From: Deltaproteobacteria bacterium
Lineage (GTDB): Bacteria; Myxococcota_A; Polyangia; JAAYKL01
Reading direction: 5' to 3'
Assembly (NCBI GenBank): GCA_028713995.1
Contig: JAQTNF010000006.1
Location: 1 to 64,000 of the forward strand
Length of the DNA stretch: 64,000 nt
This document shows positions 1 through 64,000 of the stretch, in pieces (the stretch's first letter is position 1; every line of letters starts with the position of its first letter). The notes under the pieces are model-generated. The model was not told where the DNA came from. It did no database searches and saw only the letters and a list, made by a program, of their open reading frames with translations. The translations under genes were made by a program, and so were the position numbers.

Positions 1-836
1 AGGAGTGCGAGGACAACGAGAAGCCGCTTCACAAGGTCACGCTGAGCCCGTTCTACATCGACGAGGACGAGACCACGTGGCAGACGTTCGTGCCATTCCT
101 GAACACTCTGCGCGACGGGTACGTGCGTGAGAAGAATTACGTGTACGATGCCAAGACCGGGCAATGGGCTGGTCTCGTATGGGACAATCAGAACATCCTC
201 ATCGTCGGTTTGAACGACAAGGGGGACTACGAGCTCGGTGCCGTTTCCGGTCCCGGGAACTGGGCGGTCTGGTTGACGCCAGGCGCGTCCGTGGGCGGGG
301 TGAGCCAGCTCGGCGCGGCCTTGTACTGCGCGTCGCTGGGCAAGCGGCTTCCGACCGAGGCGGAGTGGGAGCACGCGGCCCGCGGGAACACGCTGAACAT
401 CTATCCGTGCAGCGCAAGCGAGCGGACGTGCGGCATGGCGGACTGGGGGTTGTGTGCCGGCGAGAAATCGGAGTGCGGCGACCTCTATTCTGGTGCTTGC
501 GCGCCACTGTATCCACTGGGCGGATTCGAGTGCCTGTCGCCGTATGGCGCGAAGCGCATGGTGGGCAACGCGGACGAATGGGTGCAGGATCAGCTCTGGG
601 GGGGGTATTCCTGGTGCAAGGACGGATGCGTAGACCCGCATTCTCCCAAGATCGGTCCGCCCATCCTCAAGGGTGGAGATATTGGAATGCCGGGGATAGG
701 GATCCGTATTTCATATCGTCTAACATTGAATGGACCAACTTCGAGCACCGCCGGCATCCGCTGCGCCCGGGACGGGATCGAGCGTGACACGGACTCCGAC
801 GGTGGAGTGGACGCGGGAGGAAAGAACGCTCCTTGA
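1..836 (+). CDS. Formylglycine-generating-enzyme/sulfatase-modifying-factor domain protein, 5' truncated by window edge
   Basis: Frame stays open upstream of the ORF-track start (ECEDNEKPLHKVTLSPFYIDEDETTWQTF); typical FGE motifs LPTEAEWEHAARG, GNADEWVQD, GIRCARD; C-terminal DTDSDGGVDAGG tail. Confidence 0.85.
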   Translation, partial: ECEDNEKPLHKVTLSPFYIDEDETTWQTFVPFLNTLRDGYVREKNYVYDAKTGQWAGLVWDNQNILIVGLNDKGDYELGAVSGPGNWAVWLTPGASVGGVSQLGAALYCASLGKRLPTEAEWEHAARGNTLNIYPCSASERTCGMADWGLCAGEKSECGDLYSGACAPLYPLGGFECLSPYGAKRMVGNADEWVQDQLWGGYSWCKDGCVDPHSPKIGPPILKGGDIGMPGIGIRISYRLTLNGPTSSTAGIRCARDGIERDTDSDGGVDAGGKNAP

Positions 837-983
837 GGTCGTGCCCGCTCAGGCAGACTTCATTTTGTAACCATCCTGCCGCCTTGGAGCTCCATACCGT
901 CCTGGGCGGCCGTCCTGGGCCGGCCGCATCCTTGACCCGGCGCGCGGCGATGGAGCAGACTGGGACCTCGGGAGGAGACGATC

Positions 984-1475
984 ATGAGAACATTCGCGAT
1001 TGCAGCGTTCCTGGCCGCGCTCGTCGCGGCCTGCGGCACCACCGGGACCGCCAACGGGGCGTCCGAGGCGGGAAGCGTCAAGGCGGCACCCGCACCTGCG
1101 CCAGCCGCGAAGGCCGCGCCGGCCCCGGCCAAGGACGTGCCGGCGGCGAAGGCGTCCTTCTCGGGCTCGTTCGAGAGCGGCGCGTGCGGCGCGCGCAACT
1201 ACCCGCGCAAGATCACGTTCCGCGCGGACGGCGGCTTCACGGCACTCGACATGGTCGCGCCGTGTCCGCCCGGCGCGCGTTGCGTGTGGTCCGGCATCAT
1301 CGAATGGTCCGGCTCGTGGAAGCTCGCCCTGCGACGCGTGGAGCTGGCCGTGAGCGCGTCCGCGGGCAAGCAGCCCGAGCACGTGCCGGCCGAGTTCGAG
1401 ATCATGGGAGAGGATCCGTGGTCGGTCGCCGAGAAGGACGGGACCACGCTCTGCCCGTACAAGAAGGTCGATTGA
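984..1475 (+). CDS. Hypothetical lipoprotein
   Basis: Signal peptide with lipobox-like ALVAACG, Ala/Pro-rich linker; preceded by ggaggag RBS. Confidence 0.6.
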   Translation: MRTFAIAAFLAALVAACGTTGTANGASEAGSVKAAPAPAPAAKAAPAPAKDVPAAKASFSGSFESGACGARNYPRKITFRADGGFTALDMVAPCPPGARCVWSGIIEWSGSWKLALRRVELAVSASAGKQPEHVPAEFEIMGEDPWSVAEKDGTTLCPYKKVD

Positions 1476-1825
1476 GGCTCGCGCCCAACCTGATCGCGGC
1501 GGCATTCGCGATCGGCTGCACACAGGTTCCTGCCCCCGGGCCCGAGCAGGGGAGCCGCGGCCTCCAGGCCCGCGACGTGGTCGTGGAGATCCCGGCTTTG
1601 GGCGGGCAGATCGTGGCGCGCGGTGCGAGGCTCAACGCGGATCGGGCGGGCGGCTTGGTGTCCATCTCGGGCGACGCATCCGTGGCGTTCGCGGGCCGCT
1701 CCAGGCTCGAGGCCCGCGCCGAGCGCATCACGGTCGATCCCGCGGGTCCCGTGGTGGACCTTGAGGGTCGCGTGCGCGCCACGTTCCGCGCGCCGGCCGG
1801 CGGAGGAGCCGATGCGGGCCGCTAG
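1472..1825 (+). CDS. lptC: LptC-like LPS export protein (short)
   Basis: TTG start overlapping previous stop; LEARAERITVDPAGPVVDLEGRVRATF resembles LptC/OstA fold; directly upstream of lptA and lptB. Confidence 0.5.
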   Translation: MRLAPNLIAAAFAIGCTQVPAPGPEQGSRGLQARDVVVEIPALGGQIVARGARLNADRAGGLVSISGDASVAFAGRSRLEARAERITVDPAGPVVDLEGRVRATFRAPAGGGADAGR

Positions 1826-2291
1826 CCTCGCCCTCCTGCCGCTCCTCCTCCTCGCGGCATCTGCCACGACCCGTGCCGAGGACGCCGGAGTCGCGCCCGA
1901 GACGGCCGCCGAGGTGCAGGCCGATCGACTGCGCGTGGATCACGGGCGGCGCGAGGCCAGGTTCGAGGGCCACGTGCGGGCCGTGTACAGCGGCCTCGAG
2001 CTCTCCTGCGATCTCATGGAGGTGTCCTACGACGAGCGCGGCGCGGTGACCGCGCTTCGGGCCTCGGGCCGCGTAGCGGTGCGGCGAGGCGAGGCGCGGG
2101 CCACGGGCGAGCGCGCGCAGCTCGACGCGAGGCAGGGCGTGCTCGTGCTCGAGGGCAGGCCCGTGCTCACCCAAGGCGCGAACCGGCTCGAGGGGACGCG
2201 CATCACCGTGCACCTCGCCTCCGGGAAGCTCGAGGTGACCGAGGCGCGCGGGTTCTTCCGGCTCGGACCCGCCACGGGGGCTCCCAAGTGA
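1812..2291 (+). CDS. lptA: LptA/OstA-like LPS transport periplasmic protein
   Basis: Signal peptide; VQADRLRVDHGRREARFEGHVRAVYSGLELSCDLMEVSYDERGAVTALRASGRV; overlaps lptB start. Confidence 0.75.
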   Translation: MRAASLALLPLLLLAASATTRAEDAGVAPETAAEVQADRLRVDHGRREARFEGHVRAVYSGLELSCDLMEVSYDERGAVTALRASGRVAVRRGEARATGERAQLDARQGVLVLEGRPVLTQGANRLEGTRITVHLASGKLEVTEARGFFRLGPATGAPK

Positions 2292-2995
2292 GCGTGGCCC
2301 TCGAGGCGCGGGGGCTCGCCAAGTCGTTCAAGGGCCGGGCCGTGGTCGACGGCGTGGATCTCGACGTGCGGCCGGGCGAGGTGGTGGGGCTCGTGGGCCG
2401 CAACGGCGCGGGCAAGACCACCACCTTCCTCATGATCCTGGGTCTCGTGCCCCAGGATCGCGGCAGCGTGTCCTTCGGCCGTCCGCTCGACGGCCTGCCC
2501 CTGCACAGGCGCGCGCGGCTCGGGCTCGGGTACCTGCCCCAGGGACCGTCCGTGTTCCGCGGGCTCACGGTGCAAGGCAACCTGCTCGCCCTGCTCGAGG
2601 CCCTGCGCCACGAGGCGCCCGTCCGCCGCGCGAGCGAGCTGCTCGAGCGCTTCGGCCTCACAGCCCTCGCGGACGAGAAGGCGCGCACCCTGTCCGGCGG
2701 CGAGCGCAGGCGCCTCGAGTTCGCCCGGGCGCTGTGCTCCTCGCCCGCGATCCTCCTGTGCGACGAGCCGTTCGCCGGAGTGGACCCCATGGCGGCCAAG
2801 GAGATCGGCCGGGCCATCGCGGATCTCGCGGCGGGCGGCGTGGGCGTCCTGCTCACGGATCACAGCGTCCGCGACGCGTTCGCGGCCTGCGACCGGCTGT
2901 ACCTCATGGACGAGGGCCGCATCGCGGACCACGGCACGCCAGAAGAACTCGGCAGGAGCGAGATCGCGAAGCGCCTATACCTGGGCGATCAATGA
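2288..2995 (+). CDS. lptB: LPS export ABC transporter ATP-binding protein LptB
   Basis: Walker A GRNGAGKTT, signature LSGGERRR, Walker B AILLCDEPFAGVDP; C-term EIAKRLYLGD typical of LptB. Confidence 0.92.
   Translation: MSVALEARGLAKSFKGRAVVDGVDLDVRPGEVVGLVGRNGAGKTTTFLMILGLVPQDRGSVSFGRPLDGLPLHRRARLGLGYLPQGPSVFRGLTVQGNLLALLEALRHEAPVRRASELLERFGLTALADEKARTLSGGERRRLEFARALCSSPAILLCDEPFAGVDPMAAKEIGRAIADLAAGGVGVLLTDHSVRDAFAACDRLYLMDEGRIADHGTPEELGRSEIAKRLYLGDQ
2945..2995 (+). repeat. lptB 3'-end, copy 1 of imperfect direct repeat
   Basis: gaactcggcaggagcgagatcgcgaagcgcctatacctggg; second copy at 5683-5731. Confidence 0.75.
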
Positions 2996-4421
2996 CCTCG
3001 TCGCGGGCATGGGCGCCGGCGCTCGCCTGGATCGCGCTCGCGTGCCACGCCTGCGCGGGGGCGGTGGGCGGCGCGCCTCGGCGGGAGCCCGCCCCGGGCT
3101 TCATCGAGATCGACGGGGACGGCTTTCGCGACGCGGCCACGGGCAGGCCGTGGGTCCCGGTCGGCGCGAACTACGACCACGACGCCCGCGGCCGCCTCAT
3201 CGAGGACTACTGGCATGAGGAGTGGGCTCGGGTCGAGGGCGACTTCGAGGAGATGGCGCGCCTGGGCTTCACCGTCGTGCGCGTCCACTTGCAGCTCGGG
3301 CGGTTCATGAAAGACGCGACGACGCTCGACGAGCGCGAGCTCGAGCGCCTCGACCGGCTCGTGACCCTCTCGGCCCGCCTCGACCTCAGGCTCGACCTCA
3401 CGGGCCTCGCAAGCTACCGCAAGCACGACATCCCGGCTTGGTTCCTCGCGCTCGACGACGAGCGCATGGCGGCGGCCGAAGCGGCCTTCTGGCGCGGCAT
3501 CGCGGCCCGCTATGCCGGCGAGCCGGCCGTCTACTGCTACGATCTCCAGAACGAGCCGATCGTGAGCCTCGCGGACACGTCCGAGATCGTGGGGCCGCCT
3601 CTCGTGGGCGTCGAGGGCACGTACCATTTCATCAACCTCAAGGGCCGCGACGTGAGCCGGGCTTGGACGCGGTGGGTGCGCGATCGTTACGGCGCCGAGG
3701 GGGCGCTCGCCGCGGCCTGGTCCGGCTACCCGCGCCCCGGCGAGACCTTCGACCGCATCGCGCTGCCGGGCCTCCTCGATCGCCTACGCAACGAGGATCT
3801 CGTGCGCTTCGGCCACGACCGGGCCGCCGACTGGACGCGGCGCATGGTGTCCGCCATCCGCGAGAGCGACCGCCGCCACCTGGTCACCATCGGCCTTCTG
3901 CCGGACTCGCTCCCTTTCGGCGAGATCTACTCCTCGTTCGCGCCGGCCGTGCTCGCGGACCTGCTCGATTTCGTGTCCGTGCACCTCCACGTCAGGGAGG
4001 AGGGCGGCCGCGACAACGCGCTCGAATCCGAGATGGTCGCGAGGGCGGCGTATGTGGGCAAGCCGGTCGTGGTCGAGGAGCTGTCCATGCTCGTCGCCCC
4101 TAAAAAAAGGCGCGGCGCTTCCTCGAACGCGCCCGCGAGAGCGCGGCCGGGTTCCTGGGCTACTACTGGGGCGACACGCCCGAGGAGCTGCGGGCCAGGG
4201 GGACCCTGCGCGACGGCATCACCGCGGACCAGATCGCGATGATGTCCGGCCTGGCGCGCAGGCTCGCGGCCGCGCCGCCGGCGAGGAGGGCCGGAGACGC
4301 GACCTACGAGGCGTCGATCACGGATCTGCGCGTATCGGCCGAGTCGCGCGCCGGGGCCGTCGCGTGGTTCGCCGCGAGGACCGCGTCCGGCGCCTTCTCG
4401 GACTTCCGCCTCGCGCCGTGA
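2992..4421 (+). CDS. Glycoside hydrolase (GH5-like/cellulase superfamily) with an apparent -1 frame break at A7 (4102-4108)
   Basis: Frame 1 gives signal peptide, YDLQNEP (acid/base) and VVVEELSML (nucleophile); after the A7 tract the homologous-looking reading continues in the frame ending 4421 (RRFLERARESAAGFLGYYWGDTPEELRARG...DFRLAP). Confidence 0.7.
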
Positions 4422-4491
4422 GGCCCGGGCGACACCGATTCTCCCCTGCTCTCCTGCCCAACCGGCAACCTCGAAAGCCGCGCCTGGGATG

Positions 4492-4532
4492 ATCCTTGAA
4501 AATCCTCAGTTGACTTGAGATTTTTCAAGGAT
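4492..4532. promoter_or_regulatory. Large imperfect palindrome overlapping a putative promoter of the DUF4143 gene
   Basis: atCCTTGAAAATCCTCAGTTGACTTGAGATTTTTCAAGGat; contains TTGACT (4510-4515) and is followed by TAGAAT (4532-4537), 16-nt spacer. Confidence 0.6.
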
Positions 4533-4544
4533 AGAATTCCGGCT

Positions 4545-5681
4545 GTGATCAAGCGAGACACACTGACCCGCGAGGTTCTCAGGCGATTGAAGGCCAATCC
4601 CGTCGTGGCGATTCTGGGACCCCGGCAGTGCGGGAAGACGACGCTGGCGCGCCAGGTGGCCGCCGAGCGTCAGGCCCACTATTTCGACCTGGAGGATGCG
4701 GCCGACGCCGCCCACCTGACCAGTCCGCGCGCGGCGCTCGCGTCATTGCGCGGCCTCGTGATCCTGGATGAGATCCAGCGCCGGCCTGAGATCTTCGAGA
4801 CCTTGCGGGTCCTGGCCGACAGGCCAAAGACGCCGGCCCGGTTTCTGATTCTGGGCAGCGCCTCGCCGGGACTGATGCGCGGGGCCTCCGAGACGCTCGC
4901 CGGGCGCGTGGCTTTCGTGGAGATGGGCGGGTTCGATCTCGGGGAGGTCGGAGTCGCCAATCTCAGGAGGCTCTGGCGGCGCGGGTCGTTCCCGCGGTCG
5001 TTCCTGGCGCAAAGCGAGGCCGAAAGCCAGAGGTGGCGCGAGGACTTCATCCGGACGTTTCTGGAGCGAGACATGCCCCAGCTCGGGGTTTCGGTCCCGG
5101 CCGCGACCCTACGGCGCTTCTGGACGATGACAGCCCACTACCACGGGCAGATCTGGAACGCCGCCGAGTTCGCGCGGTCGTTGGGGAGCTCCGAGGGAAC
5201 GGCGCGAAACTACCTCGACCTGCTGACCGGGGCGCTGGTGCTGCGGCCGCTCCTGCCGTGGTTCGAAAACATCGCCAAGCGGCAGGTCAAGTCGCCCAAG
5301 ATCTACATCCGGGACAGCGGGCTGCTCCACGCGCTCCTGTCCATCGGGACGGACAGGGACCTCGGGCGCCATCCGAAGCTGGGGGCCTCGTGGGAAGGGC
5401 TGGCCATAGAGCAGGTCCTGTCGGCCCTGAAACCTCGAGACGCCTACTTCTGGGCCACCCACGGCGGGGCCGAGCTCGACCTCTTCCTGCTCAAGGACGG
5501 CCGGCGGCTGGGCTTCGAGTGCAAGCACGCCGACGCGCCGCAGATGACCAAGTCCATGCACATGGCTCTCACCGACCTCTCCCTCGACAAGCTGTGGGTA
5601 CTGTATCCCGGGGAGAAGCGATACGCCCTGCACGAGCGCGTCGAGGTGCTGCCCCTCGCCAGGGTGGGGGAGTTGGCCTGA
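4545..5681 (+). CDS. AAA family ATPase, DUF4143 C-terminal domain
   Basis: ILGPRQCGKTTLARQV, LVILDEIQRRPEIFETLR, GSASPGLMRGASETLAGR; C-term HGGAELDLFLLKDGRRLGFECKHADAP. Confidence 0.9.
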   Translation: MIKRDTLTREVLRRLKANPVVAILGPRQCGKTTLARQVAAERQAHYFDLEDAADAAHLTSPRAALASLRGLVILDEIQRRPEIFETLRVLADRPKTPARFLILGSASPGLMRGASETLAGRVAFVEMGGFDLGEVGVANLRRLWRRGSFPRSFLAQSEAESQRWREDFIRTFLERDMPQLGVSVPAATLRRFWTMTAHYHGQIWNAAEFARSLGSSEGTARNYLDLLTGALVLRPLLPWFENIAKRQVKSPKIYIRDSGLLHALLSIGTDRDLGRHPKLGASWEGLAIEQVLSALKPRDAYFWATHGGAELDLFLLKDGRRLGFECKHADAPQMTKSMHMALTDLSLDKLWVLYPGEKRYALHERVEVLPLARVGELA

Positions 5682-5682
5682 C

Positions 5683-5731
5683 GGAGCTCGGCCGCAGCGA
5701 GATCGCGAGACGCCTATACCTGGGGGACTGA
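5683..5731 (+). repeat. Second (remnant) copy of the lptB 3' end
   Basis: gagctcggccgcagcgagatcgcgagacgcctatacctggg; encodes ELGRSEIARRLYLGD* immediately after the DUF4143 gene stop. Confidence 0.75.
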
Positions 5732-6874
5732 CCCGCCCTCGTCGCCGTCGGCCTCTTCTTCGTCCGTGCCGATGAGCGCGCACGCCTCGTCCGCGGGCAG
5801 GATCTCGACGTCGCGCAGCTTGCGCTCGATGGTGCGCGTCTTCTTCGTGGCCGTCTCGATCGTGCGGGCCGCGGTATCGAGCTGCTTGTGCACCCTGTCG
5901 AGCAGCTCCCCGAACTTCCCGAACTCGCTCTTCACCGCGCCGAGCAGGTTCCACACCTCGCTCGAGCGTTGCTCGATGGCGAGCGTGCGGAAGCCCATCT
6001 GCAGGCTCGTGAGCAGCGCCGCGAGCGTGGTCGGCCCGGCCACGACGACCCGGAAGTCGCGCTGGAGCGCCTCGGCCAGCCCGGGACGGCGCAGCACCTC
6101 TGCGTACAGGCCCTCGGTGGGCAGGTACATCACGCCGAAGTCCGTGGTGCCGGGCGGGCACAGGTACTTGTCGCGGATGTCCCTGGCCGAAGCCTTGATG
6201 CGCGCCTCGAGCTGTTTGCTCGCGGCCTCCACCGCGACCGCGTCGGCCTGCTCCGCCGCATCCACGAGCCTCTGGTAGTCTTCTGTGGGGAACTTGGCGT
6301 CGATGGGCAGCCACACGACGTCTCCCGCGCCCTCGCCGCGGCCCGGGAGCTTGAGGGCGAACTCCACGCGCTCGCTGCTTCCCTGACGTGTCGCCACGTT
6401 GGTGGCGTACTGCTCGGGGGTCAGCACCTGCGCGAGCAGGCTCCCGAGCTGCACCTCGCCCCACGTGCCGCGCGTCTTCACGTTCGTGAGCACGCGCTTC
6501 AAGTCCCCCACGCCGCTCGCCAGGGCCGACATCTCGCCCAGCCCGCGCTGCACCATCTCGAGCCGCTCCGAGACCTGCTTGAAAGACTCGCCGAGCCGCG
6601 TGTCCACGCTCGTGCGGAGCTGCCCGCCGAAGTCCCCGAGCGATTTCGAGAGCTCCTCGCGGCCGAGCCTGGCCGACGCGGCCGTCTCCTCGCGGCTGCG
6701 GCCAAGCTCCTCGCGCACGAGCCGCTCGGCGCGCTCAAGGCCCTTCTCGATGACGTCGAGCCGCGCGAGGAGGCCCGCGTCCGCCGGCTGTCCCTTGCGC
6801 CGCAACAGGGCGACGAGGAGCGCGGTCATGACCGCAAGCAGGACGATCGAGAGGATCGCGAGCGCCTCAGTCAC
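5714..6874 (-). CDS. rmuC: DNA recombination protein RmuC
   Basis: RGTWGEVQLGSLL, PIDAKFPTEDYQRL, GTTDFGVMYLPTEGLYAEVL. Confidence 0.92.
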   Translation of the reverse strand: MTEALAILSIVLLAVMTALLVALLRRKGQPADAGLLARLDVIEKGLERAERLVREELGRSREETAASARLGREELSKSLGDFGGQLRTSVDTRLGESFKQVSERLEMVQRGLGEMSALASGVGDLKRVLTNVKTRGTWGEVQLGSLLAQVLTPEQYATNVATRQGSSERVEFALKLPGRGEGAGDVVWLPIDAKFPTEDYQRLVDAAEQADAVAVEAASKQLEARIKASARDIRDKYLCPPGTTDFGVMYLPTEGLYAEVLRRPGLAEALQRDFRVVVAGPTTLAALLTSLQMGFRTLAIEQRSSEVWNLLGAVKSEFGKFGELLDRVHKQLDTAARTIETATKKTRTIERKLRDVEILPADEACALIGTDEEEADGDEGGSVPQV

Positions 6875-7325
6875 GGGCCGCGGCTCCCGGCCTCATGGCC
6901 CTGTCCGCCGTGGTGAGCGCCCACGCGCCCGAGACGCACAGGCCCGCCACCGCGGCGAAGGCCAGCACGAACCCGAGGATGCGGACGCGCGTGCGCATGA
7001 GGAGCGCGCCCGCGACCGCGACTGCGAACGCCGCGCAAAGAGCGATCCACGCCTGCGGCGGCGCGAGCGGCACGAGGAGCCCGTCGAGGGACGGCGCCGC
7101 GTGCTTGACCTGGCAGGCGAGGCCCCACGCCAGGCCGGCGGAGCCCAGCACCGTGCCGGAGATGCCGTAGCCGATCGAGCCGAGCCTGTCGAACGCGCCG
7201 CCGATGGCCGGCACGCCGAGCACGATACCGGCAATCGAGAGCGCCACGCCGATCCACCCGTAGCCGGGGATCCAGCTGACGCACACGCCGATGATGCCCA
7301 GGCACATGGCGATGATGCTGAACAC
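6867..7325 (-). CDS. Multi-pass membrane protein, unknown function
   Basis: Four or so hydrophobic segments; ends overlapping rmuC start; GTG start inferred. Confidence 0.5.
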   Translation of the reverse strand: MFSIIAMCLGIIGVCVSWIPGYGWIGVALSIAGIVLGVPAIGGAFDRLGSIGYGISGTVLGSAGLAWGLACQVKHAAPSLDGLLVPLAPPQAWIALCAAFAVAVAGALLMRTRVRILGFVLAFAAVAGLCVSGAWALTTADRAMRPGAAARD

Positions 7326-7402
7326 GCTCTCCTCCTCGCGCCTCGGAGCCCCACCATAGCACGGAAGGACGCCGGAAGATCGGCTCACGGCCGAAGGCCG
7401 CG

Positions 7403-7431
7403 TTGACCATGAAATACCCGTTCTATATAGT
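7403..7431 (+). promoter_or_regulatory. Putative sigma70 promoter
   Basis: TTGACC - 17 nt - TATAGT about 30 nt upstream of the 7461 ATG. Confidence 0.5.
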
Positions 7432-7460
7432 TCCGGCGGGCTCAAGACGAGGAGGATCCC

Positions 7461-9503
7461 ATGACGACACCCAGAAAGATCGGCATCGTTGGCGGCGGAA
7501 CCATGGGCAGCGGCATCGCCCAGAAGGTGGCCCAGTCCGGGCTAAAGGTGGTGCTCATGGACGTCTCGGACGCGCAGGTGCAGGCGGGCCTCAGCCGCAT
7601 CCGCTCCATGCTCGAGGAGGGCGTCAAGCGCAAGGTGTTCGCCGAGGGCGAGCCGGACCGCGTGCTCGCGCGCATCACGGGCACCACCAAGGCCGAGGAT
7701 CTCAAGGACTGCGACCTGGTGCTCGAGGCGGTGTTCGAGGACCTGGGGGTCAAGCGCAAGCTGTTCGCCGAGGTCGAGAAGCACGTGCGGCCGGACGCGG
7801 TGCTGGCCACGAACACGTCGTCGTTCAAGGTCGCGGCCGTGGCCGAGGGCGCCAGGCACCCGCAGCGCTTCGTGGGGCTGCACTACTTCTACCACCCGGC
7901 CAAGAACCGGCTGCTCGAGGTCATCCCGGGCAAGGGCACGGCGCCCGCGCCGCTCGCGTCCGCATGGGCGTTCGCCGAGGCCACGGGCAAGACCCCGATC
8001 CACTCGGCCGACGCGCCCGGTTTCGTGGTCAACCGCTTCTTCGTGCCGTGGCTCAACGAGTCGGTGCGCCTGCTCGAGGAGGGCGTGGCGGATCTGCCCA
8101 CCATCGAGAAGACCTGCAAGGACCTGTTCGGCATCGGCATGGGGCCGTTCGAGCTCATGAACGTGACCGGCGTGCCCATCGCGCAGCACGCGGCCGCGGG
8201 CCTGGCCTCGGAGCTGGGGGCGTTCTACGCGCCGTGCGAGCTTCTGAAGAAACAGGTCGCGAGCAAGAAGAACTGGGATCTCGCGGGCGAAGCCGGGACG
8301 CGCGGCGCCGCGGACGTGGAGAGGCGCCTGCTCGGCGTGGTGCTGCTCGTGGCGGCGCAGCTCGTGGACGAGGGCGTGGCCTCGGCCGAGGACACGGACA
8401 TCGGCGCCAAGGTGGGCCTGCGCTGGCCAATCGGGCCGTTCGCGCTCGCCAACCAGCGCGGGATCGCAGGCGCGGTGGCCGCGGCCGCGCGAGTCGCGGA
8501 CACGTACGGGCTGCCCCTGCCCAGGTCGCTCGCCGAGCGCAAGGAGAAGCCGGTGCCGTTCGCGCTCAAGGCCGTGAACCTGGCGGTTGAGGACGGCATC
8601 GCGCGCATCACCATGAACAGGCCGGACGTCCTGAACGCGCTCGATCCCGACACGGTGGCCGCGCTCGAAACCGCCTTCAACGCGGCGGTGGCCGACGGCA
8701 AGGTCAAGGCCATCGTCATCGAAGGCCGAGGCAAGGCGTTCGTGGCCGGCGCGGACATCAAGTTCTTCGTGCGGGCCATCGACGAGAAGGACATCCCGCG
8801 CATCGTCTCGTTCACGCGCAAGGGCCAGGAGCTCCTGCTCGCCATCGACCGCTGCGACAAGCCCGTGGTGGCGCGCGTCAACGGCATGGCGCTCGGCGGC
8901 GGCGCGGAGCTGGCGCTCTCCTGCGACGCGATCGTGGCCGACGAGTCCGCGGTGCTGGGCTTCCCGGAGACGGGCATCGGCATCTACCCGGGCCTGGGCG
9001 GGACCCAGCGCCTCGTCCATCGCTGCGGCATTGGCGCGGCTCGATACCTCGTCATGTCGGGCGACATCCTGCCCGCGGCCAAGGCGGCGGCCATCGGGCT
9101 CGTCGACGTCGTGGCGCCCGCGGGCACGTCCATGAGCGTGGTGAAGCAGCTCCTCGCCGAGAAGCGCGTCAAGGCCGGGCCCGGTCCCTCGGGGCTCGCG
9201 AAGCCCACGGCCGACAAGGCGAGGTACGAGAAGATCTTCACCGACGCGGGCACAGCCGCGCTCATGGACGGCTCGTTCGCGCCGGCCGACAAGGAAGGGG
9301 AGAAGCTCAAGAAGAAGATCGCGGGCAAGGCCCCCATCGCGCTGCGCATGGCGAACGAACTCATGCAGAAGGCGCTCTCACTCCCGGTCGAGAAGGGGGT
9401 CGAGGAGGAGCTGGCGTCCTTGCCGAGGATCTTCTCCACCGAGGACGCGCGCGCCGGGCTCGGCTCGGTGGGCAAGGGCCGTCCGGAGTTCAAGGGCAGG
9501 TAG
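7461..9503 (+). CDS. 3-hydroxyacyl-CoA dehydrogenase / enoyl-CoA hydratase fusion (HAD domain N-terminal)
   Basis: N-term GIVGGGTMGSGIAQ NAD-binding; C-term GRGKAFVAGADIKFF...NGMALGGGAELALSCD crotonase motif. Confidence 0.92.
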   Translation: MTTPRKIGIVGGGTMGSGIAQKVAQSGLKVVLMDVSDAQVQAGLSRIRSMLEEGVKRKVFAEGEPDRVLARITGTTKAEDLKDCDLVLEAVFEDLGVKRKLFAEVEKHVRPDAVLATNTSSFKVAAVAEGARHPQRFVGLHYFYHPAKNRLLEVIPGKGTAPAPLASAWAFAEATGKTPIHSADAPGFVVNRFFVPWLNESVRLLEEGVADLPTIEKTCKDLFGIGMGPFELMNVTGVPIAQHAAAGLASELGAFYAPCELLKKQVASKKNWDLAGEAGTRGAADVERRLLGVVLLVAAQLVDEGVASAEDTDIGAKVGLRWPIGPFALANQRGIAGAVAAAARVADTYGLPLPRSLAERKEKPVPFALKAVNLAVEDGIARITMNRPDVLNALDPDTVAALETAFNAAVADGKVKAIVIEGRGKAFVAGADIKFFVRAIDEKDIPRIVSFTRKGQELLLAIDRCDKPVVARVNGMALGGGAELALSCDAIVADESAVLGFPETGIGIYPGLGGTQRLVHRCGIGAARYLVMSGDILPAAKAAAIGLVDVVAPAGTSMSVVKQLLAEKRVKAGPGPSGLAKPTADKARYEKIFTDAGTAALMDGSFAPADKEGEKLKKKIAGKAPIALRMANELMQKALSLPVEKGVEEELASLPRIFSTEDARAGLGSVGKGRPEFKGR

Positions 9504-9539
9504 CAACCATCGACACACGGGGAGAGAAACGAGAATCGC

Positions 9540-11129
9540 ATGAGCCGCGACGAGCACGAGATCGAGACCTTCAACGCAGCAGAGTACTTTGTCGACAGGA
9601 ACATCCGCCAGGGCCGAGGCCACAAGACGGCCCTCTACTTCAAGGACCGCAAGTACACCTACAACGACCTGCAGAAGATGGTGAACAAGACGGCCAACGC
9701 GCTCGTGGACCTGGGCCTGCGCATCGAGGATCGCGTGCTGCTCCTGCTCCTCGACACGCCCGAGTTCTTCGCCTGCTTCTGGGGCGCCATCCGCATCGGC
9801 GCGGTGCCCGTGCCGGTCAACACCATGATGACCCCGGACGACTACGAGTACTTCCTGAACGACAGCCGCGCCAAGGTGCTCATGTGCAACGAGGCGCTCC
9901 TGCCGCTCGTGTACCAGATCACGGGCGACCTGCCGTATCTGCGCGACCTCATCGTCATCGAGGAGGGCGGCGGCGCCAAGCAGCCCTTCAAGCAGAAGTA
10001 CCGCCGCGCGCCGAGCGTGAGCAAGTCGGCGCCCACCACGCGCGACGACGTGGGGTTCTGGCTGTACTCCTCGGGCAGCACGGGCTTCCCCAAGGGCGCC
10101 ATCCACTCGCAGTTCGATCCCGTGGTGTGCGCCGAGAACTACGCGCGCGGCGTGCTCGGCATGACCGAGAACGACGTGACGCTCTCCGCGGCGCGGCTCT
10201 TCTTTGCCTACGGGCTCGGCAACTCGAACTTCTTCCCGCTCTCGGTGGGCGCCTCCTCGGTCCTCTACCCGGAGCGGCCCACGCCCGAGCTCATCTACGG
10301 ACTGCTCGCGAAGCACAAGCCGAGCCTCTTCTTCGGCGTGCCCACGCTGTACGCGGCCATGCTCGACCACGCGGCCAAGGAGGACGCGGCGCGTGGACGT
10401 AAGCCCGATCCCAACCGGCCGCACGAGCTTGCGTCCGTGCGCCTGTGCGTCTCGGCCGGCGAGGCCCTGCCGCCCGACGTGTACCACCGTTGGAAGGAGC
10501 GCTACGGCGTGGAGATCATCGACGGCATCGGCTCGACCGAGATGCTGCACATCTTCCTTACGAACCGGCCGGGCGAGGTGGTCACGGGCAGCACGGGCAA
10601 GCCGGTGCCGGGCTACGAGGTGAAGCTCGTCGACGACGCCGGGGTGAAGGTGGCGGACGGCGACATCGGCACGCTGCTCGTCAAGGGCGACAGCGCGGCG
10701 CAGTACTACTGGGGCAAGCGCGAGAAGTCGCGCAAGACCATGCTCGGTGAATGGATCAACACGGGCGACAAGTTCCACATGGACGAGAGGGGCTGCTACT
10801 GGTGCCACGGCCGCGGCGACGACATGCTCAAGGTGGGCGGCATCTGGGTGTCGCCGGTGGAGGTGGAGCGCGCGCTCGTGGAGCACCCGGCCGTGCTCGA
10901 GTGCGCGGTGATCGGCTACCCGGACAAGGACAGCCTCATCAAGCCCAAGGCGTTCGTGGTGCTCTCCGACACGTCCAAGGCCGGCGAAGCGCTGGCCGAG
11001 GAGCTCAAGGAGTTCGTCAGGGACCGGCTCGCCAAGTACAAGTACCCGCGCTGGATCGTGTTCCTCGACGAGCTGCCCAAGACCTCCACGGGCAAGACCC
11101 TGCGCTACAAGCTGCGCGAGCTCGCGTAG
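9540..11129 (+). CDS. Acyl-CoA synthetase, benzoate-CoA ligase family-like
   Basis: FNAAEYFVDRNIRQGRGHKTAL, YSSGSTGFPKGAIHSQ, GIGSTEMLHIFLTNRPG, GRGDDMLKVGGIWVSPVEVE, TSTGKTLRYKLRE. Confidence 0.85.
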   Translation: MSRDEHEIETFNAAEYFVDRNIRQGRGHKTALYFKDRKYTYNDLQKMVNKTANALVDLGLRIEDRVLLLLLDTPEFFACFWGAIRIGAVPVPVNTMMTPDDYEYFLNDSRAKVLMCNEALLPLVYQITGDLPYLRDLIVIEEGGGAKQPFKQKYRRAPSVSKSAPTTRDDVGFWLYSSGSTGFPKGAIHSQFDPVVCAENYARGVLGMTENDVTLSAARLFFAYGLGNSNFFPLSVGASSVLYPERPTPELIYGLLAKHKPSLFFGVPTLYAAMLDHAAKEDAARGRKPDPNRPHELASVRLCVSAGEALPPDVYHRWKERYGVEIIDGIGSTEMLHIFLTNRPGEVVTGSTGKPVPGYEVKLVDDAGVKVADGDIGTLLVKGDSAAQYYWGKREKSRKTMLGEWINTGDKFHMDERGCYWCHGRGDDMLKVGGIWVSPVEVERALVEHPAVLECAVIGYPDKDSLIKPKAFVVLSDTSKAGEALAEELKEFVRDRLAKYKYPRWIVFLDELPKTSTGKTLRYKLRELA

Positions 11130-11287
11130 CTCCGGCGGTGAACCGCCGGGCTGAGGGAACAAAGGGCATTGGGAATGCCCTGCCGGGGGCGATCTGCAGC
11201 CCGCAGGGCTTCGTCCTTTCAGCCAGGACGTTCACGTCCGGGCGCGTATGACCGCGGGCTGTCTGGTGTGGAAACGGGTGGGGAGAA
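11130..11287. other. Intergenic cluster of stem-loops between convergent genes
   Basis: CCGGCGG-TGAA-CCGCCGG (11132-11149); GGGCATT-GGG-AATGCCC (11164-11180); GCCCTGC...GCAGGGC (11177-11209); CGTCCT...AGGACG (11212-11230); GGACGT-TC-ACGTCC (11226-11239). Confidence 0.7.
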
Positions 11288-12481
11288 TCAGCTCTCGCGC
11301 TTGATGACCATGGCCGTGGTCACGCCGCCGCCGCCGCAGATGGAGGCCACGCCGAGCTCCTTGCCGCGCTGCTTGAGCGCGTTGTAGAGCGTGACCACGA
11401 TGCGCGCGCCCGAGATGCCGGTTGGGTGGCCGAGTGCGATGGCGCCGCCGTTGACGTTGAGCTTCGCGAGATCGAGGCCGAGCATCTTCACGTTCACGAG
11501 CGCCTGCACGGCAAACGCCTCGTTGACCTCGTAGAGATCCATGTTCTTGATCGTCATGCCGACCTTCTCGAGCGCCTTGGGGATGGAGATGCCAGGGCCC
11601 TCGCCCATGTAACGCCCGTCCACCGCGGCCTGGGCGTAGGACACGATGCTGAAGAGCGGCGTCGCGCCCGCGGCCTTGGCCCGCTCGCGCGTGGTGAGCA
11701 CGAGCGCGCACGCGCCGTCCGACATGCCGCACGCGTTGCCCGCGGTCACGCGGCCGTCCTTCTTGAAGGCCGCGGGCAGCTTGGCGAGCCGCTCGATCGT
11801 GGTGTCCTTGCGCGGGGTCTCGTCCTTGTCGAACACGACCTCGGGCTTCTTGCCCTTGGCCGGGATGACCACGGGCGTGATCTCGTCCTTGAAGCGGCCC
11901 TCCTCGGCGGCGGCCACGGCCTTCTCATGGCTCGCGAGCGCGAACTCGTCCATCTCCTTGCGCGACACGTCGTGGCGCTCGAGCAGGTTCTCGGCCGTGT
12001 TGCCCATGCCGTAGCCGCAGGTGGGATCGATGGAGTCGGACCAGCCGTCCTCGAGCTTGCGGTCGCCCATCTTGAAGCCCTCGAAGCGGCAGTTCTTGAG
12101 CAGGAACGGGATGGTCGACATGGAGTCCATGCCGCCCGCCATGTAGACCTCTCCGCGGCCGGTCATGATGCCCTCGGCCGAGAACATGATGGACTTCATG
12201 CCCGACGGGCAGGCCATGTTGAGCGTGATGGCCGGCACGTCCACCGGCATGCCGCCAAAGAGCATGGCCGAGCGCGCGGAGTTGGGGCCGTTGCCCGCCT
12301 GGCGGCACGAGCCGTAGATGACCTCGGCGAAGTCGGCGCCCTTGAACGGCGAGCGCTCGAGCGCCGCCTTGATGGCCGCGGCGCCCAGGTGGTAGACCGG
12401 CACGTCCTTGAGCGTGCCGCCGAAGCTGCCCATGGGCGTGCGCACCGCGCTGACCGCCACGATGTCGTTGAGTTTCGTCAT
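11288..12481 (-). CDS. Acetyl-CoA acetyltransferase (thiolase)
   Basis: VRTPMGSFGG, NMACPSGMKSIMF, GHPTGISGARI, CGGGGVTTAMV; catalytic Cys/His/Cys. Confidence 0.92.
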   Translation of the reverse strand: MTKLNDIVAVSAVRTPMGSFGGTLKDVPVYHLGAAAIKAALERSPFKGADFAEVIYGSCRQAGNGPNSARSAMLFGGMPVDVPAITLNMACPSGMKSIMFSAEGIMTGRGEVYMAGGMDSMSTIPFLLKNCRFEGFKMGDRKLEDGWSDSIDPTCGYGMGNTAENLLERHDVSRKEMDEFALASHEKAVAAAEEGRFKDEITPVVIPAKGKKPEVVFDKDETPRKDTTIERLAKLPAAFKKDGRVTAGNACGMSDGACALVLTTRERAKAAGATPLFSIVSYAQAAVDGRYMGEGPGISIPKALEKVGMTIKNMDLYEVNEAFAVQALVNVKMLGLDLAKLNVNGGAIALGHPTGISGARIVVTLYNALKQRGKELGVASICGGGGVTTAMVIKRES

Positions 12482-12583
12482 GATTCGCACCTCGCTGGTT
12501 GCTCGTTGGTGGCGGGACTATAAAACGGAAACGGCCTGCGTTCCAAGGGGCTACGTGCTGCGCCGCCGGGAGAGGGCGGCCTG

Positions 12584-13687
12584 TCAGGAAGAGCGGAGCG
12601 CATAGCTCGCGCTGCGCCCCCTTCCGGCCCCCGGCACGAGGATTCCCTTCAATACGAGATCGGCGATGTCGCGTTTGGCCGACTCCCGGCTGGTCCGCGT
12701 CATGCCCACGTACTTGCGGTTCGTGAGCCCGCCCTCGAAGCCTTCGGGCTCCGCTTCGAGCAACCGCGCGAGCACCTTCTTCTGTCGTTCGTTGAGCTCG
12801 GTCCGTCTGTGCTTCCGCCAGAAGCGGTCGGTGCGCAGCGCCTTCCCGATCTGCGCGCGCGATGCGGCAAGAGAGCGTTCGAAGCAGCCCAGGAACCACA
12901 GCATGAAGCCGGTGACGTCCCCCTTACCGCGCTGCGCGCCTTCGAGGGCGGCGTAGTAGTCCCGCCGTTCGGCGGCGATGCGGGACGACATGCTGTAGAG
13001 GCGACGCCCGTCCTTCTCGTCCTCGGCCAGGGCGAGGTCGGTGAGCGCCCGTGCGAGGCGGCCGTTGCCGTCGTCGAACGGGTGGATCGTCACGAACCTG
13101 AAGTGGGCGAGCGCGGCTCGGAGGACGCCGTCCATGGCGCCGCGGGACGCGCGCCACCACTCGAAGAACGCCCCCATCTCCTGCGTCACTCGCTCGGAGG
13201 GCGGCGCCTCGAAATGCACGAGCTCCCTGCCGATGGGGCCGGACACGACCTGCATGGGGTCGCCGCCGTCGCGCCAGCTCCCGATCCGGATCTGCGCGCC
13301 GCCCGAGAGCCCGTCGGGGAACAGGGCCGCATGCCAGGCGAGAACGCGCTCGGGAGTGAGCGGCTCGTCCCAGCTCCGGGTCGCTTCGACGAGAACGCGC
13401 ACGACCCCGTCGGCGCGCCGATCCGTGCGGGACACCCCGGCATCGGGGAGCCCGAGGCGCCGCGCAACTGACGATCGCACCGCGTCGCGATCGAGCCGCT
13501 CGCCCTCGATGGCAGCGGTCTCCACGCTCTCCTCGACGAGCAGCGCAGCCTGCCCCTCGAGGCCCAGAGCGTCCGCTTCCGCGAGCAGCATCCCCTGGGC
13601 CTTTCGCACGACGGAGAGCCGCGTCAGGATGGCGACCTCGTCCCATTCGAGCTGCGGCCATCGAGGGTGTTCCCAGATGTACGGCAC
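12584..13687 (-). CDS. Class II-type Fic protein with C-terminal winged-helix domain
   Basis: HPFDDGNGRLAR Fic motif; N-terminal TAAIEG matching [S/T]xxxE[G/N] inhibitory motif; C-term NERQKKVLARLLE...SRESAKRDIADLVLKGIL; GTG start preceded by ggaggaaa. Confidence 0.88.
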   Translation of the reverse strand: MPYIWEHPRWPQLEWDEVAILTRLSVVRKAQGMLLAEADALGLEGQAALLVEESVETAAIEGERLDRDAVRSSVARRLGLPDAGVSRTDRRADGVVRVLVEATRSWDEPLTPERVLAWHAALFPDGLSGGAQIRIGSWRDGGDPMQVVSGPIGRELVHFEAPPSERVTQEMGAFFEWWRASRGAMDGVLRAALAHFRFVTIHPFDDGNGRLARALTDLALAEDEKDGRRLYSMSSRIAAERRDYYAALEGAQRGKGDVTGFMLWFLGCFERSLAASRAQIGKALRTDRFWRKHRRTELNERQKKVLARLLEAEPEGFEGGLTNRKYVGMTRTSRESAKRDIADLVLKGILVPGAGRGRSASYALRSS

Positions 13688-13729
13688 TCTTTCCTCCAAC
13701 GGGCGGTGATCCGATTACGCGTGCTAAAC

Positions 13730-13776
13730 GGGTCTCTATCTGACCCATTTATACGCTTCAATTGGGTCAGAGGCAA
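13730..13776 (-). promoter_or_regulatory. Putative fic promoter with overlapping operator dyads
   Basis: Minus strand TTGCCT-17 nt-TATAAA; TGACCCA (13741-13747)/TGGGTCA (13763-13769) flank the -10; extra GGGTC at 13730-13734 forms a second dyad. Confidence 0.55.
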
Positions 13777-13886
13777 GCCCCGGGGAAGTTGGCCGCCCGA
13801 GCGCCATCCGCCGAATTGTCATTTGGTTTCGCAATGATCCGTTTGGGTGGCAAGAGGTCCGAAGGCAAAAGGGTCGGGGCGAAGAA

Positions 13887-14636
13887 TCACGCCACGAGCT
13901 GGCCGCCGTCGACGTTGAGCACCTGGCCCGTCACGTGCCGCGACAGGTCCGAGCAGAAGAACGCCACCACGTTGGCCACCTCCTCGGGCTTCCCGAGGCG
14001 GCCCATCAGGATCTCGGTGAGCGACTTCTTCTTCGCCTCCTCGTCCATCTGGGCCACCATGTCGGTCTCGATGAGCCCGGGCGCCACGGCGTTCACGTTG
14101 ATGTTCTTGCTGCCGAGCTCGCGGGCGAGCGTCTTCGTGAAGGCGATGATGCCGCCCTTGGAGGCCGCGTAGTTCGACTGGCCGAACTTGCCGCGGATGC
14201 CGTTGATCGACGTGACGTTGACGATCTTGCCGTAGGCCTGCTCTCGGAAGAGCGGCACCGCGGCGCGCGCGTAGTTGAAGTAGCCCTTGAGGTTCACCTC
14301 GATGACCTTGTCCCACTGCTCCTCGGTCATCTTCCAGATCACGCCGTCCCAGTTGATGCCCGCGTTGCACACGAGGATGTGCAGGCCCCCGAAGGCCGCG
14401 ACGGTCCTCTTCACCATGGCGTCGGCGTCGGCGAAGCTCGCCACGTCGGCCTTGACCGCGAGGCCCTTGACGCCCATGGCCTCCATCTCGGCCACGACCG
14501 CCCTGGCCTCGTCGTCGTGCTTGCGGTAGTTGATGGCCACGTTCGCGCCCAGGCTCGCAAGCCTCTTCGCGATGGCCGTGCCGATGCCCAGGCTGCCGCC
14601 CGTGACGATGGCGCTCTTGCCCTTCAGATCGATCAT
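13887..14636 (-). CDS. SDR family 3-oxoacyl/acetoacetyl-CoA reductase
   Basis: AIVTGGSLGIG, NAGI, YAASKGGIIAFT, VNAVAPGLIETDM. Confidence 0.88.
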   Translation of the reverse strand: MIDLKGKSAIVTGGSLGIGTAIAKRLASLGANVAINYRKHDDEARAVVAEMEAMGVKGLAVKADVASFADADAMVKRTVAAFGGLHILVCNAGINWDGVIWKMTEEQWDKVIEVNLKGYFNYARAAVPLFREQAYGKIVNVTSINGIRGKFGQSNYAASKGGIIAFTKTLARELGSKNINVNAVAPGLIETDMVAQMDEEAKKKSLTEILMGRLGKPEEVANVVAFFCSDLSRHVTGQVLNVDGGQLVA

Positions 14637-15142
14637 TTTCTGTTCCTCCTGTCGCGCTTCTTGCGCTCGAGCATGGCCTCGTGGATGCGGTGCGCGTCGT
14701 CCCATTCGCGCTTCGCCTCAGCGCCCGAGGGCGTGAGAGGCGGGATCTCGAGCGTCCTGCCGTCCCTGTCCATGGCGACCATGAAGAGCGTGCCCTTGCA
14801 GCACGGGCGGCGCTCCCACGTGCGCTTGTCGATGGCGAAGACCCGCACGCGCACGCCGCACGTGTGCCTCGACGTGTACACGACGCGCGCCTCCACCTCG
14901 GCGATCTCGCCCTGTCGCACCGGCGCCGAGAACTCGAGCGCGTCGAGCGAGGCCGTGACGAAGTGCTGCCTCGCGTAACGCGACGCGGCGAGGCCGGCGG
15001 CGCGATCCATGAGGGCCAGGATCCGTCCGCCGAACGCCGTGCCGTACGGGTTCGTGTCCCCCGGGAAGATTTCCTCGAGCACCGAGATGGGATCCGAAGG
15101 GCTGCCCGTGGCGGGGCGGCCCTTGTCGCGCGTCCTCGTCAA
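14633..15142 (-). CDS. Hotdog-fold acyl-CoA thioesterase
   Basis: FPGDTNPYGTAFGGRILALMDRAAGLAASRYAR; overlaps neighbours by 4 nt; TTG start inferred. Confidence 0.8.
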   Translation of the reverse strand: MTRTRDKGRPATGSPSDPISVLEEIFPGDTNPYGTAFGGRILALMDRAAGLAASRYARQHFVTASLDALEFSAPVRQGEIAEVEARVVYTSRHTCGVRVRVFAIDKRTWERRPCCKGTLFMVAMDRDGRTLEIPPLTPSGAEAKREWDDAHRIHEAMLERKKRDRRNRK

Positions 15143-16332
15143 CCGGTGACCTTGACGACCACGGCGCCGCCGGTGTCGCCCGCCGCGCAGCCCGTGAACA
15201 TGCCGAGCCCGCCGCCCTTGATCACGAGCTCCTCGACGAGCTCGATGACCGAGCGCAGCGCGGTCGGTCCCTGCGGGTGGCCCCAGACGTAGGAGCAGCC
15301 GTAGTTGTTGATGTCCTTCTGCGGGTAGCCGAGCTTCTTGGCCACGAGCACGTCGTTGACCGTGAACGGGTTGTGGGTCTTGAGGCCCTTGAGATCCTTC
15401 ACCTTGATGCCCGCGTCGGCGAGCGCTCGCTCGGCCGCCGGCACCATGGCCGCGCCCATGAAGCCCTTCTTGACGCGCGAGGTGCCCACGCCGATGAGCT
15501 GCACCGTGATCTTCTTGTCCTGCGAGTACTCGGCGGCGCGCTCCTTGGTGGTCATGATCATGCCGCTGTTGCCGTCGGCCGGGTGGGTCTGCATGCCGGG
15601 CGTCGTGGCGCCGCCCTCGATCACGGGCTTCTGGCCGGCGAACATCTCCACGGACGCGGTGGTGATGCCCTCGTCCACGGCGATGGTCTTGGCGCGCTTG
15701 CCCTTGCCGATCTCGACCGGGACCATGAAGCGGCGCAGGAACGCGGCGTCGTCCTTGAGCGCGTCCGCGTACTGCTCGCAGCGGCGCAGGGCGGCCTCCT
15801 CCATCTCGGCGCGGGTGATTCCGTGCTCCTTGGCCACGTTGTCGGCGGTCTGGATCATGGAGTTCTTGGCCCACGGGTCGTGGCCGAAGTTGTCCCACAC
15901 CCAGTCCTCGTGATCGCCGGTTGCGCCGGGCTTGTCCTGGCGCGGGTAGTAGAGGTGCGGGCCGTTGGAGCAGCGGTCGGTGGCGACCACCAGCGTCGCG
16001 GTGGAGAAGCCATTGTCGAGATCCTCGCCGGCCATGCGCATGCACATGATGCCCGTGATGCACGCCTGGCCTACGACCGGCCCGGTGGCGTGTCCCATGC
16101 CGAGGAGCCCAGCGATCCAGGGGCCGCCGTAGAAGCACGAAGGCTGAGCGATCGTCAGGCCGAGGTACAGGTTCTCGAGCTTCTCGGGCGAGATCTTGCG
16201 CAGCTCGAAGAACTTGCGCCCGGTCTGGCCCGCGAGCTCGATGGAGTGAAGGTTGGCGAAGCTGCCCTGCCAGCGGGCGTAGGGGCTGCTCCAGTAGGCG
16301 CCGTAGGGGATGTATGCGTTCTTGAATGCCAT
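15139..16332 (-). CDS. Thiolase family protein
   Basis: GQACITGIMCMRMA, THNPFTVNDVLVAKKLG, YGCSYVWGHPQGPTALR, GCAAGDTGGAVVV. Confidence 0.85.
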   Translation of the reverse strand: MAFKNAYIPYGAYWSSPYARWQGSFANLHSIELAGQTGRKFFELRKISPEKLENLYLGLTIAQPSCFYGGPWIAGLLGMGHATGPVVGQACITGIMCMRMAGEDLDNGFSTATLVVATDRCSNGPHLYYPRQDKPGATGDHEDWVWDNFGHDPWAKNSMIQTADNVAKEHGITRAEMEEAALRRCEQYADALKDDAAFLRRFMVPVEIGKGKRAKTIAVDEGITTASVEMFAGQKPVIEGGATTPGMQTHPADGNSGMIMTTKERAAEYSQDKKITVQLIGVGTSRVKKGFMGAAMVPAAERALADAGIKVKDLKGLKTHNPFTVNDVLVAKKLGYPQKDINNYGCSYVWGHPQGPTALRSVIELVEELVIKGGGLGMFTGCAAGDTGGAVVVKVTG

Positions 16333-16346
16333 GGTCGGGGCTCCTT

Positions 16347-17111
16347 TCAACGATTCTCCCACTTGGGGGGTCTTTTTTCGAGGAATGCGGCGATGCCCTC
16401 GTTGGCGTCGCGGGTCGACATGAGGTCCTTCACGTAGACCTGCTCCATGCGATCGAGGGCGGCCGGGAGCTCGCGATGCCAGGCCTCGCGCACGGCGCGG
16501 TTGGCGTGGCGCAGGGACTCGGCGCTCTTGGGCAGGAAGTGCTTCGCGAGCGCGTCCGCGAGCAGGGCGGCGCCGTCGTCGGCCACGGCGTGTACGAGGC
16601 CCCACGCGTGCGCGGTCGCGGCGTCGATGGAGCGGCCCGTGAGCACGAGGTCGTCGGCGCGCGACTGGCCGATGATGCCGGGCAGGATGAGCGCGGCCAC
16701 CGGCGGGAACACCGCCAGCACGATCTCGGGCTGGCCGAACTTGGCCGAGGGCTCGGCGATGACGAAGTTGCAGAAGGCCGCGAGCTCCATGCCGCCGCCC
16801 AGGCACTGGCCGCGCACGAGCGCGAACGTGGGCACGGCGCAGGCGAGCAGCTTCTTGAAAAGGCCGTGGAATCCGCGGATCATGTCGGGCGCCTTGTCCT
16901 TCACGTGCTCGGGCACGCTCGCGCCGAAGCAGAAGTGCTTGCCTTCGCCCTCGAACACGATGGCCTTGAGCTTCTTGTCCGAGGCTTCGGCGTCGAGGCA
17001 CGACACGATCTCGGACATCATCTGTGCATCGAGCACGTTCCCGGGCGGGGCCGATAGGACGATCCGAAGCACCTGACCCTCGTTCTCTCGCCGGGTCTTG
17101 ATCTTCTCCAT
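16347..17111 (-). CDS. Enoyl-CoA hydratase family; resembles cyclohexa-1,5-dienecarbonyl-CoA hydratase (Dch/BamR)
   Basis: PPGNVLDAQMMSEI, EGEGKHFCFGASVPEH, RGQCLGGGMELAAFCNFV, FGQPEIVLAVFPPVAA. Confidence 0.7.
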   Translation of the reverse strand: MEKIKTRRENEGQVLRIVLSAPPGNVLDAQMMSEIVSCLDAEASDKKLKAIVFEGEGKHFCFGASVPEHVKDKAPDMIRGFHGLFKKLLACAVPTFALVRGQCLGGGMELAAFCNFVIAEPSAKFGQPEIVLAVFPPVAALILPGIIGQSRADDLVLTGRSIDAATAHAWGLVHAVADDGAALLADALAKHFLPKSAESLRHANRAVREAWHRELPAALDRMEQVYVKDLMSTRDANEGIAAFLEKRPPKWENR

Positions 17112-17292
17112 ATGGCGTCTCCCTTTGTGTTTTCAGCAACTTGTAGGCTCGTTGGTTTTGCCCCGCGCGCCCGGCGGCTGTCAAGGTCTTCCGAGGGCGG
17201 CGTGGGCGGCGTTGACACGGCGCGGGGCGGCTGGCACGAAGAGACGGCATGGGACGCACGTCCACCATCCTCCACGAGCTCGAAGGCCCGTG

Positions 17293-18504
17293 ATGCTCTC
17301 GTCCTGGCTCGCGCGCGCGTTCGCGTCGTTGCGCCACCGCAACTACCGCATCTACTTCGCGGGACAGCTCGTCTCGCTCACCGGCATGTGGATGCAGTCC
17401 GCGGCCCAATCGTGGCTGGTGTACGAGCTTACGCGGTCCAAGGTCATGCTCGGCATCGTCGGCGCCGCGGGCGCCCTGCCCGTGCTCTTCTTCTCCACAT
17501 ACGGCGGCCTGCTCGCGGATCGCGTCCCGCGCCGGCGCATCCTGGTCGTCACCCAGGTCGCGTCGTCCGCGCTCGCGCTCACGCTCGGCACGCTGGCGGT
17601 CACGGGGCTGCTCGAGGTGTGGCATATCGTGACCCTGGCGGTGCTGCTCGGCGCGGTCAACGGGTTCGACATGCCGGCGCGCAACACGTTCGTCGTGGAT
17701 CTCGTCGACAGGCGCGACCTCATGAACGCCATCGCTTTGAACTCGTCCGCGTTCCACGGGACGCGCATCATCGGCCCGGCCGTGGCCGGCCTCGTCATGG
17801 CCGCCGTGGGCCCCGGTCCCTGCTTCATCGCCAACGGGCTCTCGTACACGGCCGCCCTGCTGGCTCTCGCCGCCTTGCGTCTCGACGCGCGGGCCGCGCC
17901 ACGGTCGCGCCGGGGTGGCGCCGCCGAGGGCTTCCGCGTGGTCGCGCAGGCCCCGGGCCTGCCCGTCCTGTTCGCGCTGACCCTCGTCGTCGGGGTCTTC
18001 GGCTGGTCATACGTGGTGCTGCTGCCGGCGTTCGCGACGGACGTGCTCCGCGTGGGCGAGCGGGGTTACGGGGTCCTCATGGCCGCGAGCGGCGTGGGCT
18101 CGGTCATCGGCTCGCTGGTGGTCGCCTCGGTCCGCGACGCGCGCCACGGGCGCATGGTCCTGTCGCTCGCCGTCGGCGTCTTCTCCCCGGCCGTGTTCGC
18201 CTTCGCCTCCTCCACGGACTTCACGGTGTCGCTCGTGCTGCTCGGCGCGACCGGGATGGGCATGACCGCGTTCTTCTCCACGGCCAACACGCTCATCCAG
18301 ACCGCGGTCAAGGACGACGTGCGCGGCCGCGTCATGGGCATCTATGCGCTCACCTTCGGCCTCATGATGCCGCTCGGCGCGCTCGAGGCCGGCGGCATCG
18401 CCCACGCCATCGGGGCTCCGGCCACGGTACGCATCGGCGCGGCCGTGTGCGCGGCGGCGGGCGTCTTCACCTACCATCACCTGCGCAAGCTCGCCGCCCC
18501 TTGA
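17293..18504 (+). CDS. MFS transporter (EntS/MFS_3-like)
   Basis: SLRHRNYRIYFAGQLVSLTGMWMQSAAQSWLVYELT; TADRVPRRR-type loop; about 12 hydrophobic segments. Confidence 0.88.
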   Translation: MLSSWLARAFASLRHRNYRIYFAGQLVSLTGMWMQSAAQSWLVYELTRSKVMLGIVGAAGALPVLFFSTYGGLLADRVPRRRILVVTQVASSALALTLGTLAVTGLLEVWHIVTLAVLLGAVNGFDMPARNTFVVDLVDRRDLMNAIALNSSAFHGTRIIGPAVAGLVMAAVGPGPCFIANGLSYTAALLALAALRLDARAAPRSRRGGAAEGFRVVAQAPGLPVLFALTLVVGVFGWSYVVLLPAFATDVLRVGERGYGVLMAASGVGSVIGSLVVASVRDARHGRMVLSLAVGVFSPAVFAFASSTDFTVSLVLLGATGMGMTAFFSTANTLIQTAVKDDVRGRVMGIYALTFGLMMPLGALEAGGIAHAIGAPATVRIGAAVCAAAGVFTYHHLRKLAAP

Positions 18505-18565
18505 GGTCGCATGATCCGACAAACCCCTTGATCGCCGATGGTTCAGTGCTAGTTTGGTTTGCACG

Positions 18566-19732
18566 ATGAGACGAAACACTTTCACGGTGGATGTGCTCGC
18601 CGCAATCTGCGTTCTTGGAACGGTCCTCGCCGCCGGCTGCGGCAAGAGCGGAGGGAACGGCCAACCCGGCGGCAAGCCTCCGACGGACGCCGATCCGCCC
18701 GCCCCGGTGACGGTCGTAGGCGTGGTCCGCAAGGCCATGCCCATCGAGCTCGAAACCTTCGGGACCGTGGAACCGAACGCCACCGTGGCCGTGACCTCTC
18801 AGGTCGCGGGCGAGCTCGTCGGCGTGCACTTCCAGCGCGGGCAGGACGTGAGGAAGGGCGACCTCCTCTTCACCATCGATCCGCGCCCGGCGCTCGCGAA
18901 GAGGAAGCTCGCCGAGGCCAACCTGTCGCGCGACAAGGCGCAGTACGAGAACGCCCGCAAGGAGGCGGAACGCCAGCGCGGGCTCCTGGAGCAGAAGCTC
19001 GTGGCGCAGGGCGACTACGATCGAATCCTCACCACGGCCGAGTCCCTGGACGCCACCGTGCGCGCCGACAAGGCCGCGATCGAGAGCGCCAGGCTCGAGG
19101 TGTTGTTCTCCTCCATCCGCAGTCCCATCGACGGCCGCACGGGCGACCTGCTCGTGGACGCGGGCAACACCGTGCAGCCGGGCGTCCAGAAGCTCGTGGT
19201 CATCAACCAGGTGAGGCCCATCCGCGTGAGCTTCTCGCTGCCGCAGCGAGGCCTGCCCAAGATCATGGAGCGCGTGGGCGCCGCCGGGGCCGAGGGGCTC
19301 GAGGTGCACGCGACCATCCCCGGCCGGAGCGGCGAGCCGGAGAAGGGCCGCGTGGCCATCGTGGACAACGCGGTGGACCGCGCCACCGGGACCATCCGCC
19401 TGTGGGCCTTGTTCCCCAACGAAGAGTCGCGGCTGTGGCCCGGGCAGCTCATCAACGTGTCTCTGTCTCTCGGCATGGAGCCAAACGCCCTCGTCGTGCC
19501 TTCGCCCGCCGTGCTCGCGGGCCAGAAGGGGAACTACGTGTTCGTGGCGAAGCCGGGCGACACCGTGGAGATCCGCGTCGTCGAGGTGGACCGCACCGTG
19601 GGCGACGACACGGTCGTCTCGAAGGGGCTGGAGGCGGGCGAGCGCGTGGTCACCGACGGGCAGCTGCGGCTGCGGCCCGGCTCCCGCATCGCCGTCAGGC
19701 CTGAGGGCGGGAACGGCGCCCCGCGGCCATGA
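18566..19732 (+). CDS. RND efflux periplasmic adaptor (MexA/AcrA-like lipoprotein)
   Basis: Lipobox LAAGCG; VAGELVGVHFQRGQDVRKGDLLFTIDPRP; DGRTGDLLVDAGN. Confidence 0.92.
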   Translation: MRRNTFTVDVLAAICVLGTVLAAGCGKSGGNGQPGGKPPTDADPPAPVTVVGVVRKAMPIELETFGTVEPNATVAVTSQVAGELVGVHFQRGQDVRKGDLLFTIDPRPALAKRKLAEANLSRDKAQYENARKEAERQRGLLEQKLVAQGDYDRILTTAESLDATVRADKAAIESARLEVLFSSIRSPIDGRTGDLLVDAGNTVQPGVQKLVVINQVRPIRVSFSLPQRGLPKIMERVGAAGAEGLEVHATIPGRSGEPEKGRVAIVDNAVDRATGTIRLWALFPNEESRLWPGQLINVSLSLGMEPNALVVPSPAVLAGQKGNYVFVAKPGDTVEIRVVEVDRTVGDDTVVSKGLEAGERVVTDGQLRLRPGSRIAVRPEGGNGAPRP

Positions 19733-22700
19733 GCATCTCCGGGATCTTCATCCGCCGCCCGGTGATGACCACGCTCGTCATGGTGGCCGTGCTGCTCTTC
19801 GGCGTCATGGGCTACAGGCTGCTGCCGGTCAGCGACCTGCCGAACGTGGACTTCCCGGCCATCTCGGTCTCAGCGAGCATGCCCGGGGCCAGCCCCAAGA
19901 CCATGGCCTCGGCCGTGGCCACGCCGCTCGAGAAGCAGTTCTCGACCATCGCGGGCATCGATTCGATGAACTCGTCGAGCGTGCAAGGGGCCACCCAGAT
20001 CACCTTGCAGTTCAGCCTCAACCGCGACATCGACGCGGCCGCCCAGGACGTGCAGGCCGCCATCGCGCGCGCAGCACGGCAGCTTCCGGCCAACATGCCG
20101 GCGCCGCCCTCGTACAGCAAGGCGAACCCGGCCGACCAGCCCATTCTGATGTTCGCCCTCACGAGCCCCACCCTGCCCCTGTCGGCGCTCGACGAGTACG
20201 GCCAGACCACCATCGCCCAGCGCATCTCCATGGTCGAGGGCGTGGCCCAGGTCTCGGTGTACGGCTCGCAGAAGTATGCCATGCGGATTCAGGTCGACCC
20301 CCGGGAGCTCGCCTCCCGCGGCATCGGCATCGACGAGGTGGCGGACGCGATCGACAAGGGCAACTCGAACCTGCCCACCGGCATCCTCTACGGCACGGAC
20401 AAGCAGTACATGGTGCAGGCCGACGGGCAGCTCATGGACGCCCGGGGCTACCGCTCGTTGATCGTGGCCTACCGCCAGGGCGCACCCGTGCGGCTCGAAT
20501 CGCTGGGCAAGGTGCTAGACAGCGTGGAGAACAACAAGCGCGCGGCGTGGTACTGCACCCGCGACAGCCAGGAGCGCTCCGTCATCCTCGCCATCCAGAA
20601 GCAGCCCGGCACCAACACGGTGGCCGTCGCCGACGCCGTCAACGCCCTCATCCCCACCTTCCGCGCCCAGCTGCCCGCGTCCGTCTCGCTCAAGCCGATG
20701 TACGACAGGAGCACGTCGATCAGGGACTCGGCGCGCGACATGCAGTTCACGCTCCTGCTCACGCTCGGCCTCGTGGTGATGGTGATCTTCCTCTTTTTGC
20801 GCAACGTGTCGGCCACGATCATCCCCAGCCTGGCGTTGCCCTTCTCGATCATCGGCACGTTCACCATCATGTACCTGCTCGACTACAGCATCGACAACCT
20901 GTCCATGATGGCGCTCACGCTGGCCGTGGGCTTCGTGGTGGACGACGCCATCGTCATGCTCGAGAACATCTTCCGCCACATGGAGATGGGCAAGCCGCGG
21001 CTCCAGGCCGCCCTCGATGCGTCGAGGGAGATCGGCTTCACGATCGTCTCCATGACGCTGTCGCTCGCGGCCGTGTTCATCCCGGTGCTGTTCATGGGCG
21101 GCATCGTCGGCCGCCTCTTCCGCGAGTTCGCCGTCACGATCGGCGCCGCGGTGCTCGTCTCAGGCGCCGTCTCCCTCACGCTCACGCCCATGATGTCGGC
21201 GCGCTTCATCCGGGCGCCCAGCCAGGTGCGCCACGGGCACATCTACGCCGTGAGCGAGGCCGTCTACGGGACGGTGCTGCGCGCGTACGGATCGAGCCTC
21301 GTCTTCGTGTTGCGGCATCGCCTCGCGGCCTTGCTCGTGGCCGTGGCCATGCTCGGCGGCACGTTCACCCTGTTCACGATCATCCCCAAGGGCTTCATCC
21401 CCAGCGAGGACCGCGGCATGATCGCGGTGAGCACCGAGGCCCTCGAGGGCATCTCGTACCAGGCGCTCGTCGAGCGCCAGCAGGCGGCCGCCGCGATCGT
21501 GCAGGCCGATCCGGACGTGGATCACTTCATGTCGAGCGCGGGAGGCGGCGGGGGCCGCGGCGGCGCCAACGCGGGCGGCATGTACCTCATGCTGCGCGAC
21601 CGGCCCGCGCGCAAGGCCACGACCGACGAGGTCATCGCCAGGCTGCGGCCGAAGCTGGCGCAGATGCCGGGCATGCGGGTTTACATGCAGAACCCGCCGC
21701 CCATCTCGGTCGGCGGCCAGTCGAGCAAGAGCCAGTACCAGTTCACGTTGCAGGATCCCGACATCGACGAGCTCTACAGGTACGCCGCCGTCCTTCTCGA
21801 CAAGTTCCGCGCCATGCCCGAGCTCGTCGACGTGACGAGCGACATGCAGCTCAAGAACCCGGAGCTCGACGTGCGCATCGATCGCGACGCGGCCTCCTCG
21901 CTGGATCTCACCGCCACCCAGATCGAGGGCGCACTCCTCACCGCCTACGGTTCGCTCCAGGTCTCGACCATCTTCGCGCCCAACAACGAGTACCAGGTGC
22001 TCCTCGAGGTGCTCCCCGAGTACCAGCTCGACCCCAAGGCCCTTTCCTTCCTGTACGTACGCGCCTCCTCCGGCAGTCTCGTCCCCCTCGCTGCCGTCGC
22101 CGACATGAAGGAGAGGGTCGGCCCCTTGAGCATCAACCACTTCGGCCAGCTGCCGGCCGTGACCGTGTCGTTCAACCTGAAGCCCGGGGTCTCCATCGGC
22201 GACGCGGTGCGCGACGTCGAGGCCGTGGCGCATGAGACCCTGCCCCCCACGGTGAACGCCTCCTTCCAGGGCACGGCCCAGGCGTTCCAGTCCTCGCTCA
22301 AGGGCATGCTGATGCTCCTCGTCCTCGCGATCGTGGTGATCTACATGGTGCTCGGCGTCCTATACGAGAACTTCTTCCACCCCGTCACCATCCTGTCGGC
22401 CCTGCCCTTCGCCGGCTTCGGCGCGCTCCTCACGCTGTACGTCTTCGGGGCCGAGCTCTCCATCTACGCGTTCGTGGGCATCATCATGCTCGTGGGCCTC
22501 GTCAAGAAGAACGGCATCATGATGATCGACTTCGCCATCGAGGCGCGGCGCGAGGGGGGCAAGAGCGCGGACGAGGCCATCTACGAGGCCTGCATGATCC
22601 GGTTCCGCCCCATCATGATGACGACCATGGCCGCCCTCATCGCGGCCACACCGATCGCGCTCGGTTACGGCGCGGGCGGCGAGTCGCGCAGGCCGCTCGG

Positions 22701-22839
22701 CCTGGCCGTGGTGGGCGGGCTGCTCTTCTCGCAGTCCCTCACCCTGTTCGTCACGCCGGTGTTCTACGTCTACATGGAGAAGCTCGCGGGCGTCTTCCAC
22801 AGGCGTGAAAGGGACGTCACTCCCTCCCCAGCGCCTTGA
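19729..22839 (+). CDS. RND efflux permease (HAE1/AcrB-like)
   Basis: 1036 aa; FIRRPVMTTLVMVAVLLFG, FVVDDAIVMLENI, PIMMTTMAALIAATPIALGYGAGGESRRPLG; ATGA overlap with adaptor. Confidence 0.95.
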   Translation: MSISGIFIRRPVMTTLVMVAVLLFGVMGYRLLPVSDLPNVDFPAISVSASMPGASPKTMASAVATPLEKQFSTIAGIDSMNSSSVQGATQITLQFSLNRDIDAAAQDVQAAIARAARQLPANMPAPPSYSKANPADQPILMFALTSPTLPLSALDEYGQTTIAQRISMVEGVAQVSVYGSQKYAMRIQVDPRELASRGIGIDEVADAIDKGNSNLPTGILYGTDKQYMVQADGQLMDARGYRSLIVAYRQGAPVRLESLGKVLDSVENNKRAAWYCTRDSQERSVILAIQKQPGTNTVAVADAVNALIPTFRAQLPASVSLKPMYDRSTSIRDSARDMQFTLLLTLGLVVMVIFLFLRNVSATIIPSLALPFSIIGTFTIMYLLDYSIDNLSMMALTLAVGFVVDDAIVMLENIFRHMEMGKPRLQAALDASREIGFTIVSMTLSLAAVFIPVLFMGGIVGRLFREFAVTIGAAVLVSGAVSLTLTPMMSARFIRAPSQVRHGHIYAVSEAVYGTVLRAYGSSLVFVLRHRLAALLVAVAMLGGTFTLFTIIPKGFIPSEDRGMIAVSTEALEGISYQALVERQQAAAAIVQADPDVDHFMSSAGGGGGRGGANAGGMYLMLRDRPARKATTDEVIARLRPKLAQMPGMRVYMQNPPPISVGGQSSKSQYQFTLQDPDIDELYRYAAVLLDKFRAMPELVDVTSDMQLKNPELDVRIDRDAASSLDLTATQIEGALLTAYGSLQVSTIFAPNNEYQVLLEVLPEYQLDPKALSFLYVRASSGSLVPLAAVADMKERVGPLSINHFGQLPAVTVSFNLKPGVSIGDAVRDVEAVAHETLPPTVNASFQGTAQAFQSSLKGMLMLLVLAIVVIYMVLGVLYENFFHPVTILSALPFAGFGALLTLYVFGAELSIYAFVGIIMLVGLVKKNGIMMIDFAIEARREGGKSADEAIYEACMIRFRPIMMTTMAALIAATPIALGYGAGGESRRPLGLAVVGGLLFSQSLTLFVTPVFYVYMEKLAGVFHRRERDVTPSPAP

Positions 22840-24151
22840 GGAGCTGCGCGCGCGCCAGGCTCACGTTGAACGCCGCCTCGATCGTCTGCCCCTTTGCGCT
22901 CACCACCGCCACCTGCGCGTCCTGCATCTCGATGATCGACCCCGCGCCGGCCTGGTAGCGCGCCTCGGCGAGGCGCAAGGCCTCCTGCGCGCTTGCGAGG
23001 GCCGGGGCCGCCGCATCGACCGCGGCCTTGGCCCCCTCGAGTTGCAGCCTCGCGCGCACGACCTCCTGGCGGATCTGCTGGCGCTGCCCTTCGAGCTGGG
23101 CGTTCGTGACCATGCGCGCGGCCTCGAGCCCCTCAACCTGCGCCCGCGTCGCGCCGCCCTGGAACAGGGGCCAGGTGAGCGTAGCGGTCACGTCCCAGTT
23201 CCAGGTGAGAGCCTGGATGTCCGTGCCCGTGTCGTTCACCCCGGTGGACACGCCGACGTTCGGCCAGTATTCGCCCTTGGCGGCCGAGATCTGGCGCTCC
23301 TGCGACTCGGACTGCCTCGCGAGCGCGCGCAGCTCCGGCCGCGCCTTGACCGCGAGATCGACGAGCTGCTCCTCGGGCGCCTCCTCGACGTCGATGGGGG
23401 CAAGCTCCTCTTCCGCAACGTCGTAGTCCGTCGTCTGCTCGAGACCCATGGCCTTGTTCAGGTCGGCCTTCCCCGATTCATAGGCGCTCCTGGCGTTGAC
23501 GAGCTGCAGCCGCGCGTTCGCCACGTCGGACCTGATCTGGGCCAGGTCGAACTCCGGGCGCGCGCCGGCCTTGACGAAGCCCTCGACCTGCGCGAGGTGC
23601 CGCTCCTGCGCCGCCAGGTTGTCCGCGGCCACGTCCACGACGGCCTTGTCCGCCATGACCGTGAAGAACGCCACGCGCACGCCGAGCAGCACCACGCGCA
23701 ACTGCGCCGACTCGGTCTCGCGGTACGAGGAGACCTGGACGTCCGCGCCCCGGTAGTTGTTCCATGCGGTGCCGAAGTCCCACAGGAGCTGGCTCGCGCG
23801 GGCGCCGAACGAAAAGGAGTTCTGTGTGTTCCAGCTGGACGTTGCCGGTATCGCCGGTGTCCCCGCCCTCCCCGGCGTGTTCGCGGTCTGCCGCGAGTAG
23901 CTCGCGTTGCCGGTCACCTGGGGCAGAAGCGGCGCCAGCGCCCCGTTCACGCGCGCCTGCGCCCCTGCGGTCTGCGCCCTGGCCACGGCCAGATCCGGCT
24001 GCCGTTCGCGCGCCGCCTTGAGCGCCTCGGTGAGGGTGATCCTCCTCGCCGCGGCTGGAGCCTGCTCCTTGTCCCCGCCCTGGGCGCGGATGCCGGGCGC
24101 GGCGAGGAGGACCGCGAGCGCCACCACGTTCACGATGTTCCGTTTCATCAT
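22817..24151 (-). CDS. TolC-family outer membrane efflux protein
   Basis: ITLTEALKAARERQPDLAVARAQ, AEARYQAGAGSIIEMQDAQVAVVSAK; convergent 23-nt overlap with the RND permease 3' end. Confidence 0.9.
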   Translation of the reverse strand: MMKRNIVNVVALAVLLAAPGIRAQGGDKEQAPAAARRITLTEALKAARERQPDLAVARAQTAGAQARVNGALAPLLPQVTGNASYSRQTANTPGRAGTPAIPATSSWNTQNSFSFGARASQLLWDFGTAWNNYRGADVQVSSYRETESAQLRVVLLGVRVAFFTVMADKAVVDVAADNLAAQERHLAQVEGFVKAGARPEFDLAQIRSDVANARLQLVNARSAYESGKADLNKAMGLEQTTDYDVAEEELAPIDVEEAPEEQLVDLAVKARPELRALARQSESQERQISAAKGEYWPNVGVSTGVNDTGTDIQALTWNWDVTATLTWPLFQGGATRAQVEGLEAARMVTNAQLEGQRQQIRQEVVRARLQLEGAKAAVDAAAPALASAQEALRLAEARYQAGAGSIIEMQDAQVAVVSAKGQTIEAAFNVSLARAQLLKALGRE

Positions 24152-25377
24152 TCGTACCTCAGCGCCTCGATGGGATCGAGGTTCATTGCCTTGCGCGCCG
24201 GATAGAGGCCGAACACGACCCCGACCGCCGCGCTGAACAGGAAAGCCACCGCCACGATGTCCGAGCGCACCACGAACGCCCAGACGAGGTTGTCGGCCAG
24301 GATCTTGGACACGCCGAAGCCGAGGCCGATGCCGAGCAGTCCCCCGGTCATCGAGAGCGTCATGGCCTCCACCAGGAACTGGGCCATGATGTGCACGGGC
24401 CTTGCGCCGACCGCCATGCGGATGCCGATCTCCCGTGTGCGCTCGGTGACGCTCACGAGCATGATGTTCATGATGCCGATACCGCCCACGAGCAACGAGA
24501 CGACGGCGATGGCGGCGAGCAGCCCGGTGAGCGTGTTCATTCCCTGCTGCCTCGCGCTCGCGATCTCGGTCAGGTTCCGCACGGCGAAGTCGTCGTCGGC
24601 GCGGTCCGCGATGTGGTGCCTGTCGGCCAGGATCGACGAGATCTGGTTCTGCGCGCGGAAGGTCTCCTCGGCCGAGCCGGCGCCCACGAAGATGACGCCC
24701 GTGATGAACTGCTGCAGCCCGCCCTGAAGCTTCCCGCGGAAGACCGAGATGGGGACGAACGCCGCGTCGTCGAGGTCCGTCCCTCCGAAGGACTGCCCCT
24801 TCTTCTCGAGGATGCCGATGACCTGGTAGGGCGTGCCCCTGATGCGCACCGGCTTGCCGACGGGGTCCACGCCCGTGCCGAAGACGTGCGAGACCACGGT
24901 CTGGCCGAGCACGACGACCTTCGCGTTCGTCTCGATGTCCGACGCCGAGAACATGGAACCCTCGGCCACGCGCCAGCTCCTGATGGGGAAGTACTCGGGC
25001 GTGGTGCCGTTCACCTGCGTGTTCCAGTTGCCGTCCTCCCCCACGATGGAGGTCTTCTGGCTCATGAGCGGGGCGGCGTAGCGCACGGAGGGTGCCTCGC
25101 TTCTTATGGCGTCGAGGTCGTCCCAGGTGAGCGTGGGCATGGAGCCCATCCCGCCCATGAACCCGCCCGAGCGCGTCGATCCCGAGGTGACGATGAGGAG
25201 GTTGGTGCCCATCTGCTCGAAGGCTTTCGACACGCTCGACTTGGCCCCCTCGCCCACCGCGACCATGGAGATGACCGAGCCCACGCCGATGATGACGCCG
25301 AGCATGGTGAGGAAGGAGCGCGTCTTGTTGCGCAAAAGAGCCCGCACGGCGATGGGGAACGGCTGCATGAGGTTCAC
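24148..25377 (-). CDS. ABC transporter permease (MacB-type)
   Basis: RNKTRSFLTMLGVIIGVGSVISMVAVGEGA; GGIGIMNIMLVSVTERTREIGIRMAVGAR; GTGA overlap with ATPase. Confidence 0.92.
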   Translation of the reverse strand: MNLMQPFPIAVRALLRNKTRSFLTMLGVIIGVGSVISMVAVGEGAKSSVSKAFEQMGTNLLIVTSGSTRSGGFMGGMGSMPTLTWDDLDAIRSEAPSVRYAAPLMSQKTSIVGEDGNWNTQVNGTTPEYFPIRSWRVAEGSMFSASDIETNAKVVVLGQTVVSHVFGTGVDPVGKPVRIRGTPYQVIGILEKKGQSFGGTDLDDAAFVPISVFRGKLQGGLQQFITGVIFVGAGSAEETFRAQNQISSILADRHHIADRADDDFAVRNLTEIASARQQGMNTLTGLLAAIAVVSLLVGGIGIMNIMLVSVTERTREIGIRMAVGARPVHIMAQFLVEAMTLSMTGGLLGIGLGFGVSKILADNLVWAFVVRSDIVAVAFLFSAAVGVVFGLYPARKAMNLDPIEALRYE

Positions 25378-26093
25378 GGCGCACCTCCGGCGGCCCGCGC
25401 GTCCCTGGCGGTCTGGCACGCGTCCGAGACGATGCGCCCGTCCCGCGTGGCGATCACGCGCGCCGCGAAGCCGGCCACGTCGGGCTCGTGCGTCACCACG
25501 AGCACCGTGAGCCCGGCGCGCCACAGGTCCTGGAACAGCGCCATGACGTCGATGCTCGTACGCGTGTCCAGGTTGCCGGTGGGCTCGTCGGCCAGGATGA
25601 GGCGCGGGCTCGTGACGAGAGCGCGGGCGATGGCCACGCGCTGCTGCTGCCCGCCGGAAAGCTGGGACGGCGCGTGGTGCGCGCGATCCGTGAGGCCGAC
25701 GCGATCGAGCGCCTCCCGCGCCCTGCGGATGCGCTCGCGCCGCGGCGCGCCCGAGTACACGAGCGGCAGCTCCACGTTCTCGAGCGCCGAGGTGCGCGCG
25801 AGCAGGTTGAAGCCCTGGAACACGAAGCCGATGGTGCGGTTGCGTTCCTCGGCCAGCCTTCCGCGGTCGAAGGTCGTCACGTCGCGCCCGTCGAGCAGGT
25901 AGCGCCCGGTGGTGGGCCGGTCCAGGCACCCGAGGATGTTCATCAGCGTGGACTTCCCCGAGCCCGAGGGGCCCATGATCGCCACGAACTCTCCCGCTCC
26001 CACCTCGAGGTCGACACCCGCGAGCGCGTGCACCTCGGTCTCCCCGGCCCTGTAGACCTTGGAGACGCCCTCGAGCCGGATCACGGGCTTCAT
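25374..26093 (-). CDS. ABC transporter ATP-binding protein (MacB/LolD-type)
   Basis: GPSGSGKSTLMNILGCLDRPT, LSGGQQQRVAIARAL, LILADEPTGNLD. Confidence 0.93.
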   Translation of the reverse strand: MKPVIRLEGVSKVYRAGETEVHALAGVDLEVGAGEFVAIMGPSGSGKSTLMNILGCLDRPTTGRYLLDGRDVTTFDRGRLAEERNRTIGFVFQGFNLLARTSALENVELPLVYSGAPRRERIRRAREALDRVGLTDRAHHAPSQLSGGQQQRVAIARALVTSPRLILADEPTGNLDTRTSIDVMALFQDLWRAGLTVLVVTHEPDVAGFAARVIATRDGRIVSDACQTARDARAAGGAP

Positions 26094-26094
26094 G

Positions 26095-27318
26095 TCAGAA
26101 CGGCCTCTTCTGCGGCATCGCGCTTGGATCGACCACGATCTCGGTGACGAGCGCCTGGCCGTCCTTGACCTCGCCGCCCAGCAGCTCGGTCCACGTCCCG
26201 TCCGTCAGTCCCACGTGTACCTTGCGCGTCACCGGGCGGTTGTCCACGAGGATCCACACCATGCGCTCCCCGGGTTCCCGCTCCTCGCGCGCCTTTTTCT
26301 TGGCGGGCTCGCCGCGCCCGGTGTCGCCGGAAGCGATCCTGAGCTGATCCGGATCGGGCCTGAACCGCAGCGCCGCGTTGGGGATGCGCAGCACGTCCGC
26401 GCGCTCGGCGTAGACGAACGTCACGTTCGCGGTCATGCCCGGCTTGAGCGCCAGATCGGCGTTGTCCACGTCGATGACCGCGTCGTAGGTCACCACGCCC
26501 TGCACGGTCGTGGCCGCGTCGCGCACCTGCCGCACCACCCCCTCGAACTTGCGCTCCGGGTAGGCGTCCACGAGGAACGTGACCTTCATCGAGGCGCGCA
26601 CCTTGCCCACATCCGCCTCGGACACGGACGTGTCGACCTGCATCTTGGACAGGTCCTGGGCGATGGTGAAGAGGGTCGGCGACTGGAACGAGGCCGCCAC
26701 GGTCTGGCCCACGTCGATGTTGCGCGACACGACCACCCCGTCGATGGGCGACGAGATGGTGGTGTAGGCGAGGTTGATCTCGGCCTGGACGAGCGCGGCC
26801 CGGGCCTGCTCCACGCTGGCCGTGGCCACCCTGACCTGGGCCTTCGCGGCCTCGAACGCGGCCTCGTTCGTTTCGCTCTCGGCCTGCGCGACGAGCTTCA
26901 GGCCGGCAAGCGCCGTGGCGCGATCGAACTGCCTCTTCGCGTCCTCCGCCTGCACGCGCGCCTTCTCCAGGTTGGCTTGCGCGGAGGCGAGGTTGGCCCT
27001 CCCCTGGGCCAGGGCGGCCGTGAAGAACCTCGGATCGATGGTCGCGATGACGTCGTCCTTCTTGACCCTTGAGCCGAAGTCCACACGGATGGAGTCGATG
27101 CGCCCGGACACCTGGCTGCCGACCTGGACGGTCACGAGCGCCGAGAGAGCGCCGCTGGCCGTGACCTTGGCGGTGATGCCGCCGCGCTCGATCTTGGCGG
27201 TCTCGTACCGCACCTTTGACTCCGAAGAGCGCGGCAGAAAGCGCCACCCTGCGATCCCGAGGCCCAGGGCCGCGACGAGCGGGACGAGCCATCTGAGCAT
27301 CTTTTTCATGGGGGCCAT
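26095..27318 (-). CDS. MacA-like efflux periplasmic adaptor
   Basis: TASGALSALVTVQVGSQVSGRIDSIRVDFGSRVKKDDVIATIDP; ISSPIDGVVVSRNIDVGQTV. Confidence 0.92.
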   Translation of the reverse strand: MAPMKKMLRWLVPLVAALGLGIAGWRFLPRSSESKVRYETAKIERGGITAKVTASGALSALVTVQVGSQVSGRIDSIRVDFGSRVKKDDVIATIDPRFFTAALAQGRANLASAQANLEKARVQAEDAKRQFDRATALAGLKLVAQAESETNEAAFEAAKAQVRVATASVEQARAALVQAEINLAYTTISSPIDGVVVSRNIDVGQTVAASFQSPTLFTIAQDLSKMQVDTSVSEADVGKVRASMKVTFLVDAYPERKFEGVVRQVRDAATTVQGVVTYDAVIDVDNADLALKPGMTANVTFVYAERADVLRIPNAALRFRPDPDQLRIASGDTGRGEPAKKKAREEREPGERMVWILVDNRPVTRKVHVGLTDGTWTELLGGEVKDGQALVTEIVVDPSAMPQKRPF

Positions 27319-27348
27319 TGTAGTTTTTGGAACGACTGACTGCGAGAG

Positions 27349-27555
27349 CTATTCCTTCTCGGCCTCGCAGGCCGCGCACAGGGGGCCCGGGTCGCCCTCG
27401 TCGAGGGGCGCGCCGCAGGCCGCGCAGGCCGCGGGCCCCTGTGGCTTCTCGCGAGGTGGATCCTTGTGGATCATGGGACCGGCGTTTTTCCGCTGCCGCG
27501 CCGGCACGGCGTAAGCGTTTCGCGGCTTCACAACGGATTTCTTCTTCTTCACCAT
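27349..27555 (-). CDS. Small zinc-ribbon-like protein
   Basis: 68 aa, Lys-rich N-terminus, CAACGAP...PLCAACEAEKE (two CxxC). Confidence 0.55.
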   Translation of the reverse strand: MVKKKKSVVKPRNAYAVPARQRKNAGPMIHKDPPREKPQGPAACAACGAPLDEGDPGPLCAACEAEKE

Positions 27556-27614
27556 GCCAAGGGCCCTTTCGCCGACGGAGCGATTTCCCCAACGTGGAGA
27601 AGAACGGCGCGCGG

Positions 27615-28436
27615 CTACCTGGCGGGCGCGAAGCGGGTGTTCTCGGTGCGGAAGCGCAGGACCTTGGTCATGTACCAGGCCCCGTAGATGCCGAGGGTGA
27701 TGATGGTGAGCAGGATCCCGACCAGGTTCAGCACGAAGAACTGGCCGCCCGTGCCTGTGAAGTCGCCGGCGAGCGTCTCGCCGCCCGACGTGACGCGCGT
27801 GCCTTCCGAGAAGAACTTGTAGAGCTTCACCTGGAACCAACAGGCGTAGATGCCGAGCGTCACCAGCGTGAGCAGGTAGCCCACGAGGAACGTGACGAAC
27901 AGCGAGCCGCCCGTGGCGACGAAATCGATCGTCGCGTGGGGCTGTCCGCCCTGCAGGATCTCGGTGTTGCTGAAAATGACCTTGGTCAGCTTGCAGCAGA
28001 ACCAGGCGCCGTAGATGCCGAACGTGATCATCGTGAGCAGCATGCCGACCAGATAGGTCACGAAGATCGTCCCGCCCGTGCCGTTGAACCGGAGCGCATA
28101 GGTCGTGCCGTCCTCGGCGCGCGCCTCGGTGTTCTCCGCGATGTAGTGCAGGAGCTTGGCCACGAACCAGGCGCCGTAGATGCCGAAGGTGACGAGGGTG
28201 AGCAGCCCGCCCACCAGGTTGATGACGAAGAGCCTGCCGCCCGTGCCCTTGAAGTCGAGCTTGAGCATCCCCTTGTCCGTTCCCCTCATCCTCGTGTGCT
28301 CGAGCACGTACTTGAGCAGCGACACGACAAACCACGGGGCGTAGATGCCGAACGTGATCATCGTGAGCAGGATCCCCACAAGGTACTTCACGAACAGACC
28401 CCCACCCGTTCCCCGAAACTCGAATGTCTTCTCCAT
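27615..28436 (-). CDS. DUF898 (YjgN)-like membrane protein with five tandem repeats
   Basis: Five copies of F-x-G-T-G-G-x-x-F-V-x-x-L-V-G-x-L-L-T-x-x-T-x-G-I-Y-x-x-W. Confidence 0.85.
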   Translation of the reverse strand: MEKTFEFRGTGGGLFVKYLVGILLTMITFGIYAPWFVVSLLKYVLEHTRMRGTDKGMLKLDFKGTGGRLFVINLVGGLLTLVTFGIYGAWFVAKLLHYIAENTEARAEDGTTYALRFNGTGGTIFVTYLVGMLLTMITFGIYGAWFCCKLTKVIFSNTEILQGGQPHATIDFVATGGSLFVTFLVGYLLTLVTLGIYACWFQVKLYKFFSEGTRVTSGGETLAGDFTGTGGQFFVLNLVGILLTIITLGIYGAWYMTKVLRFRTENTRFAPAR

Positions 28437-28550
28437 GGTCGTACCCCTTCCTTTGTTTTGTTGAGCCCTTTGATGCCCGTAGTCCGCTGACTGTACCCGA
28501 TGTCGCGCTCATGGACAACGGCACGCCGATGCGTGTATGGGACGAGCGTC

Positions 28551-31103
28551 ATGACCGACGGAAAGGCGCCGCTCGCGAGGCTGCTCGCGACCATCGAGAC
28601 CGACGAGCCGGACGCGGATCTGCTGCTCGACCGGTTCCTCGACTACGCGGGCTCGCTCGGGCTCACGCTCTACCCGGCGCAGGAGGAGGCCATCCTGGCC
28701 GTGCTCGAGGGGAGGCACGTGGTCCTCGGCACGCCCACGGGCTCGGGCAAGTCGCTCGTGGCGCTCGCCATGCACTTCAAGGCCATGGCCGAGCGCCGGC
28801 TCTCGTTCTACACCGCGCCCACCAAGGCGCTCGTGAACGAGAAGTTCTTCGCCCTGTGCGACGCGTTCGGGCCGGCCGACGTGGGCATGCTCACCGGCGA
28901 CGCGAGCGTGAACCGCGAGGCGCCCATCATCTGCTGCACGGCCGAGATCCTGGCCAACATGGCCCTGCGCGACGGCGCCTGCGACGTGAGCTACGCGGTC
29001 ATGGACGAGTTCCACTTTTACGGGGACAAGGAGCGCGGCGCGGCCTGGCAGATCCCGCTCGTGACGTTACGCGACACCCAGTTCCTGCTCATGTCCGCCA
29101 CCCTCGGCGACACGACCGAGATCGAGCGCAAGGTGGAGGGCTTCACGGACAGGGCCGTGGCCGCGGTGAGCGGCAGGCAGCGGCCGGTGCCCCTCTCGTT
29201 CGAGTACCGCGAGACGCCGCTCCACGAGACCATCGAGGATCTGCTCACCGCCGGCGAGGCGCCCATCTACCTCGTGAGCTTCACCCAGCGCCAGGTCGCC
29301 GAGGAGGCGCAGAACTTGGTGAGCGCCGGCATCGCGTCCAGGGAAGACAGGGCGACGATCGGCCGCGAGCTTGCGGGCTCGCGCTTCGACACGCCCTACG
29401 GCAAGGAGTTCCAGCGCCTGACGCGCGCCGGGGTGGGCGTGCACCACGCGGGCCTGCTGCCGCGCTACCGCCTGCTCGTCGAGAAGCTGTCGCAGGCCGG
29501 GCTGCTCAAGGTGGTGAGCGGCACGGACAGCCTGGGCGTGGGCGTCAACGTGCCCATCCGCACCGTGGTCTTCACCAAGCTGTGCAAGTACGACGGCGAG
29601 AAGACCCAGATCCTCTCGGCGCGCGAGTTCCACCAGATCGCGGGCCGCGCCGGTCGTAAGGGGTTCGACGACCACGGTCGCGTGGTGGCGCAGGCGCCGG
29701 AGCACGTCATCGAGAACAAGCGCATCGAGATGAAGCTCGCGAAGAACCCGCACCTGCGCAACAAGCTGCACAAGCGAAAGGCCCCGGAGCGCAACTTCGT
29801 GAACTGGGACAAGAAGACCTTCGAGCGGCTCGAAGGATCGAGGCCCGAGCCGCTCACGCCCAGGCTCGAGGTGGGCCACGGCATGATCGTGAACGTCATG
29901 CGCGCAGGCGGCGGCGGGCCCGACGGCGGGTACAGGAGGCTCGTGGAGATCGTGAGGAGCTCGCACGTCCACGACGGCGAGAAGAGGCGGCAGCTTCGAC
30001 GCGCGGCGTCCCTGGTCCGGTCGCTGCGGTACGTGGGGGTGGTGGAGCTCGTGCCCGACCCCGGGCGCCGGGGCTCGCGCCTGCGGCTGCACGCGGACCT
30101 GCAGGAGGACTTCTCGTTGCACCACGCCCTGTCGCTCTACCTCGTCGAGGCCATCGAGCGCCTCGACCGCGCCGCCGAGACCTACGCCCTCGACGCGGTC
30201 ACGCTCGTGGAGTCGATCATCGAGGATCCGGACATCATCTTGCGGCGCCAGGTCGATCGCCTCAAGGATGCGCTCGTCGCGCGGATGAAGGCCGAGGGCG
30301 TGGAGTACGAGGATCGCATGCGGGAGCTCGAGAAGGTGGAGCACCCGAAGCCCCTGCGCGACTTCGTCTACGACACGTTCAACGCCTTTGCCGCGATCCA
30401 CCCCTGGGTGGGCACCGAGAACATCAGGCCCAAGTCGATCGCCCGCGAGATGTACGAGAAGTGCATGGGGTTCAACGATTTCGTGATCGAGTACGGGCTC
30501 GAGCGGAGCGAAGGGCTGCTCCTGCGGTACCTGTCCCAGTTCGTGCGCACGCTCGTGCAGAACGTGCCCGCCCCGGCCAGGGACGAGGCCCTCGAGGACG
30601 TGATCGACTACTTCTACGCGCTCGTGCACATGGTGGACGCGAGCCTGCTCGAGGAGTGGGAGGCGCGCATGGAGGGCAGGCAGCGCGCTCCTTTGCGCGG
30701 CGGGGTCGAGAAGAAGGACGCGTCCGATCTGGCGAACGATCCGCGCAAGCTCAAGGCGCGCCTTCGCGGCGAGATGCTGCGCCTGCTCGGGTGCCTGGCA
30801 AAGGCCCGCTTCGACGAGGCGCTCGAGTTCCTGCGGCCGGGCGAAGAGGCGTGGACGGAGCGGCGGCTGTCGGAGGCCATGGCGCCCTTCTACGAGGCCT
30901 GCGGAGCGATCGACCTCACGCCGCGCGGCCGCAGGCCCGAGCACACGTTCGTGCGCGAGACCGGCAGGCGCACCTACGAGGTTGTCCAGCGCATCGTCGC
31001 GAAGGACGGCTCCGACGATTGGATGCTCGTGGCCGAGGTCGATCTGTCGAGGCCGTTCGACGAGGCCGAGCCGCTCATCGCGCTCAAGCATGTGGGAACG
31101 TGA
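28551..31103 (+). CDS. Ski2-like DEAD/DEAH-box helicase with DUF3516
   Basis: GTPTGSGKSLVA, DEFHFYGDKERGAAWQIPL, LLMSATL, QIAGRAGRKGFDDHGRVV. Confidence 0.88.
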   Translation: MTDGKAPLARLLATIETDEPDADLLLDRFLDYAGSLGLTLYPAQEEAILAVLEGRHVVLGTPTGSGKSLVALAMHFKAMAERRLSFYTAPTKALVNEKFFALCDAFGPADVGMLTGDASVNREAPIICCTAEILANMALRDGACDVSYAVMDEFHFYGDKERGAAWQIPLVTLRDTQFLLMSATLGDTTEIERKVEGFTDRAVAAVSGRQRPVPLSFEYRETPLHETIEDLLTAGEAPIYLVSFTQRQVAEEAQNLVSAGIASREDRATIGRELAGSRFDTPYGKEFQRLTRAGVGVHHAGLLPRYRLLVEKLSQAGLLKVVSGTDSLGVGVNVPIRTVVFTKLCKYDGEKTQILSAREFHQIAGRAGRKGFDDHGRVVAQAPEHVIENKRIEMKLAKNPHLRNKLHKRKAPERNFVNWDKKTFERLEGSRPEPLTPRLEVGHGMIVNVMRAGGGGPDGGYRRLVEIVRSSHVHDGEKRRQLRRAASLVRSLRYVGVVELVPDPGRRGSRLRLHADLQEDFSLHHALSLYLVEAIERLDRAAETYALDAVTLVESIIEDPDIILRRQVDRLKDALVARMKAEGVEYEDRMRELEKVEHPKPLRDFVYDTFNAFAAIHPWVGTENIRPKSIAREMYEKCMGFNDFVIEYGLERSEGLLLRYLSQFVRTLVQNVPAPARDEALEDVIDYFYALVHMVDASLLEEWEARMEGRQRAPLRGGVEKKDASDLANDPRKLKARLRGEMLRLLGCLAKARFDEALEFLRPGEEAWTERRLSEAMAPFYEACGAIDLTPRGRRPEHTFVRETGRRTYEVVQRIVAKDGSDDWMLVAEVDLSRPFDEAEPLIALKHVGT

Positions 31104-31169
31104 GACCCATGCCGGGTGGCGGACCGCGCTTTGCCGCCGCTCGCATCGAATGAAAAGGAATGACCGGCC

Positions 31170-33056
31170 GTGGAACGGATAAAATCAATCAGCGAGCTGA
31201 AGCAGATACAGGAGAAACTGGCAAAGGGCAGGGACCCGGGGAGGCCCCTGATTTCCGTCTGCGGAGGAACCGGCTGCCGCGCCTCCGGCTGCAAGGATGT
31301 CGTGAAAGCGCTCACGGAGTCGCTCGAAGCGCACAAGCTCAAGGGCAAGGTGGACCTGCGCGTGACCGGGTGCCAGGGGTTCTGTGAGAGAGGGCCCCTT
31401 CTCGTCATCAGGCCCAAGGGCATCTTCTACCAGCTGATCGAGCCCAAGGATGTTGATGAAATTGTGACGAGCTTTTCCAATGATGCTCCCCCGATAGAGA
31501 GGCTTCTCTACAAATCCCCGATTGACAAGAGGACATACGTGAAAGAGGAGGATGTCCCGTTCTACAAGCACCAGCAGAAGATCATTTCCGGGCTGAACGG
31601 ATTCATCGACCCGACTTCCATCGAGGACTACCTGGCGCTCGGAGGCTACACGGCGCTTTCGACCTGTCTTCGCTCAATAAAGCCGGAAGCCATCATAGAC
31701 ATGATCATCAAAAGCGGGCTGAGGGGGCGCGGCGGCGGGGGGTTCCCGACGGGGGTGAAGTGGAAATCGTGCAGGGACGCGGGCGAACGCAAGAACGAGA
31801 AGAAGCGCTACGTGCTGTGCAACGCGGACGAGGGAGACCCGGGCGCGTTCATGGACTGTTCATTGCTGGAGGGCAACCCGCACAGCGTGATTGAAGGCAT
31901 GATCATCGGAGCCTTCGCCATAGGCTCGGACGAGGGGTACGTTTACATCCGCCATGAATACCCCATGGCCTTGAGGACGCTGACCACGGCCATCGCGCAG
32001 GCGCGCGAGGCGGGGCTGCTCGGGAAGAACATCCTGGGAACGGACTTCTCGTTCGATATGAAAATCAACCGCGGGGGCGGAGCGTTCGTGTGCGGGGAGT
32101 CGACCGCGCTCATGGCGAGCATCGAGGGATTCGTCGGTGAGCCGCGCGCAAAGCACATACACACCGTCGAGGCGGGTCTCTACGAAAAGCCGTCCAACCT
32201 CAACAACGTCGAAACCTGGGCGAACGTCCCGGTGATCATCAACAGGGGTGTGGGCTGGTACACTTCGATCGGGACCGGGGATGTGTCAAAGGACCCCTGG
32301 GGAGGATCCAAGGGAACGAAGATCTTCAGCCTGGTCGGCAAGGTCAACAACACGGGGCTCGTCGAGGTGCCGATGGGGATGAGCCTGCGAAAGATCATTT
32401 ATGACGTGGGCGGGGGAATAAAGGCGGACAAGAAATTCAAGGCGGTGCAGACTGGAGGGCCGTCCGGCGGATGCATACCTTCGACGCTGCTCGACCTGCC
32501 GGTGGACTTCGACGAGCTGACCAAGGTCGGCTCGATGATGGGATCGGGCGGGATGATCGTGATGGACGAGGACACGTGCATGGTGGACGTGGCCAAGTAC
32601 TTCACGAGCTTCCTCGCAAAGGAATCATGCGGCAAATGCGTAACGTGCCGCGAGGGACTCATCAGGATGAGCGAGATCCTCGGCAGGATCACGGACGGCG
32701 GGGGCTGGCCGGGAGACCTCGAGTTGATAGAGCGGGTTTCGAAAACCATCGCGGAGGCGTCAATGTGCGCGCTCGGCGGGTTCGCGCCCAACCCGGTGAT
32801 GAGCACCCTGAAATATTTCAGGGATGAATACGAGACCCACATAAACAAAAAGAAGTGCCCGGCGCATGTCTGCAAGGCGCTCATCAGGTTCGATATCAAT
32901 GACAAGTGCAGCGGCTGCACCCTGTGTGCGAGGAACTGCCCGGTGAGCTGCATCGCGGGGAAGAAGAACGAGCTGCACGTGATCGATCAGGCGAAGTGCA
33001 TACGCTGCTGGGTCTGCCGCGAGGTGTGCAAGTTCCAGGCAGTGGACGTGGACTAG
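31170..33056 (+). CDS. NuoF-like NAD(P)/FMN/Fe-S flavoprotein with N-terminal thioredoxin-like [2Fe-2S] and C-terminal 2[4Fe-4S] domains
   Basis: GLRGRGGGGFPTGVKW, CNADEGDPGAFMDCSLLEGNPH, ESCGKCVTCREG, CSGCTLCARNCPVSCI...CIRCWVCREVC. Confidence 0.92.
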   Translation: MERIKSISELKQIQEKLAKGRDPGRPLISVCGGTGCRASGCKDVVKALTESLEAHKLKGKVDLRVTGCQGFCERGPLLVIRPKGIFYQLIEPKDVDEIVTSFSNDAPPIERLLYKSPIDKRTYVKEEDVPFYKHQQKIISGLNGFIDPTSIEDYLALGGYTALSTCLRSIKPEAIIDMIIKSGLRGRGGGGFPTGVKWKSCRDAGERKNEKKRYVLCNADEGDPGAFMDCSLLEGNPHSVIEGMIIGAFAIGSDEGYVYIRHEYPMALRTLTTAIAQAREAGLLGKNILGTDFSFDMKINRGGGAFVCGESTALMASIEGFVGEPRAKHIHTVEAGLYEKPSNLNNVETWANVPVIINRGVGWYTSIGTGDVSKDPWGGSKGTKIFSLVGKVNNTGLVEVPMGMSLRKIIYDVGGGIKADKKFKAVQTGGPSGGCIPSTLLDLPVDFDELTKVGSMMGSGGMIVMDEDTCMVDVAKYFTSFLAKESCGKCVTCREGLIRMSEILGRITDGGGWPGDLELIERVSKTIAEASMCALGGFAPNPVMSTLKYFRDEYETHINKKKCPAHVCKALIRFDINDKCSGCTLCARNCPVSCIAGKKNELHVIDQAKCIRCWVCREVCKFQAVDVD

Positions 33057-33076
33057 GCGAAGAGCGGAGAGCGGAC

Positions 33077-34348
33077 CTACGGGCAGGTCCAAACGATCTT
33101 GACCTGGCCCGCGCCGCCATCGCCCGCCGTGTAATGCCCTGGGTTCTTGCCCGTGCCGGGGAATCCGGACGTCACGCCGCCCAGCCCCCCGAGCCCGCCC
33201 GCGCCGACGACCACCGCGATCATGCTGCCGGACGTGAGCTGCCCCTTGGAATAGGTGATGGATGAGTAGGCGCCGCCGCCGCCGCCCGCTCCACTATCGC
33301 CCCAGCCCGTTCCCTGCCACCACGTGCCCTGGCAGGTCCAGGAGGCGGCGCCTCCTCCGCCGGGCGCCCCGCCGTTTTCCCCATCTCCGCCGTTGCACGC
33401 GTCGACGGAGTTTACGCTATCCCCTCCGGCCCCGCCCTGAGGGGAAGCGCCACCCACTCCGAGGCCGCAGAGATTGGGGTAATGGCACCCGGGGCCTCCC
33501 TGTCCGCCCGGCGTGTTCGTGGTTCCGCCGGAAGCCGTGCCCCCGGCGCTGGAGTCGCCGCTCGCGCCGCCTCCGGCCACGACCGTGCCGTTGAAGCTCG
33601 AATTTCCCCCGGCCGTGGGATTCGACGACGGGTAGGACGCCTGGCCGCCGCCGCCGCCGCCCCAGACCTCCACGGTCAGCGTTCCATATGCCGGCACCGT
33701 GAAATTCTGATTCCCGGGCGTGGAAAAAACCTGCGACCCGGGGATGCACGCTTCGCCCGTGCCCGTGTCGGTATCCGAGCCCGTACCGGTATCCGAACCC
33801 GTGCCGGTATCCGACCCCGTGCCGGTATCCGAGTCCGTGCCCGTATCCGAGCCTGTGCCCGTATCGCACGGTCCGCAGTCGAGCTGGCCGTCGCACCCGT
33901 CCGGGACGTCGCCGCAGGTCGCTCCCGCAGTGGCGCACGTCAGCGGCTCTCCGGCGCCCACGCATGGACCCCACACGCCGAACTCCCCGCCCCCCTCGCA
34001 GCTTTGCGTCCCCATCGTGCACGCGCCGACCCCGGCCTGCTCGGCAGGGCCCGGATAGCAGTCCCGCGCGGGGTCGCCGGGCGAGCACGAGCAACCCTCG
34101 AGGTCGAGGGGGTTGTCGCAGGGGTCGGTGTCCGAATCGCCGTCGGCGTCCGAGTCACCATCCGAGTCCGAGTCGCCGTCCGAGTCCGAGTCGCCGTCCG
34201 AATCCGCGCCGCTGTCCGCATCCGTGTCGGTACCGGTCGTGTCCCAGCCGTCCGTGGAGTTGTCGTCGCCGGCGCCCGCGGTGATCCCTCCCGCGCACGA
34301 AAGCGTCGCCATGACCACAAGGCATAGAAGCCGGCTGACCATCCTCAT
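33077..34348 (-). CDS. Glycine-rich secreted lipoprotein with Asp/Ser/Thr/Gly linkers (paralogue A)
   Basis: Lipobox ATLSCAG; SDGDSDSDGDSDSD linker; Cys-rich module; TGTGSDTG linker; FTVPAYGTLTVEVWGGGGGG Gly-rich domain. Confidence 0.85.
   Translation of the reverse strand: MRMVSRLLCLVVMATLSCAGGITAGAGDDNSTDGWDTTGTDTDADSGADSDGDSDSDGDSDSDGDSDADGDSDTDPCDNPLDLEGCSCSPGDPARDCYPGPAEQAGVGACTMGTQSCEGGGEFGVWGPCVGAGEPLTCATAGATCGDVPDGCDGQLDCGPCDTGTGSDTGTDSDTGTGSDTGTGSDTGTGSDTDTGTGEACIPGSQVFSTPGNQNFTVPAYGTLTVEVWGGGGGGQASYPSSNPTAGGNSSFNGTVVAGGGASGDSSAGGTASGGTTNTPGGQGGPGCHYPNLCGLGVGGASPQGGAGGDSVNSVDACNGGDGENGGAPGGGGAASWTCQGTWWQGTGWGDSGAGGGGGAYSSITYSKGQLTSGSMIAVVVGAGGLGGLGGVTSGFPGTGKNPGHYTAGDGGAGQVKIVWTCP
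33755..33866. repeat. 18-bp tandem coding repeat (linker of paralogue A)
   Basis: Repeated gtgccggtatccgaaccc-type units. Confidence 0.8.
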
Positions 34349-34375
34349 GTGAACCTCCTCACTCATCCCTGTCGC

Positions 34376-35587
34376 TCACGGACAGGTCCACGCGATGGAG
34401 ACCTGACCCGGTGCGCCGTCGCCTGCCGTGTAGTAGCCCGGGTTCCTGCCCGTGCCCGGGAATCCGGAGCTCGGCGTGCCCTTGGATCCGAGCCCGCCCG
34501 CGCCCACGACCACCTGCACCTGGCTGCCCACCGTGAGCTGTCCCGGAGAATACGTGATCGACGCGTATGAGCCCGCACCGGCGCCGACCCCGTAGAAGCC
34601 CCACCCCTGCTGGATCCACCATTGGAACTGGCACGTGATGTCCCCCATGCCGCCGCCGCCCGGGGGATACCCGTTTTCCCCGTCTCCGGCAGGGCTGCCC
34701 CAGGGCAACGAGCCGCAAGAATCGAGCATCGTCGAGGTGCTGCCGCCCTTGCCGCCGTTGGGGCAATCCCCGCCCGGGATTCCCTTGCTCGCCCCGCCCG
34801 GGGTGTTGATCGATCCTCCCGAGGCCACGCCGCCCGCGCCGCTGCCGCCGTCGCGCCCTCCGCCCGCGATCACGGTTCCATTGAAGCTCGAGTCGCCGCC
34901 CGGGGTCGAGGCGTCGGCAGGGGAATAGGCCGCGCCGCCGCCGCCGCCGCCCCAGAGCTCCACGGTCAGCGTCTCGTATGCGGGCACCGTGAAGCTCAGG
35001 GTTCCGGGGTTGGTGTAGATCTGCGAGCCCGGGATGCAACCAGTGCTCGTGCTCGTGTCCGTGTCGCTGTCCGCATCGCTGTCCGCATCGCTGTCCGCAT
35101 CGCTGCCCGTGTCGCTGCCCGTGTCGCTGCCCGTGTCGCACGGACCGCAGTCGAGCTGGCCTGCGCACCCGTCCGACACCTGGCCGCACGTCACACCCGC
35201 CGTGTCGCACGTCAACGGCGTTCCCGCGCCGATGCACGGCCCCCACCATCCGAACTCATCGCTTGCCACGCACGCCTGGCTCCCCATCCGGCACTCGCCA
35301 ACGCCGGCCTGCTCCGCGGGGCCCGGATAGCATTGCCTCGGCGTGTCGCCGAGCGAGCACGAGCAGCCTTCCAGGTCGAGCGGGTCGGCGCAGGGATCGG
35401 TGTCCGAGTCGCCGTCCGAATCCGAGTCGCCGTCCGAGTCCGCGCCGGCATCCCCTTCTGTATCCGTGCCGAAAATGTCCCAAGTGTCCGTGCCCGTGTC
35501 GTCCCCGAGCATGGCAGAGCTCGCCCCGGCCGAGCACGAAAGCATCGCCACAGCGACGAGGCACAAAAGCGGGCTGACCATCCTCAT
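34376..35587 (-). CDS. Glycine-rich secreted lipoprotein with Asp/Ser/Thr linkers (paralogue B)
   Basis: MRMVSPLLCLVAVAMLSCSAG; same architecture as 33077-34348. Confidence 0.85.
   Translation of the reverse strand: MRMVSPLLCLVAVAMLSCSAGASSAMLGDDTGTDTWDIFGTDTEGDAGADSDGDSDSDGDSDTDPCADPLDLEGCSCSLGDTPRQCYPGPAEQAGVGECRMGSQACVASDEFGWWGPCIGAGTPLTCDTAGVTCGQVSDGCAGQLDCGPCDTGSDTGSDTGSDADSDADSDADSDTDTSTSTGCIPGSQIYTNPGTLSFTVPAYETLTVELWGGGGGGAAYSPADASTPGGDSSFNGTVIAGGGRDGGSGAGGVASGGSINTPGGASKGIPGGDCPNGGKGGSTSTMLDSCGSLPWGSPAGDGENGYPPGGGGMGDITCQFQWWIQQGWGFYGVGAGAGSYASITYSPGQLTVGSQVQVVVGAGGLGSKGTPSSGFPGTGRNPGYYTAGDGAPGQVSIAWTCP
35045..35135. repeat. 12-bp tandem coding repeat (linker of paralogue B)
   Basis: tcgctgtccgca and tcgctgcccgtg units. 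Confidence 0.8.
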
Positions 35588-35610
35588 GGGAACCTCCTCC
35601 CTCGCGTTTC

Positions 35611-37140
35611 TTAAATAGTAACACATCTGCCGCCAACTTTCATGAGCGCGAGGTGCGCCGCGCGCAGCCAGCGGGGAGTCCTTAAAATCGCAGGCCTCAC
35701 GCCGGGGTGATGGGCGAAGGTGTCTCGGATGAAACGCCGCGCCTCGGATCGCACGGCCACGCCGTCCGCGGTGAACGACCGGTAGAGGTGGAGGCGTCCG
35801 GGCTCGGGCGGAACATTGTCGAGCTCCATGCCGAACCGCTCGGCGCGCTTGACGAGCTCGCTCTGGCGCGGCAGGTTGAAGACCGACAGGTTCAGGAAGT
35901 CGACGGAGCTTGCGTTGCGCTCGATCATGGCGAGGGTCGCGGCGCGGTCCGAGGCGTTCTCCCCGGGCAGCCCGAACAGCAGGTACAGGTAGGTCCGGAT
36001 TCCGGCCGCGGCTACGGCGCGCACCAATGCCTCGGCCTCGCCGGGCGAAAAGCCCTTGTGGAAGCGCTCGAGCAAGGACGCGCTCCCGCTCTCGGCGCCG
36101 AGCTGCAGCATGAGGCACGGGACGCGCGCCAGGCGCTCGACGAGCCCTCCCTCGAGGAGCTCGCGGGTGGGCCGCGCGAAGCCGTAGAAGGGCAGGCCCG
36201 CTCCCTCGAGCACGGGCAGCGCCTCGCGCAGGGCGGCGGGCGGCATGGCGGAGTCGACCAGGTGGACCACGGGCCGCCTGGCAAGCACGTCACCCGGGAT
36301 CGTGGCCGCGAACCTCTCGATGGCGCGCAGGGGCGTGCGCGCGAAAGGCGTGCCGCGATCCGGGCAGAAGAGACATTTGTTCCAGAAGCAGCCCGAGGCA
36401 AGGGCGAGCGGGATGACGGGGCGGCAGGAGAGGTAGGGCGAGGGCCACAGGAGCTCGGGCCACGCGAGGTCGTCCATGAGGTGTTCGCCGCGATAGCCCG
36501 GGGCGAACGACGCGCCGTCGCCGAGGTCGATGCGCGGGAAGACCGCCTCGAGCTCCCCGAGGCCGTGACCCGTGGACGCGAGGCTGCGCGGCAAAGAGCC
36601 GCCAACCACGGGCTCGACGCCGCGCCGAAAAAGGAAGCGGCGCAGGTCGATGGCGGCCGGAAGTTGCGACAGGTAGGCGAGCGACACGAGCACGGCCCGG
36701 GGCTTGCGCTCCGCGAGCAATGGGGCGAGGACCTCCTCCCACAGGTCCTCGAACGGGGAGAGACCCGATTCGAGCAGGCGCGCCAACTCCCGGGGCAGGT
36801 GCACCTCGATCGGCGGGGCGAGGTCCATGAGCGTGAGGGTCCATCCCGGGGCGTCGGTGCCGAAGCGCCGGCAGGCCGCGTGGAGCGCACCCGTGGCCGT
36901 GCGGTGGCGCTCCGGATCGTAACCGTCCGGGGCCGAACGCAGGTAGGCGAGGGCGCGCGGCACGTCGTCGCGCGGGCTTTGGTCCTCGGCGCGCGCGAAA
37001 ACGCGCTCGAAGAACGGAAGCGACAGATCGAGGAGCGCCGCGTCGGCGCCGCGCGCCGCGAGCCCGGCCGCGAGCAGGAACGCACCGGCCGGCGGCTCGG
37101 ACGGAGGCAGCACCGGCGGAGAGAGGATGAGGACGTCCAT
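35611..37140 (-). CDS. Radical SAM protein (B12-binding-like N-terminus)
   Basis: MDVLILSPPVLPPSEPPAGAFLLAAGLAARG; SGCFWNKCLFCPD CxxxCxxC motif; LQLGAESGSASLLERFHKGF. Confidence 0.88.
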   Translation of the reverse strand: MDVLILSPPVLPPSEPPAGAFLLAAGLAARGADAALLDLSLPFFERVFARAEDQSPRDDVPRALAYLRSAPDGYDPERHRTATGALHAACRRFGTDAPGWTLTLMDLAPPIEVHLPRELARLLESGLSPFEDLWEEVLAPLLAERKPRAVLVSLAYLSQLPAAIDLRRFLFRRGVEPVVGGSLPRSLASTGHGLGELEAVFPRIDLGDGASFAPGYRGEHLMDDLAWPELLWPSPYLSCRPVIPLALASGCFWNKCLFCPDRGTPFARTPLRAIERFAATIPGDVLARRPVVHLVDSAMPPAALREALPVLEGAGLPFYGFARPTRELLEGGLVERLARVPCLMLQLGAESGSASLLERFHKGFSPGEAEALVRAVAAAGIRTYLYLLFGLPGENASDRAATLAMIERNASSVDFLNLSVFNLPRQSELVKRAERFGMELDNVPPEPGRLHLYRSFTADGVAVRSEARRFIRDTFAHHPGVRPAILRTPRWLRAAHLALMKVGGRCVTI

Positions 37141-37177
37141 GGGGAGTGATGACGGGCGTCAGGCCGGTCGTGCCCGG

Positions 37178-39268
37178 CTACGGGGTCTCGTAGCCGGCCT
37201 TGAGGAAGACCTCGGCCGACGGGCCCGGGATGGGAGCGTGCCCGTTGTTGTATGGTTGGATGTACCAGATCTCGCCGTTCGTCAGGTTGCGCGCCCCGAC
37301 TTGCACGAACACCCCATCGGCGAACAGGTTGCGGTACATGAAGTTGGCGTTGACCGTCACCTCGGGGTCGAACTTCTTGAGCACCATCTCGTCGTTCTCG
37401 TCGATGCGCGTGTAGCCGTAGCGATCGCCCAGGAGCAGCGAGGTCGAGACGTTGAACGTGAGGTTGTCCACGATCTGCACGCCGCCGTTGAGCGCCACCT
37501 TGTGCTGGGCGAAGCCGAGCAGCACGTTGCCGTGCCCGGGCACCGCGTACGTCTCGATGTCGTTCTGCCCGGCCGGGTTGTAGTAGGCGTAGCCCAGGTT
37601 GGCGAAGTGCCCGCGCAGCTTGAAGCGCAGCTCGGCCTCCACGCCCGCGGTCCCGGTCTTGGAGTAGTTCCTGTCCCCCTCGAGGTTGGTCTCGTCGTCG
37701 TAGTAGTACACGAGCGGGCCGTCGACCATGGTGTAGAACCCGTTGGCCACCACGAAGAGGAAGTCGGTCAGCCGGTAGCCCAGCTCGAGCTCGAAGGTCG
37801 AGGTCTTCTCGGGCTTGGCGTCGGGCGAGTAGGCCAGGTTGAGCGTGCTCGGCGCGCGGAACGCCTGGGCCGCGAGCGCCTTGTAGTGGAACGGCCCGAA
37901 GGCCTTGGTCAGCGCGCCGCGCGGCACGAACGACGGGCCGAACTGGCTGTTGTACTCGAAGCGCGCGCCGGCCGAGATGTCCACGAAGTCCGTCACCGCG
38001 AGCCCCTGGCCGTAGACCGCGCCGTTGTGGAAGGCGAGCTCGGTCCTGCAGTCGGGATCCGCGCCGGGGTGCTTGCCCGGGTTCTCGCACAGGTCCGGCG
38101 CGAAGCCGTAGATGTCGTCGGTCACGTGGTCGTAAGTGTACTCCGCGCCGAGCATGAGGTTGAGCCAGGAGGTGGCGTCCCACGTGGCCTCGAGCCCGCC
38201 CGTCAGCCGGTTCATCGAGGGATCCCAGTAGTAGGGGTCCTCGTACTGCAGGGCGTCCGGATCGACGGTGACCCACGGCCTTTGGTACGTCCAGGCCACG
38301 CGCGGCGTGAGCTTGAAGCCCTCGGCCGGCTCGGCCGTGTACGCGAGGCGCAGCGAGCTCGTGTAGAAGTCCACCGGCAGGGGCGACTCCAGGTTCTGGT
38401 AGTACCCGTCGCGCATGGTGGTGTGGTAGCGCTCGAGCAGCACACCGAGATCGAGGCCCTTGTAACCGAGCCGCAGGCTGGCCGTGAGCGGGTCGGTCGC
38501 CGCGTTGCCCGCCATGTTGAAGGTCGAGCCGTACACGTCGGTGTAGTCGCGATCCGAGACGTTGCCCTCACCCGCGAAGACGTTGACCACGGCCGAAAGC
38601 TCGCCTCCAGGCGCCACACCGCCCGTGCTGAGGCTCAGATAGCGCATGCCATAGGTGTCGCCCAACGACTGCCCGTGGTTGGCCACGCCGTCGAGCATCT
38701 GGCTGTAGTGCCCGGTGACGCCCACGCCGTGCACGTCGGCGGCGGAGCGCGTGATCACGTTCACCACCGCGAGCTCGGCCGAGCCGCCGTAGATCACGGA
38801 GCCCGGGCCGCGGATGATCTCCACGCGCTCGATCCAGTCGACCGGGATGCGGTTGGCGAGAGGCGTGCCGAAGTAGAGCAGCTCGTTCATGGCGTGGCCG
38901 TCGAGCAGCACCAGGATCTTGCCGTCGCCGCCCCACAGGCCGCGCACGCCCGCGTAGATGACGCTGTAGGCGTCCGTGCCGAACTGCATGCTCGGCATGA
39001 GGCGCAGCACGTCGAGCAGGTCTCGCGCTCCGGAGCGAAGGATCTCCTCGCGTGTGAGCACGGTCACGATGCCCGGGGCCTCGCGCACGGTGGTGCCCTT
39101 GGTGCGCGTGGCCACGGAGGTCTCCATGTCGAGCAGCGACTCGAGCGACATGTCCGCGATGTCCGTGGCTTCGCCGGCCGATTCCTGCGCAAAAGCGGGC
39201 TGCGCCGCGAGCGCGGCTCCAGCGAGAAGCAAGGCTGCGAATGATTCCTTGATCAATGTGTATCGCAT
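37178..39268 (-). CDS. TonB-dependent receptor (tandem copy 1)
   Basis: Signal peptide; plug TKGTTVREAPGIVTVLTREEILRSGARDLLDVLR; IERVEIIRGPGSVIYGGSAELAVVNVIT; barrel. Confidence 0.92.
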   Translation of the reverse strand: MRYTLIKESFAALLLAGAALAAQPAFAQESAGEATDIADMSLESLLDMETSVATRTKGTTVREAPGIVTVLTREEILRSGARDLLDVLRLMPSMQFGTDAYSVIYAGVRGLWGGDGKILVLLDGHAMNELLYFGTPLANRIPVDWIERVEIIRGPGSVIYGGSAELAVVNVITRSAADVHGVGVTGHYSQMLDGVANHGQSLGDTYGMRYLSLSTGGVAPGGELSAVVNVFAGEGNVSDRDYTDVYGSTFNMAGNAATDPLTASLRLGYKGLDLGVLLERYHTTMRDGYYQNLESPLPVDFYTSSLRLAYTAEPAEGFKLTPRVAWTYQRPWVTVDPDALQYEDPYYWDPSMNRLTGGLEATWDATSWLNLMLGAEYTYDHVTDDIYGFAPDLCENPGKHPGADPDCRTELAFHNGAVYGQGLAVTDFVDISAGARFEYNSQFGPSFVPRGALTKAFGPFHYKALAAQAFRAPSTLNLAYSPDAKPEKTSTFELELGYRLTDFLFVVANGFYTMVDGPLVYYYDDETNLEGDRNYSKTGTAGVEAELRFKLRGHFANLGYAYYNPAGQNDIETYAVPGHGNVLLGFAQHKVALNGGVQIVDNLTFNVSTSLLLGDRYGYTRIDENDEMVLKKFDPEVTVNANFMYRNLFADGVFVQVGARNLTNGEIWYIQPYNNGHAPIPGPSAEVFLKAGYETP

Positions 39269-39278
39269 GGGTGCCCGG

Positions 39279-41363
39279 CTACGGGGTCTCGTAGCCGGCC
39301 TTGAGGAAGACCTCGGCCGACGGACCCGGGATGGGAGCGTGCCCGTTGTTGTATGGTTGGATGTACCAGATCTCGCCGTTCGTCAGGTTGCGCGCCCCGA
39401 CTTGCACGAACACCCCATCGGCGAACAGGTTGCGGTACATGAAGTTGGCGTTGACCGTCACCTCGGGGTCGAACTTCTTGAGCACCATCTCGTCGTTCTC
39501 GTCGATGCGCGTGTAGCCGTAGCGATCGCCCAGGAGCAGCGAGGTCGAGACGTTGAACGTGAGGTTGTCCACGATCTGCACGCCGCCGTTGAGCGCCACC
39601 TTGTGCTGGGCGAAGCCGAGCAGCACGTTGTCGTGGCCCGGCACGGCCCAGGTCTCGATCTTGTTCTGTCCGGCCGGGTTGTAATAGGCGTAGCCAAGGT
39701 TGGCGAAGTGCGCGCCGAGCTTGAAGCGCAGCTCGGCCTCCATGCCCGCGGTCCCGGTCTTGGAGTAGTTCTTGTACCCTTCGTCGTTGGTCGTGCTGTC
39801 GTAGAAGTACACGATCGGACCGTCGATCATGGAGTAGAACCCGTTGGCCACGACGAAGAGGAAGTCGGTCAGCCGGTAGCCCAGCTCCAGCTCGAAGATG
39901 GTCGTCTTCTCGGGTTTCACGTCGGGCGAGTAGCCCGCGGTGAGCGTGCTCGGCGCCATGAAGGCCTGGGCCGCGAGCGCCTTGTAGTGGAACGGCCCGA
40001 AGGCCTTGGTCAGCGCGCCGCGCGGTACGAACGACGTACCGAACCGGCTGTTGTCCTCGAAGCGCGCGCCGGCCGAGATGTCGACGAAGTCCGTGACCAC
40101 GAGCCCCTGCCCGTACACAGCGCCGTTGTGCAGATCGAAGACGGTCTTGCAGCTCGGGTCCGTTCCGAGGCGCTCGCCGGGGTTGAAGCACAGGTCCGGC
40201 TCGAAGCCGAAGAAGTCGTCCTCGGCGTGATCGTAGGTGTACTCCCCGCCGATCGTGAGGTTGAGCCAGCTCGTCGCGTCCCACGTGGCCTCGAGCCCGG
40301 CCGTCACGCGGTGGATCGACGGATCCCAGTAGTACGGATCCGGGTACTGCAGCGCGCTCGGATCCGTGATCACCCAGGGCCTCTGGTACGTCCAGCCCAC
40401 GCGCGGCGTGAGCTTGAAGCCCTTGCCCGGGTCGAAGGTGTACGCGGCGCTCACCGAGCTCGTGTAGAAGTTGTCCCGCAGGGGCGCCTTCAGGTTCTCG
40501 CCGTAGCCGTCGCGCATGGTGGTGCTGTAACGCTCGAGAAGCACGCCGAGATCGAGGCCCTTGTAACCGAGCCGCAGGCTGGCGGTGAGCGGATCGGCCG
40601 CTCCGTTGCCCGCCATGTTGTAGGTCGAGCCGTAGATGTCCGTGTAGTCGCGATCCGAGACGTTGCCCTCACCCGCGAAGACGTTGACCACGGCCGAAAG
40701 CTCGCCGCCCGGCGCCACGCCGCCCGTGCTGAGGCTCAGGTAGCGCATGCCGTAGGTGTCGCCCAACGACTGCCCGTGGTTGGCCACGCCGTCGAGCATC
40801 TGGCTGTAGTGCCCCGTGACGCCCACGCCGTGGATCTCGGCAGCCGAGCGGGTGACCACGTTGATGACCGCGAGCTCGGCCGAGCCGCCGTACATCACGG
40901 ATCCCGGACCGCGGATGATCTCCACGCGCTCGATCCAGTCGACCGGGATGCGATTGGCGAGCGGCGCGCCGAAGTAGAGCAGGTCGGACATGGCGTGGCC
41001 GTCAAGCAGCACCAGGATCTTGCCGTTGGCGCCCCACTGGCCCCGGATGGCCGCGTAGATCACGTTGTAGACGTCGACGCCGAACTGGAGGCTCGGCACG
41101 AGACGCAGCACGTCGAGCAGGTCTCGCGCTCCGGAGCGAAGGATCTCCTCGCGTGTGAGCACGGTCACGATGCCCGGGGCCTCGCGCACGGTGGTGCCCT
41201 TGGTGCGCGTGGCCACGGAGGTCTCCATGTCGAGCAGCGACTCGAGCGACATGTCCGCGATGTCCGTGGCTTCGCCGGCCGATTCCTGCGCAAGAGCGGA
41301 CGACGCCGCGAGCGCGGCTCCGGCGAGGAGCAGGGCTGCGGAACGATCCCGTCGCGACATCAC
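39279..41363 (-). CDS. TonB-dependent receptor (tandem copy 2)
   Basis: Same length and architecture as 37178-39268; long nearly identical DNA blocks at both ends. Confidence 0.92.
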   Translation of the reverse strand: MMSRRDRSAALLLAGAALAASSALAQESAGEATDIADMSLESLLDMETSVATRTKGTTVREAPGIVTVLTREEILRSGARDLLDVLRLVPSLQFGVDVYNVIYAAIRGQWGANGKILVLLDGHAMSDLLYFGAPLANRIPVDWIERVEIIRGPGSVMYGGSAELAVINVVTRSAAEIHGVGVTGHYSQMLDGVANHGQSLGDTYGMRYLSLSTGGVAPGGELSAVVNVFAGEGNVSDRDYTDIYGSTYNMAGNGAADPLTASLRLGYKGLDLGVLLERYSTTMRDGYGENLKAPLRDNFYTSSVSAAYTFDPGKGFKLTPRVGWTYQRPWVITDPSALQYPDPYYWDPSIHRVTAGLEATWDATSWLNLTIGGEYTYDHAEDDFFGFEPDLCFNPGERLGTDPSCKTVFDLHNGAVYGQGLVVTDFVDISAGARFEDNSRFGTSFVPRGALTKAFGPFHYKALAAQAFMAPSTLTAGYSPDVKPEKTTIFELELGYRLTDFLFVVANGFYSMIDGPIVYFYDSTTNDEGYKNYSKTGTAGMEAELRFKLGAHFANLGYAYYNPAGQNKIETWAVPGHDNVLLGFAQHKVALNGGVQIVDNLTFNVSTSLLLGDRYGYTRIDENDEMVLKKFDPEVTVNANFMYRNLFADGVFVQVGARNLTNGEIWYIQPYNNGHAPIPGPSAEVFLKAGYETP

Positions 41364-41384
41364 GGAAACCTCCTTCGGAGCTCC

Positions 41385-42950
41385 CTACGACAACCTGAAG
41401 CGGGCCACGAGGGCCGAGAGCTCCTCGGCGTTGGCGTTGAGCGCCTTGCCGCGCTGTTCCACCACGCGGATGCTGGTGAGGTTGGCGTCCGACACCTCGT
41501 TGATCCCGGTCAGCGCCACGGTCATCTTCCTGAGCCCCGCCACCTGCTGGACCGCGCCCTCCCCGATGTGGCGCGCCTCGTCGGCCGTGGCCGCGATGGC
41601 CTCGGACAGGCGCCGGATCACGCGGCCCGTGTTGTCGATGCTGTGCGTTCCCATGTCCGTGCGTTCCCGGCCGTCGCGCGAGCGGGCCGCCACCTCGGTG
41701 ATGGCCTGCTTGATATCCCCGAGGGTGGCCTGCACCTGGTTCGTGGCCACCCGCGACGCCACGGCCAGGCTGCGTACCTCGCGCGCCACGACCGCGAAGC
41801 CCCGGCCGAACTCGCCGGCCTTTGCGGCCTCGATGGAGGCGTTGATGGCGAGGAGGTGCGACTGCCGCGCGATCTCCTCGGCGCCCAGGACGATCTCGTC
41901 GACCGTGCCCACCAGCGTCTCGAGCACGCTCACGGCCTCGACGATCGACTCCATCTGCCTGCGGATCTCGCGGAAGTGGCCGGCCGAGTCGTCCACCGCG
42001 GCGAGGCCTTCGCCCGACACCTTCATCGTCTCGCCGGCCGTGGACACGATCCGGCGCGCGTTGTTCGAAGACGAGTGGCCCGTGCGCTCCACGTCCTTCA
42101 TGGTCACGGTGGCCGTGGCGATGTCGCGCGCCTGCTCGGTCGCCGCGGTGGCGAGGTGGGCCGTGCTCGAAAGGATCTGGCCCGACGATTCCCCGAGGTC
42201 CGCGGACACCTTCTTGATGGCGTGGACGCTGCCCCGGAAGGTCTCCATGGTCCGCTCGATGGCCTGCCGCATGGCGGTCACCTCGGTCGCCGCCCGCTTC
42301 TCGGTCTCGAGGGTCGAGGCGGAGAGGTCGCCCGCGCCGAAGCGCTCGACGGCCCTGGTCATGGCCTCGATGGGGCGCACCACGACCCTGCCCACGGCCA
42401 GGACCAGGTAGGTCGTCACGAACAGCGTGAGCAGGAGCCCCGCGATCAGGCTGAGCGTGCGGACGCGCGACGAGCCGGCCTCAATGCGGGCGAGCGAGAA
42501 CCCGAGCCGCAGCGTCCCGATGCGCGAGCCCTTGGCCATGATCGGCGCACAGGCGTGCATGAGGCCGTTCGCCTCGTACTGGTCGAGGGCGGCCGCGTCG
42601 GCGCGCTCCGCGAGCGTGCGGCCGACCGTCAGGCCCGAGAACACGAACTCGGTCCCGTCCTTGCGTTCCACGAGCACGTACGCCAGCTCCGGGTCGCTCC
42701 GCAGCCCGGCGACGATGTCGTTCGCGGCCTCGGGCTGGTCGAAGTCCACGGCCGCGCTCACGCCCGAAGCGACCACGGTCGCGAGCGCCTGCGCCTTCAT
42801 CTTGAGCCCGTCGCGCAGCTGGCCCACGAAGAGGCTCGAGAAGAAGAGCACCACGCACAGCGAGGCGACGATCGTTCCGGCGCCGGAGAGCAGCACCACG
42901 CGGGAGCGCAGCGATCTGAAATGTCCAGGGTTCAACAGGTCGTCACCCAT
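41385..42950 (-). CDS. Methyl-accepting chemotaxis protein with CHASE8-like periplasmic domain and HAMP
   Basis: [77 protein letters not shown] hairpin [44 protein letters not shown]. Confidence 0.88.
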
Positions 42951-42964
42951 GCATGAAATTTGGT

Positions 42965-43546
42965 TTATCTTATCACCTCGGCCAGCCTGAGCAATGCCGC
43001 GTCGAGGTCCATGCCCTCGTCCTTCGATGTCTTCAGGTTGACCAGAATCTGACCCTTGCCGTTTTTCAGGACCACCGCCACGGCCAGGCCCTTCTCGGTC
43101 AGGTCCCGCGCTCCGGACAGCGTCGCCACGCGGCTCTCTCGAGCCACGCGCGCCACGTCCGCCGCCACGCCCTGAAGGCCTCCGCACACGTAGATCGCGC
43201 CGGTCCTGCGCTTCCGCAGGGCGTCCGTGAGGGATGCGGGTCCGGACCACGACACGGGCTCGACGTCCATCGTGAGCCCATTGACGGTGAGCTTCTTGAG
43301 GGCGCCGAGAGCCGCGACGACCTCGGATTTTTCCGCTGCCGACGCGGTGTCGGCCGGATCGAAGAGCACGACCACGACCAGCTTGCCGTTGTCGGCGCGG
43401 GTCAGGAAGTTGCGATCATATGTCAGCACGCGCAGCAGGATCTTCATGCGCTGGTCGACCGGAACCGTTTGCGCCGCGGCGGCCAGGCCGGCGAGGACGA
43501 AAACGGAAAAGAGGAGGAAAGCGAGTGCTTTGGTCGATCTGCTCAT
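42965..43546 (-). CDS. YfiR/DUF4154 family periplasmic protein
   Basis: Signal peptide; [54 protein letters not shown]. Confidence 0.8.
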
Positions 43547-43619
43547 GCCTGCTCCCAAAAGAATCCGAGTCCTCCTTGAATAGGGACCATGCCCGAGCGC
43601 TCGATATTCACCCCATGCC

Positions 43620-43895
43620 TCATCCGTGCCGGTACCGGATGCCGAAGCCGGGCTCCGGGTACTTCCAGGTGACGGCCCCGGCCGGACACACCACGAGGCA
43701 CGTGCCGCATTCGAGGCATCCGGCGTGCTCGATCTTGACGAGGCCCGAGTCGGGGTCGAGCGAGTAGAGCTCGGCCGGGCACACGGACAGGCACACGCGG
43801 TTGTCACAGGCGCGGCATGCCTCCTCATTCACCACGATGTGGCTCTCCTTGTGGGCCTTGATGGCGTTGAGCGCGACCTTTTCCTCTACCTTCAT
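43620..43895 (-). CDS. fixX: Ferredoxin-like protein FixX
   Basis: CRACDNRVCLSVCPAELY...CLECGTCLVVCPAGAVTWKYPEPGFGIRYRHG. Confidence 0.9.
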   Translation of the reverse strand: MKVEEKVALNAIKAHKESHIVVNEEACRACDNRVCLSVCPAELYSLDPDSGLVKIEHAGCLECGTCLVVCPAGAVTWKYPEPGFGIRYRHG

Positions 43896-43902
43896 GGCGG
43901 CC

Positions 43903-45198
43903 TCACATCCTGTTGAATCGCAGCAGATCCCGGTACCCGCGCCAGCCGAGCACGTTCTTGCGCAGATGCCTCACCGCCTGCCTGACCGTCATGTTCGCGC
44001 CGTCCGCGCCCACGCGGAAGAAGCCTTGCGCCAGCGTCGCCACCTCGCGCGGGTAGTGGCCGTAGAGGTGCGGCATGGAGAGCACGCCGTGCGCGCGCTT
44101 GTGGGCCCGCATCTCCCGCATGACGAAGCTCGTCTCGAGCGCGACCCGGTAGCGCGCCAGGCACGCGGCCGGCTCGAGCGTGTTGCGCTTCGCCTCCACC
44201 GCGCTGCGGCCCGCGAGCACGCCCGAGGCCATGGCGAGGTCCATGCCGCGTACCGTGGTGCCGGTGTTGAGCACGAAGCCCGCCGCGTCGCCCACGAGGA
44301 GCAGGCCCGGCACGCCCGGGTCCGGGAGCCGCTTCAAGTCCGGCTCGGGAACGAGGTGCGCGCCGTACTCCACGGTGCGGCCGCCCGCGATCAGGCTCGC
44401 CACGTCGGGACGCTCCTTGAAGCGCTCCATGAGCTCCCACAAGTGCGCCTCTCCTCGCCACTCCCTCACCGCCGGGAGCTGGAACACGAGGCCGAGCGAG
44501 ATGCTCGTCGCGTTGGTGTAGAGGAATCCGCCGCCGGGCAGCCCCTTCGTGATCTCGCCCATGTAGAGCCGGCTCGCGCCCTGGCCCGCGGGCAGGTTGA
44601 AGCGCTGCTCGATGGTCGCCGCGTCGAGCTCGATGACCTCCTTGACGCCCACCGCGTACTGATCCACCGGGCGTTTGGCGCGCAGCCCGGTCTCCTCGGC
44701 CAGGAACGAGAGCGCCCCGTCCGCGGCCACCACGAGCCCGGCGCGCAGCTCCTCGGAGCCCACCTTGACGCCCGCGATGCGCCCGTTTTCGCGCACGAGC
44801 GAGTCGACGCGCTGCTGCGGCAACACCATCGCGTCCTTCTCGGAGAGCTTGTCGGCGAGGAACGCGTCGAGCTTCGCGCGCAGCACGGTCGCGGAGGAGG
44901 GCGGGCCGGACGCGGGGTTCTCGTCGAGGCGGAACGACACGCTCGACGTCTCGTCGGTGAGCACGATCGATTCGGAGGTGACCGGGCGCTCGAGCGGTGC
45001 GCCGTCGAGGAGAGACCCGCACAGCTCGCGCAGCGGCTCGAGGTACAGCCGGCCGCCGGACAGGTTCTTGGCCCCGGCCACGTCGCCGCGCTCGAGGACC
45101 GCCACCTGCAGGCCGTTCGAGGCCGCCTCCCACGCGCACGCGAGCCCCGCCGGCCCCGCGCCCACCACGATGACATCCAGCTCGTCGCCGTCGCTCAT
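43903..45198 (-). CDS. fixC: Electron-transfer flavoprotein:quinone oxidoreductase FixC
   Basis: VIVVGAGPAGLACAWEAA; LLLVGDAAGFVLNTGTTVRGMDLAMASG. Confidence 0.92.
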   Translation of the reverse strand: MSDGDELDVIVVGAGPAGLACAWEAASNGLQVAVLERGDVAGAKNLSGGRLYLEPLRELCGSLLDGAPLERPVTSESIVLTDETSSVSFRLDENPASGPPSSATVLRAKLDAFLADKLSEKDAMVLPQQRVDSLVRENGRIAGVKVGSEELRAGLVVAADGALSFLAEETGLRAKRPVDQYAVGVKEVIELDAATIEQRFNLPAGQGASRLYMGEITKGLPGGGFLYTNATSISLGLVFQLPAVREWRGEAHLWELMERFKERPDVASLIAGGRTVEYGAHLVPEPDLKRLPDPGVPGLLLVGDAAGFVLNTGTTVRGMDLAMASGVLAGRSAVEAKRNTLEPAACLARYRVALETSFVMREMRAHKRAHGVLSMPHLYGHYPREVATLAQGFFRVGADGANMTVRQAVRHLRKNVLGWRGYRDLLRFNRM

Positions 45199-45202
45199 GC
45201 CG

Positions 45203-46183
45203 TCACGCCTTCTTCTCGATCTTGCGCAACGCCGCGGCGAGCGCGGGCACGACCTGCGCGCCGTCGCCCACGATGCCGTAGTCCGCGCTCTTGAAGATGA
45301 GCGCCTCGGGATCGGTGTTCACCGCCACGACCACCTTGGACGTGTTCATGCCGAGCGTGTGGTGGATGGCGCCCGAGACGCCGACCGCGACGTACAGCTC
45401 GGGTGAGACGGTCTTGCCGCTCTTGCCCACCTGCTCGTCGTGCGGCCGGAACCCGGCGTCCACGAGCGCGCGCGAGGCACCCACTGCCGCATCGAGCACC
45501 TCGGCCAGCTCCTCGATCATCTTGAAGCGCGCCGCGTCGCCCATGCCGCGCCCGCCGGTCACCACGCGCCGCGCCTCGGACACATCCTGGCGCCCCGCCG
45601 CCGTGGCCTTGCGCTCGACGACGGCGAATCCGAGCGCGTCGGGCAGGGCGAGCGCGATCTTCTCGACGGTCCCGGGCGCGGCGAGCCTTTCGGGCATGGC
45701 GAAGCTGCCCGGACGGGCGGTGAGGCACGCGGGAGCCGTCCCGAAGGCGATCTCCTCGTAGACCCGGCCGCCGTGGACCGGACGTCGCGCCGTGACCGCG
45801 CCGTTGTCGAAGCCGATCGCCACGCAGGAGCTCGCGTAGCCGCAGCCGAGCAATGCCGCGAGCCTGGGCGCGAGCTCGAGGCCGGTGGACGTGGCCCCCG
45901 CCAGCACGGCGATGGGCGCGCCGCGTTTCGAGGCGAGGTCCGCGAGCGCGGCCGCGTGCCGCGTGGCCTCGTACGGCTCGAGACGCGGGGAGTCGAGCTT
46001 CACCACGGGCGCGAAGCCCGCGAGCGCGCTCGACGCCGCCTCGTCTCCGCCCGCGAGGACGAACAAGGCCTTCCCGCCGCTCCTGGCCGAAAGGTCGCGC
46101 GCGGCTCCCATGAGCTGGAACGTGCCGCGTGTCACGCGACCGCCCCGGATTTCCGCGAGGACCCAGATCTCGTTCGAAGCCAT
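45203..46183 (-). CDS. fixB: Electron transfer flavoprotein alpha subunit FixB
   Basis: VVTGGRGMGD, VGKSGKTVSPELYVAVGVSGAIHHTLGMNTSKVVVAVNTDPEALIF. Confidence 0.93.
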   Translation of the reverse strand: MASNEIWVLAEIRGGRVTRGTFQLMGAARDLSARSGGKALFVLAGGDEAASSALAGFAPVVKLDSPRLEPYEATRHAAALADLASKRGAPIAVLAGATSTGLELAPRLAALLGCGYASSCVAIGFDNGAVTARRPVHGGRVYEEIAFGTAPACLTARPGSFAMPERLAAPGTVEKIALALPDALGFAVVERKATAAGRQDVSEARRVVTGGRGMGDAARFKMIEELAEVLDAAVGASRALVDAGFRPHDEQVGKSGKTVSPELYVAVGVSGAIHHTLGMNTSKVVVAVNTDPEALIFKSADYGIVGDGAQVVPALAAALRKIEKKA

Positions 46184-46195
46184 GGATCCTCCTCC

Positions 46196-46975
46196 TTATG
46201 CCAGCACGCCGGCCTGCTCGAGCCGGCGCGCGAGCTCGTCCACGTTCGCGGGGAACGGCTCGGTCAACATGGTCACTGCCGGCCGCGAGGGCGGCGGCGC
46301 GTAGCGGACGTGGCGCGTTCGCGCGCCTGGGATCGGAGCCGCGACGCCCAGCTCGGTGAGCGGGACGTTCGGGATCTTGGCCTTCATGGCCTTCATGACG
46401 CGCGTCACGACAGGAATACGCGGCTCGGCCAGGCCCTTCTCGGCCGTGACGAGCGCGGGCAGGGGAGCCTTCAACGTCCACACCTCGCCCTCGACCTCGC
46501 GGCCCACCTCGACCGTGCCCGCGGCCGCGTCGACCTTGAGCGACACGACGGCGCTCGCGTGCGGCATGCCGAGCAGGGCGGCCACCATGGGGCCCACGGC
46601 CGCCATGTCGTCATCGCCCGCCTGCTTGCCCGCGAGCACGAGCGACGGCCCGAAGGCCTTGAGCCGCGACGCGAGCACGGAGGCTACGACCAGGCTGTCC
46701 GCGCCGTCGAGGGTTTCGTCGCCCAGGTGCTCGACCTGGTCGATGCCCATGGCCACGGCCCGCCGCAGCGCGTCCACCGCGCGCCGCCCGCCGGCCGAGA
46801 AGGCCGTGAGCTGCGCGTCCGGCGCGGCCGCCTTGACCGCGAGCGCCGCCTCCATGGCGATCTCGTCGAAGAACGAGCACACGTACCTGTCCTCGATGCG
46901 CAGGTCCTTGTCCGAGGCGATCTCGACCGTCGCCTCCAGATCCGGGACCTGCTTGACCAGAACTGCGATTTTCAT
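46196..46975 (-). CDS. fixA: Electron transfer flavoprotein beta subunit FixA
   Basis: MKIAVLVKQVPDLEATVEI; GADSLVVASVLASRL; LVLAGKQAGDDDMAAVGPMVAALLG. Confidence 0.93.
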   Translation of the reverse strand: MKIAVLVKQVPDLEATVEIASDKDLRIEDRYVCSFFDEIAMEAALAVKAAAPDAQLTAFSAGGRRAVDALRRAVAMGIDQVEHLGDETLDGADSLVVASVLASRLKAFGPSLVLAGKQAGDDDMAAVGPMVAALLGMPHASAVVSLKVDAAAGTVEVGREVEGEVWTLKAPLPALVTAEKGLAEPRIPVVTRVMKAMKAKIPNVPLTELGVAAPIPGARTRHVRYAPPPSRPAVTMLTEPFPANVDELARRLEQAGVLA

Positions 46976-48126
46976 TTGCCCCCCCGTCGCAGATAGGCCG
47001 CGCCGAGCGTGTTGAGCAGCACCTCGTGGCACCCGCCGCCGAACAGCAGGAAACGGGCGTCCCTGAAATACCGCTGCTGCGCGTACTCCATGGCGAACGA
47101 GTTGCCGCCGTAGATGCGGCTCGCCTCGTCGACAGCCGACAGGCACATCTCGGCGGCGAACATCTTGGCCAGCATGCACTCGTGCTGACACTCCTGCTTC
47201 TCCTCGATCATCCACGCCGCCTTGTAGGCGAGCAGGCGCGCCGCCTCGTACCACGCCCAGTGGCTTCCGAACTTGCCGCGGATGAGCTGGTACTGGGCGA
47301 TCGGCTTGCCGAAGGCCACGCGCTCCTGGGCGTACTTGCGCGCGTCGCCCATGGCCTCGTTCGCGATGGCGCAGGCGCTGAGCGCGGTCATGACGCGCAC
47401 CTCGTTCAGGATGGCCGTGGTGAGCTTGACGCCGTTGCCCGGACCCTCGCCGAGCAGGTTCTCGTCCGGCACCCACACGTTGTCGAAGATGAGCTCGCCC
47501 GTGACCGAGCCGTGCGAGCCGAGCTTCTTGATGATCTGGCCACGGCCGAAGCCGGGCGTGCCGTCTTCCACCAGGAAGAAGCTCAAGCCCTCCATGCCCT
47601 TCGAGGGGTCGGTGGTGGCGAGCACGGTGCAGAAATCGCAGATGGGCCCGTTCGTGACCCACATCTTGCGGCCGTTCAAGAGCCAGCCGTTGTCCTTGCG
47701 CACGGCGGTCGTGCGCGTGCCGCCGAGATCCGAGCCGGACTGGTCCTCGGTGAAGCAGATCGTGCCGATCTTCTCGCCCTTGATGGCCGGCACGAGCACG
47801 CGCTGCTTGATGGCCTCGCTCCCGAAGCGTCCCACGAAATAGGTGCCCATCAGGATCTGCATGGTCACGGTCATGGAGAAGCCGCAGGAGCCGCGCGCCA
47901 GCTCCTCGTAGAAGATCATCGACGTGAGGACGTCGGCGTCCATGCCGCCGTACCGCTCGGGGTGCCGCAGGCCCAGGTAGCCGAGCGCCGCGAACTCCTT
48001 CCACAGCTCGCGCGGGAAGTCGTCGGCCTCGTCGACGGCCTGGGTTTTCGGACGGATGAGGCGGTCCACGGTGTCCCTGACCGCCGCCCTGAAGAACTCC
48101 TGCTCCTGCGTGAATCGAAAGTCCAT
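46972..48126 (-). CDS. Acyl-CoA dehydrogenase
   Basis: ICFTEDQSGSDLGGTRTTAV, MWVTNGPICDF, ERVAFGKPIAQYQLIRGK, YGGNSFAMEYAQQRYFRDAR; ATGA-type overlap with fixA. Confidence 0.93.
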   Translation of the reverse strand: MDFRFTQEQEFFRAAVRDTVDRLIRPKTQAVDEADDFPRELWKEFAALGYLGLRHPERYGGMDADVLTSMIFYEELARGSCGFSMTVTMQILMGTYFVGRFGSEAIKQRVLVPAIKGEKIGTICFTEDQSGSDLGGTRTTAVRKDNGWLLNGRKMWVTNGPICDFCTVLATTDPSKGMEGLSFFLVEDGTPGFGRGQIIKKLGSHGSVTGELIFDNVWVPDENLLGEGPGNGVKLTTAILNEVRVMTALSACAIANEAMGDARKYAQERVAFGKPIAQYQLIRGKFGSHWAWYEAARLLAYKAAWMIEEKQECQHECMLAKMFAAEMCLSAVDEASRIYGGNSFAMEYAQQRYFRDARFLLFGGGCHEVLLNTLGAAYLRRGGK

Positions 48127-48322
48127 GGCGCCTCCGCGGGAACGGGCCGCGCGTTCGAAGGCCCGTCGATACGGCACCCTACCATCGCCCCTCGCGGGCG
48201 ATCAAGCGAGTCCACGCCGTCCGGTTCTCACCCTGCATGCACTTAACCGGTGGGGGGACGATTTGAAGCAACGTGAGACGCGGGCGCCCAAGCGGCGTTC
48301 CCGTGGTCTCGAAAGGCGGCTC

Positions 48323-49564
48323 GTGAGCACGACCACACTCGCGCCGGCGTGGCGAAATCTCGGGGGGGCCGCGGAAGACGCGCGCTCAATCGCCGCCAGG
48401 GTCAAGTCCCTGTTCGGCCTCAAGCTGCTCGCCAACCACTTCCCGGCGCTCCACGGGCTGCGGGTGATCGCCATCGTGCTCGTGGTGCAGGTGCACGTGA
48501 CCATGGCGGTCGCGCGCGCGGGGCTCGCCACGAGCCCTTTGTTCACCGCGTTCTCCATGCAGATGTTCTTCGGCATGGATCTCTTCTTCGTCTTGAGCGG
48601 CTTCCTCATCGGCTCCATCCTGCTCAAGTCCGGGGACGGCGGGCGCTTCCGGGGCCGCGACCTGCTGCGCTTCTACGTCCGCCGCGGCGTGCGCACCTTC
48701 CCCCTCTACTACGTCGTGCTCACGGCGCTCGCGCTCGGGAACCCGCTCGGCGCGGCGCATCCTGCGGGGCTCCTGCGCGAGTACACCTACCTCGCCAACT
48801 ACAACGGCCCGATCCACGGCGCGCGCGTCATGCCCTGGGGCTGGTCCCTGTGCGTGGAGGAGCACTTCTACCTCGCCGCGCCGTTCGTCCTGTCGGCCCT
48901 CCTTCTCCTGCGCTCGCACGCCGCGCGGCTCGCGGTCCTCGGGGCGATCTGGAGCGCCGGCCTCGCGACGCGCTTCGCCGCTCTGGCCGCCCACGAAGGG
49001 CCGTGGAACGGGTCATGGATGTTCACCCACCTCTACATCCGCACCCACACGCGCTTCGACATCCTGGTGGCCGGAATCCTCCTGGCCTACGTGCACCACC
49101 ACTTCTCGGCCCGCATCGCGGCGCTTTTCGCCAGGCGCCGCTGGCGCGCCCTCGCATGGTCCGTGGTCCTCGCGTGCCTCGCATTGCTGGTCGCGCGCCC
49201 GTTCCTCGCGCCCCGGAGCCCCGTGGTCCAGGTGTTCGCCTGGGGCACGATCACGAGCGTCATGTACGTGCCGCTCATCCTCCTTCTGCTCTACGCGGGC
49301 GGACGGGTCGGACGTTTCCTGTCGCATCCTTTGTTCCTCAGGGCCGCGACGCTCGGCTACGGCGTGTACCTGGTGCACATCCCCGTGTGCATGAGGCTCA
49401 TGCCCTTCATCCGGGCGAGCGCCCTGCGCTGGGGGTTGCCGCTCGCAATCACCTGGCCGCTCACGCTCGCGCTCATGCTCGCCGTGTCCGCCGCCGTCGC
49501 GTACGCGCTCCACCTGCTCGTGGAGAAGCCGGCGCTCGCCCTTCGCGAGCGCGTCGCCGCCTGA
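48323..49564 (+). CDS. Acyltransferase 3 family membrane protein
   Basis: LHGLRVIAIVLVVQVH, FFGMDLFFVLSGFLIGSILL, WSLCVEEHFYL; GTG start inferred. Confidence 0.88.
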   Translation: MSTTTLAPAWRNLGGAAEDARSIAARVKSLFGLKLLANHFPALHGLRVIAIVLVVQVHVTMAVARAGLATSPLFTAFSMQMFFGMDLFFVLSGFLIGSILLKSGDGGRFRGRDLLRFYVRRGVRTFPLYYVVLTALALGNPLGAAHPAGLLREYTYLANYNGPIHGARVMPWGWSLCVEEHFYLAAPFVLSALLLLRSHAARLAVLGAIWSAGLATRFAALAAHEGPWNGSWMFTHLYIRTHTRFDILVAGILLAYVHHHFSARIAALFARRRWRALAWSVVLACLALLVARPFLAPRSPVVQVFAWGTITSVMYVPLILLLLYAGGRVGRFLSHPLFLRAATLGYGVYLVHIPVCMRLMPFIRASALRWGLPLAITWPLTLALMLAVSAAVAYALHLLVEKPALALRERVAA

Positions 49565-49600
49565 ACGGTTCGTGAACACCGGCCCCGGCGCTCGGGGCTG

Positions 49601-50659
49601 TCAGAACGAGCCCAGGTAGCTGCGTCGGTGCCTGTAGAAGGCGTAGACCACGTAGGCGGCGGTGAGCGCGAAGCTCGCGGCGATGCAGGCCTCGCCGAAG
49701 CGCGCGAGGGAGGGGCCGCCGAAGTGCCAAGCGGCGAGGGCGGCGAAGGCCAGGGCGAGCTGGGCGGTTGACTTGGCCGCCATCCACCGGAAGCGCGGCA
49801 CCACGTGCTTGCTCGCGAGCAGGTTGGTGAGCCCGCCCACGGCCAGCTCCAGGGTGACCACCAGGATGACGAGGGCGCTCATGCCGAAGCCCTTGTACAG
49901 ACCGAGGAGCAGCACGAACGCCCCCGGCACGAGCACCCCGTCGAGCGCGAAGCGACAGAGCTCCTTGCCGCTGCCGCGCTTGCCCTTGAGCGCGCTCCAC
50001 GCGTCGGCGAGGTACGAAAAGCCGCTCACCAGGGTGATGCCGGTGACGACGAGCACGTACAGGAGGATGGAGAGGTCGACCCCGAGCCGCCAGCGGGACA
50101 CCACGGCCATGCCCATGAGGGCGAGGAGCGTGCTGCTGCGCGGGCCCTGCTTTTCGCCGCGCGCGAGGCGGGCGATCATGAGCCCGAGCGGGATGCCGAG
50201 GACGCCGATGATGATGGCCCACGTGTACCAGGCGTCCGGCGCGGCCGTGAACAGGATCACGTAGCCGACGGCCGTCATCTGGATGCCGGTCTTGTACTTG
50301 GCGAGCTTGGAGGTGCGCATGGGCGCGTCGCGCAAGGCGAGGCTCGTGCGCAGGCTCGTCACGACGAACTCCCGCACGAAGATGCACACCGCCGCGGTGA
50401 GCGGGATGACCCCGCGCTCGGTGAGCGGCAGGTACACGACCGCGATGAAGATCTTGTCGGCCATGGGATCGAGCAGCCCGCCGAACGTGGACGGGCCCTC
50501 GCGACGCGCCATGATGCCGTCGAGCCAGTCGGTGAGCCCGAGGACGATGATGAGCGCGAGCGCGGCGAGCAGGCTGTCCGCGCCGCCATAGAGCAGATAG
50601 CCGGGGATCGGCATGAGCACGATCCGGGTCATGGTCACCATGTTGGCTGTGATGCGCAT
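49601..50659 (-). CDS. CDP-alcohol phosphatidyltransferase family protein with extra C-terminal TM region
   Basis: DWLDGIMARREGPSTFGGLLDPMADK (DGxxAR...GxxxDxxxD). Confidence 0.88.
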   Translation of the reverse strand: MRITANMVTMTRIVLMPIPGYLLYGGADSLLAALALIIVLGLTDWLDGIMARREGPSTFGGLLDPMADKIFIAVVYLPLTERGVIPLTAAVCIFVREFVVTSLRTSLALRDAPMRTSKLAKYKTGIQMTAVGYVILFTAAPDAWYTWAIIIGVLGIPLGLMIARLARGEKQGPRSSTLLALMGMAVVSRWRLGVDLSILLYVLVVTGITLVSGFSYLADAWSALKGKRGSGKELCRFALDGVLVPGAFVLLLGLYKGFGMSALVILVVTLELAVGGLTNLLASKHVVPRFRWMAAKSTAQLALAFAALAAWHFGGPSLARFGEACIAASFALTAAYVVYAFYRHRRSYLGSF

Positions 50660-50739
50660 CGGGTTGCAGGATGCCGCCCCGGCGTACGGATGGCAAGGGG
50701 CTTCCCGAGCGGGCCGCGGTTGGGATAGCCTCCGGAGCC

Positions 50740-51462
50740 ATGCGCAGGGTCTTAACCGCGAACGGCGACATCTTCAGGCCCAAAGGCCCGCTCAAGCGCG
50801 AGATCGACCTCGCCACGGAGCGCACCGCGGACGTCATCCGCGTCCTTGGCGGACATTTGAGCGACGCGCGGCGGCGCCATATCGACGAAGTGGTGGCACA
50901 CCGCACGCGGCGGCTCACCGTGGCCGTGGAGGGCGTGAGCGATCCGCACAACGCCGCCGCGGTCATCCGCACCGCGGACGCGTTCGGCGTGCAGACGGTG
51001 CACGTCGTCGAGTCGGGCGTGCGGTTCGTCTCGTCGCGCAAGGTGACGCAGAGCGCGCACAAGTGGGTCGACCTCGTGACCTGGCCCGCGCCCGGCGAGT
51101 TCGCGCGCGCCATGTCCGAGGCGGGCTTCGCGATCCTGGTCGCGGCGGCGGACGGCGCCCTCACGGTCGCGGACGTGCCGCGCGACAGGCGGGTGGCCCT
51201 CGCGTTCGGCAACGAGCACGAAGGCGTGAGCGCGCAGATGAGGGGCCTCGCGCAGGGCTCGTTCCGAGTCCCCATGTTCGGGTTCGTGGAGAGCCTGAAC
51301 GTGTCCGTGGCCGCGGGCGTGGCGCTCGCCGCGTTGCGCGCAGACGGCGCTGGCGACCTCGAACCGCGCGACGCTGAAACCTTACGCGCCCGCTTCTATC
51401 TGCGCGCGGTCAAGGCGAGCGTGGAGATCTTCGAGCGCGAAGGGAATGGGGTCAAACCTTGA
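50740..51462 (+). CDS. SpoU/TrmH-family RNA 2'-O-methyltransferase
   Basis: VEGVSDPHNAAAVIRTADAFGVQTVHVV; VALAFGNEHEGVS; VPMFGFVESLNVSVAAGVAL; last codons lie in the transposon inverted repeat. Confidence 0.92.
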   Translation: MRRVLTANGDIFRPKGPLKREIDLATERTADVIRVLGGHLSDARRRHIDEVVAHRTRRLTVAVEGVSDPHNAAAVIRTADAFGVQTVHVVESGVRFVSSRKVTQSAHKWVDLVTWPAPGEFARAMSEAGFAILVAAADGALTVADVPRDRRVALAFGNEHEGVSAQMRGLAQGSFRVPMFGFVESLNVSVAAGVALAALRADGAGDLEPRDAETLRARFYLRAVKASVEIFEREGNGVKP

Positions 51463-52434
51463 CGATTGACATTTCTCCGCAGGCGGCCTAGGAACGCGTC
51501 ATGGCAAGACCACCCCGTACGGATTTCCCGGGAGCCTGGCATCACGTCATGCATCGCGGCCGGCGGCGCGAGAGAATCTTCGAGGACTCCCACGACCTCG
51601 TCGCCTTCTTCGATATCGTCGCGGACACCGTGAGACGCTTCGGCATCGAGGTGCACGCCTACTCGCTCATGCCCAACCACTACCATCTGCTCGTGCGCTC
51701 GCCGCTCGGCAACCTCTCCAGGACCATGCGCCACCTGGACGGCGTCTACACCCAGCGACACAACGTCCGCCATCGCCGCGACGGCGCGCTGTTCCGCGGG
51801 CGCTTCCGCAGCCAGCTCGTGAGGGACGAGACGCGCCTGCCTTATATCGCGGCATACATCCACCTGAACCCGGTGCGCGCCGGGCTCGTGACGCGCGTGG
51901 ATTCCGACCGGGCGTGGACGAGCCACCGGGAGCACATGGGCCGGGACGCGGCGCCGGAATGGCTGAGCACGGCGTTCCTGCGAGAGCGGATCGGGTCCGC
52001 AAGGGCGATTCACGAGCTCGTGCTCGACATGGCGCGCGGGAGGCGCTCGTGGCCCGAAGGGATGGATCTCGGGACAGGGTGGATGGAACGCGGCGACGAC
52101 GGGGAAGGTGGGACGATCCTGCAACGGACGCGCTCCGTTCAAGCGTCGGAGCTGCTGAAGGAGATCTGCGAGATCGCGGGCGTCGGCCGGGCCCGTCTAT
52201 CGGCTCGGGTCCGAGGGCCGAAGGGCAATCCCGAACGCCGGTTCGCGGTGTGGGCGCTCGCGCGGTCGACGGACCTGACGCAGGCGGCGATCGGGAGGCT
52301 GCTCGGGATGAGCGCGATGCACGTGGCCCAGGATCTGCGGCGGATGCGCGGTGGGTGGGAGCCCATGGACGGATGGCGGGCCGCGTGGGAGGAGCGCCAC
52401 CCCGCGGTAATGTCAAGTGTCAAGGTTTGACCCC
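51448..52434 (+). mobile_element. RAYT-encoding element bounded by 26-bp inverted repeats
   Basis: GGGGTCAAACCTTGACGATTGACATT (51448-51473) and the complement of GGGGTCAAACCTTGACACTTGACATT (52409-52434): 24/26 matches. Confidence 0.85.
51501..52430 (+). CDS. REP-associated tyrosine transposase (Y1/HUH, TnpA_REP)
   Basis: GAWHHVMHRGRRRERIFED; YSLMPNHYHLLVRSPLGNLSRTMRHL; GALFRGRFRSQLV; YIHLNPVRAGLV. Confidence 0.93.
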   Translation: MARPPRTDFPGAWHHVMHRGRRRERIFEDSHDLVAFFDIVADTVRRFGIEVHAYSLMPNHYHLLVRSPLGNLSRTMRHLDGVYTQRHNVRHRRDGALFRGRFRSQLVRDETRLPYIAAYIHLNPVRAGLVTRVDSDRAWTSHREHMGRDAAPEWLSTAFLRERIGSARAIHELVLDMARGRRSWPEGMDLGTGWMERGDDGEGGTILQRTRSVQASELLKEICEIAGVGRARLSARVRGPKGNPERRFAVWALARSTDLTQAAIGRLLGMSAMHVAQDLRRMRGGWEPMDGWRAAWEERHPAVMSSVKV

Positions 52435-52445
52435 TCTGTCTTTGT

Positions 52446-53795
52446 CTACGGCAGGGCGCCGTAGAGCTTCATCACTTCGACGGCCGGTCTCAGGCTCGCG
52501 TCCTGGCGCACGAAGTCCCAGCAGCTCGGACCGTAGTCCCACCTCCACGGCAGCGCGGCCTTGAAGCCGAGGTTCTTGGCCGTGTACAAAAAAGTGCCGG
52601 TCACGTTGTACTGCAGCGTGTCGTCGATGTTCTCCTCGGTCTCCTGGCCGAACTCCCCCTGGACGATGAAAACGCCGTCGGCCACCGCCTTGTCGCGGAC
52701 AGCGCTCGCGTTGGCGTAGCCGCCGTCGTCCGAGTACATGTGCAGATCATAGAAATCGAGCCCGAGGCCGGAGAAGAAGCCGCCGATGATGTCGTACTGC
52801 GAGTTGCTCCACCCCGCCGTGGACGTGACGCGGATCCACGGGGACTTCGACTTGATGAAATCCCTTTCCCGCTTGATGAAGGCGCGCGCCCCGTTGACGG
52901 GATCGGTCCACATCGGCACCGACCGCGGGGCCTCGATCTCGTTGATGATGTCGATGCCCCAGACGACGTCCTGGTGCTGGTTGAGCACGTCCAGGACCGG
53001 GCCCAGCACCTTGTTGTTGTACGCGTCGCCCTCGCCGTACTTGTTGTTGACCAGGTTCCAGAAGAAGTCCTTCCACGCCGTGATCTTCTGCATCTCGTTG
53101 CCCTCGAGGGCCGTCAGGTACACCCACATCGCCCGGGCGCGCGCTTCGTAGAGCAGCTTTTCGAGGTTGTCGAGAAACGTCTGGTCGAACCCTTCGATCT
53201 GCGGAACGCCGGAGCCGAGGATGAACCCCTCGCGGTACTCGAACATGAAGAACCGCACGATGTTTCCGCCGTTCGCCTTCATGTTGTCGAGCATGTCCTT
53301 CACGTAATCCAGGTCGAACCGTGTCGTCAGATCGGTCCCGTAGCTCGTGTCGGCACCGTACTCCATGTTGATCCAGCCCTCGTTGTATCCGACGAGCATC
53401 TGCTGGGACGGCATCTGCGGAAGGTCGGTGTCGCTTCCCGTGCCCGTATCGGTGTCGCTTCCCGTGTCCGTGTCTCCATCCCCGTCTCCGTCGGTATCCG
53501 CGTCGGTGTCGCCGTCCGTATCCGTGTCGCCGTCCGGGCCGGTGTCGGACGTGTCCGTGTCGCCGTCGGAGTCACCATCGCCGTCCGTGTCGCTGTCCGT
53601 ATCCGCATCCGCATCGCTGTCCGTATCGCCGTCAGAGTCGCCGTCGGCATCGCCGTCCGTGTCCGTGCCGCCGTCGTTTCCGCCGTCGGGCCAACCGTCG
53701 GAGCCGGTTCCGTTGCCGGCGACGGCGCATCCGGCGAGGACCAGCGCCATGCACAGAGCCGATAGGTTCCCAAGAGTCGTCGCAATAAAGCGCAT
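52446..53795 (-). CDS. Secreted GH5-like glycoside hydrolase lipoprotein with long Asp/Ser/Thr/Gly linker
   Basis: Lipobox VLAGCA; long DTDGDADGDSDGDTDSD linker; DIINEIEAP and FIVQGEFGQ catalytic-type Glu. Confidence 0.85.
   Translation of the reverse strand: MRFIATTLGNLSALCMALVLAGCAVAGNGTGSDGWPDGGNDGGTDTDGDADGDSDGDTDSDADADTDSDTDGDGDSDGDTDTSDTGPDGDTDTDGDTDADTDGDGDGDTDTGSDTDTGTGSDTDLPQMPSQQMLVGYNEGWINMEYGADTSYGTDLTTRFDLDYVKDMLDNMKANGGNIVRFFMFEYREGFILGSGVPQIEGFDQTFLDNLEKLLYEARARAMWVYLTALEGNEMQKITAWKDFFWNLVNNKYGEGDAYNNKVLGPVLDVLNQHQDVVWGIDIINEIEAPRSVPMWTDPVNGARAFIKRERDFIKSKSPWIRVTSTAGWSNSQYDIIGGFFSGLGLDFYDLHMYSDDGGYANASAVRDKAVADGVFIVQGEFGQETEENIDDTLQYNVTGTFLYTAKNLGFKAALPWRWDYGPSCWDFVRQDASLRPAVEVMKLYGALP
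53430..53690. repeat. Low-complexity 6/12-bp coding repeat encoding the DSD/DTD linker
   Basis: gtccgtgtcgccgtc-type degenerate units. Confidence 0.75.
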
Positions 53796-53921
53796 GCGGA
53801 TCCTCCCGTTCGCATGCCCCTCACCTTCCCACACCCAATGCCCAGCTATGATTTTATCACAGAACCAGCCGGCCCGGCCACGAACCTTCGACTGCGCGGG
53901 ACCGCGACGCCGACAACGCTC

Positions 53922-55559
53922 CTACGGCCTCGACTGCTTGTCCGCGGCGGGGTACCAGTCGCCCAGGTTCAGATCCTCGACCAGACAGCGGCCCTTGCAG
54001 GTCCACTCGGCGTACGAGTTGTAGTCCCACTTCATGAGGTCGGACGCGCCGCCGCCCACGGTGGTGATGAGGAAGCGGTTGTCGAGCCCGCCGAACGCGT
54101 CGCCCTGCTTCTCGGGCTCGGGCTTGTCCCCGCCCTGCACGTCGATGGGCACCCAGCCGTAGCCCGGCAGATAGACCTCGGCCCAGCGGTGGAAGGCCTC
54201 GTCTGTGCTGGCGTCGTCGCCGCGCACCACGATGGCGCCCGCGTAGCGCGCCGGGATGCCCACGGCCCGGCACATGGAGATGAATACGAACGTGTACTCC
54301 GAGCACGAGCCCGTGCCGCGGTCGATGACCGTGGGCGCGATGTTCCAGCCGCCCACCATCTCGTATTCCATCTTCTTGCGGATGTACGTGGCGATCTTCC
54401 GGACCATTGCGTACGGCCGCTTCTCGTCGCCGAGCGCCTCCTTGACCGCCTTCTGTATGGACGGGTGCTTGATCGCGAACTTGGTCTCGTCCGCGAGGTA
54501 CGCGTCGCGCACGGACTTGGGGATGTCCTTCAAGCCCCCGACCTTTGCGGGATCGATGTGCCAGCGAGTCGCGAAGAGCGTCGCCTCCACGGTCATGGTC
54601 ACGTCGAGGCTCTCGCCGGGTGCGAGGTTCCCGGCCTTGAACCGGGCCACCTTCTGGCCCCACCTGTCGGTCGCGATCTCCGTCGGCGCAGGCTCGAAGC
54701 GCGGCTCGCCCACGAGCGCCTGGTTCGGCAGCGACTGGGGCACGGCCACATACACGTTCGCCTCGACGAGCACGTCCGGGCCCCGGTTCACGAGGCTGCG
54801 GCGCAGCACCACCTTCTCGTCGTGCGCGCTCCGCCGCACCACCGCGGGCAAGGCGCCTATCCCCACCGCGTCCACGCGCCTGCGGTCCACGTCGACCACG
54901 AGGAGCTTCCCGTCGACCTCGGCCATGCCCGCCGGGAACGGACCGGGCGACGGGAACTGGTCGAACACCTCGCCGCTCGACGGCTCGACCTTGTAGATCA
55001 TGTCGCGCGTGCGGTCCGAAACCCACAGATACCCGCCCGCGAACGCGAGCCCGAGCTGCTCCCCGGGCCTGCCCTGCCCGCCCCACGACGGCGCGGGCCA
55101 GGTCACGATGGTGGTGCCGTCCTCCCTTGTGATCTGGTGCAGGCTCTTGCCGTCGGCCACCCACAGGTGCGTGCCGTCGAAGGCGAGGCCGAGCGGACCG
55201 GGCGGGCTCTCGAGCTCGCGGGTCACGAGCCCCTTGTCCGTGTCGATGCCGAACAGGCGGCCGCGCTGCCGATCCGCCACCCACAGGAGCTTGCCGTCGA
55301 ACGCCGCCCCGGTGGGCCACGGCCCGGGCGACGGCAGCACCTTGCGCTCCTCGCCGGTGCGCGGATCGAGACCGTGCAGCTTGAGCTCCACCCGGTCGGT
55401 CACCCACAGGAGCCTGCCGTCGAACGCCATGCCCCCGGGCTTGTCGATCTTCACGCCAAAGAGCCTCTCCACCGGCTCGGCGTCCCCCTCGTCCCCGGCC
55501 AGGGCCGAAGACGGGACGGCCAGCGCCGCGGCCGCGAGCATCCATGCGAGTCTCGCCAT
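53922..55559 (-). CDS. Secreted transglutaminase-like protein with N-terminal beta-propeller-like repeats
   Basis: Repeats GMAFDGRLLWVTDR / GAAFDGKLLWVADR / GLAFDGTHLWVADG / GLAFAGGYLWVSDR; GTGSCSEYTFVFISMCRAVGIPARY...HRWAEVYLPGYGWVPID. Confidence 0.85.
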   Translation of the reverse strand: MARLAWMLAAAALAVPSSALAGDEGDAEPVERLFGVKIDKPGGMAFDGRLLWVTDRVELKLHGLDPRTGEERKVLPSPGPWPTGAAFDGKLLWVADRQRGRLFGIDTDKGLVTRELESPPGPLGLAFDGTHLWVADGKSLHQITREDGTTIVTWPAPSWGGQGRPGEQLGLAFAGGYLWVSDRTRDMIYKVEPSSGEVFDQFPSPGPFPAGMAEVDGKLLVVDVDRRRVDAVGIGALPAVVRRSAHDEKVVLRRSLVNRGPDVLVEANVYVAVPQSLPNQALVGEPRFEPAPTEIATDRWGQKVARFKAGNLAPGESLDVTMTVEATLFATRWHIDPAKVGGLKDIPKSVRDAYLADETKFAIKHPSIQKAVKEALGDEKRPYAMVRKIATYIRKKMEYEMVGGWNIAPTVIDRGTGSCSEYTFVFISMCRAVGIPARYAGAIVVRGDDASTDEAFHRWAEVYLPGYGWVPIDVQGGDKPEPEKQGDAFGGLDNRFLITTVGGGASDLMKWDYNSYAEWTCKGRCLVEDLNLGDWYPAADKQSRP

Positions 55560-55589
55560 CTTGCTCCCTCCGGTCGAAGGGCCGGGCCC

Positions 55590-56228
55590 CTACCCGGCCG
55601 CCTGTAGGCCCTCGATGCACAGGCGGGACCAGGTCTCGAGCTCCAGGGTGCGCGCGCCCGCGAGCTCCACGAGCGGCAGGAAACCCGCCTGCGTGATCTG
55701 CTGCTCCTTCTTCCGGACGCCCTCGTGCGTGAGATCGCACACGTGGACGATCCCGAGGTGCACCCTGCCCACCGCGTTCGAGTCGTCGTTGATGAGCGCG
55801 AAGATCTTGGGCTCGTACGGGCCGTCCACCGCGACCTCCTCCCGGATCTCGCGCTCCACGGCCTCGAGGTACGCCGCCCGATCCGTGGCCGGCGCGGCCC
55901 CGGCGAAGAGCATCTCGTCGCGCGGATTGATGTGCCCGCCCACGCCCACCGAGCGATCGCCCACGAGCCGCGTCTCCCCGGCCTGCTTGCCCCGCACGTA
56001 GGAGAAGACGCGGTCGCCGCATCGAAAGAGCACGTAGGGGATGATCTGCTTCAAGGACTCGTCTTCCTCCGCCAGGCATCGCTCGGCAAAGCGGTTGTTG
56101 CGCCTGTCGAGAATGACGTCCAGGTAGCGGGCGAAGTCGCGGTTGATTCCCTGGAATGCGCCGAGCTCCTCGAGGAGCTTTCGCGCGAAAACGAGCACCC
56201 TCTCTCCCCGGTACTTGTCGCTCACCAC
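55590..56228 (-). CDS. Nudix-domain-like protein
   Basis: VGVGGHINPRDE...AVEREIREEVAV; GTG start inferred. Confidence 0.75.
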   Translation of the reverse strand: MVSDKYRGERVLVFARKLLEELGAFQGINRDFARYLDVILDRRNNRFAERCLAEEDESLKQIIPYVLFRCGDRVFSYVRGKQAGETRLVGDRSVGVGGHINPRDEMLFAGAAPATDRAAYLEAVEREIREEVAVDGPYEPKIFALINDDSNAVGRVHLGIVHVCDLTHEGVRKKEQQITQAGFLPLVELAGARTLELETWSRLCIEGLQAAG

Positions 56229-56423
56229 GATTGCCTCCTCGCTCGTCGCCGAAGCCGGTCCACGTTGGCACGCGCGCGTCCCGGGCGTCAAGCCGATGGG
56301 CGGCCGATCAGGGAGCAGCTCCCCGACTTCAGCAGCCGGCCAGTGACCACCGTGGCCGGATCGTGCTAGACTCTGCGCTCGGACGAGGGAAGAGCGGGAC
56401 GAATCTCGTCCCGGAAGGCGACA

Positions 56424-58112
56424 GTGACGATAGGCGACATCGATTTCCCCGCGGGGGACGGGAACGACGGGACCGAGGAGGCGCTGTCCATCGCCGCCGT
56501 GGTCCACGAGGCCCGCCAGCCCCTCACGGCGGCCCGCATCGCGCTGCAGCTCCTCAGCGACGCGGCCCGCGACGTGCCCGACGCCCTGCCCTACGTGGAC
56601 GGCATCATGAACCAGCTCGATCGCCTCGAGCGCATCCTGGAGCGCGCCGGCGTGTTCTTCCGCCCGGCCTCGTGCGAGCCCACACCCCAGGACCTGGTCG
56701 AGATCGCGCGCCACGTGCTCGACTCCATGGCCGCGGAGCTCCTGCGCAAGAACGCGGAAGTGGTGGCCGAGGTGGATCCCGATCTTCCGGCCGTGGTCGC
56801 GGATCCCGGCACGCTCGAGCACATCTTGACGAACCTGGTGGCCAATGCCGCGGACGCGGTGGCCGAAAAGGGCGGGGGCAGGGTCGTGGTGGTGCTGCGC
56901 GGGACAAGCAAGGGGAGCGTGGAGGTCATCGTGGCGGACGACGGCCGCGGCCTCGATCCGGATCTGTCCGAGCGCATCTTCGAGCCGTTCTTCTCCACCA
57001 AGAAGAAGCACGGCTCCGGGCTCGGGCTCTATATCGTGCGGCGCCTCGTCGAAGGTTGCGGCGGCACGATCCGCCTGCTCGGGCCGGGCGAGCGCATGCG
57101 GCTCGGGCACGAGCGGCTCTCCATGGCCTTCGCGATTGAGTTTCCGTCCGCCGGGGGAGCCCAGCGGCCCGAAGCGGCCGCACACAAGCCCGTCCCAAGG
57201 CAGGCCTTGAACGCCCTGGTCGTGGACGACGACGGGACCATGCTCGACATCCTGCGCAGGCTCGTCGAGGCCCAGGGCATGTCGTGCGTGTGCGCCACGT
57301 CGGGGGAGGACGCGGTGACCCTCCTCGGGAGCGAGCCGTTCGATCTGCTCGTGACCGACAAGAACCTGCCGGGCCTGAACGGCATCGAGGTGGCGCGCTT
57401 CGCCAGGAACGTCTGGCACAAGATGCCCATCCTCATCATCACGGCCTACGCCTCCGAGGACTCGGCGTCCGAGGCGGCCGCGCTCGGCGTGGCGGACTAC
57501 ACCCCCAAGCCCATCGACGAGGCCGACTTCACGATGCGCCTGCGGGATCTCATGCGCCGGGCCCAGACCGTGCGCACCTCGACGCGGCGCACGGCCCACG
57601 GGACGGGCGTCTTCTCCACGGTGCCTCCTTTCTCGGCCGCGGACGAAACGTCGGCGATCCCGACGGTGCCGCCAATCGCGACCGCCGAGCCGGAGATCGA
57701 GCTCAACCAGTCGATCCTGATCGTGGCGCCGGACGATCACGTGCGTCACACCCTGACCGAAATCTTGAGCGGCCTGGGGTGCCAGGTGGCCGCGTTCGCA
57801 TCGATCAAACACGCCCAGGCTCACGCCCAGCGGGTCGGGTTCGACGTCCTCGTGGCCGCGGCCGAGGTGCTGCGCGCGAACCGCGACTGGCTGGCCGTCA
57901 TGGGGCGCGGCAAGGCGCTGGGCGCGGTGGCCATCATGGAGCGCGCCGGCGTCGACAAGGCCATCGAGGCCATCCACCTGGGCGCGCGCGGGGTGTTCGC
58001 CCCGCCCTTCGACAAGGCCCGCATCTCCCAGGAGTTCCGCAGATCCATGCGGCACATGCTCGAGGACCGCGAGAGGCACGACAGCACCGAGAGCCTGGAC
58101 CGACCGTTCTGA
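56424..58112 (+). CDS. Hybrid histidine kinase with one canonical and one degenerate receiver domain
   Basis: HEARQPLTAARIALQ H-box-like, NLVANAADAV, DDGRGLDPDLSERIFEPFFSTKKKHGSGLGLYIV; receiver NALVVDDDG...LLVTDKNLPGLNG; C-term SILIVAPDDH...VLVAAAEVLR. Confidence 0.88.
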   Translation: MTIGDIDFPAGDGNDGTEEALSIAAVVHEARQPLTAARIALQLLSDAARDVPDALPYVDGIMNQLDRLERILERAGVFFRPASCEPTPQDLVEIARHVLDSMAAELLRKNAEVVAEVDPDLPAVVADPGTLEHILTNLVANAADAVAEKGGGRVVVVLRGTSKGSVEVIVADDGRGLDPDLSERIFEPFFSTKKKHGSGLGLYIVRRLVEGCGGTIRLLGPGERMRLGHERLSMAFAIEFPSAGGAQRPEAAAHKPVPRQALNALVVDDDGTMLDILRRLVEAQGMSCVCATSGEDAVTLLGSEPFDLLVTDKNLPGLNGIEVARFARNVWHKMPILIITAYASEDSASEAAALGVADYTPKPIDEADFTMRLRDLMRRAQTVRTSTRRTAHGTGVFSTVPPFSAADETSAIPTVPPIATAEPEIELNQSILIVAPDDHVRHTLTEILSGLGCQVAAFASIKHAQAHAQRVGFDVLVAAAEVLRANRDWLAVMGRGKALGAVAIMERAGVDKAIEAIHLGARGVFAPPFDKARISQEFRRSMRHMLEDRERHDSTESLDRPF

Positions 58113-58189
58113 GAAGTTGGATCCGGTCCTGGGGTTCGGGTAGACTTCCTTCGGCGCGGGGCTTTCTTCCCCGGGCGGAGGGAACGGGC

Positions 58190-58348
58190 ATGAAAAGGGC
58201 AATCTTCATCGTGGCGGTGCTCGCGGCCCTCGCGGGCTCGTGCAACCCGGGCAAGGGCGTGGCGCGCGACACGGACACGGGAACCGGCACGAGCACCGGC
58301 ACGGACACCGATCAGGACGCCGGCCCGGACTCGGGCACGGACACTTAA
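58190..58348 (+). CDS. 52-aa lipoprotein stub: signal peptide plus Asp/Thr/Gly linker only
   Basis: MKRAIFIVAVLAALAGSCNPGKGVARDTDTGTGTSTGTDTDQDAGPDSGTDT*; ggaggga upstream. Confidence 0.55.
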   Translation: MKRAIFIVAVLAALAGSCNPGKGVARDTDTGTGTSTGTDTDQDAGPDSGTDT

Positions 58349-58393
58349 GGGTCCCTGCTGGACCTCGCGGCGTTCAACGGCTAGATTCCGCCC

Positions 58394-59086
58394 ATGACCC
58401 GCGTGCTCATCCTCGACGGTTCGATCGACGCCGACATCTACTGTCCCACGCAGGGCTGGCGAAACCTGCTCGGCGACGTCCCCTCGGATTCGGTGCACCT
58501 GCCCTCTGGCGGGCGCGTGCCCGAGCTCAAGCCGTACACGCACCTCATCGTCACGGGCTCCGAGGCCTCCATCACGCAGTGGGAGCCCTGGTACGACGTG
58601 GAGGCCGACGTGATCCGGCGCGCCGTGAAAATGGGCAAGGCCGTTTTCGGCTCGTGCTTCGGCCACCAGATGCTCGCCGCCGCGCTCTCGGGACGGCAAT
58701 ACACGGACGCTTCGGCCACGCCCGAGCACCGATGGATCGAGGTCGAGCTGTTCGCATCCGACCACCTCTTCGAGGGGCTGCCGCACGTGGTGCGCATGTT
58801 CGCGGCCCATTTCGATGAGGTGCGCGATCCGCCGCCGCCGTGGCGCGTGCTCGCGCGCAGCAAGGACTGCGCGGTCCATGCCATGCGCTACGGACACAGC
58901 CCGGTCTGGGGCATCCAGGCGCATCCCGAGATCACGCCGAAAGAGGCGCGCGCGCTCATGGAGGGGTTCGTGGCGCGTCATCCGGACAAGGCCCGCTTCC
59001 TCGCGCGCGGTCTCGCCATGGAGCCCATGGACGACAACGCGGCGCCGCTCATCGTGCGTCGTTTCCTCGAATCCCCTGCCGGTTGA
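58394..59086 (+). CDS. Class I glutamine amidotransferase-like protein
   Basis: VFGSCFGHQMLAAALSG nucleophile elbow; WGIQAHPEI His-Glu. Confidence 0.88.
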   Translation: MTRVLILDGSIDADIYCPTQGWRNLLGDVPSDSVHLPSGGRVPELKPYTHLIVTGSEASITQWEPWYDVEADVIRRAVKMGKAVFGSCFGHQMLAAALSGRQYTDASATPEHRWIEVELFASDHLFEGLPHVVRMFAAHFDEVRDPPPPWRVLARSKDCAVHAMRYGHSPVWGIQAHPEITPKEARALMEGFVARHPDKARFLARGLAMEPMDDNAAPLIVRRFLESPAG

Positions 59087-59096
59087 GGCCGCATCC

Positions 59097-59732
59097 ATGA
59101 CATGTGAGCGCGAGGTCGTCGTGTTCGTCGCCGCAGCGGCGGCGGCCTATCTCGTGGGCTCCGTGAACTTCGCGGTGATCGCGGGGAGACTCGCGGGCGC
59201 GGGCGATCCGCGCGGCGCGGGCAGCGGCAACGCGGGCGCCAACAACCTTCTGCGCACGGCCGGCTGGCGCGTGGCCCTTCTTGTCCTTGCGCTCGATTTC
59301 GCGAGGGCCGCCGGAGTGGTCCTGGGAGCGCGCTTCGTCGGGCCGGAAGAGCTTGCGTCCCTCGTCGTTTTGCCCCTGCTGCTCGGCAACCTGTACCCGT
59401 GCTTCCACGGCTTTCGCGGCGGCAAGGGTGTGGCGGCCGTGACGGGCGCGTTCCTGGCCGTGGATCCGATCATCCCGCTGCTCGCGGGTCCCGTGTTCCT
59501 GGCCGTGGTGGGCCTCTTCCGCAGGGTGTCGGCCGGCTCCATGCTCATGATCTGTTCCTACCCCGCGCTCGCCTTCCTGCTCGGCGCGCCCTCGGACACG
59601 GTCGCCGTGGCCGGCACGTGCGCCCTCGCGATCCTGTTCACCCACAGGGCCAACATCCGGCGGCTCGCGCGCGGCGAGGAGCCGAGGATCTCCGTGGGCA
59701 ACACGCGATCCGCAAACAAGGAAGGAGCATGA
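59097..59732 (+). CDS. plsY: Glycerol-3-phosphate acyltransferase PlsY (acyl-phosphate dependent)
   Basis: GSGNAGANNLLRTAGW, FHGFRGGKGVAAVTGAF, FRRVSAGSM, THRANIRRLARGEEPRI. Confidence 0.92.
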   Translation: MTCEREVVVFVAAAAAAYLVGSVNFAVIAGRLAGAGDPRGAGSGNAGANNLLRTAGWRVALLVLALDFARAAGVVLGARFVGPEELASLVVLPLLLGNLYPCFHGFRGGKGVAAVTGAFLAVDPIIPLLAGPVFLAVVGLFRRVSAGSMLMICSYPALAFLLGAPSDTVAVAGTCALAILFTHRANIRRLARGEEPRISVGNTRSANKEGA

Positions 59733-61540
59733 ACCGCCTGCTCGACGCGGCCTTCCTGGCCGGCGCGGCCGATCTCATGCGGCGGGCACCGCTCCTCGAC
59801 CGCATCAACGTGTTCCCGGTGGTGGACGCGGACACCGGCCGCAACATGGCCGCCACCGTGTCGAAGGCGGCGCGCCTGCTCGAGGAACCGGGCGCCACAG
59901 CCCGCGACCTCAGCCGCGTTTTGCTCCTTTCGGCCAAGGGCAACTCGGGCGTGATCCTGTCCCAGTTCCTGCTCGGGTTCTTCGACGCGCTCGGCGACCC
60001 TTCGCGCCTCACGCCCGCGACAGTCCGGGACGGCGTCGCGCGAGGACGCGACCTGGCCTATAAGGCCGTGGCCGAGCCGCGGGAAGGCACCATCCTCACG
60101 GTCATGACCGATCTCGCGCGCATCCTCGGGGAGCTCGACGGCGTGCCGGATATCGGGTCCCACGCGGAGCTGGAGCGACGGCTCGCCGCGTCCGTGGCCG
60201 CCACCCCGGCCCTGCTCCCCAGGCTCGCGGCCGCGGGCGTGGTGGACTCGGGCGCGCTCGGCTTCCACGTGCTCGCCTGCGGGCTCATGCTTGTTCTGCC
60301 GGGCCTGCGCGCTCCGGAAGCGGCGCTCGCGCGCATGGAGCGCCGCCGTCTGGGCGAGGACCAGGCTCCTCTCGGGCGGATTGCGGAGCGCATCGATCCG
60401 GCTTTCATCACGGACGAGGGAACAGAGGCGTCTGTGGCGCGCTTCTGCATGGATCTGGTGATCGAAACGGACGGTGAAGCCTTCGACGACTGGCGCGCGG
60501 CCTTCGACGGGATCGGAGCGTCGCTCGACGCCGTGCGGCTCGAACGGCTCCTCAAGCTGCACGTGCACTGTGACGATCCCGAGGCCGTACGCCGCGTCGC
60601 CGCGAACCTCGGGCAGGTGATCGAGTCGTCCGCGGAGGATATGGCCGAGGGGCTCCGGCGCGCCTCTTGCGAGAGCGCCGGGGACGACCTCGCGTACGCG
60701 CGTCTGCGGGTGGCGGGCGACTCGTCCATGTCGCTGCCGCGGGACGTTGCGACGAGCCTCGGCGTGCCGCGACTCGAGAACTCCGTGAGCGCCCACGGCG
60801 AGATGGTGCGCGACTGCGACCTCGACATGGGCCTCGTCTTCTCTCGCATGCGCGAGGGACACGTCTACAAGACGGCGCAGGCGTCCCAGGCCGAGGCGCG
60901 CGCCTTCCTCGACGCGCAGCTCTCGGCCTGCGGGCACCTCGTGTACCTGGCCGTGGGACGGGCCTACACCGGCACCCAGGAGCTCGTGCGCCGCGCCGCG
61001 GCCGACCACAAGGAGCGCAACCGGATCACCATCCTCGACACGCGCGCCGCGTCCGGGCAGCAGGGCATCGCGGTGCTCGCCACGGCCCGCTTCGCCGCCC
61101 GGGCCAGCGACGTCGACGACCTCGTGGCCTATGCCGAACGCCAGATCGCCTCGGCGCGCGAGTACCTGGTCATCGACTCGCTCGGGCACCTCAAGCGCGG
61201 CGGACGCATCGGCCGCGTCAAGGCGGCCCTGGCCGGCGCGCTCTCGATCCGGCCCATCGTGGGACACGGAGGCGACGGCGCGATCACCTACGCCAAGGCG
61301 CGCTCTCACGAGGCCGCGCTCGACGAGGTGGCGAGGCGCGTGGCGTCCCACTTGGGTGATGGCCCCCTGCTCGTCATGGTCGAATACACGGACAACGCCG
61401 AGTGGGCCGAGACCGTGCGCGAGCGCCTCGCCTCCGTCCTCCCGGCCGGGACCGAGATCATCCTTTCGCCGCTCTCGGCCACGGCTGCGGTGCACATGGG
61501 GCCCGGCACGTGGGGCGTGGCCGTCACGCGGCCGGAGTGA
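59729..61540 (+). CDS. DAK2-DegV fusion (FakA-FakB-like fatty acid kinase)
   Basis: N-term RINVFPVVDADTGRNMAATV, LLSAKGNSGVILSQF, GVVDSGALGFHVL; middle LLKLHVHCDDPEAV; C-term DegV YLAVGRAYTGTQELV, EYLVIDSLGHLKRGGRIGRVKAALAGALSIRPI; ATGA overlap with plsY. Confidence 0.9.
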   Translation: MNRLLDAAFLAGAADLMRRAPLLDRINVFPVVDADTGRNMAATVSKAARLLEEPGATARDLSRVLLLSAKGNSGVILSQFLLGFFDALGDPSRLTPATVRDGVARGRDLAYKAVAEPREGTILTVMTDLARILGELDGVPDIGSHAELERRLAASVAATPALLPRLAAAGVVDSGALGFHVLACGLMLVLPGLRAPEAALARMERRRLGEDQAPLGRIAERIDPAFITDEGTEASVARFCMDLVIETDGEAFDDWRAAFDGIGASLDAVRLERLLKLHVHCDDPEAVRRVAANLGQVIESSAEDMAEGLRRASCESAGDDLAYARLRVAGDSSMSLPRDVATSLGVPRLENSVSAHGEMVRDCDLDMGLVFSRMREGHVYKTAQASQAEARAFLDAQLSACGHLVYLAVGRAYTGTQELVRRAAADHKERNRITILDTRAASGQQGIAVLATARFAARASDVDDLVAYAERQIASAREYLVIDSLGHLKRGGRIGRVKAALAGALSIRPIVGHGGDGAITYAKARSHEAALDEVARRVASHLGDGPLLVMVEYTDNAEWAETVRERLASVLPAGTEIILSPLSATAAVHMGPGTWGVAVTRPE

Positions 61541-61587
61541 CCTCAGGCTTTTCGTGCTAGGATGCCCTCACTCGGGAGGTGCCGCCC

Positions 61588-61791
61588 ATGAACCCGCAAA
61601 CATTGGCCATGTGGACCATTTCGGGCGCCGCGGCCGTCATCGCGGCCGCGACGATCATCTCGACCATCGTCGAGGTGGCGCGGGGCAAGAGCCGGCCGTG
61701 GAGCCGCGACGTGATCATCGCGGTCGCGTTCCACGCGTGCATGGCCCTCGTGGCCCTGCGCGCGGCCATCTTCGCGTCAGGAGGCGGCTGA
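61588..61791 (+). CDS. Small membrane protein, unknown
   Basis: Two hydrophobic segments; ggaggt RBS at 61574-61579 upstream. Confidence 0.5.
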   Translation: MNPQTLAMWTISGAAAVIAAATIISTIVEVARGKSRPWSRDVIIAVAFHACMALVALRAAIFASGGG

Positions 61792-61792
61792 C

Positions 61793-62026
61793 ATGGACGC
61801 GCGATCAGCCGACCGCACCCGTGTGTCCATGCCCCTCCTTCTCGTGGGGCTCGCGCTCGTGGTCTTCGCGGCCCTCGGCGCCTCGCACTTCCTCTACCGC
61901 GCGGCGCTCGCGAAGTTCCCTTTGCTCGTGCTCGGCAGCGGGCGAAACTGGCTCTTCATCCTATTGCACGCCGGCGTCGGAGCCGCGGGCCTCACGCTCC
62001 TGGGCCTCTCGAGGAGGCGCCCGTAG
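61793..62026 (+). CDS. Small membrane protein, unknown
   Basis: Two hydrophobic segments; start adjacent to previous stop. Confidence 0.5.
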   Translation: MDARSADRTRVSMPLLLVGLALVVFAALGASHFLYRAALAKFPLLVLGSGRNWLFILLHAGVGAAGLTLLGLSRRRP

Positions 62027-62702
62027 GAGCCCGGCGCGCCGCAAGCACGCTCGCAAGCAGCAGGAACCCCGCCCCGATCAGCACCGCGAGCGTCGTGGGC
62101 GAGAGCGCGTCCGAGGGCGAGTCGAGGGACGCGAGGCGCTCCCCGGCCAGAACGAAGATGGCCGTGATGGGCGCGTCGCCGATCACGGACGCGACCAGGA
62201 AGTCCCTGTAGCGCATCGACGAAAGCGCCGCGGCCATGGTGACCGGGCCGTAGGGCAGCGTCACGATGAGCCTCAGGCCCGCCACGGCCCTAACGGGTCT
62301 TTGGGAAACCCGCTCGTGGACCGTGCGCGCGAAGCCCCCGAGACGCGCCTCGACCCTCGCCCGCAGGAGGCGGCGCGCGGCGAAGAACAGCACCGTGGTC
62401 CCCACGAGCACGCCGGCCTCGGTGGCCCCCCATCCCAGGATCGGCCCGAGCAGCGCGCCCGAAAGCAGGGTCAGGACGGCCTTCATCGGCAAGGACAGCG
62501 CCATGCACGCGGCGTGGGCCGAGGCGAGGATCGCCGCGGCGAGCAGGGGGTTCGCGCGCGCCGCGCCCGTCGCGCTTTGCCCGAGCACCTTGACCTCCTC
62601 GAACGTCACGAAGCGGCTCGCCGTGATTGAGACGGCCGCGACCGCGCCGAAGAAGAGGAGCAGCCACAAGAAGGTGCGCTTGCGCGTGGGGTCGAGGGTC
62701 AA
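61992..62702 (-). CDS. TVP38/TMEM64 (VTT-domain) membrane protein
   Basis: LSLPMKAVLTLLSGALLGPILGWGATEAGVLVGTTVLFFAARRLLR; RLIVTLPYGPVTMAAALSSMRYRDF. Confidence 0.8.
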   Translation of the reverse strand: MTLDPTRKRTFLWLLLFFGAVAAVSITASRFVTFEEVKVLGQSATGAARANPLLAAAILASAHAACMALSLPMKAVLTLLSGALLGPILGWGATEAGVLVGTTVLFFAARRLLRARVEARLGGFARTVHERVSQRPVRAVAGLRLIVTLPYGPVTMAAALSSMRYRDFLVASVIGDAPITAIFVLAGERLASLDSPSDALSPTTLAVLIGAGFLLLASVLAARRAPTGASSRGPGA

Positions 62703-62726
62703 GGGAAGTCGCCTCGGGTCAGGGGA

Positions 62727-64000
62727 TCAAAGTCCGAGGGCGCCGGCGAGGAGCCCGAAGAGGTTCGAGGAAGCCTTTTCGCGGCCGGGCGTGCTGCAAC
62801 CGCAGCCGCTCGTGTCCTTGTCCGAGCCCGCGTCCGAGCCCGCGTCCGCGGCCGAGTCGGTGTCGATCCCGCCGTCGCCTTCTCCCAAGGTCGTGACGCC
62901 GTCGCCCGTGGCGAGCGGACCGCCGACGGACGCCTTCACCCCGCTCAGGTTGCCGCGGCCGTCGCCCAGGTTGACCGGCATGAGGTAGTACGTGCCAACG
63001 GGCAGGAAAGCCCCGCCCGGGGCGACCAGGCTGAAGACCGCCGGGGCCGTGCCCTCGAGCGTGGCCGGGCCGATCACGTCGTCCGCGGTCGTCACGCCGT
63101 CGCCCTGGTAATCGAAGGTGATGGGGTTGTCGCGCCGCACGAGGACGCGCATGTCCGGCTCGGCGGTCGTCCCGGTCAGCGAGGAGCCGCTCGCGGAAAC
63201 GGTCATCGACAGGTTGACGGCCTTCACGCCCTCTCCCACCGTGACCATGTACTGGATGATGCCCGGCGTGTAGGGCGAGCCCTTGGCGCCGTTGACCGCC
63301 TCGGGCGCGGCGATGGGAGTGGCCTTCTCGACCGTACCGGTGCCGTTGTCGCTCATGACGCGCGCGCAGTCGTCGGTCTTGTGCGCGGCGAAGACCTCGG
63401 CCGCCGCGTCCTTGGCCGCCGTGCCGAGCAGATCCTCGGTCGCGATCAGGGTGGCGGCCGCGGCCTGCGCGAAGCCCTGCTTCTGCACCACGGACGATGC
63501 GCCCACGAAAGCCGCCTGCTCGAACTTGTGCTTCTTCGCCTCGTCGTCGCCGGCCGCGGCCTCACGCGCCTCGTAGACCGACTGGCTCCAGCCCGGGGAG
63601 TCGGCGTGCACCTCGCCTTGCAGGTAATCCGGGCACACGTCGTCGCCGTCCATGTGGCGCACCGCGGAGGCGCCCATCCCGGCCAGCGAGTACTCGCCCA
63701 TGGTGGGCTCGTTCGTGAGGAAGCCCGCGTAGATGTCGGCGTAGCCCTCGCTCATGCCGCCCAGCTCGACGTTCACGCCCCACTCGTCGCCGAACTCCTG
63801 GTACTGCCCGATGCCGGCCGAGGCGGTGCTCATGACCGAGTGCGTGAACTCGTGGTAAATGACGTCCCCGTCCCACGCGAAGTCCGCGAGCGAGCCCTGG
63901 CCGAACATGATCGAGTCGTAGTTGCGGCTGAAGCCCGGGATGCCGGTCGGGCCGGCCGGCATGAACATGGCGTTGTCGAACGGGTAGAGCGGGCCGTTGG
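62727..64000 (-). CDS. Secreted zincin metalloprotease with Cys-Gly-Cys C-terminal anchor-like tail; N-terminus beyond window
   Basis: VIYHEFTHSVMS (HExxH), ELGGMSEGYADIYAGFL; C-term DAGSDAGSDKDTSGCGCSTPGREKASSNLFGLLAGALGL; frame open to window end. Confidence 0.85.
   Translation of the reverse strand, partial: NGPLYPFDNAMFMPAGPTGIPGFSRNYDSIMFGQGSLADFAWDGDVIYHEFTHSVMSTASAGIGQYQEFGDEWGVNVELGGMSEGYADIYAGFLTNEPTMGEYSLAGMGASAVRHMDGDDVCPDYLQGEVHADSPGWSQSVYEAREAAAGDDEAKKHKFEQAAFVGASSVVQKQGFAQAAAATLIATEDLLGTAAKDAAAEVFAAHKTDDCARVMSDNGTGTVEKATPIAAPEAVNGAKGSPYTPGIIQYMVTVGEGVKAVNLSMTVSASGSSLTGTTAEPDMRVLVRRDNPITFDYQGDGVTTADDVIGPATLEGTAPAVFSLVAPGGAFLPVGTYYLMPVNLGDGRGNLSGVKASVGGPLATGDGVTTLGEGDGGIDTDSAADAGSDAGSDKDTSGCGCSTPGREKASSNLFGLLAGALGL

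Follow-up and report, generated by a model that had tools for sequence, protein, structure and literature searches.

The plsY gene in the 64,000-nt stretch of DNA analyzed here (the window) overlaps a downstream gene that encodes FakA_N and FakA_L domains joined to a DegV/FakB carrier domain in one polypeptide. Judged on its sequence, this fusion is probably a tethered, single-chain fatty acid kinase that feeds acyl-phosphate to PlsY. The pair occurs in a family of genomes from which plsX is absent, in a host that also encodes PlsB.

The plsY-fusion gene pair

The plsY gene (59097 to 59732, + strand; ATG at 59097, TGA at 59730 to 59732) encodes an acyl-phosphate:glycerol-3-phosphate acyltransferase of 211 residues. 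The protein matched PF02660 across the whole model (positions 1 to 164 of 164; E value, 1e-38) and matched TIGR00023 with an E value of 3.3e-35, under that model's curated cutoff, and the PlsY motifs GSGNAGANNLLR, HGFRGGKGVA, and THRAN were read in its sequence. The fusion gene (59729 to 61540, + strand; ATG at 59729, TGA at 61538 to 61540) encodes 603 residues and was assigned from its Pfam domains and from homologues in 20 other genomes. The overlap of the two genes described in the initial annotation proved exact, with the fusion ATG and the plsY TGA sharing the letters ATGA in a 4-nt overlap (+2). A purine-rich stretch resembling a Shine-Dalgarno sequence, AAGGAAGGAG (59718 to 59727, + strand; read directly), lies within the 3' end of plsY ahead of the fusion ATG. 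An Rfam scan of the 64-kb window gave no match. Elsewhere in the window, a protein with an IS200-like (Y1) transposase domain, possibly of the REP-associated type, is encoded at 51501 to 52430 (+ strand). A weakly M36 peptidase-like protein (match below the cutoff) with a Cys-rich tail of the CGCSTPG type is encoded at 62727 to 63968 (− strand); the tail is reminiscent of MYXO-CTERM sorting signals.

The initial annotation had tied the fusion to plsY, and the two genes do co-occur. The fusion was present in 7 of the 14 genomes of the window's family, representing five genera, and lay directly downstream of plsY in all seven. The genes overlapped by 4 nt in five of these genomes and were separated by gaps of 6 and 7 nt in the other two, while the remaining neighbors of the pair differed between genera. 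When 379 genomes from the phylum and 318 from the class were searched, fusions were recovered from 21 genomes in total, 14 of them outside the family, which ruled out an assembly chimera. The domain order common to 14 members and the synteny of the pair in seven genomes of five genera likewise argue that the fusion arose neither by chance nor as a chimera. Two further genomes (G088 and G468) gave matches to the FakA half only, and the G088 protein was read as a canonical FakA. One scan of genome contigs with the fusion as the query returned canonical FakAs and one DegV-type match and no fusion.

Domains, conserved residues, and predicted fold

Three Pfam domains were identified in the fusion, each exceeding its curated cutoff, and their order was the same in all 14 fusion members scanned. 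The ATP-binding Dak2 (FakA_N) domain spans residues 30 to 185 (59816 to 60283, + strand; 5.8e-24) and was supported by alignments and by the published ligand list (PMC9136124). It is followed by the catalytic and dimerization domain, FakA-like_M or FakA_L, at residues 238 to 308 (60440 to 60652, + strand; 5.1e-10), and by a DegV/FakB fatty acid-binding domain at residues 328 to 599 (60710 to 61525, + strand; 1.7e-44), the latter also supported by PDB matches and invariant columns. The initial annotation had described FakA-like L and M domains fused to DegV/FakB. The fusion of FakA parts to a true DegV/FakB domain held, but the naming did not, as the parts are FakA_N (Dak2, DhaL-like) and FakA_L (which Pfam calls FakA-like_M).

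The Pfam scan gave no match to the FakA C-terminal domain in the fusion, and neither NF038248 nor TIGR03599 gave a full-length FakA or YloV match above its cutoff that included FakA_C. The FakA equivalog model NF038248 scored 122 bits against a cutoff of 975 and matched the N-terminal half only. TIGR03599 (YloV, DAK2 domain fusion protein) matched residues 7 to 310 with an E value of 2.9e-58 and 198 bits against a cutoff of 396. The DegV models scored well above their cutoffs, at 152.7 bits against 27 for PF02645 and 160.9 against 99.7 for TIGR00762.

In SaFakA, the ligand contacts are Asn32, Asp38, Asp40 (Mg), Thr41, Asn82 (phosphates), and Asp185 (ribose), and the FakA_L triad consists of Cys240, His282, and His284 (PMC9136124). 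The counterparts in the fusion are N27, D33, D35, T36, N72, and D173 for the ligands and C240, H278, and H280 for the triad, all of them invariant in 14 fusions. The motif N27..D33-x-D35-T36 overlaps the start of the Dak2 domain, and N72 and D173 correspond to Asn82 and Asp185 of SaFakA. Alignment with five canonical FakAs gave matching residues at the ligand and triad positions, except that the Cys is missing from the Chloroflexota protein, one of the five, in this alignment. Invariant positions of the DegV half were T382, S386, T414-G415-T, G492-R493, and H589-x-G-P-G, and Q384 was conserved in at least 90% of sequences. The invariant R493 lies in a GGRI motif, to which the same motif aligned in 2dt8 and in the FakB of 7w7h, and by position it should be the counterpart of the catalytic Arg173 of SaFakB1, a residue required for kinase turnover. 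At the position that we take to be that of Ser93 in SaFakB, all fusions carry Thr414, which counts against a tethered kinase. Overall, the Dak2 nucleotide and Mg ligands and the DegV pocket motifs, whose loss the initial annotation had regarded as fatal to its interpretation, were all retained.

An AlphaFold2 model of the fusion, built from 14 sequences, had a pLDDT of 83.5 and a pTM of 0.53, a value at which the relative arrangement of the domains is not fixed. The pLDDT fell below 50 in two predicted linkers, at residues 224 to 235 and 312 to 320, the latter being the flexible linker between FakA_L and the FakB domain (60662 to 60688, + strand). The top Foldseek match of the model was Streptococcus suis FakA from the FakA-FakB2 complex. 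The N-terminal domain superposed on SaFakA_N with TM scores of 0.80 to 0.82, and the FakA half shares 34% identity with the Staphylococcus aureus FakA_N structures. The C-terminal domain superposed on FakB/DegV structures solved with fatty acid with TM scores of 0.80 to 0.88 (target normalized). A profile of canonical FakA_C gave no alignment to the C-terminal domain of the fusion, whereas PDB FakBs matched it, down to 1e-28; these results indicate that this domain is the carrier and not FakA_C. The proposal that the carrier has replaced the FakA C-terminal domain was therefore upheld, with a DegV/FakB domain in the place of FakA_C. Since the solved FakA_C has a FakB-like fold (PMC9136124), the exchange keeps the fold class, fold for fold, between domains whose sequence profiles cannot be aligned.

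Lipid genes of the host and contexts of other fusions

The sole DegV, the sole Dak2, and the sole PlsY of the host genome all reside in the plsY-fusion pair, and supply of FakB in trans was ruled out because there is no second DegV. The initial annotation had raised the question of whether plsX is present elsewhere. A PlsX profile search found none in the host genome or in any of the 14 family genomes, and a joined query containing Escherichia coli PlsX gave no PlsX among the matches listed for the host genome (down to 1.6e-28). In three family genomes (G000, G001, and G004) the gene order is YceD-rpmF-fabH-fabD-acpP-fabF, with 20 to 90 nt from rpmF to fabH and no plsX, whereas four PlsX-bearing relatives have YceD-rpmF-plsX followed by fabH and/or fabD. 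The contiguous rpmF-fabH junction indicates that PlsX has been lost from this slot in the three genomes and was not simply missed, and it ruled out a gap in the assembly as the cause in each of them. Otherwise canonical fab clusters with no plsX separating rpmF from fabH were seen at L092 (2399 to 6526), L096 (1475 to 5482), and L097 (3457 to 7640). A coupling of PlsX loss to fusion gain was unsupported, as PlsX is missing from all 14 members with or without the fusion.

PlsY was encoded in 13 of the 14 family genomes; six have plsY and no fusion, and one has neither. PlsY without PlsX, DegV, or Dak2 was seen in G003, G004, G006, G008, G011, and G013 (L051 to L056), and likewise in two 100%-complete genomes, G033 (PlsY locus L041) and G041. 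In the six family members with plsY and neither PlsX nor the fusion, PlsY must use another donor or stand idle, which weakens the case that the fusion keeps PlsY working. In a PlsY tree, built to examine co-inheritance with the fusion, the fusion-linked and fusion-free proteins may be two sides of one branch, with weak support (78/69). Directly upstream of plsY, four fusion-free members encode a protein of about 200 residues (L052, 7228 to 7854, − strand, with homologues in G003, G011, and G013) that had no Pfam or NCBIfam match.

The host genome also contains FASII genes and genes for AMP-binding (AMP-forming) acyl ligases. PlsB is represented by an ORF of 861 residues (G000:C8) that matched the NCBIfam PlsB model with an E value of 2.2e-102, below the equivalog cutoff, and GPAT_C with 8e-47; with PlsB present, the fusion route is not the sole start of phospholipid synthesis. 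The genome carries lpxC and a weaker LpxA-type match, which together indicate lipid A synthesis. Within the window, genes of fatty acid degradation lie at 7461 to 12490, about 48 kb upstream of plsY, and encode a 3-hydroxyacyl-CoA dehydrogenase/enoyl-CoA hydratase, an AMP-binding acyl ligase (9540 to 11129), and a thiolase (11288 to 12490, − strand).

Outside the family, the gene contexts are of another kind. In 13 of the 14 cases, the gene immediately before the fusion encodes a 4HBT thioesterase, and in 8 of these 13 an aromatic amino acid lyase gene comes before the thioesterase; no thioesterase gene lies beside the window's own copy. Such a thioesterase is a likely source of free acid. Many of these fusions have ketosynthases, PlsC- or LpxL-type acyltransferases, an acyl carrier protein (ACP), and FabG/FabZ homologues nearby. 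Lyase, thioesterase, and fusion genes in a row, together with ketosynthase, ketoreductase, and acyltransferase genes, were seen at L087 (1 to 5701), L089 (3398 to 9864), L114 to L116, and L119 (1545 to 8535). Such clusters resemble the aryl-polyene type, with a putative built-in acyl kinase. This context suggests that some fusions act on a substrate other than a common membrane fatty acid, and the thioesterase-kinase gene pair suggests acyl-phosphate chemistry within pigment-like pathways. In G424 and G425, which belong to one family, plsY and the thioesterase gene are divergent, with about 1.5 kb between them. The thioesterase-fusion pair with divergent plsY, at L117 (5013 to 9441) and L118 (4066 to 8545), connects the two types of context. 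In G026 and G042, plsY is on the fusion contig at a distance of 17 to 20 kb.

A tree of full-length fusions separated the plsY-overlapping from the thioesterase-linked proteins (100/100). In a tree of the FakA_N-L region, a branch supported at 97/92 separated all of the fusions tested from five canonical FakAs, a small sample, and this topology would fit a single fusion event.

Proposed function and relation to known systems

We propose that the C-terminal FakB domain binds a free fatty acid, which may come from outside the cell, from lipid turnover, or from release by a thioesterase, and that the Dak2 domain and the Cys-His-His triad of FakA_L would phosphorylate its carboxylate with ATP. The acyl-phosphate would be passed to PlsY, the product of the overlapping gene, which would acylate glycerol-3-phosphate to lysophosphatidic acid. 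Thanks to the flexible linkers, the FakB domain may be able to move from the kinase site to the membrane and back, with transfer occurring within one chain or between the chains of a FakA_L dimer, and tethering of the carrier would make docking of FakB by FakA_C unnecessary. On its own, FakA_NL is catalytically active, and its Km for FakB is 11-fold higher (0.99 versus 0.09 µM) (PMC9136124). As FakA_NL is active without FakA_C, a FakB domain tethered to it should suffice. With no PlsX, the acyl-phosphate could not be returned to acyl-ACP and would be committed to PlsY. The lipid route put forward in the initial annotation gains partial support from the domains, the residues, the plsY coupling, and the absence of plsX; a physical channel from the kinase to PlsY would be a further, hypothetical feature. 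With PlsB and AMP-forming acyl ligases also encoded, the route is better described as a parallel one than as the only one.

How much this route contributes is a separate matter. It might serve minor salvage or recycling of fatty acids, exogenous or from turnover, beside a main pathway driven by PlsB and with no replacement of PlsX, a possibility to which we assign somewhat less than an even chance and which differs from our proposal in physiological weight alone. The presence of PlsB and FASII genes and the lack of the fusion in half of the family speak for such a role, whereas the family-wide loss of plsX, the retention of plsY in nearly all members, and the translational coupling suggest more than an accessory. 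Alternatively, the fusion may act not on common fatty acids but on a specialized acid (an aryl-polyenoic, a cinnamic/coumaric, or another polyketide-like one), the plsY-coupled copies being a branch of such kinases. The lyase and thioesterase genes before the fusion in eight genomes, and the ketosynthase, ketoreductase, ACP, or acyltransferase genes near most, speak for this reading. We nevertheless consider it unlikely, as the window's branch is a separate, well-supported, plsY-coupled clade without lyase, thioesterase, or ketosynthases, and the DegV/FakB structures have ordinary long-chain acids bound.

A nonlipid kinase acting on dihydroxyacetone or another small molecule could be imagined because Dak2 is common to the DhaL of dihydroxyacetone kinase. 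This is very improbable, since the fusion has no DhaK domain, its top matches are FakA/YloV, and it combines the FakA_L triad with a fatty acid-type DegV domain and a plsY partner; a Dak2 protein whose first half looks DhaK-like by eye (G051, L065) is encoded by a separate gene. We see equally little chance that the fusion is catalytically dead and regulatory. In S. aureus, Fak also influences the regulation of virulence genes (PMC5539427), but the catalytic ligands are invariant across the 14 fusions, which represent at least seven families. A tethered kinase supplying PlsY is thus the interpretation that we favor. A wider proposal is more tentative and less likely than not: that in several diderm lineages PlsY could draw on acyl-phosphate that a one-protein fatty acid kinase forms from free acid, and not on the product of PlsX from acyl-ACP, as its working donor, and that the same kinase might have been recruited to thioesterase/aromatic-lyase/ketosynthase clusters, activating specialized acyl chains for PlsC- or LpxL-type acyltransferases.

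Fatty acid kinase chemistry is known from Gram-positive bacteria, and the single-chain fusion is a variant of it. We found no description of a FakA-FakB or DAK2-DegV fusion in the open-access literature, subscription journals being outside the scope of the search. FakAB has been reviewed as a Gram-positive strategy, with Gram-negative bacteria using acyl-CoA or acyl-ACP synthetases (PMC10146087). A plsY-coupled single-chain FakAB in a PlsX-less, PlsB-bearing family of the lipid A type would break that division and provide a natural case of PlsY supplied without PlsX. As a tool, the one-chain enzyme should make the assembly of FakB, FakA_N, and FakA_L at the active site easier to trap structurally.

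With FakA/FakB1/FakB2 of S. aureus and FakA-FakB2 of S. suis (PDB 7w7h), the fusion shares the Dak2 ATP site, the FakA_L triad, the DegV carrier, and a predicted product destined for PlsY. It differs from the Bacillota proteins in being one polypeptide without FakA_C, in a genome that has no separate FakB, and its host carries lipid A genes (lpxC and an lpxA-like gene) and PlsB and lacks PlsX for reverse transfer to ACP. The N-terminal half of the fusion aligns with YloV (TIGR03599), but the C-terminal half of that model is unmatched. The nearest stand-alone DegV/FakB proteins (TM841, Thermus thermophilus DegV, and SaFakB1) share 22 to 27% identity with the carrier domain, with TM scores of 0.84 to 0.88, and differ in that the carrier of the fusion is covalently joined to its kinase. 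Classical FakA, in which the FakB-like C-terminal domain no longer binds fatty acid, may also have descended from a protein resembling the fusion. The closest functional parallel is the bypass of PlsX in Bacillota (Streptococcus, Enterococcus, and S. aureus suppressors), in which free acid released by a thioesterase is converted by Fak to acyl-phosphate for PlsY (PMC13245860), and the thioesterase genes directly before the fusion in 13 relatives extend the likeness. In that bypass, however, the proteins are separate and act as a suppressor or backup, whereas here the linkage is the wild-type gene arrangement.
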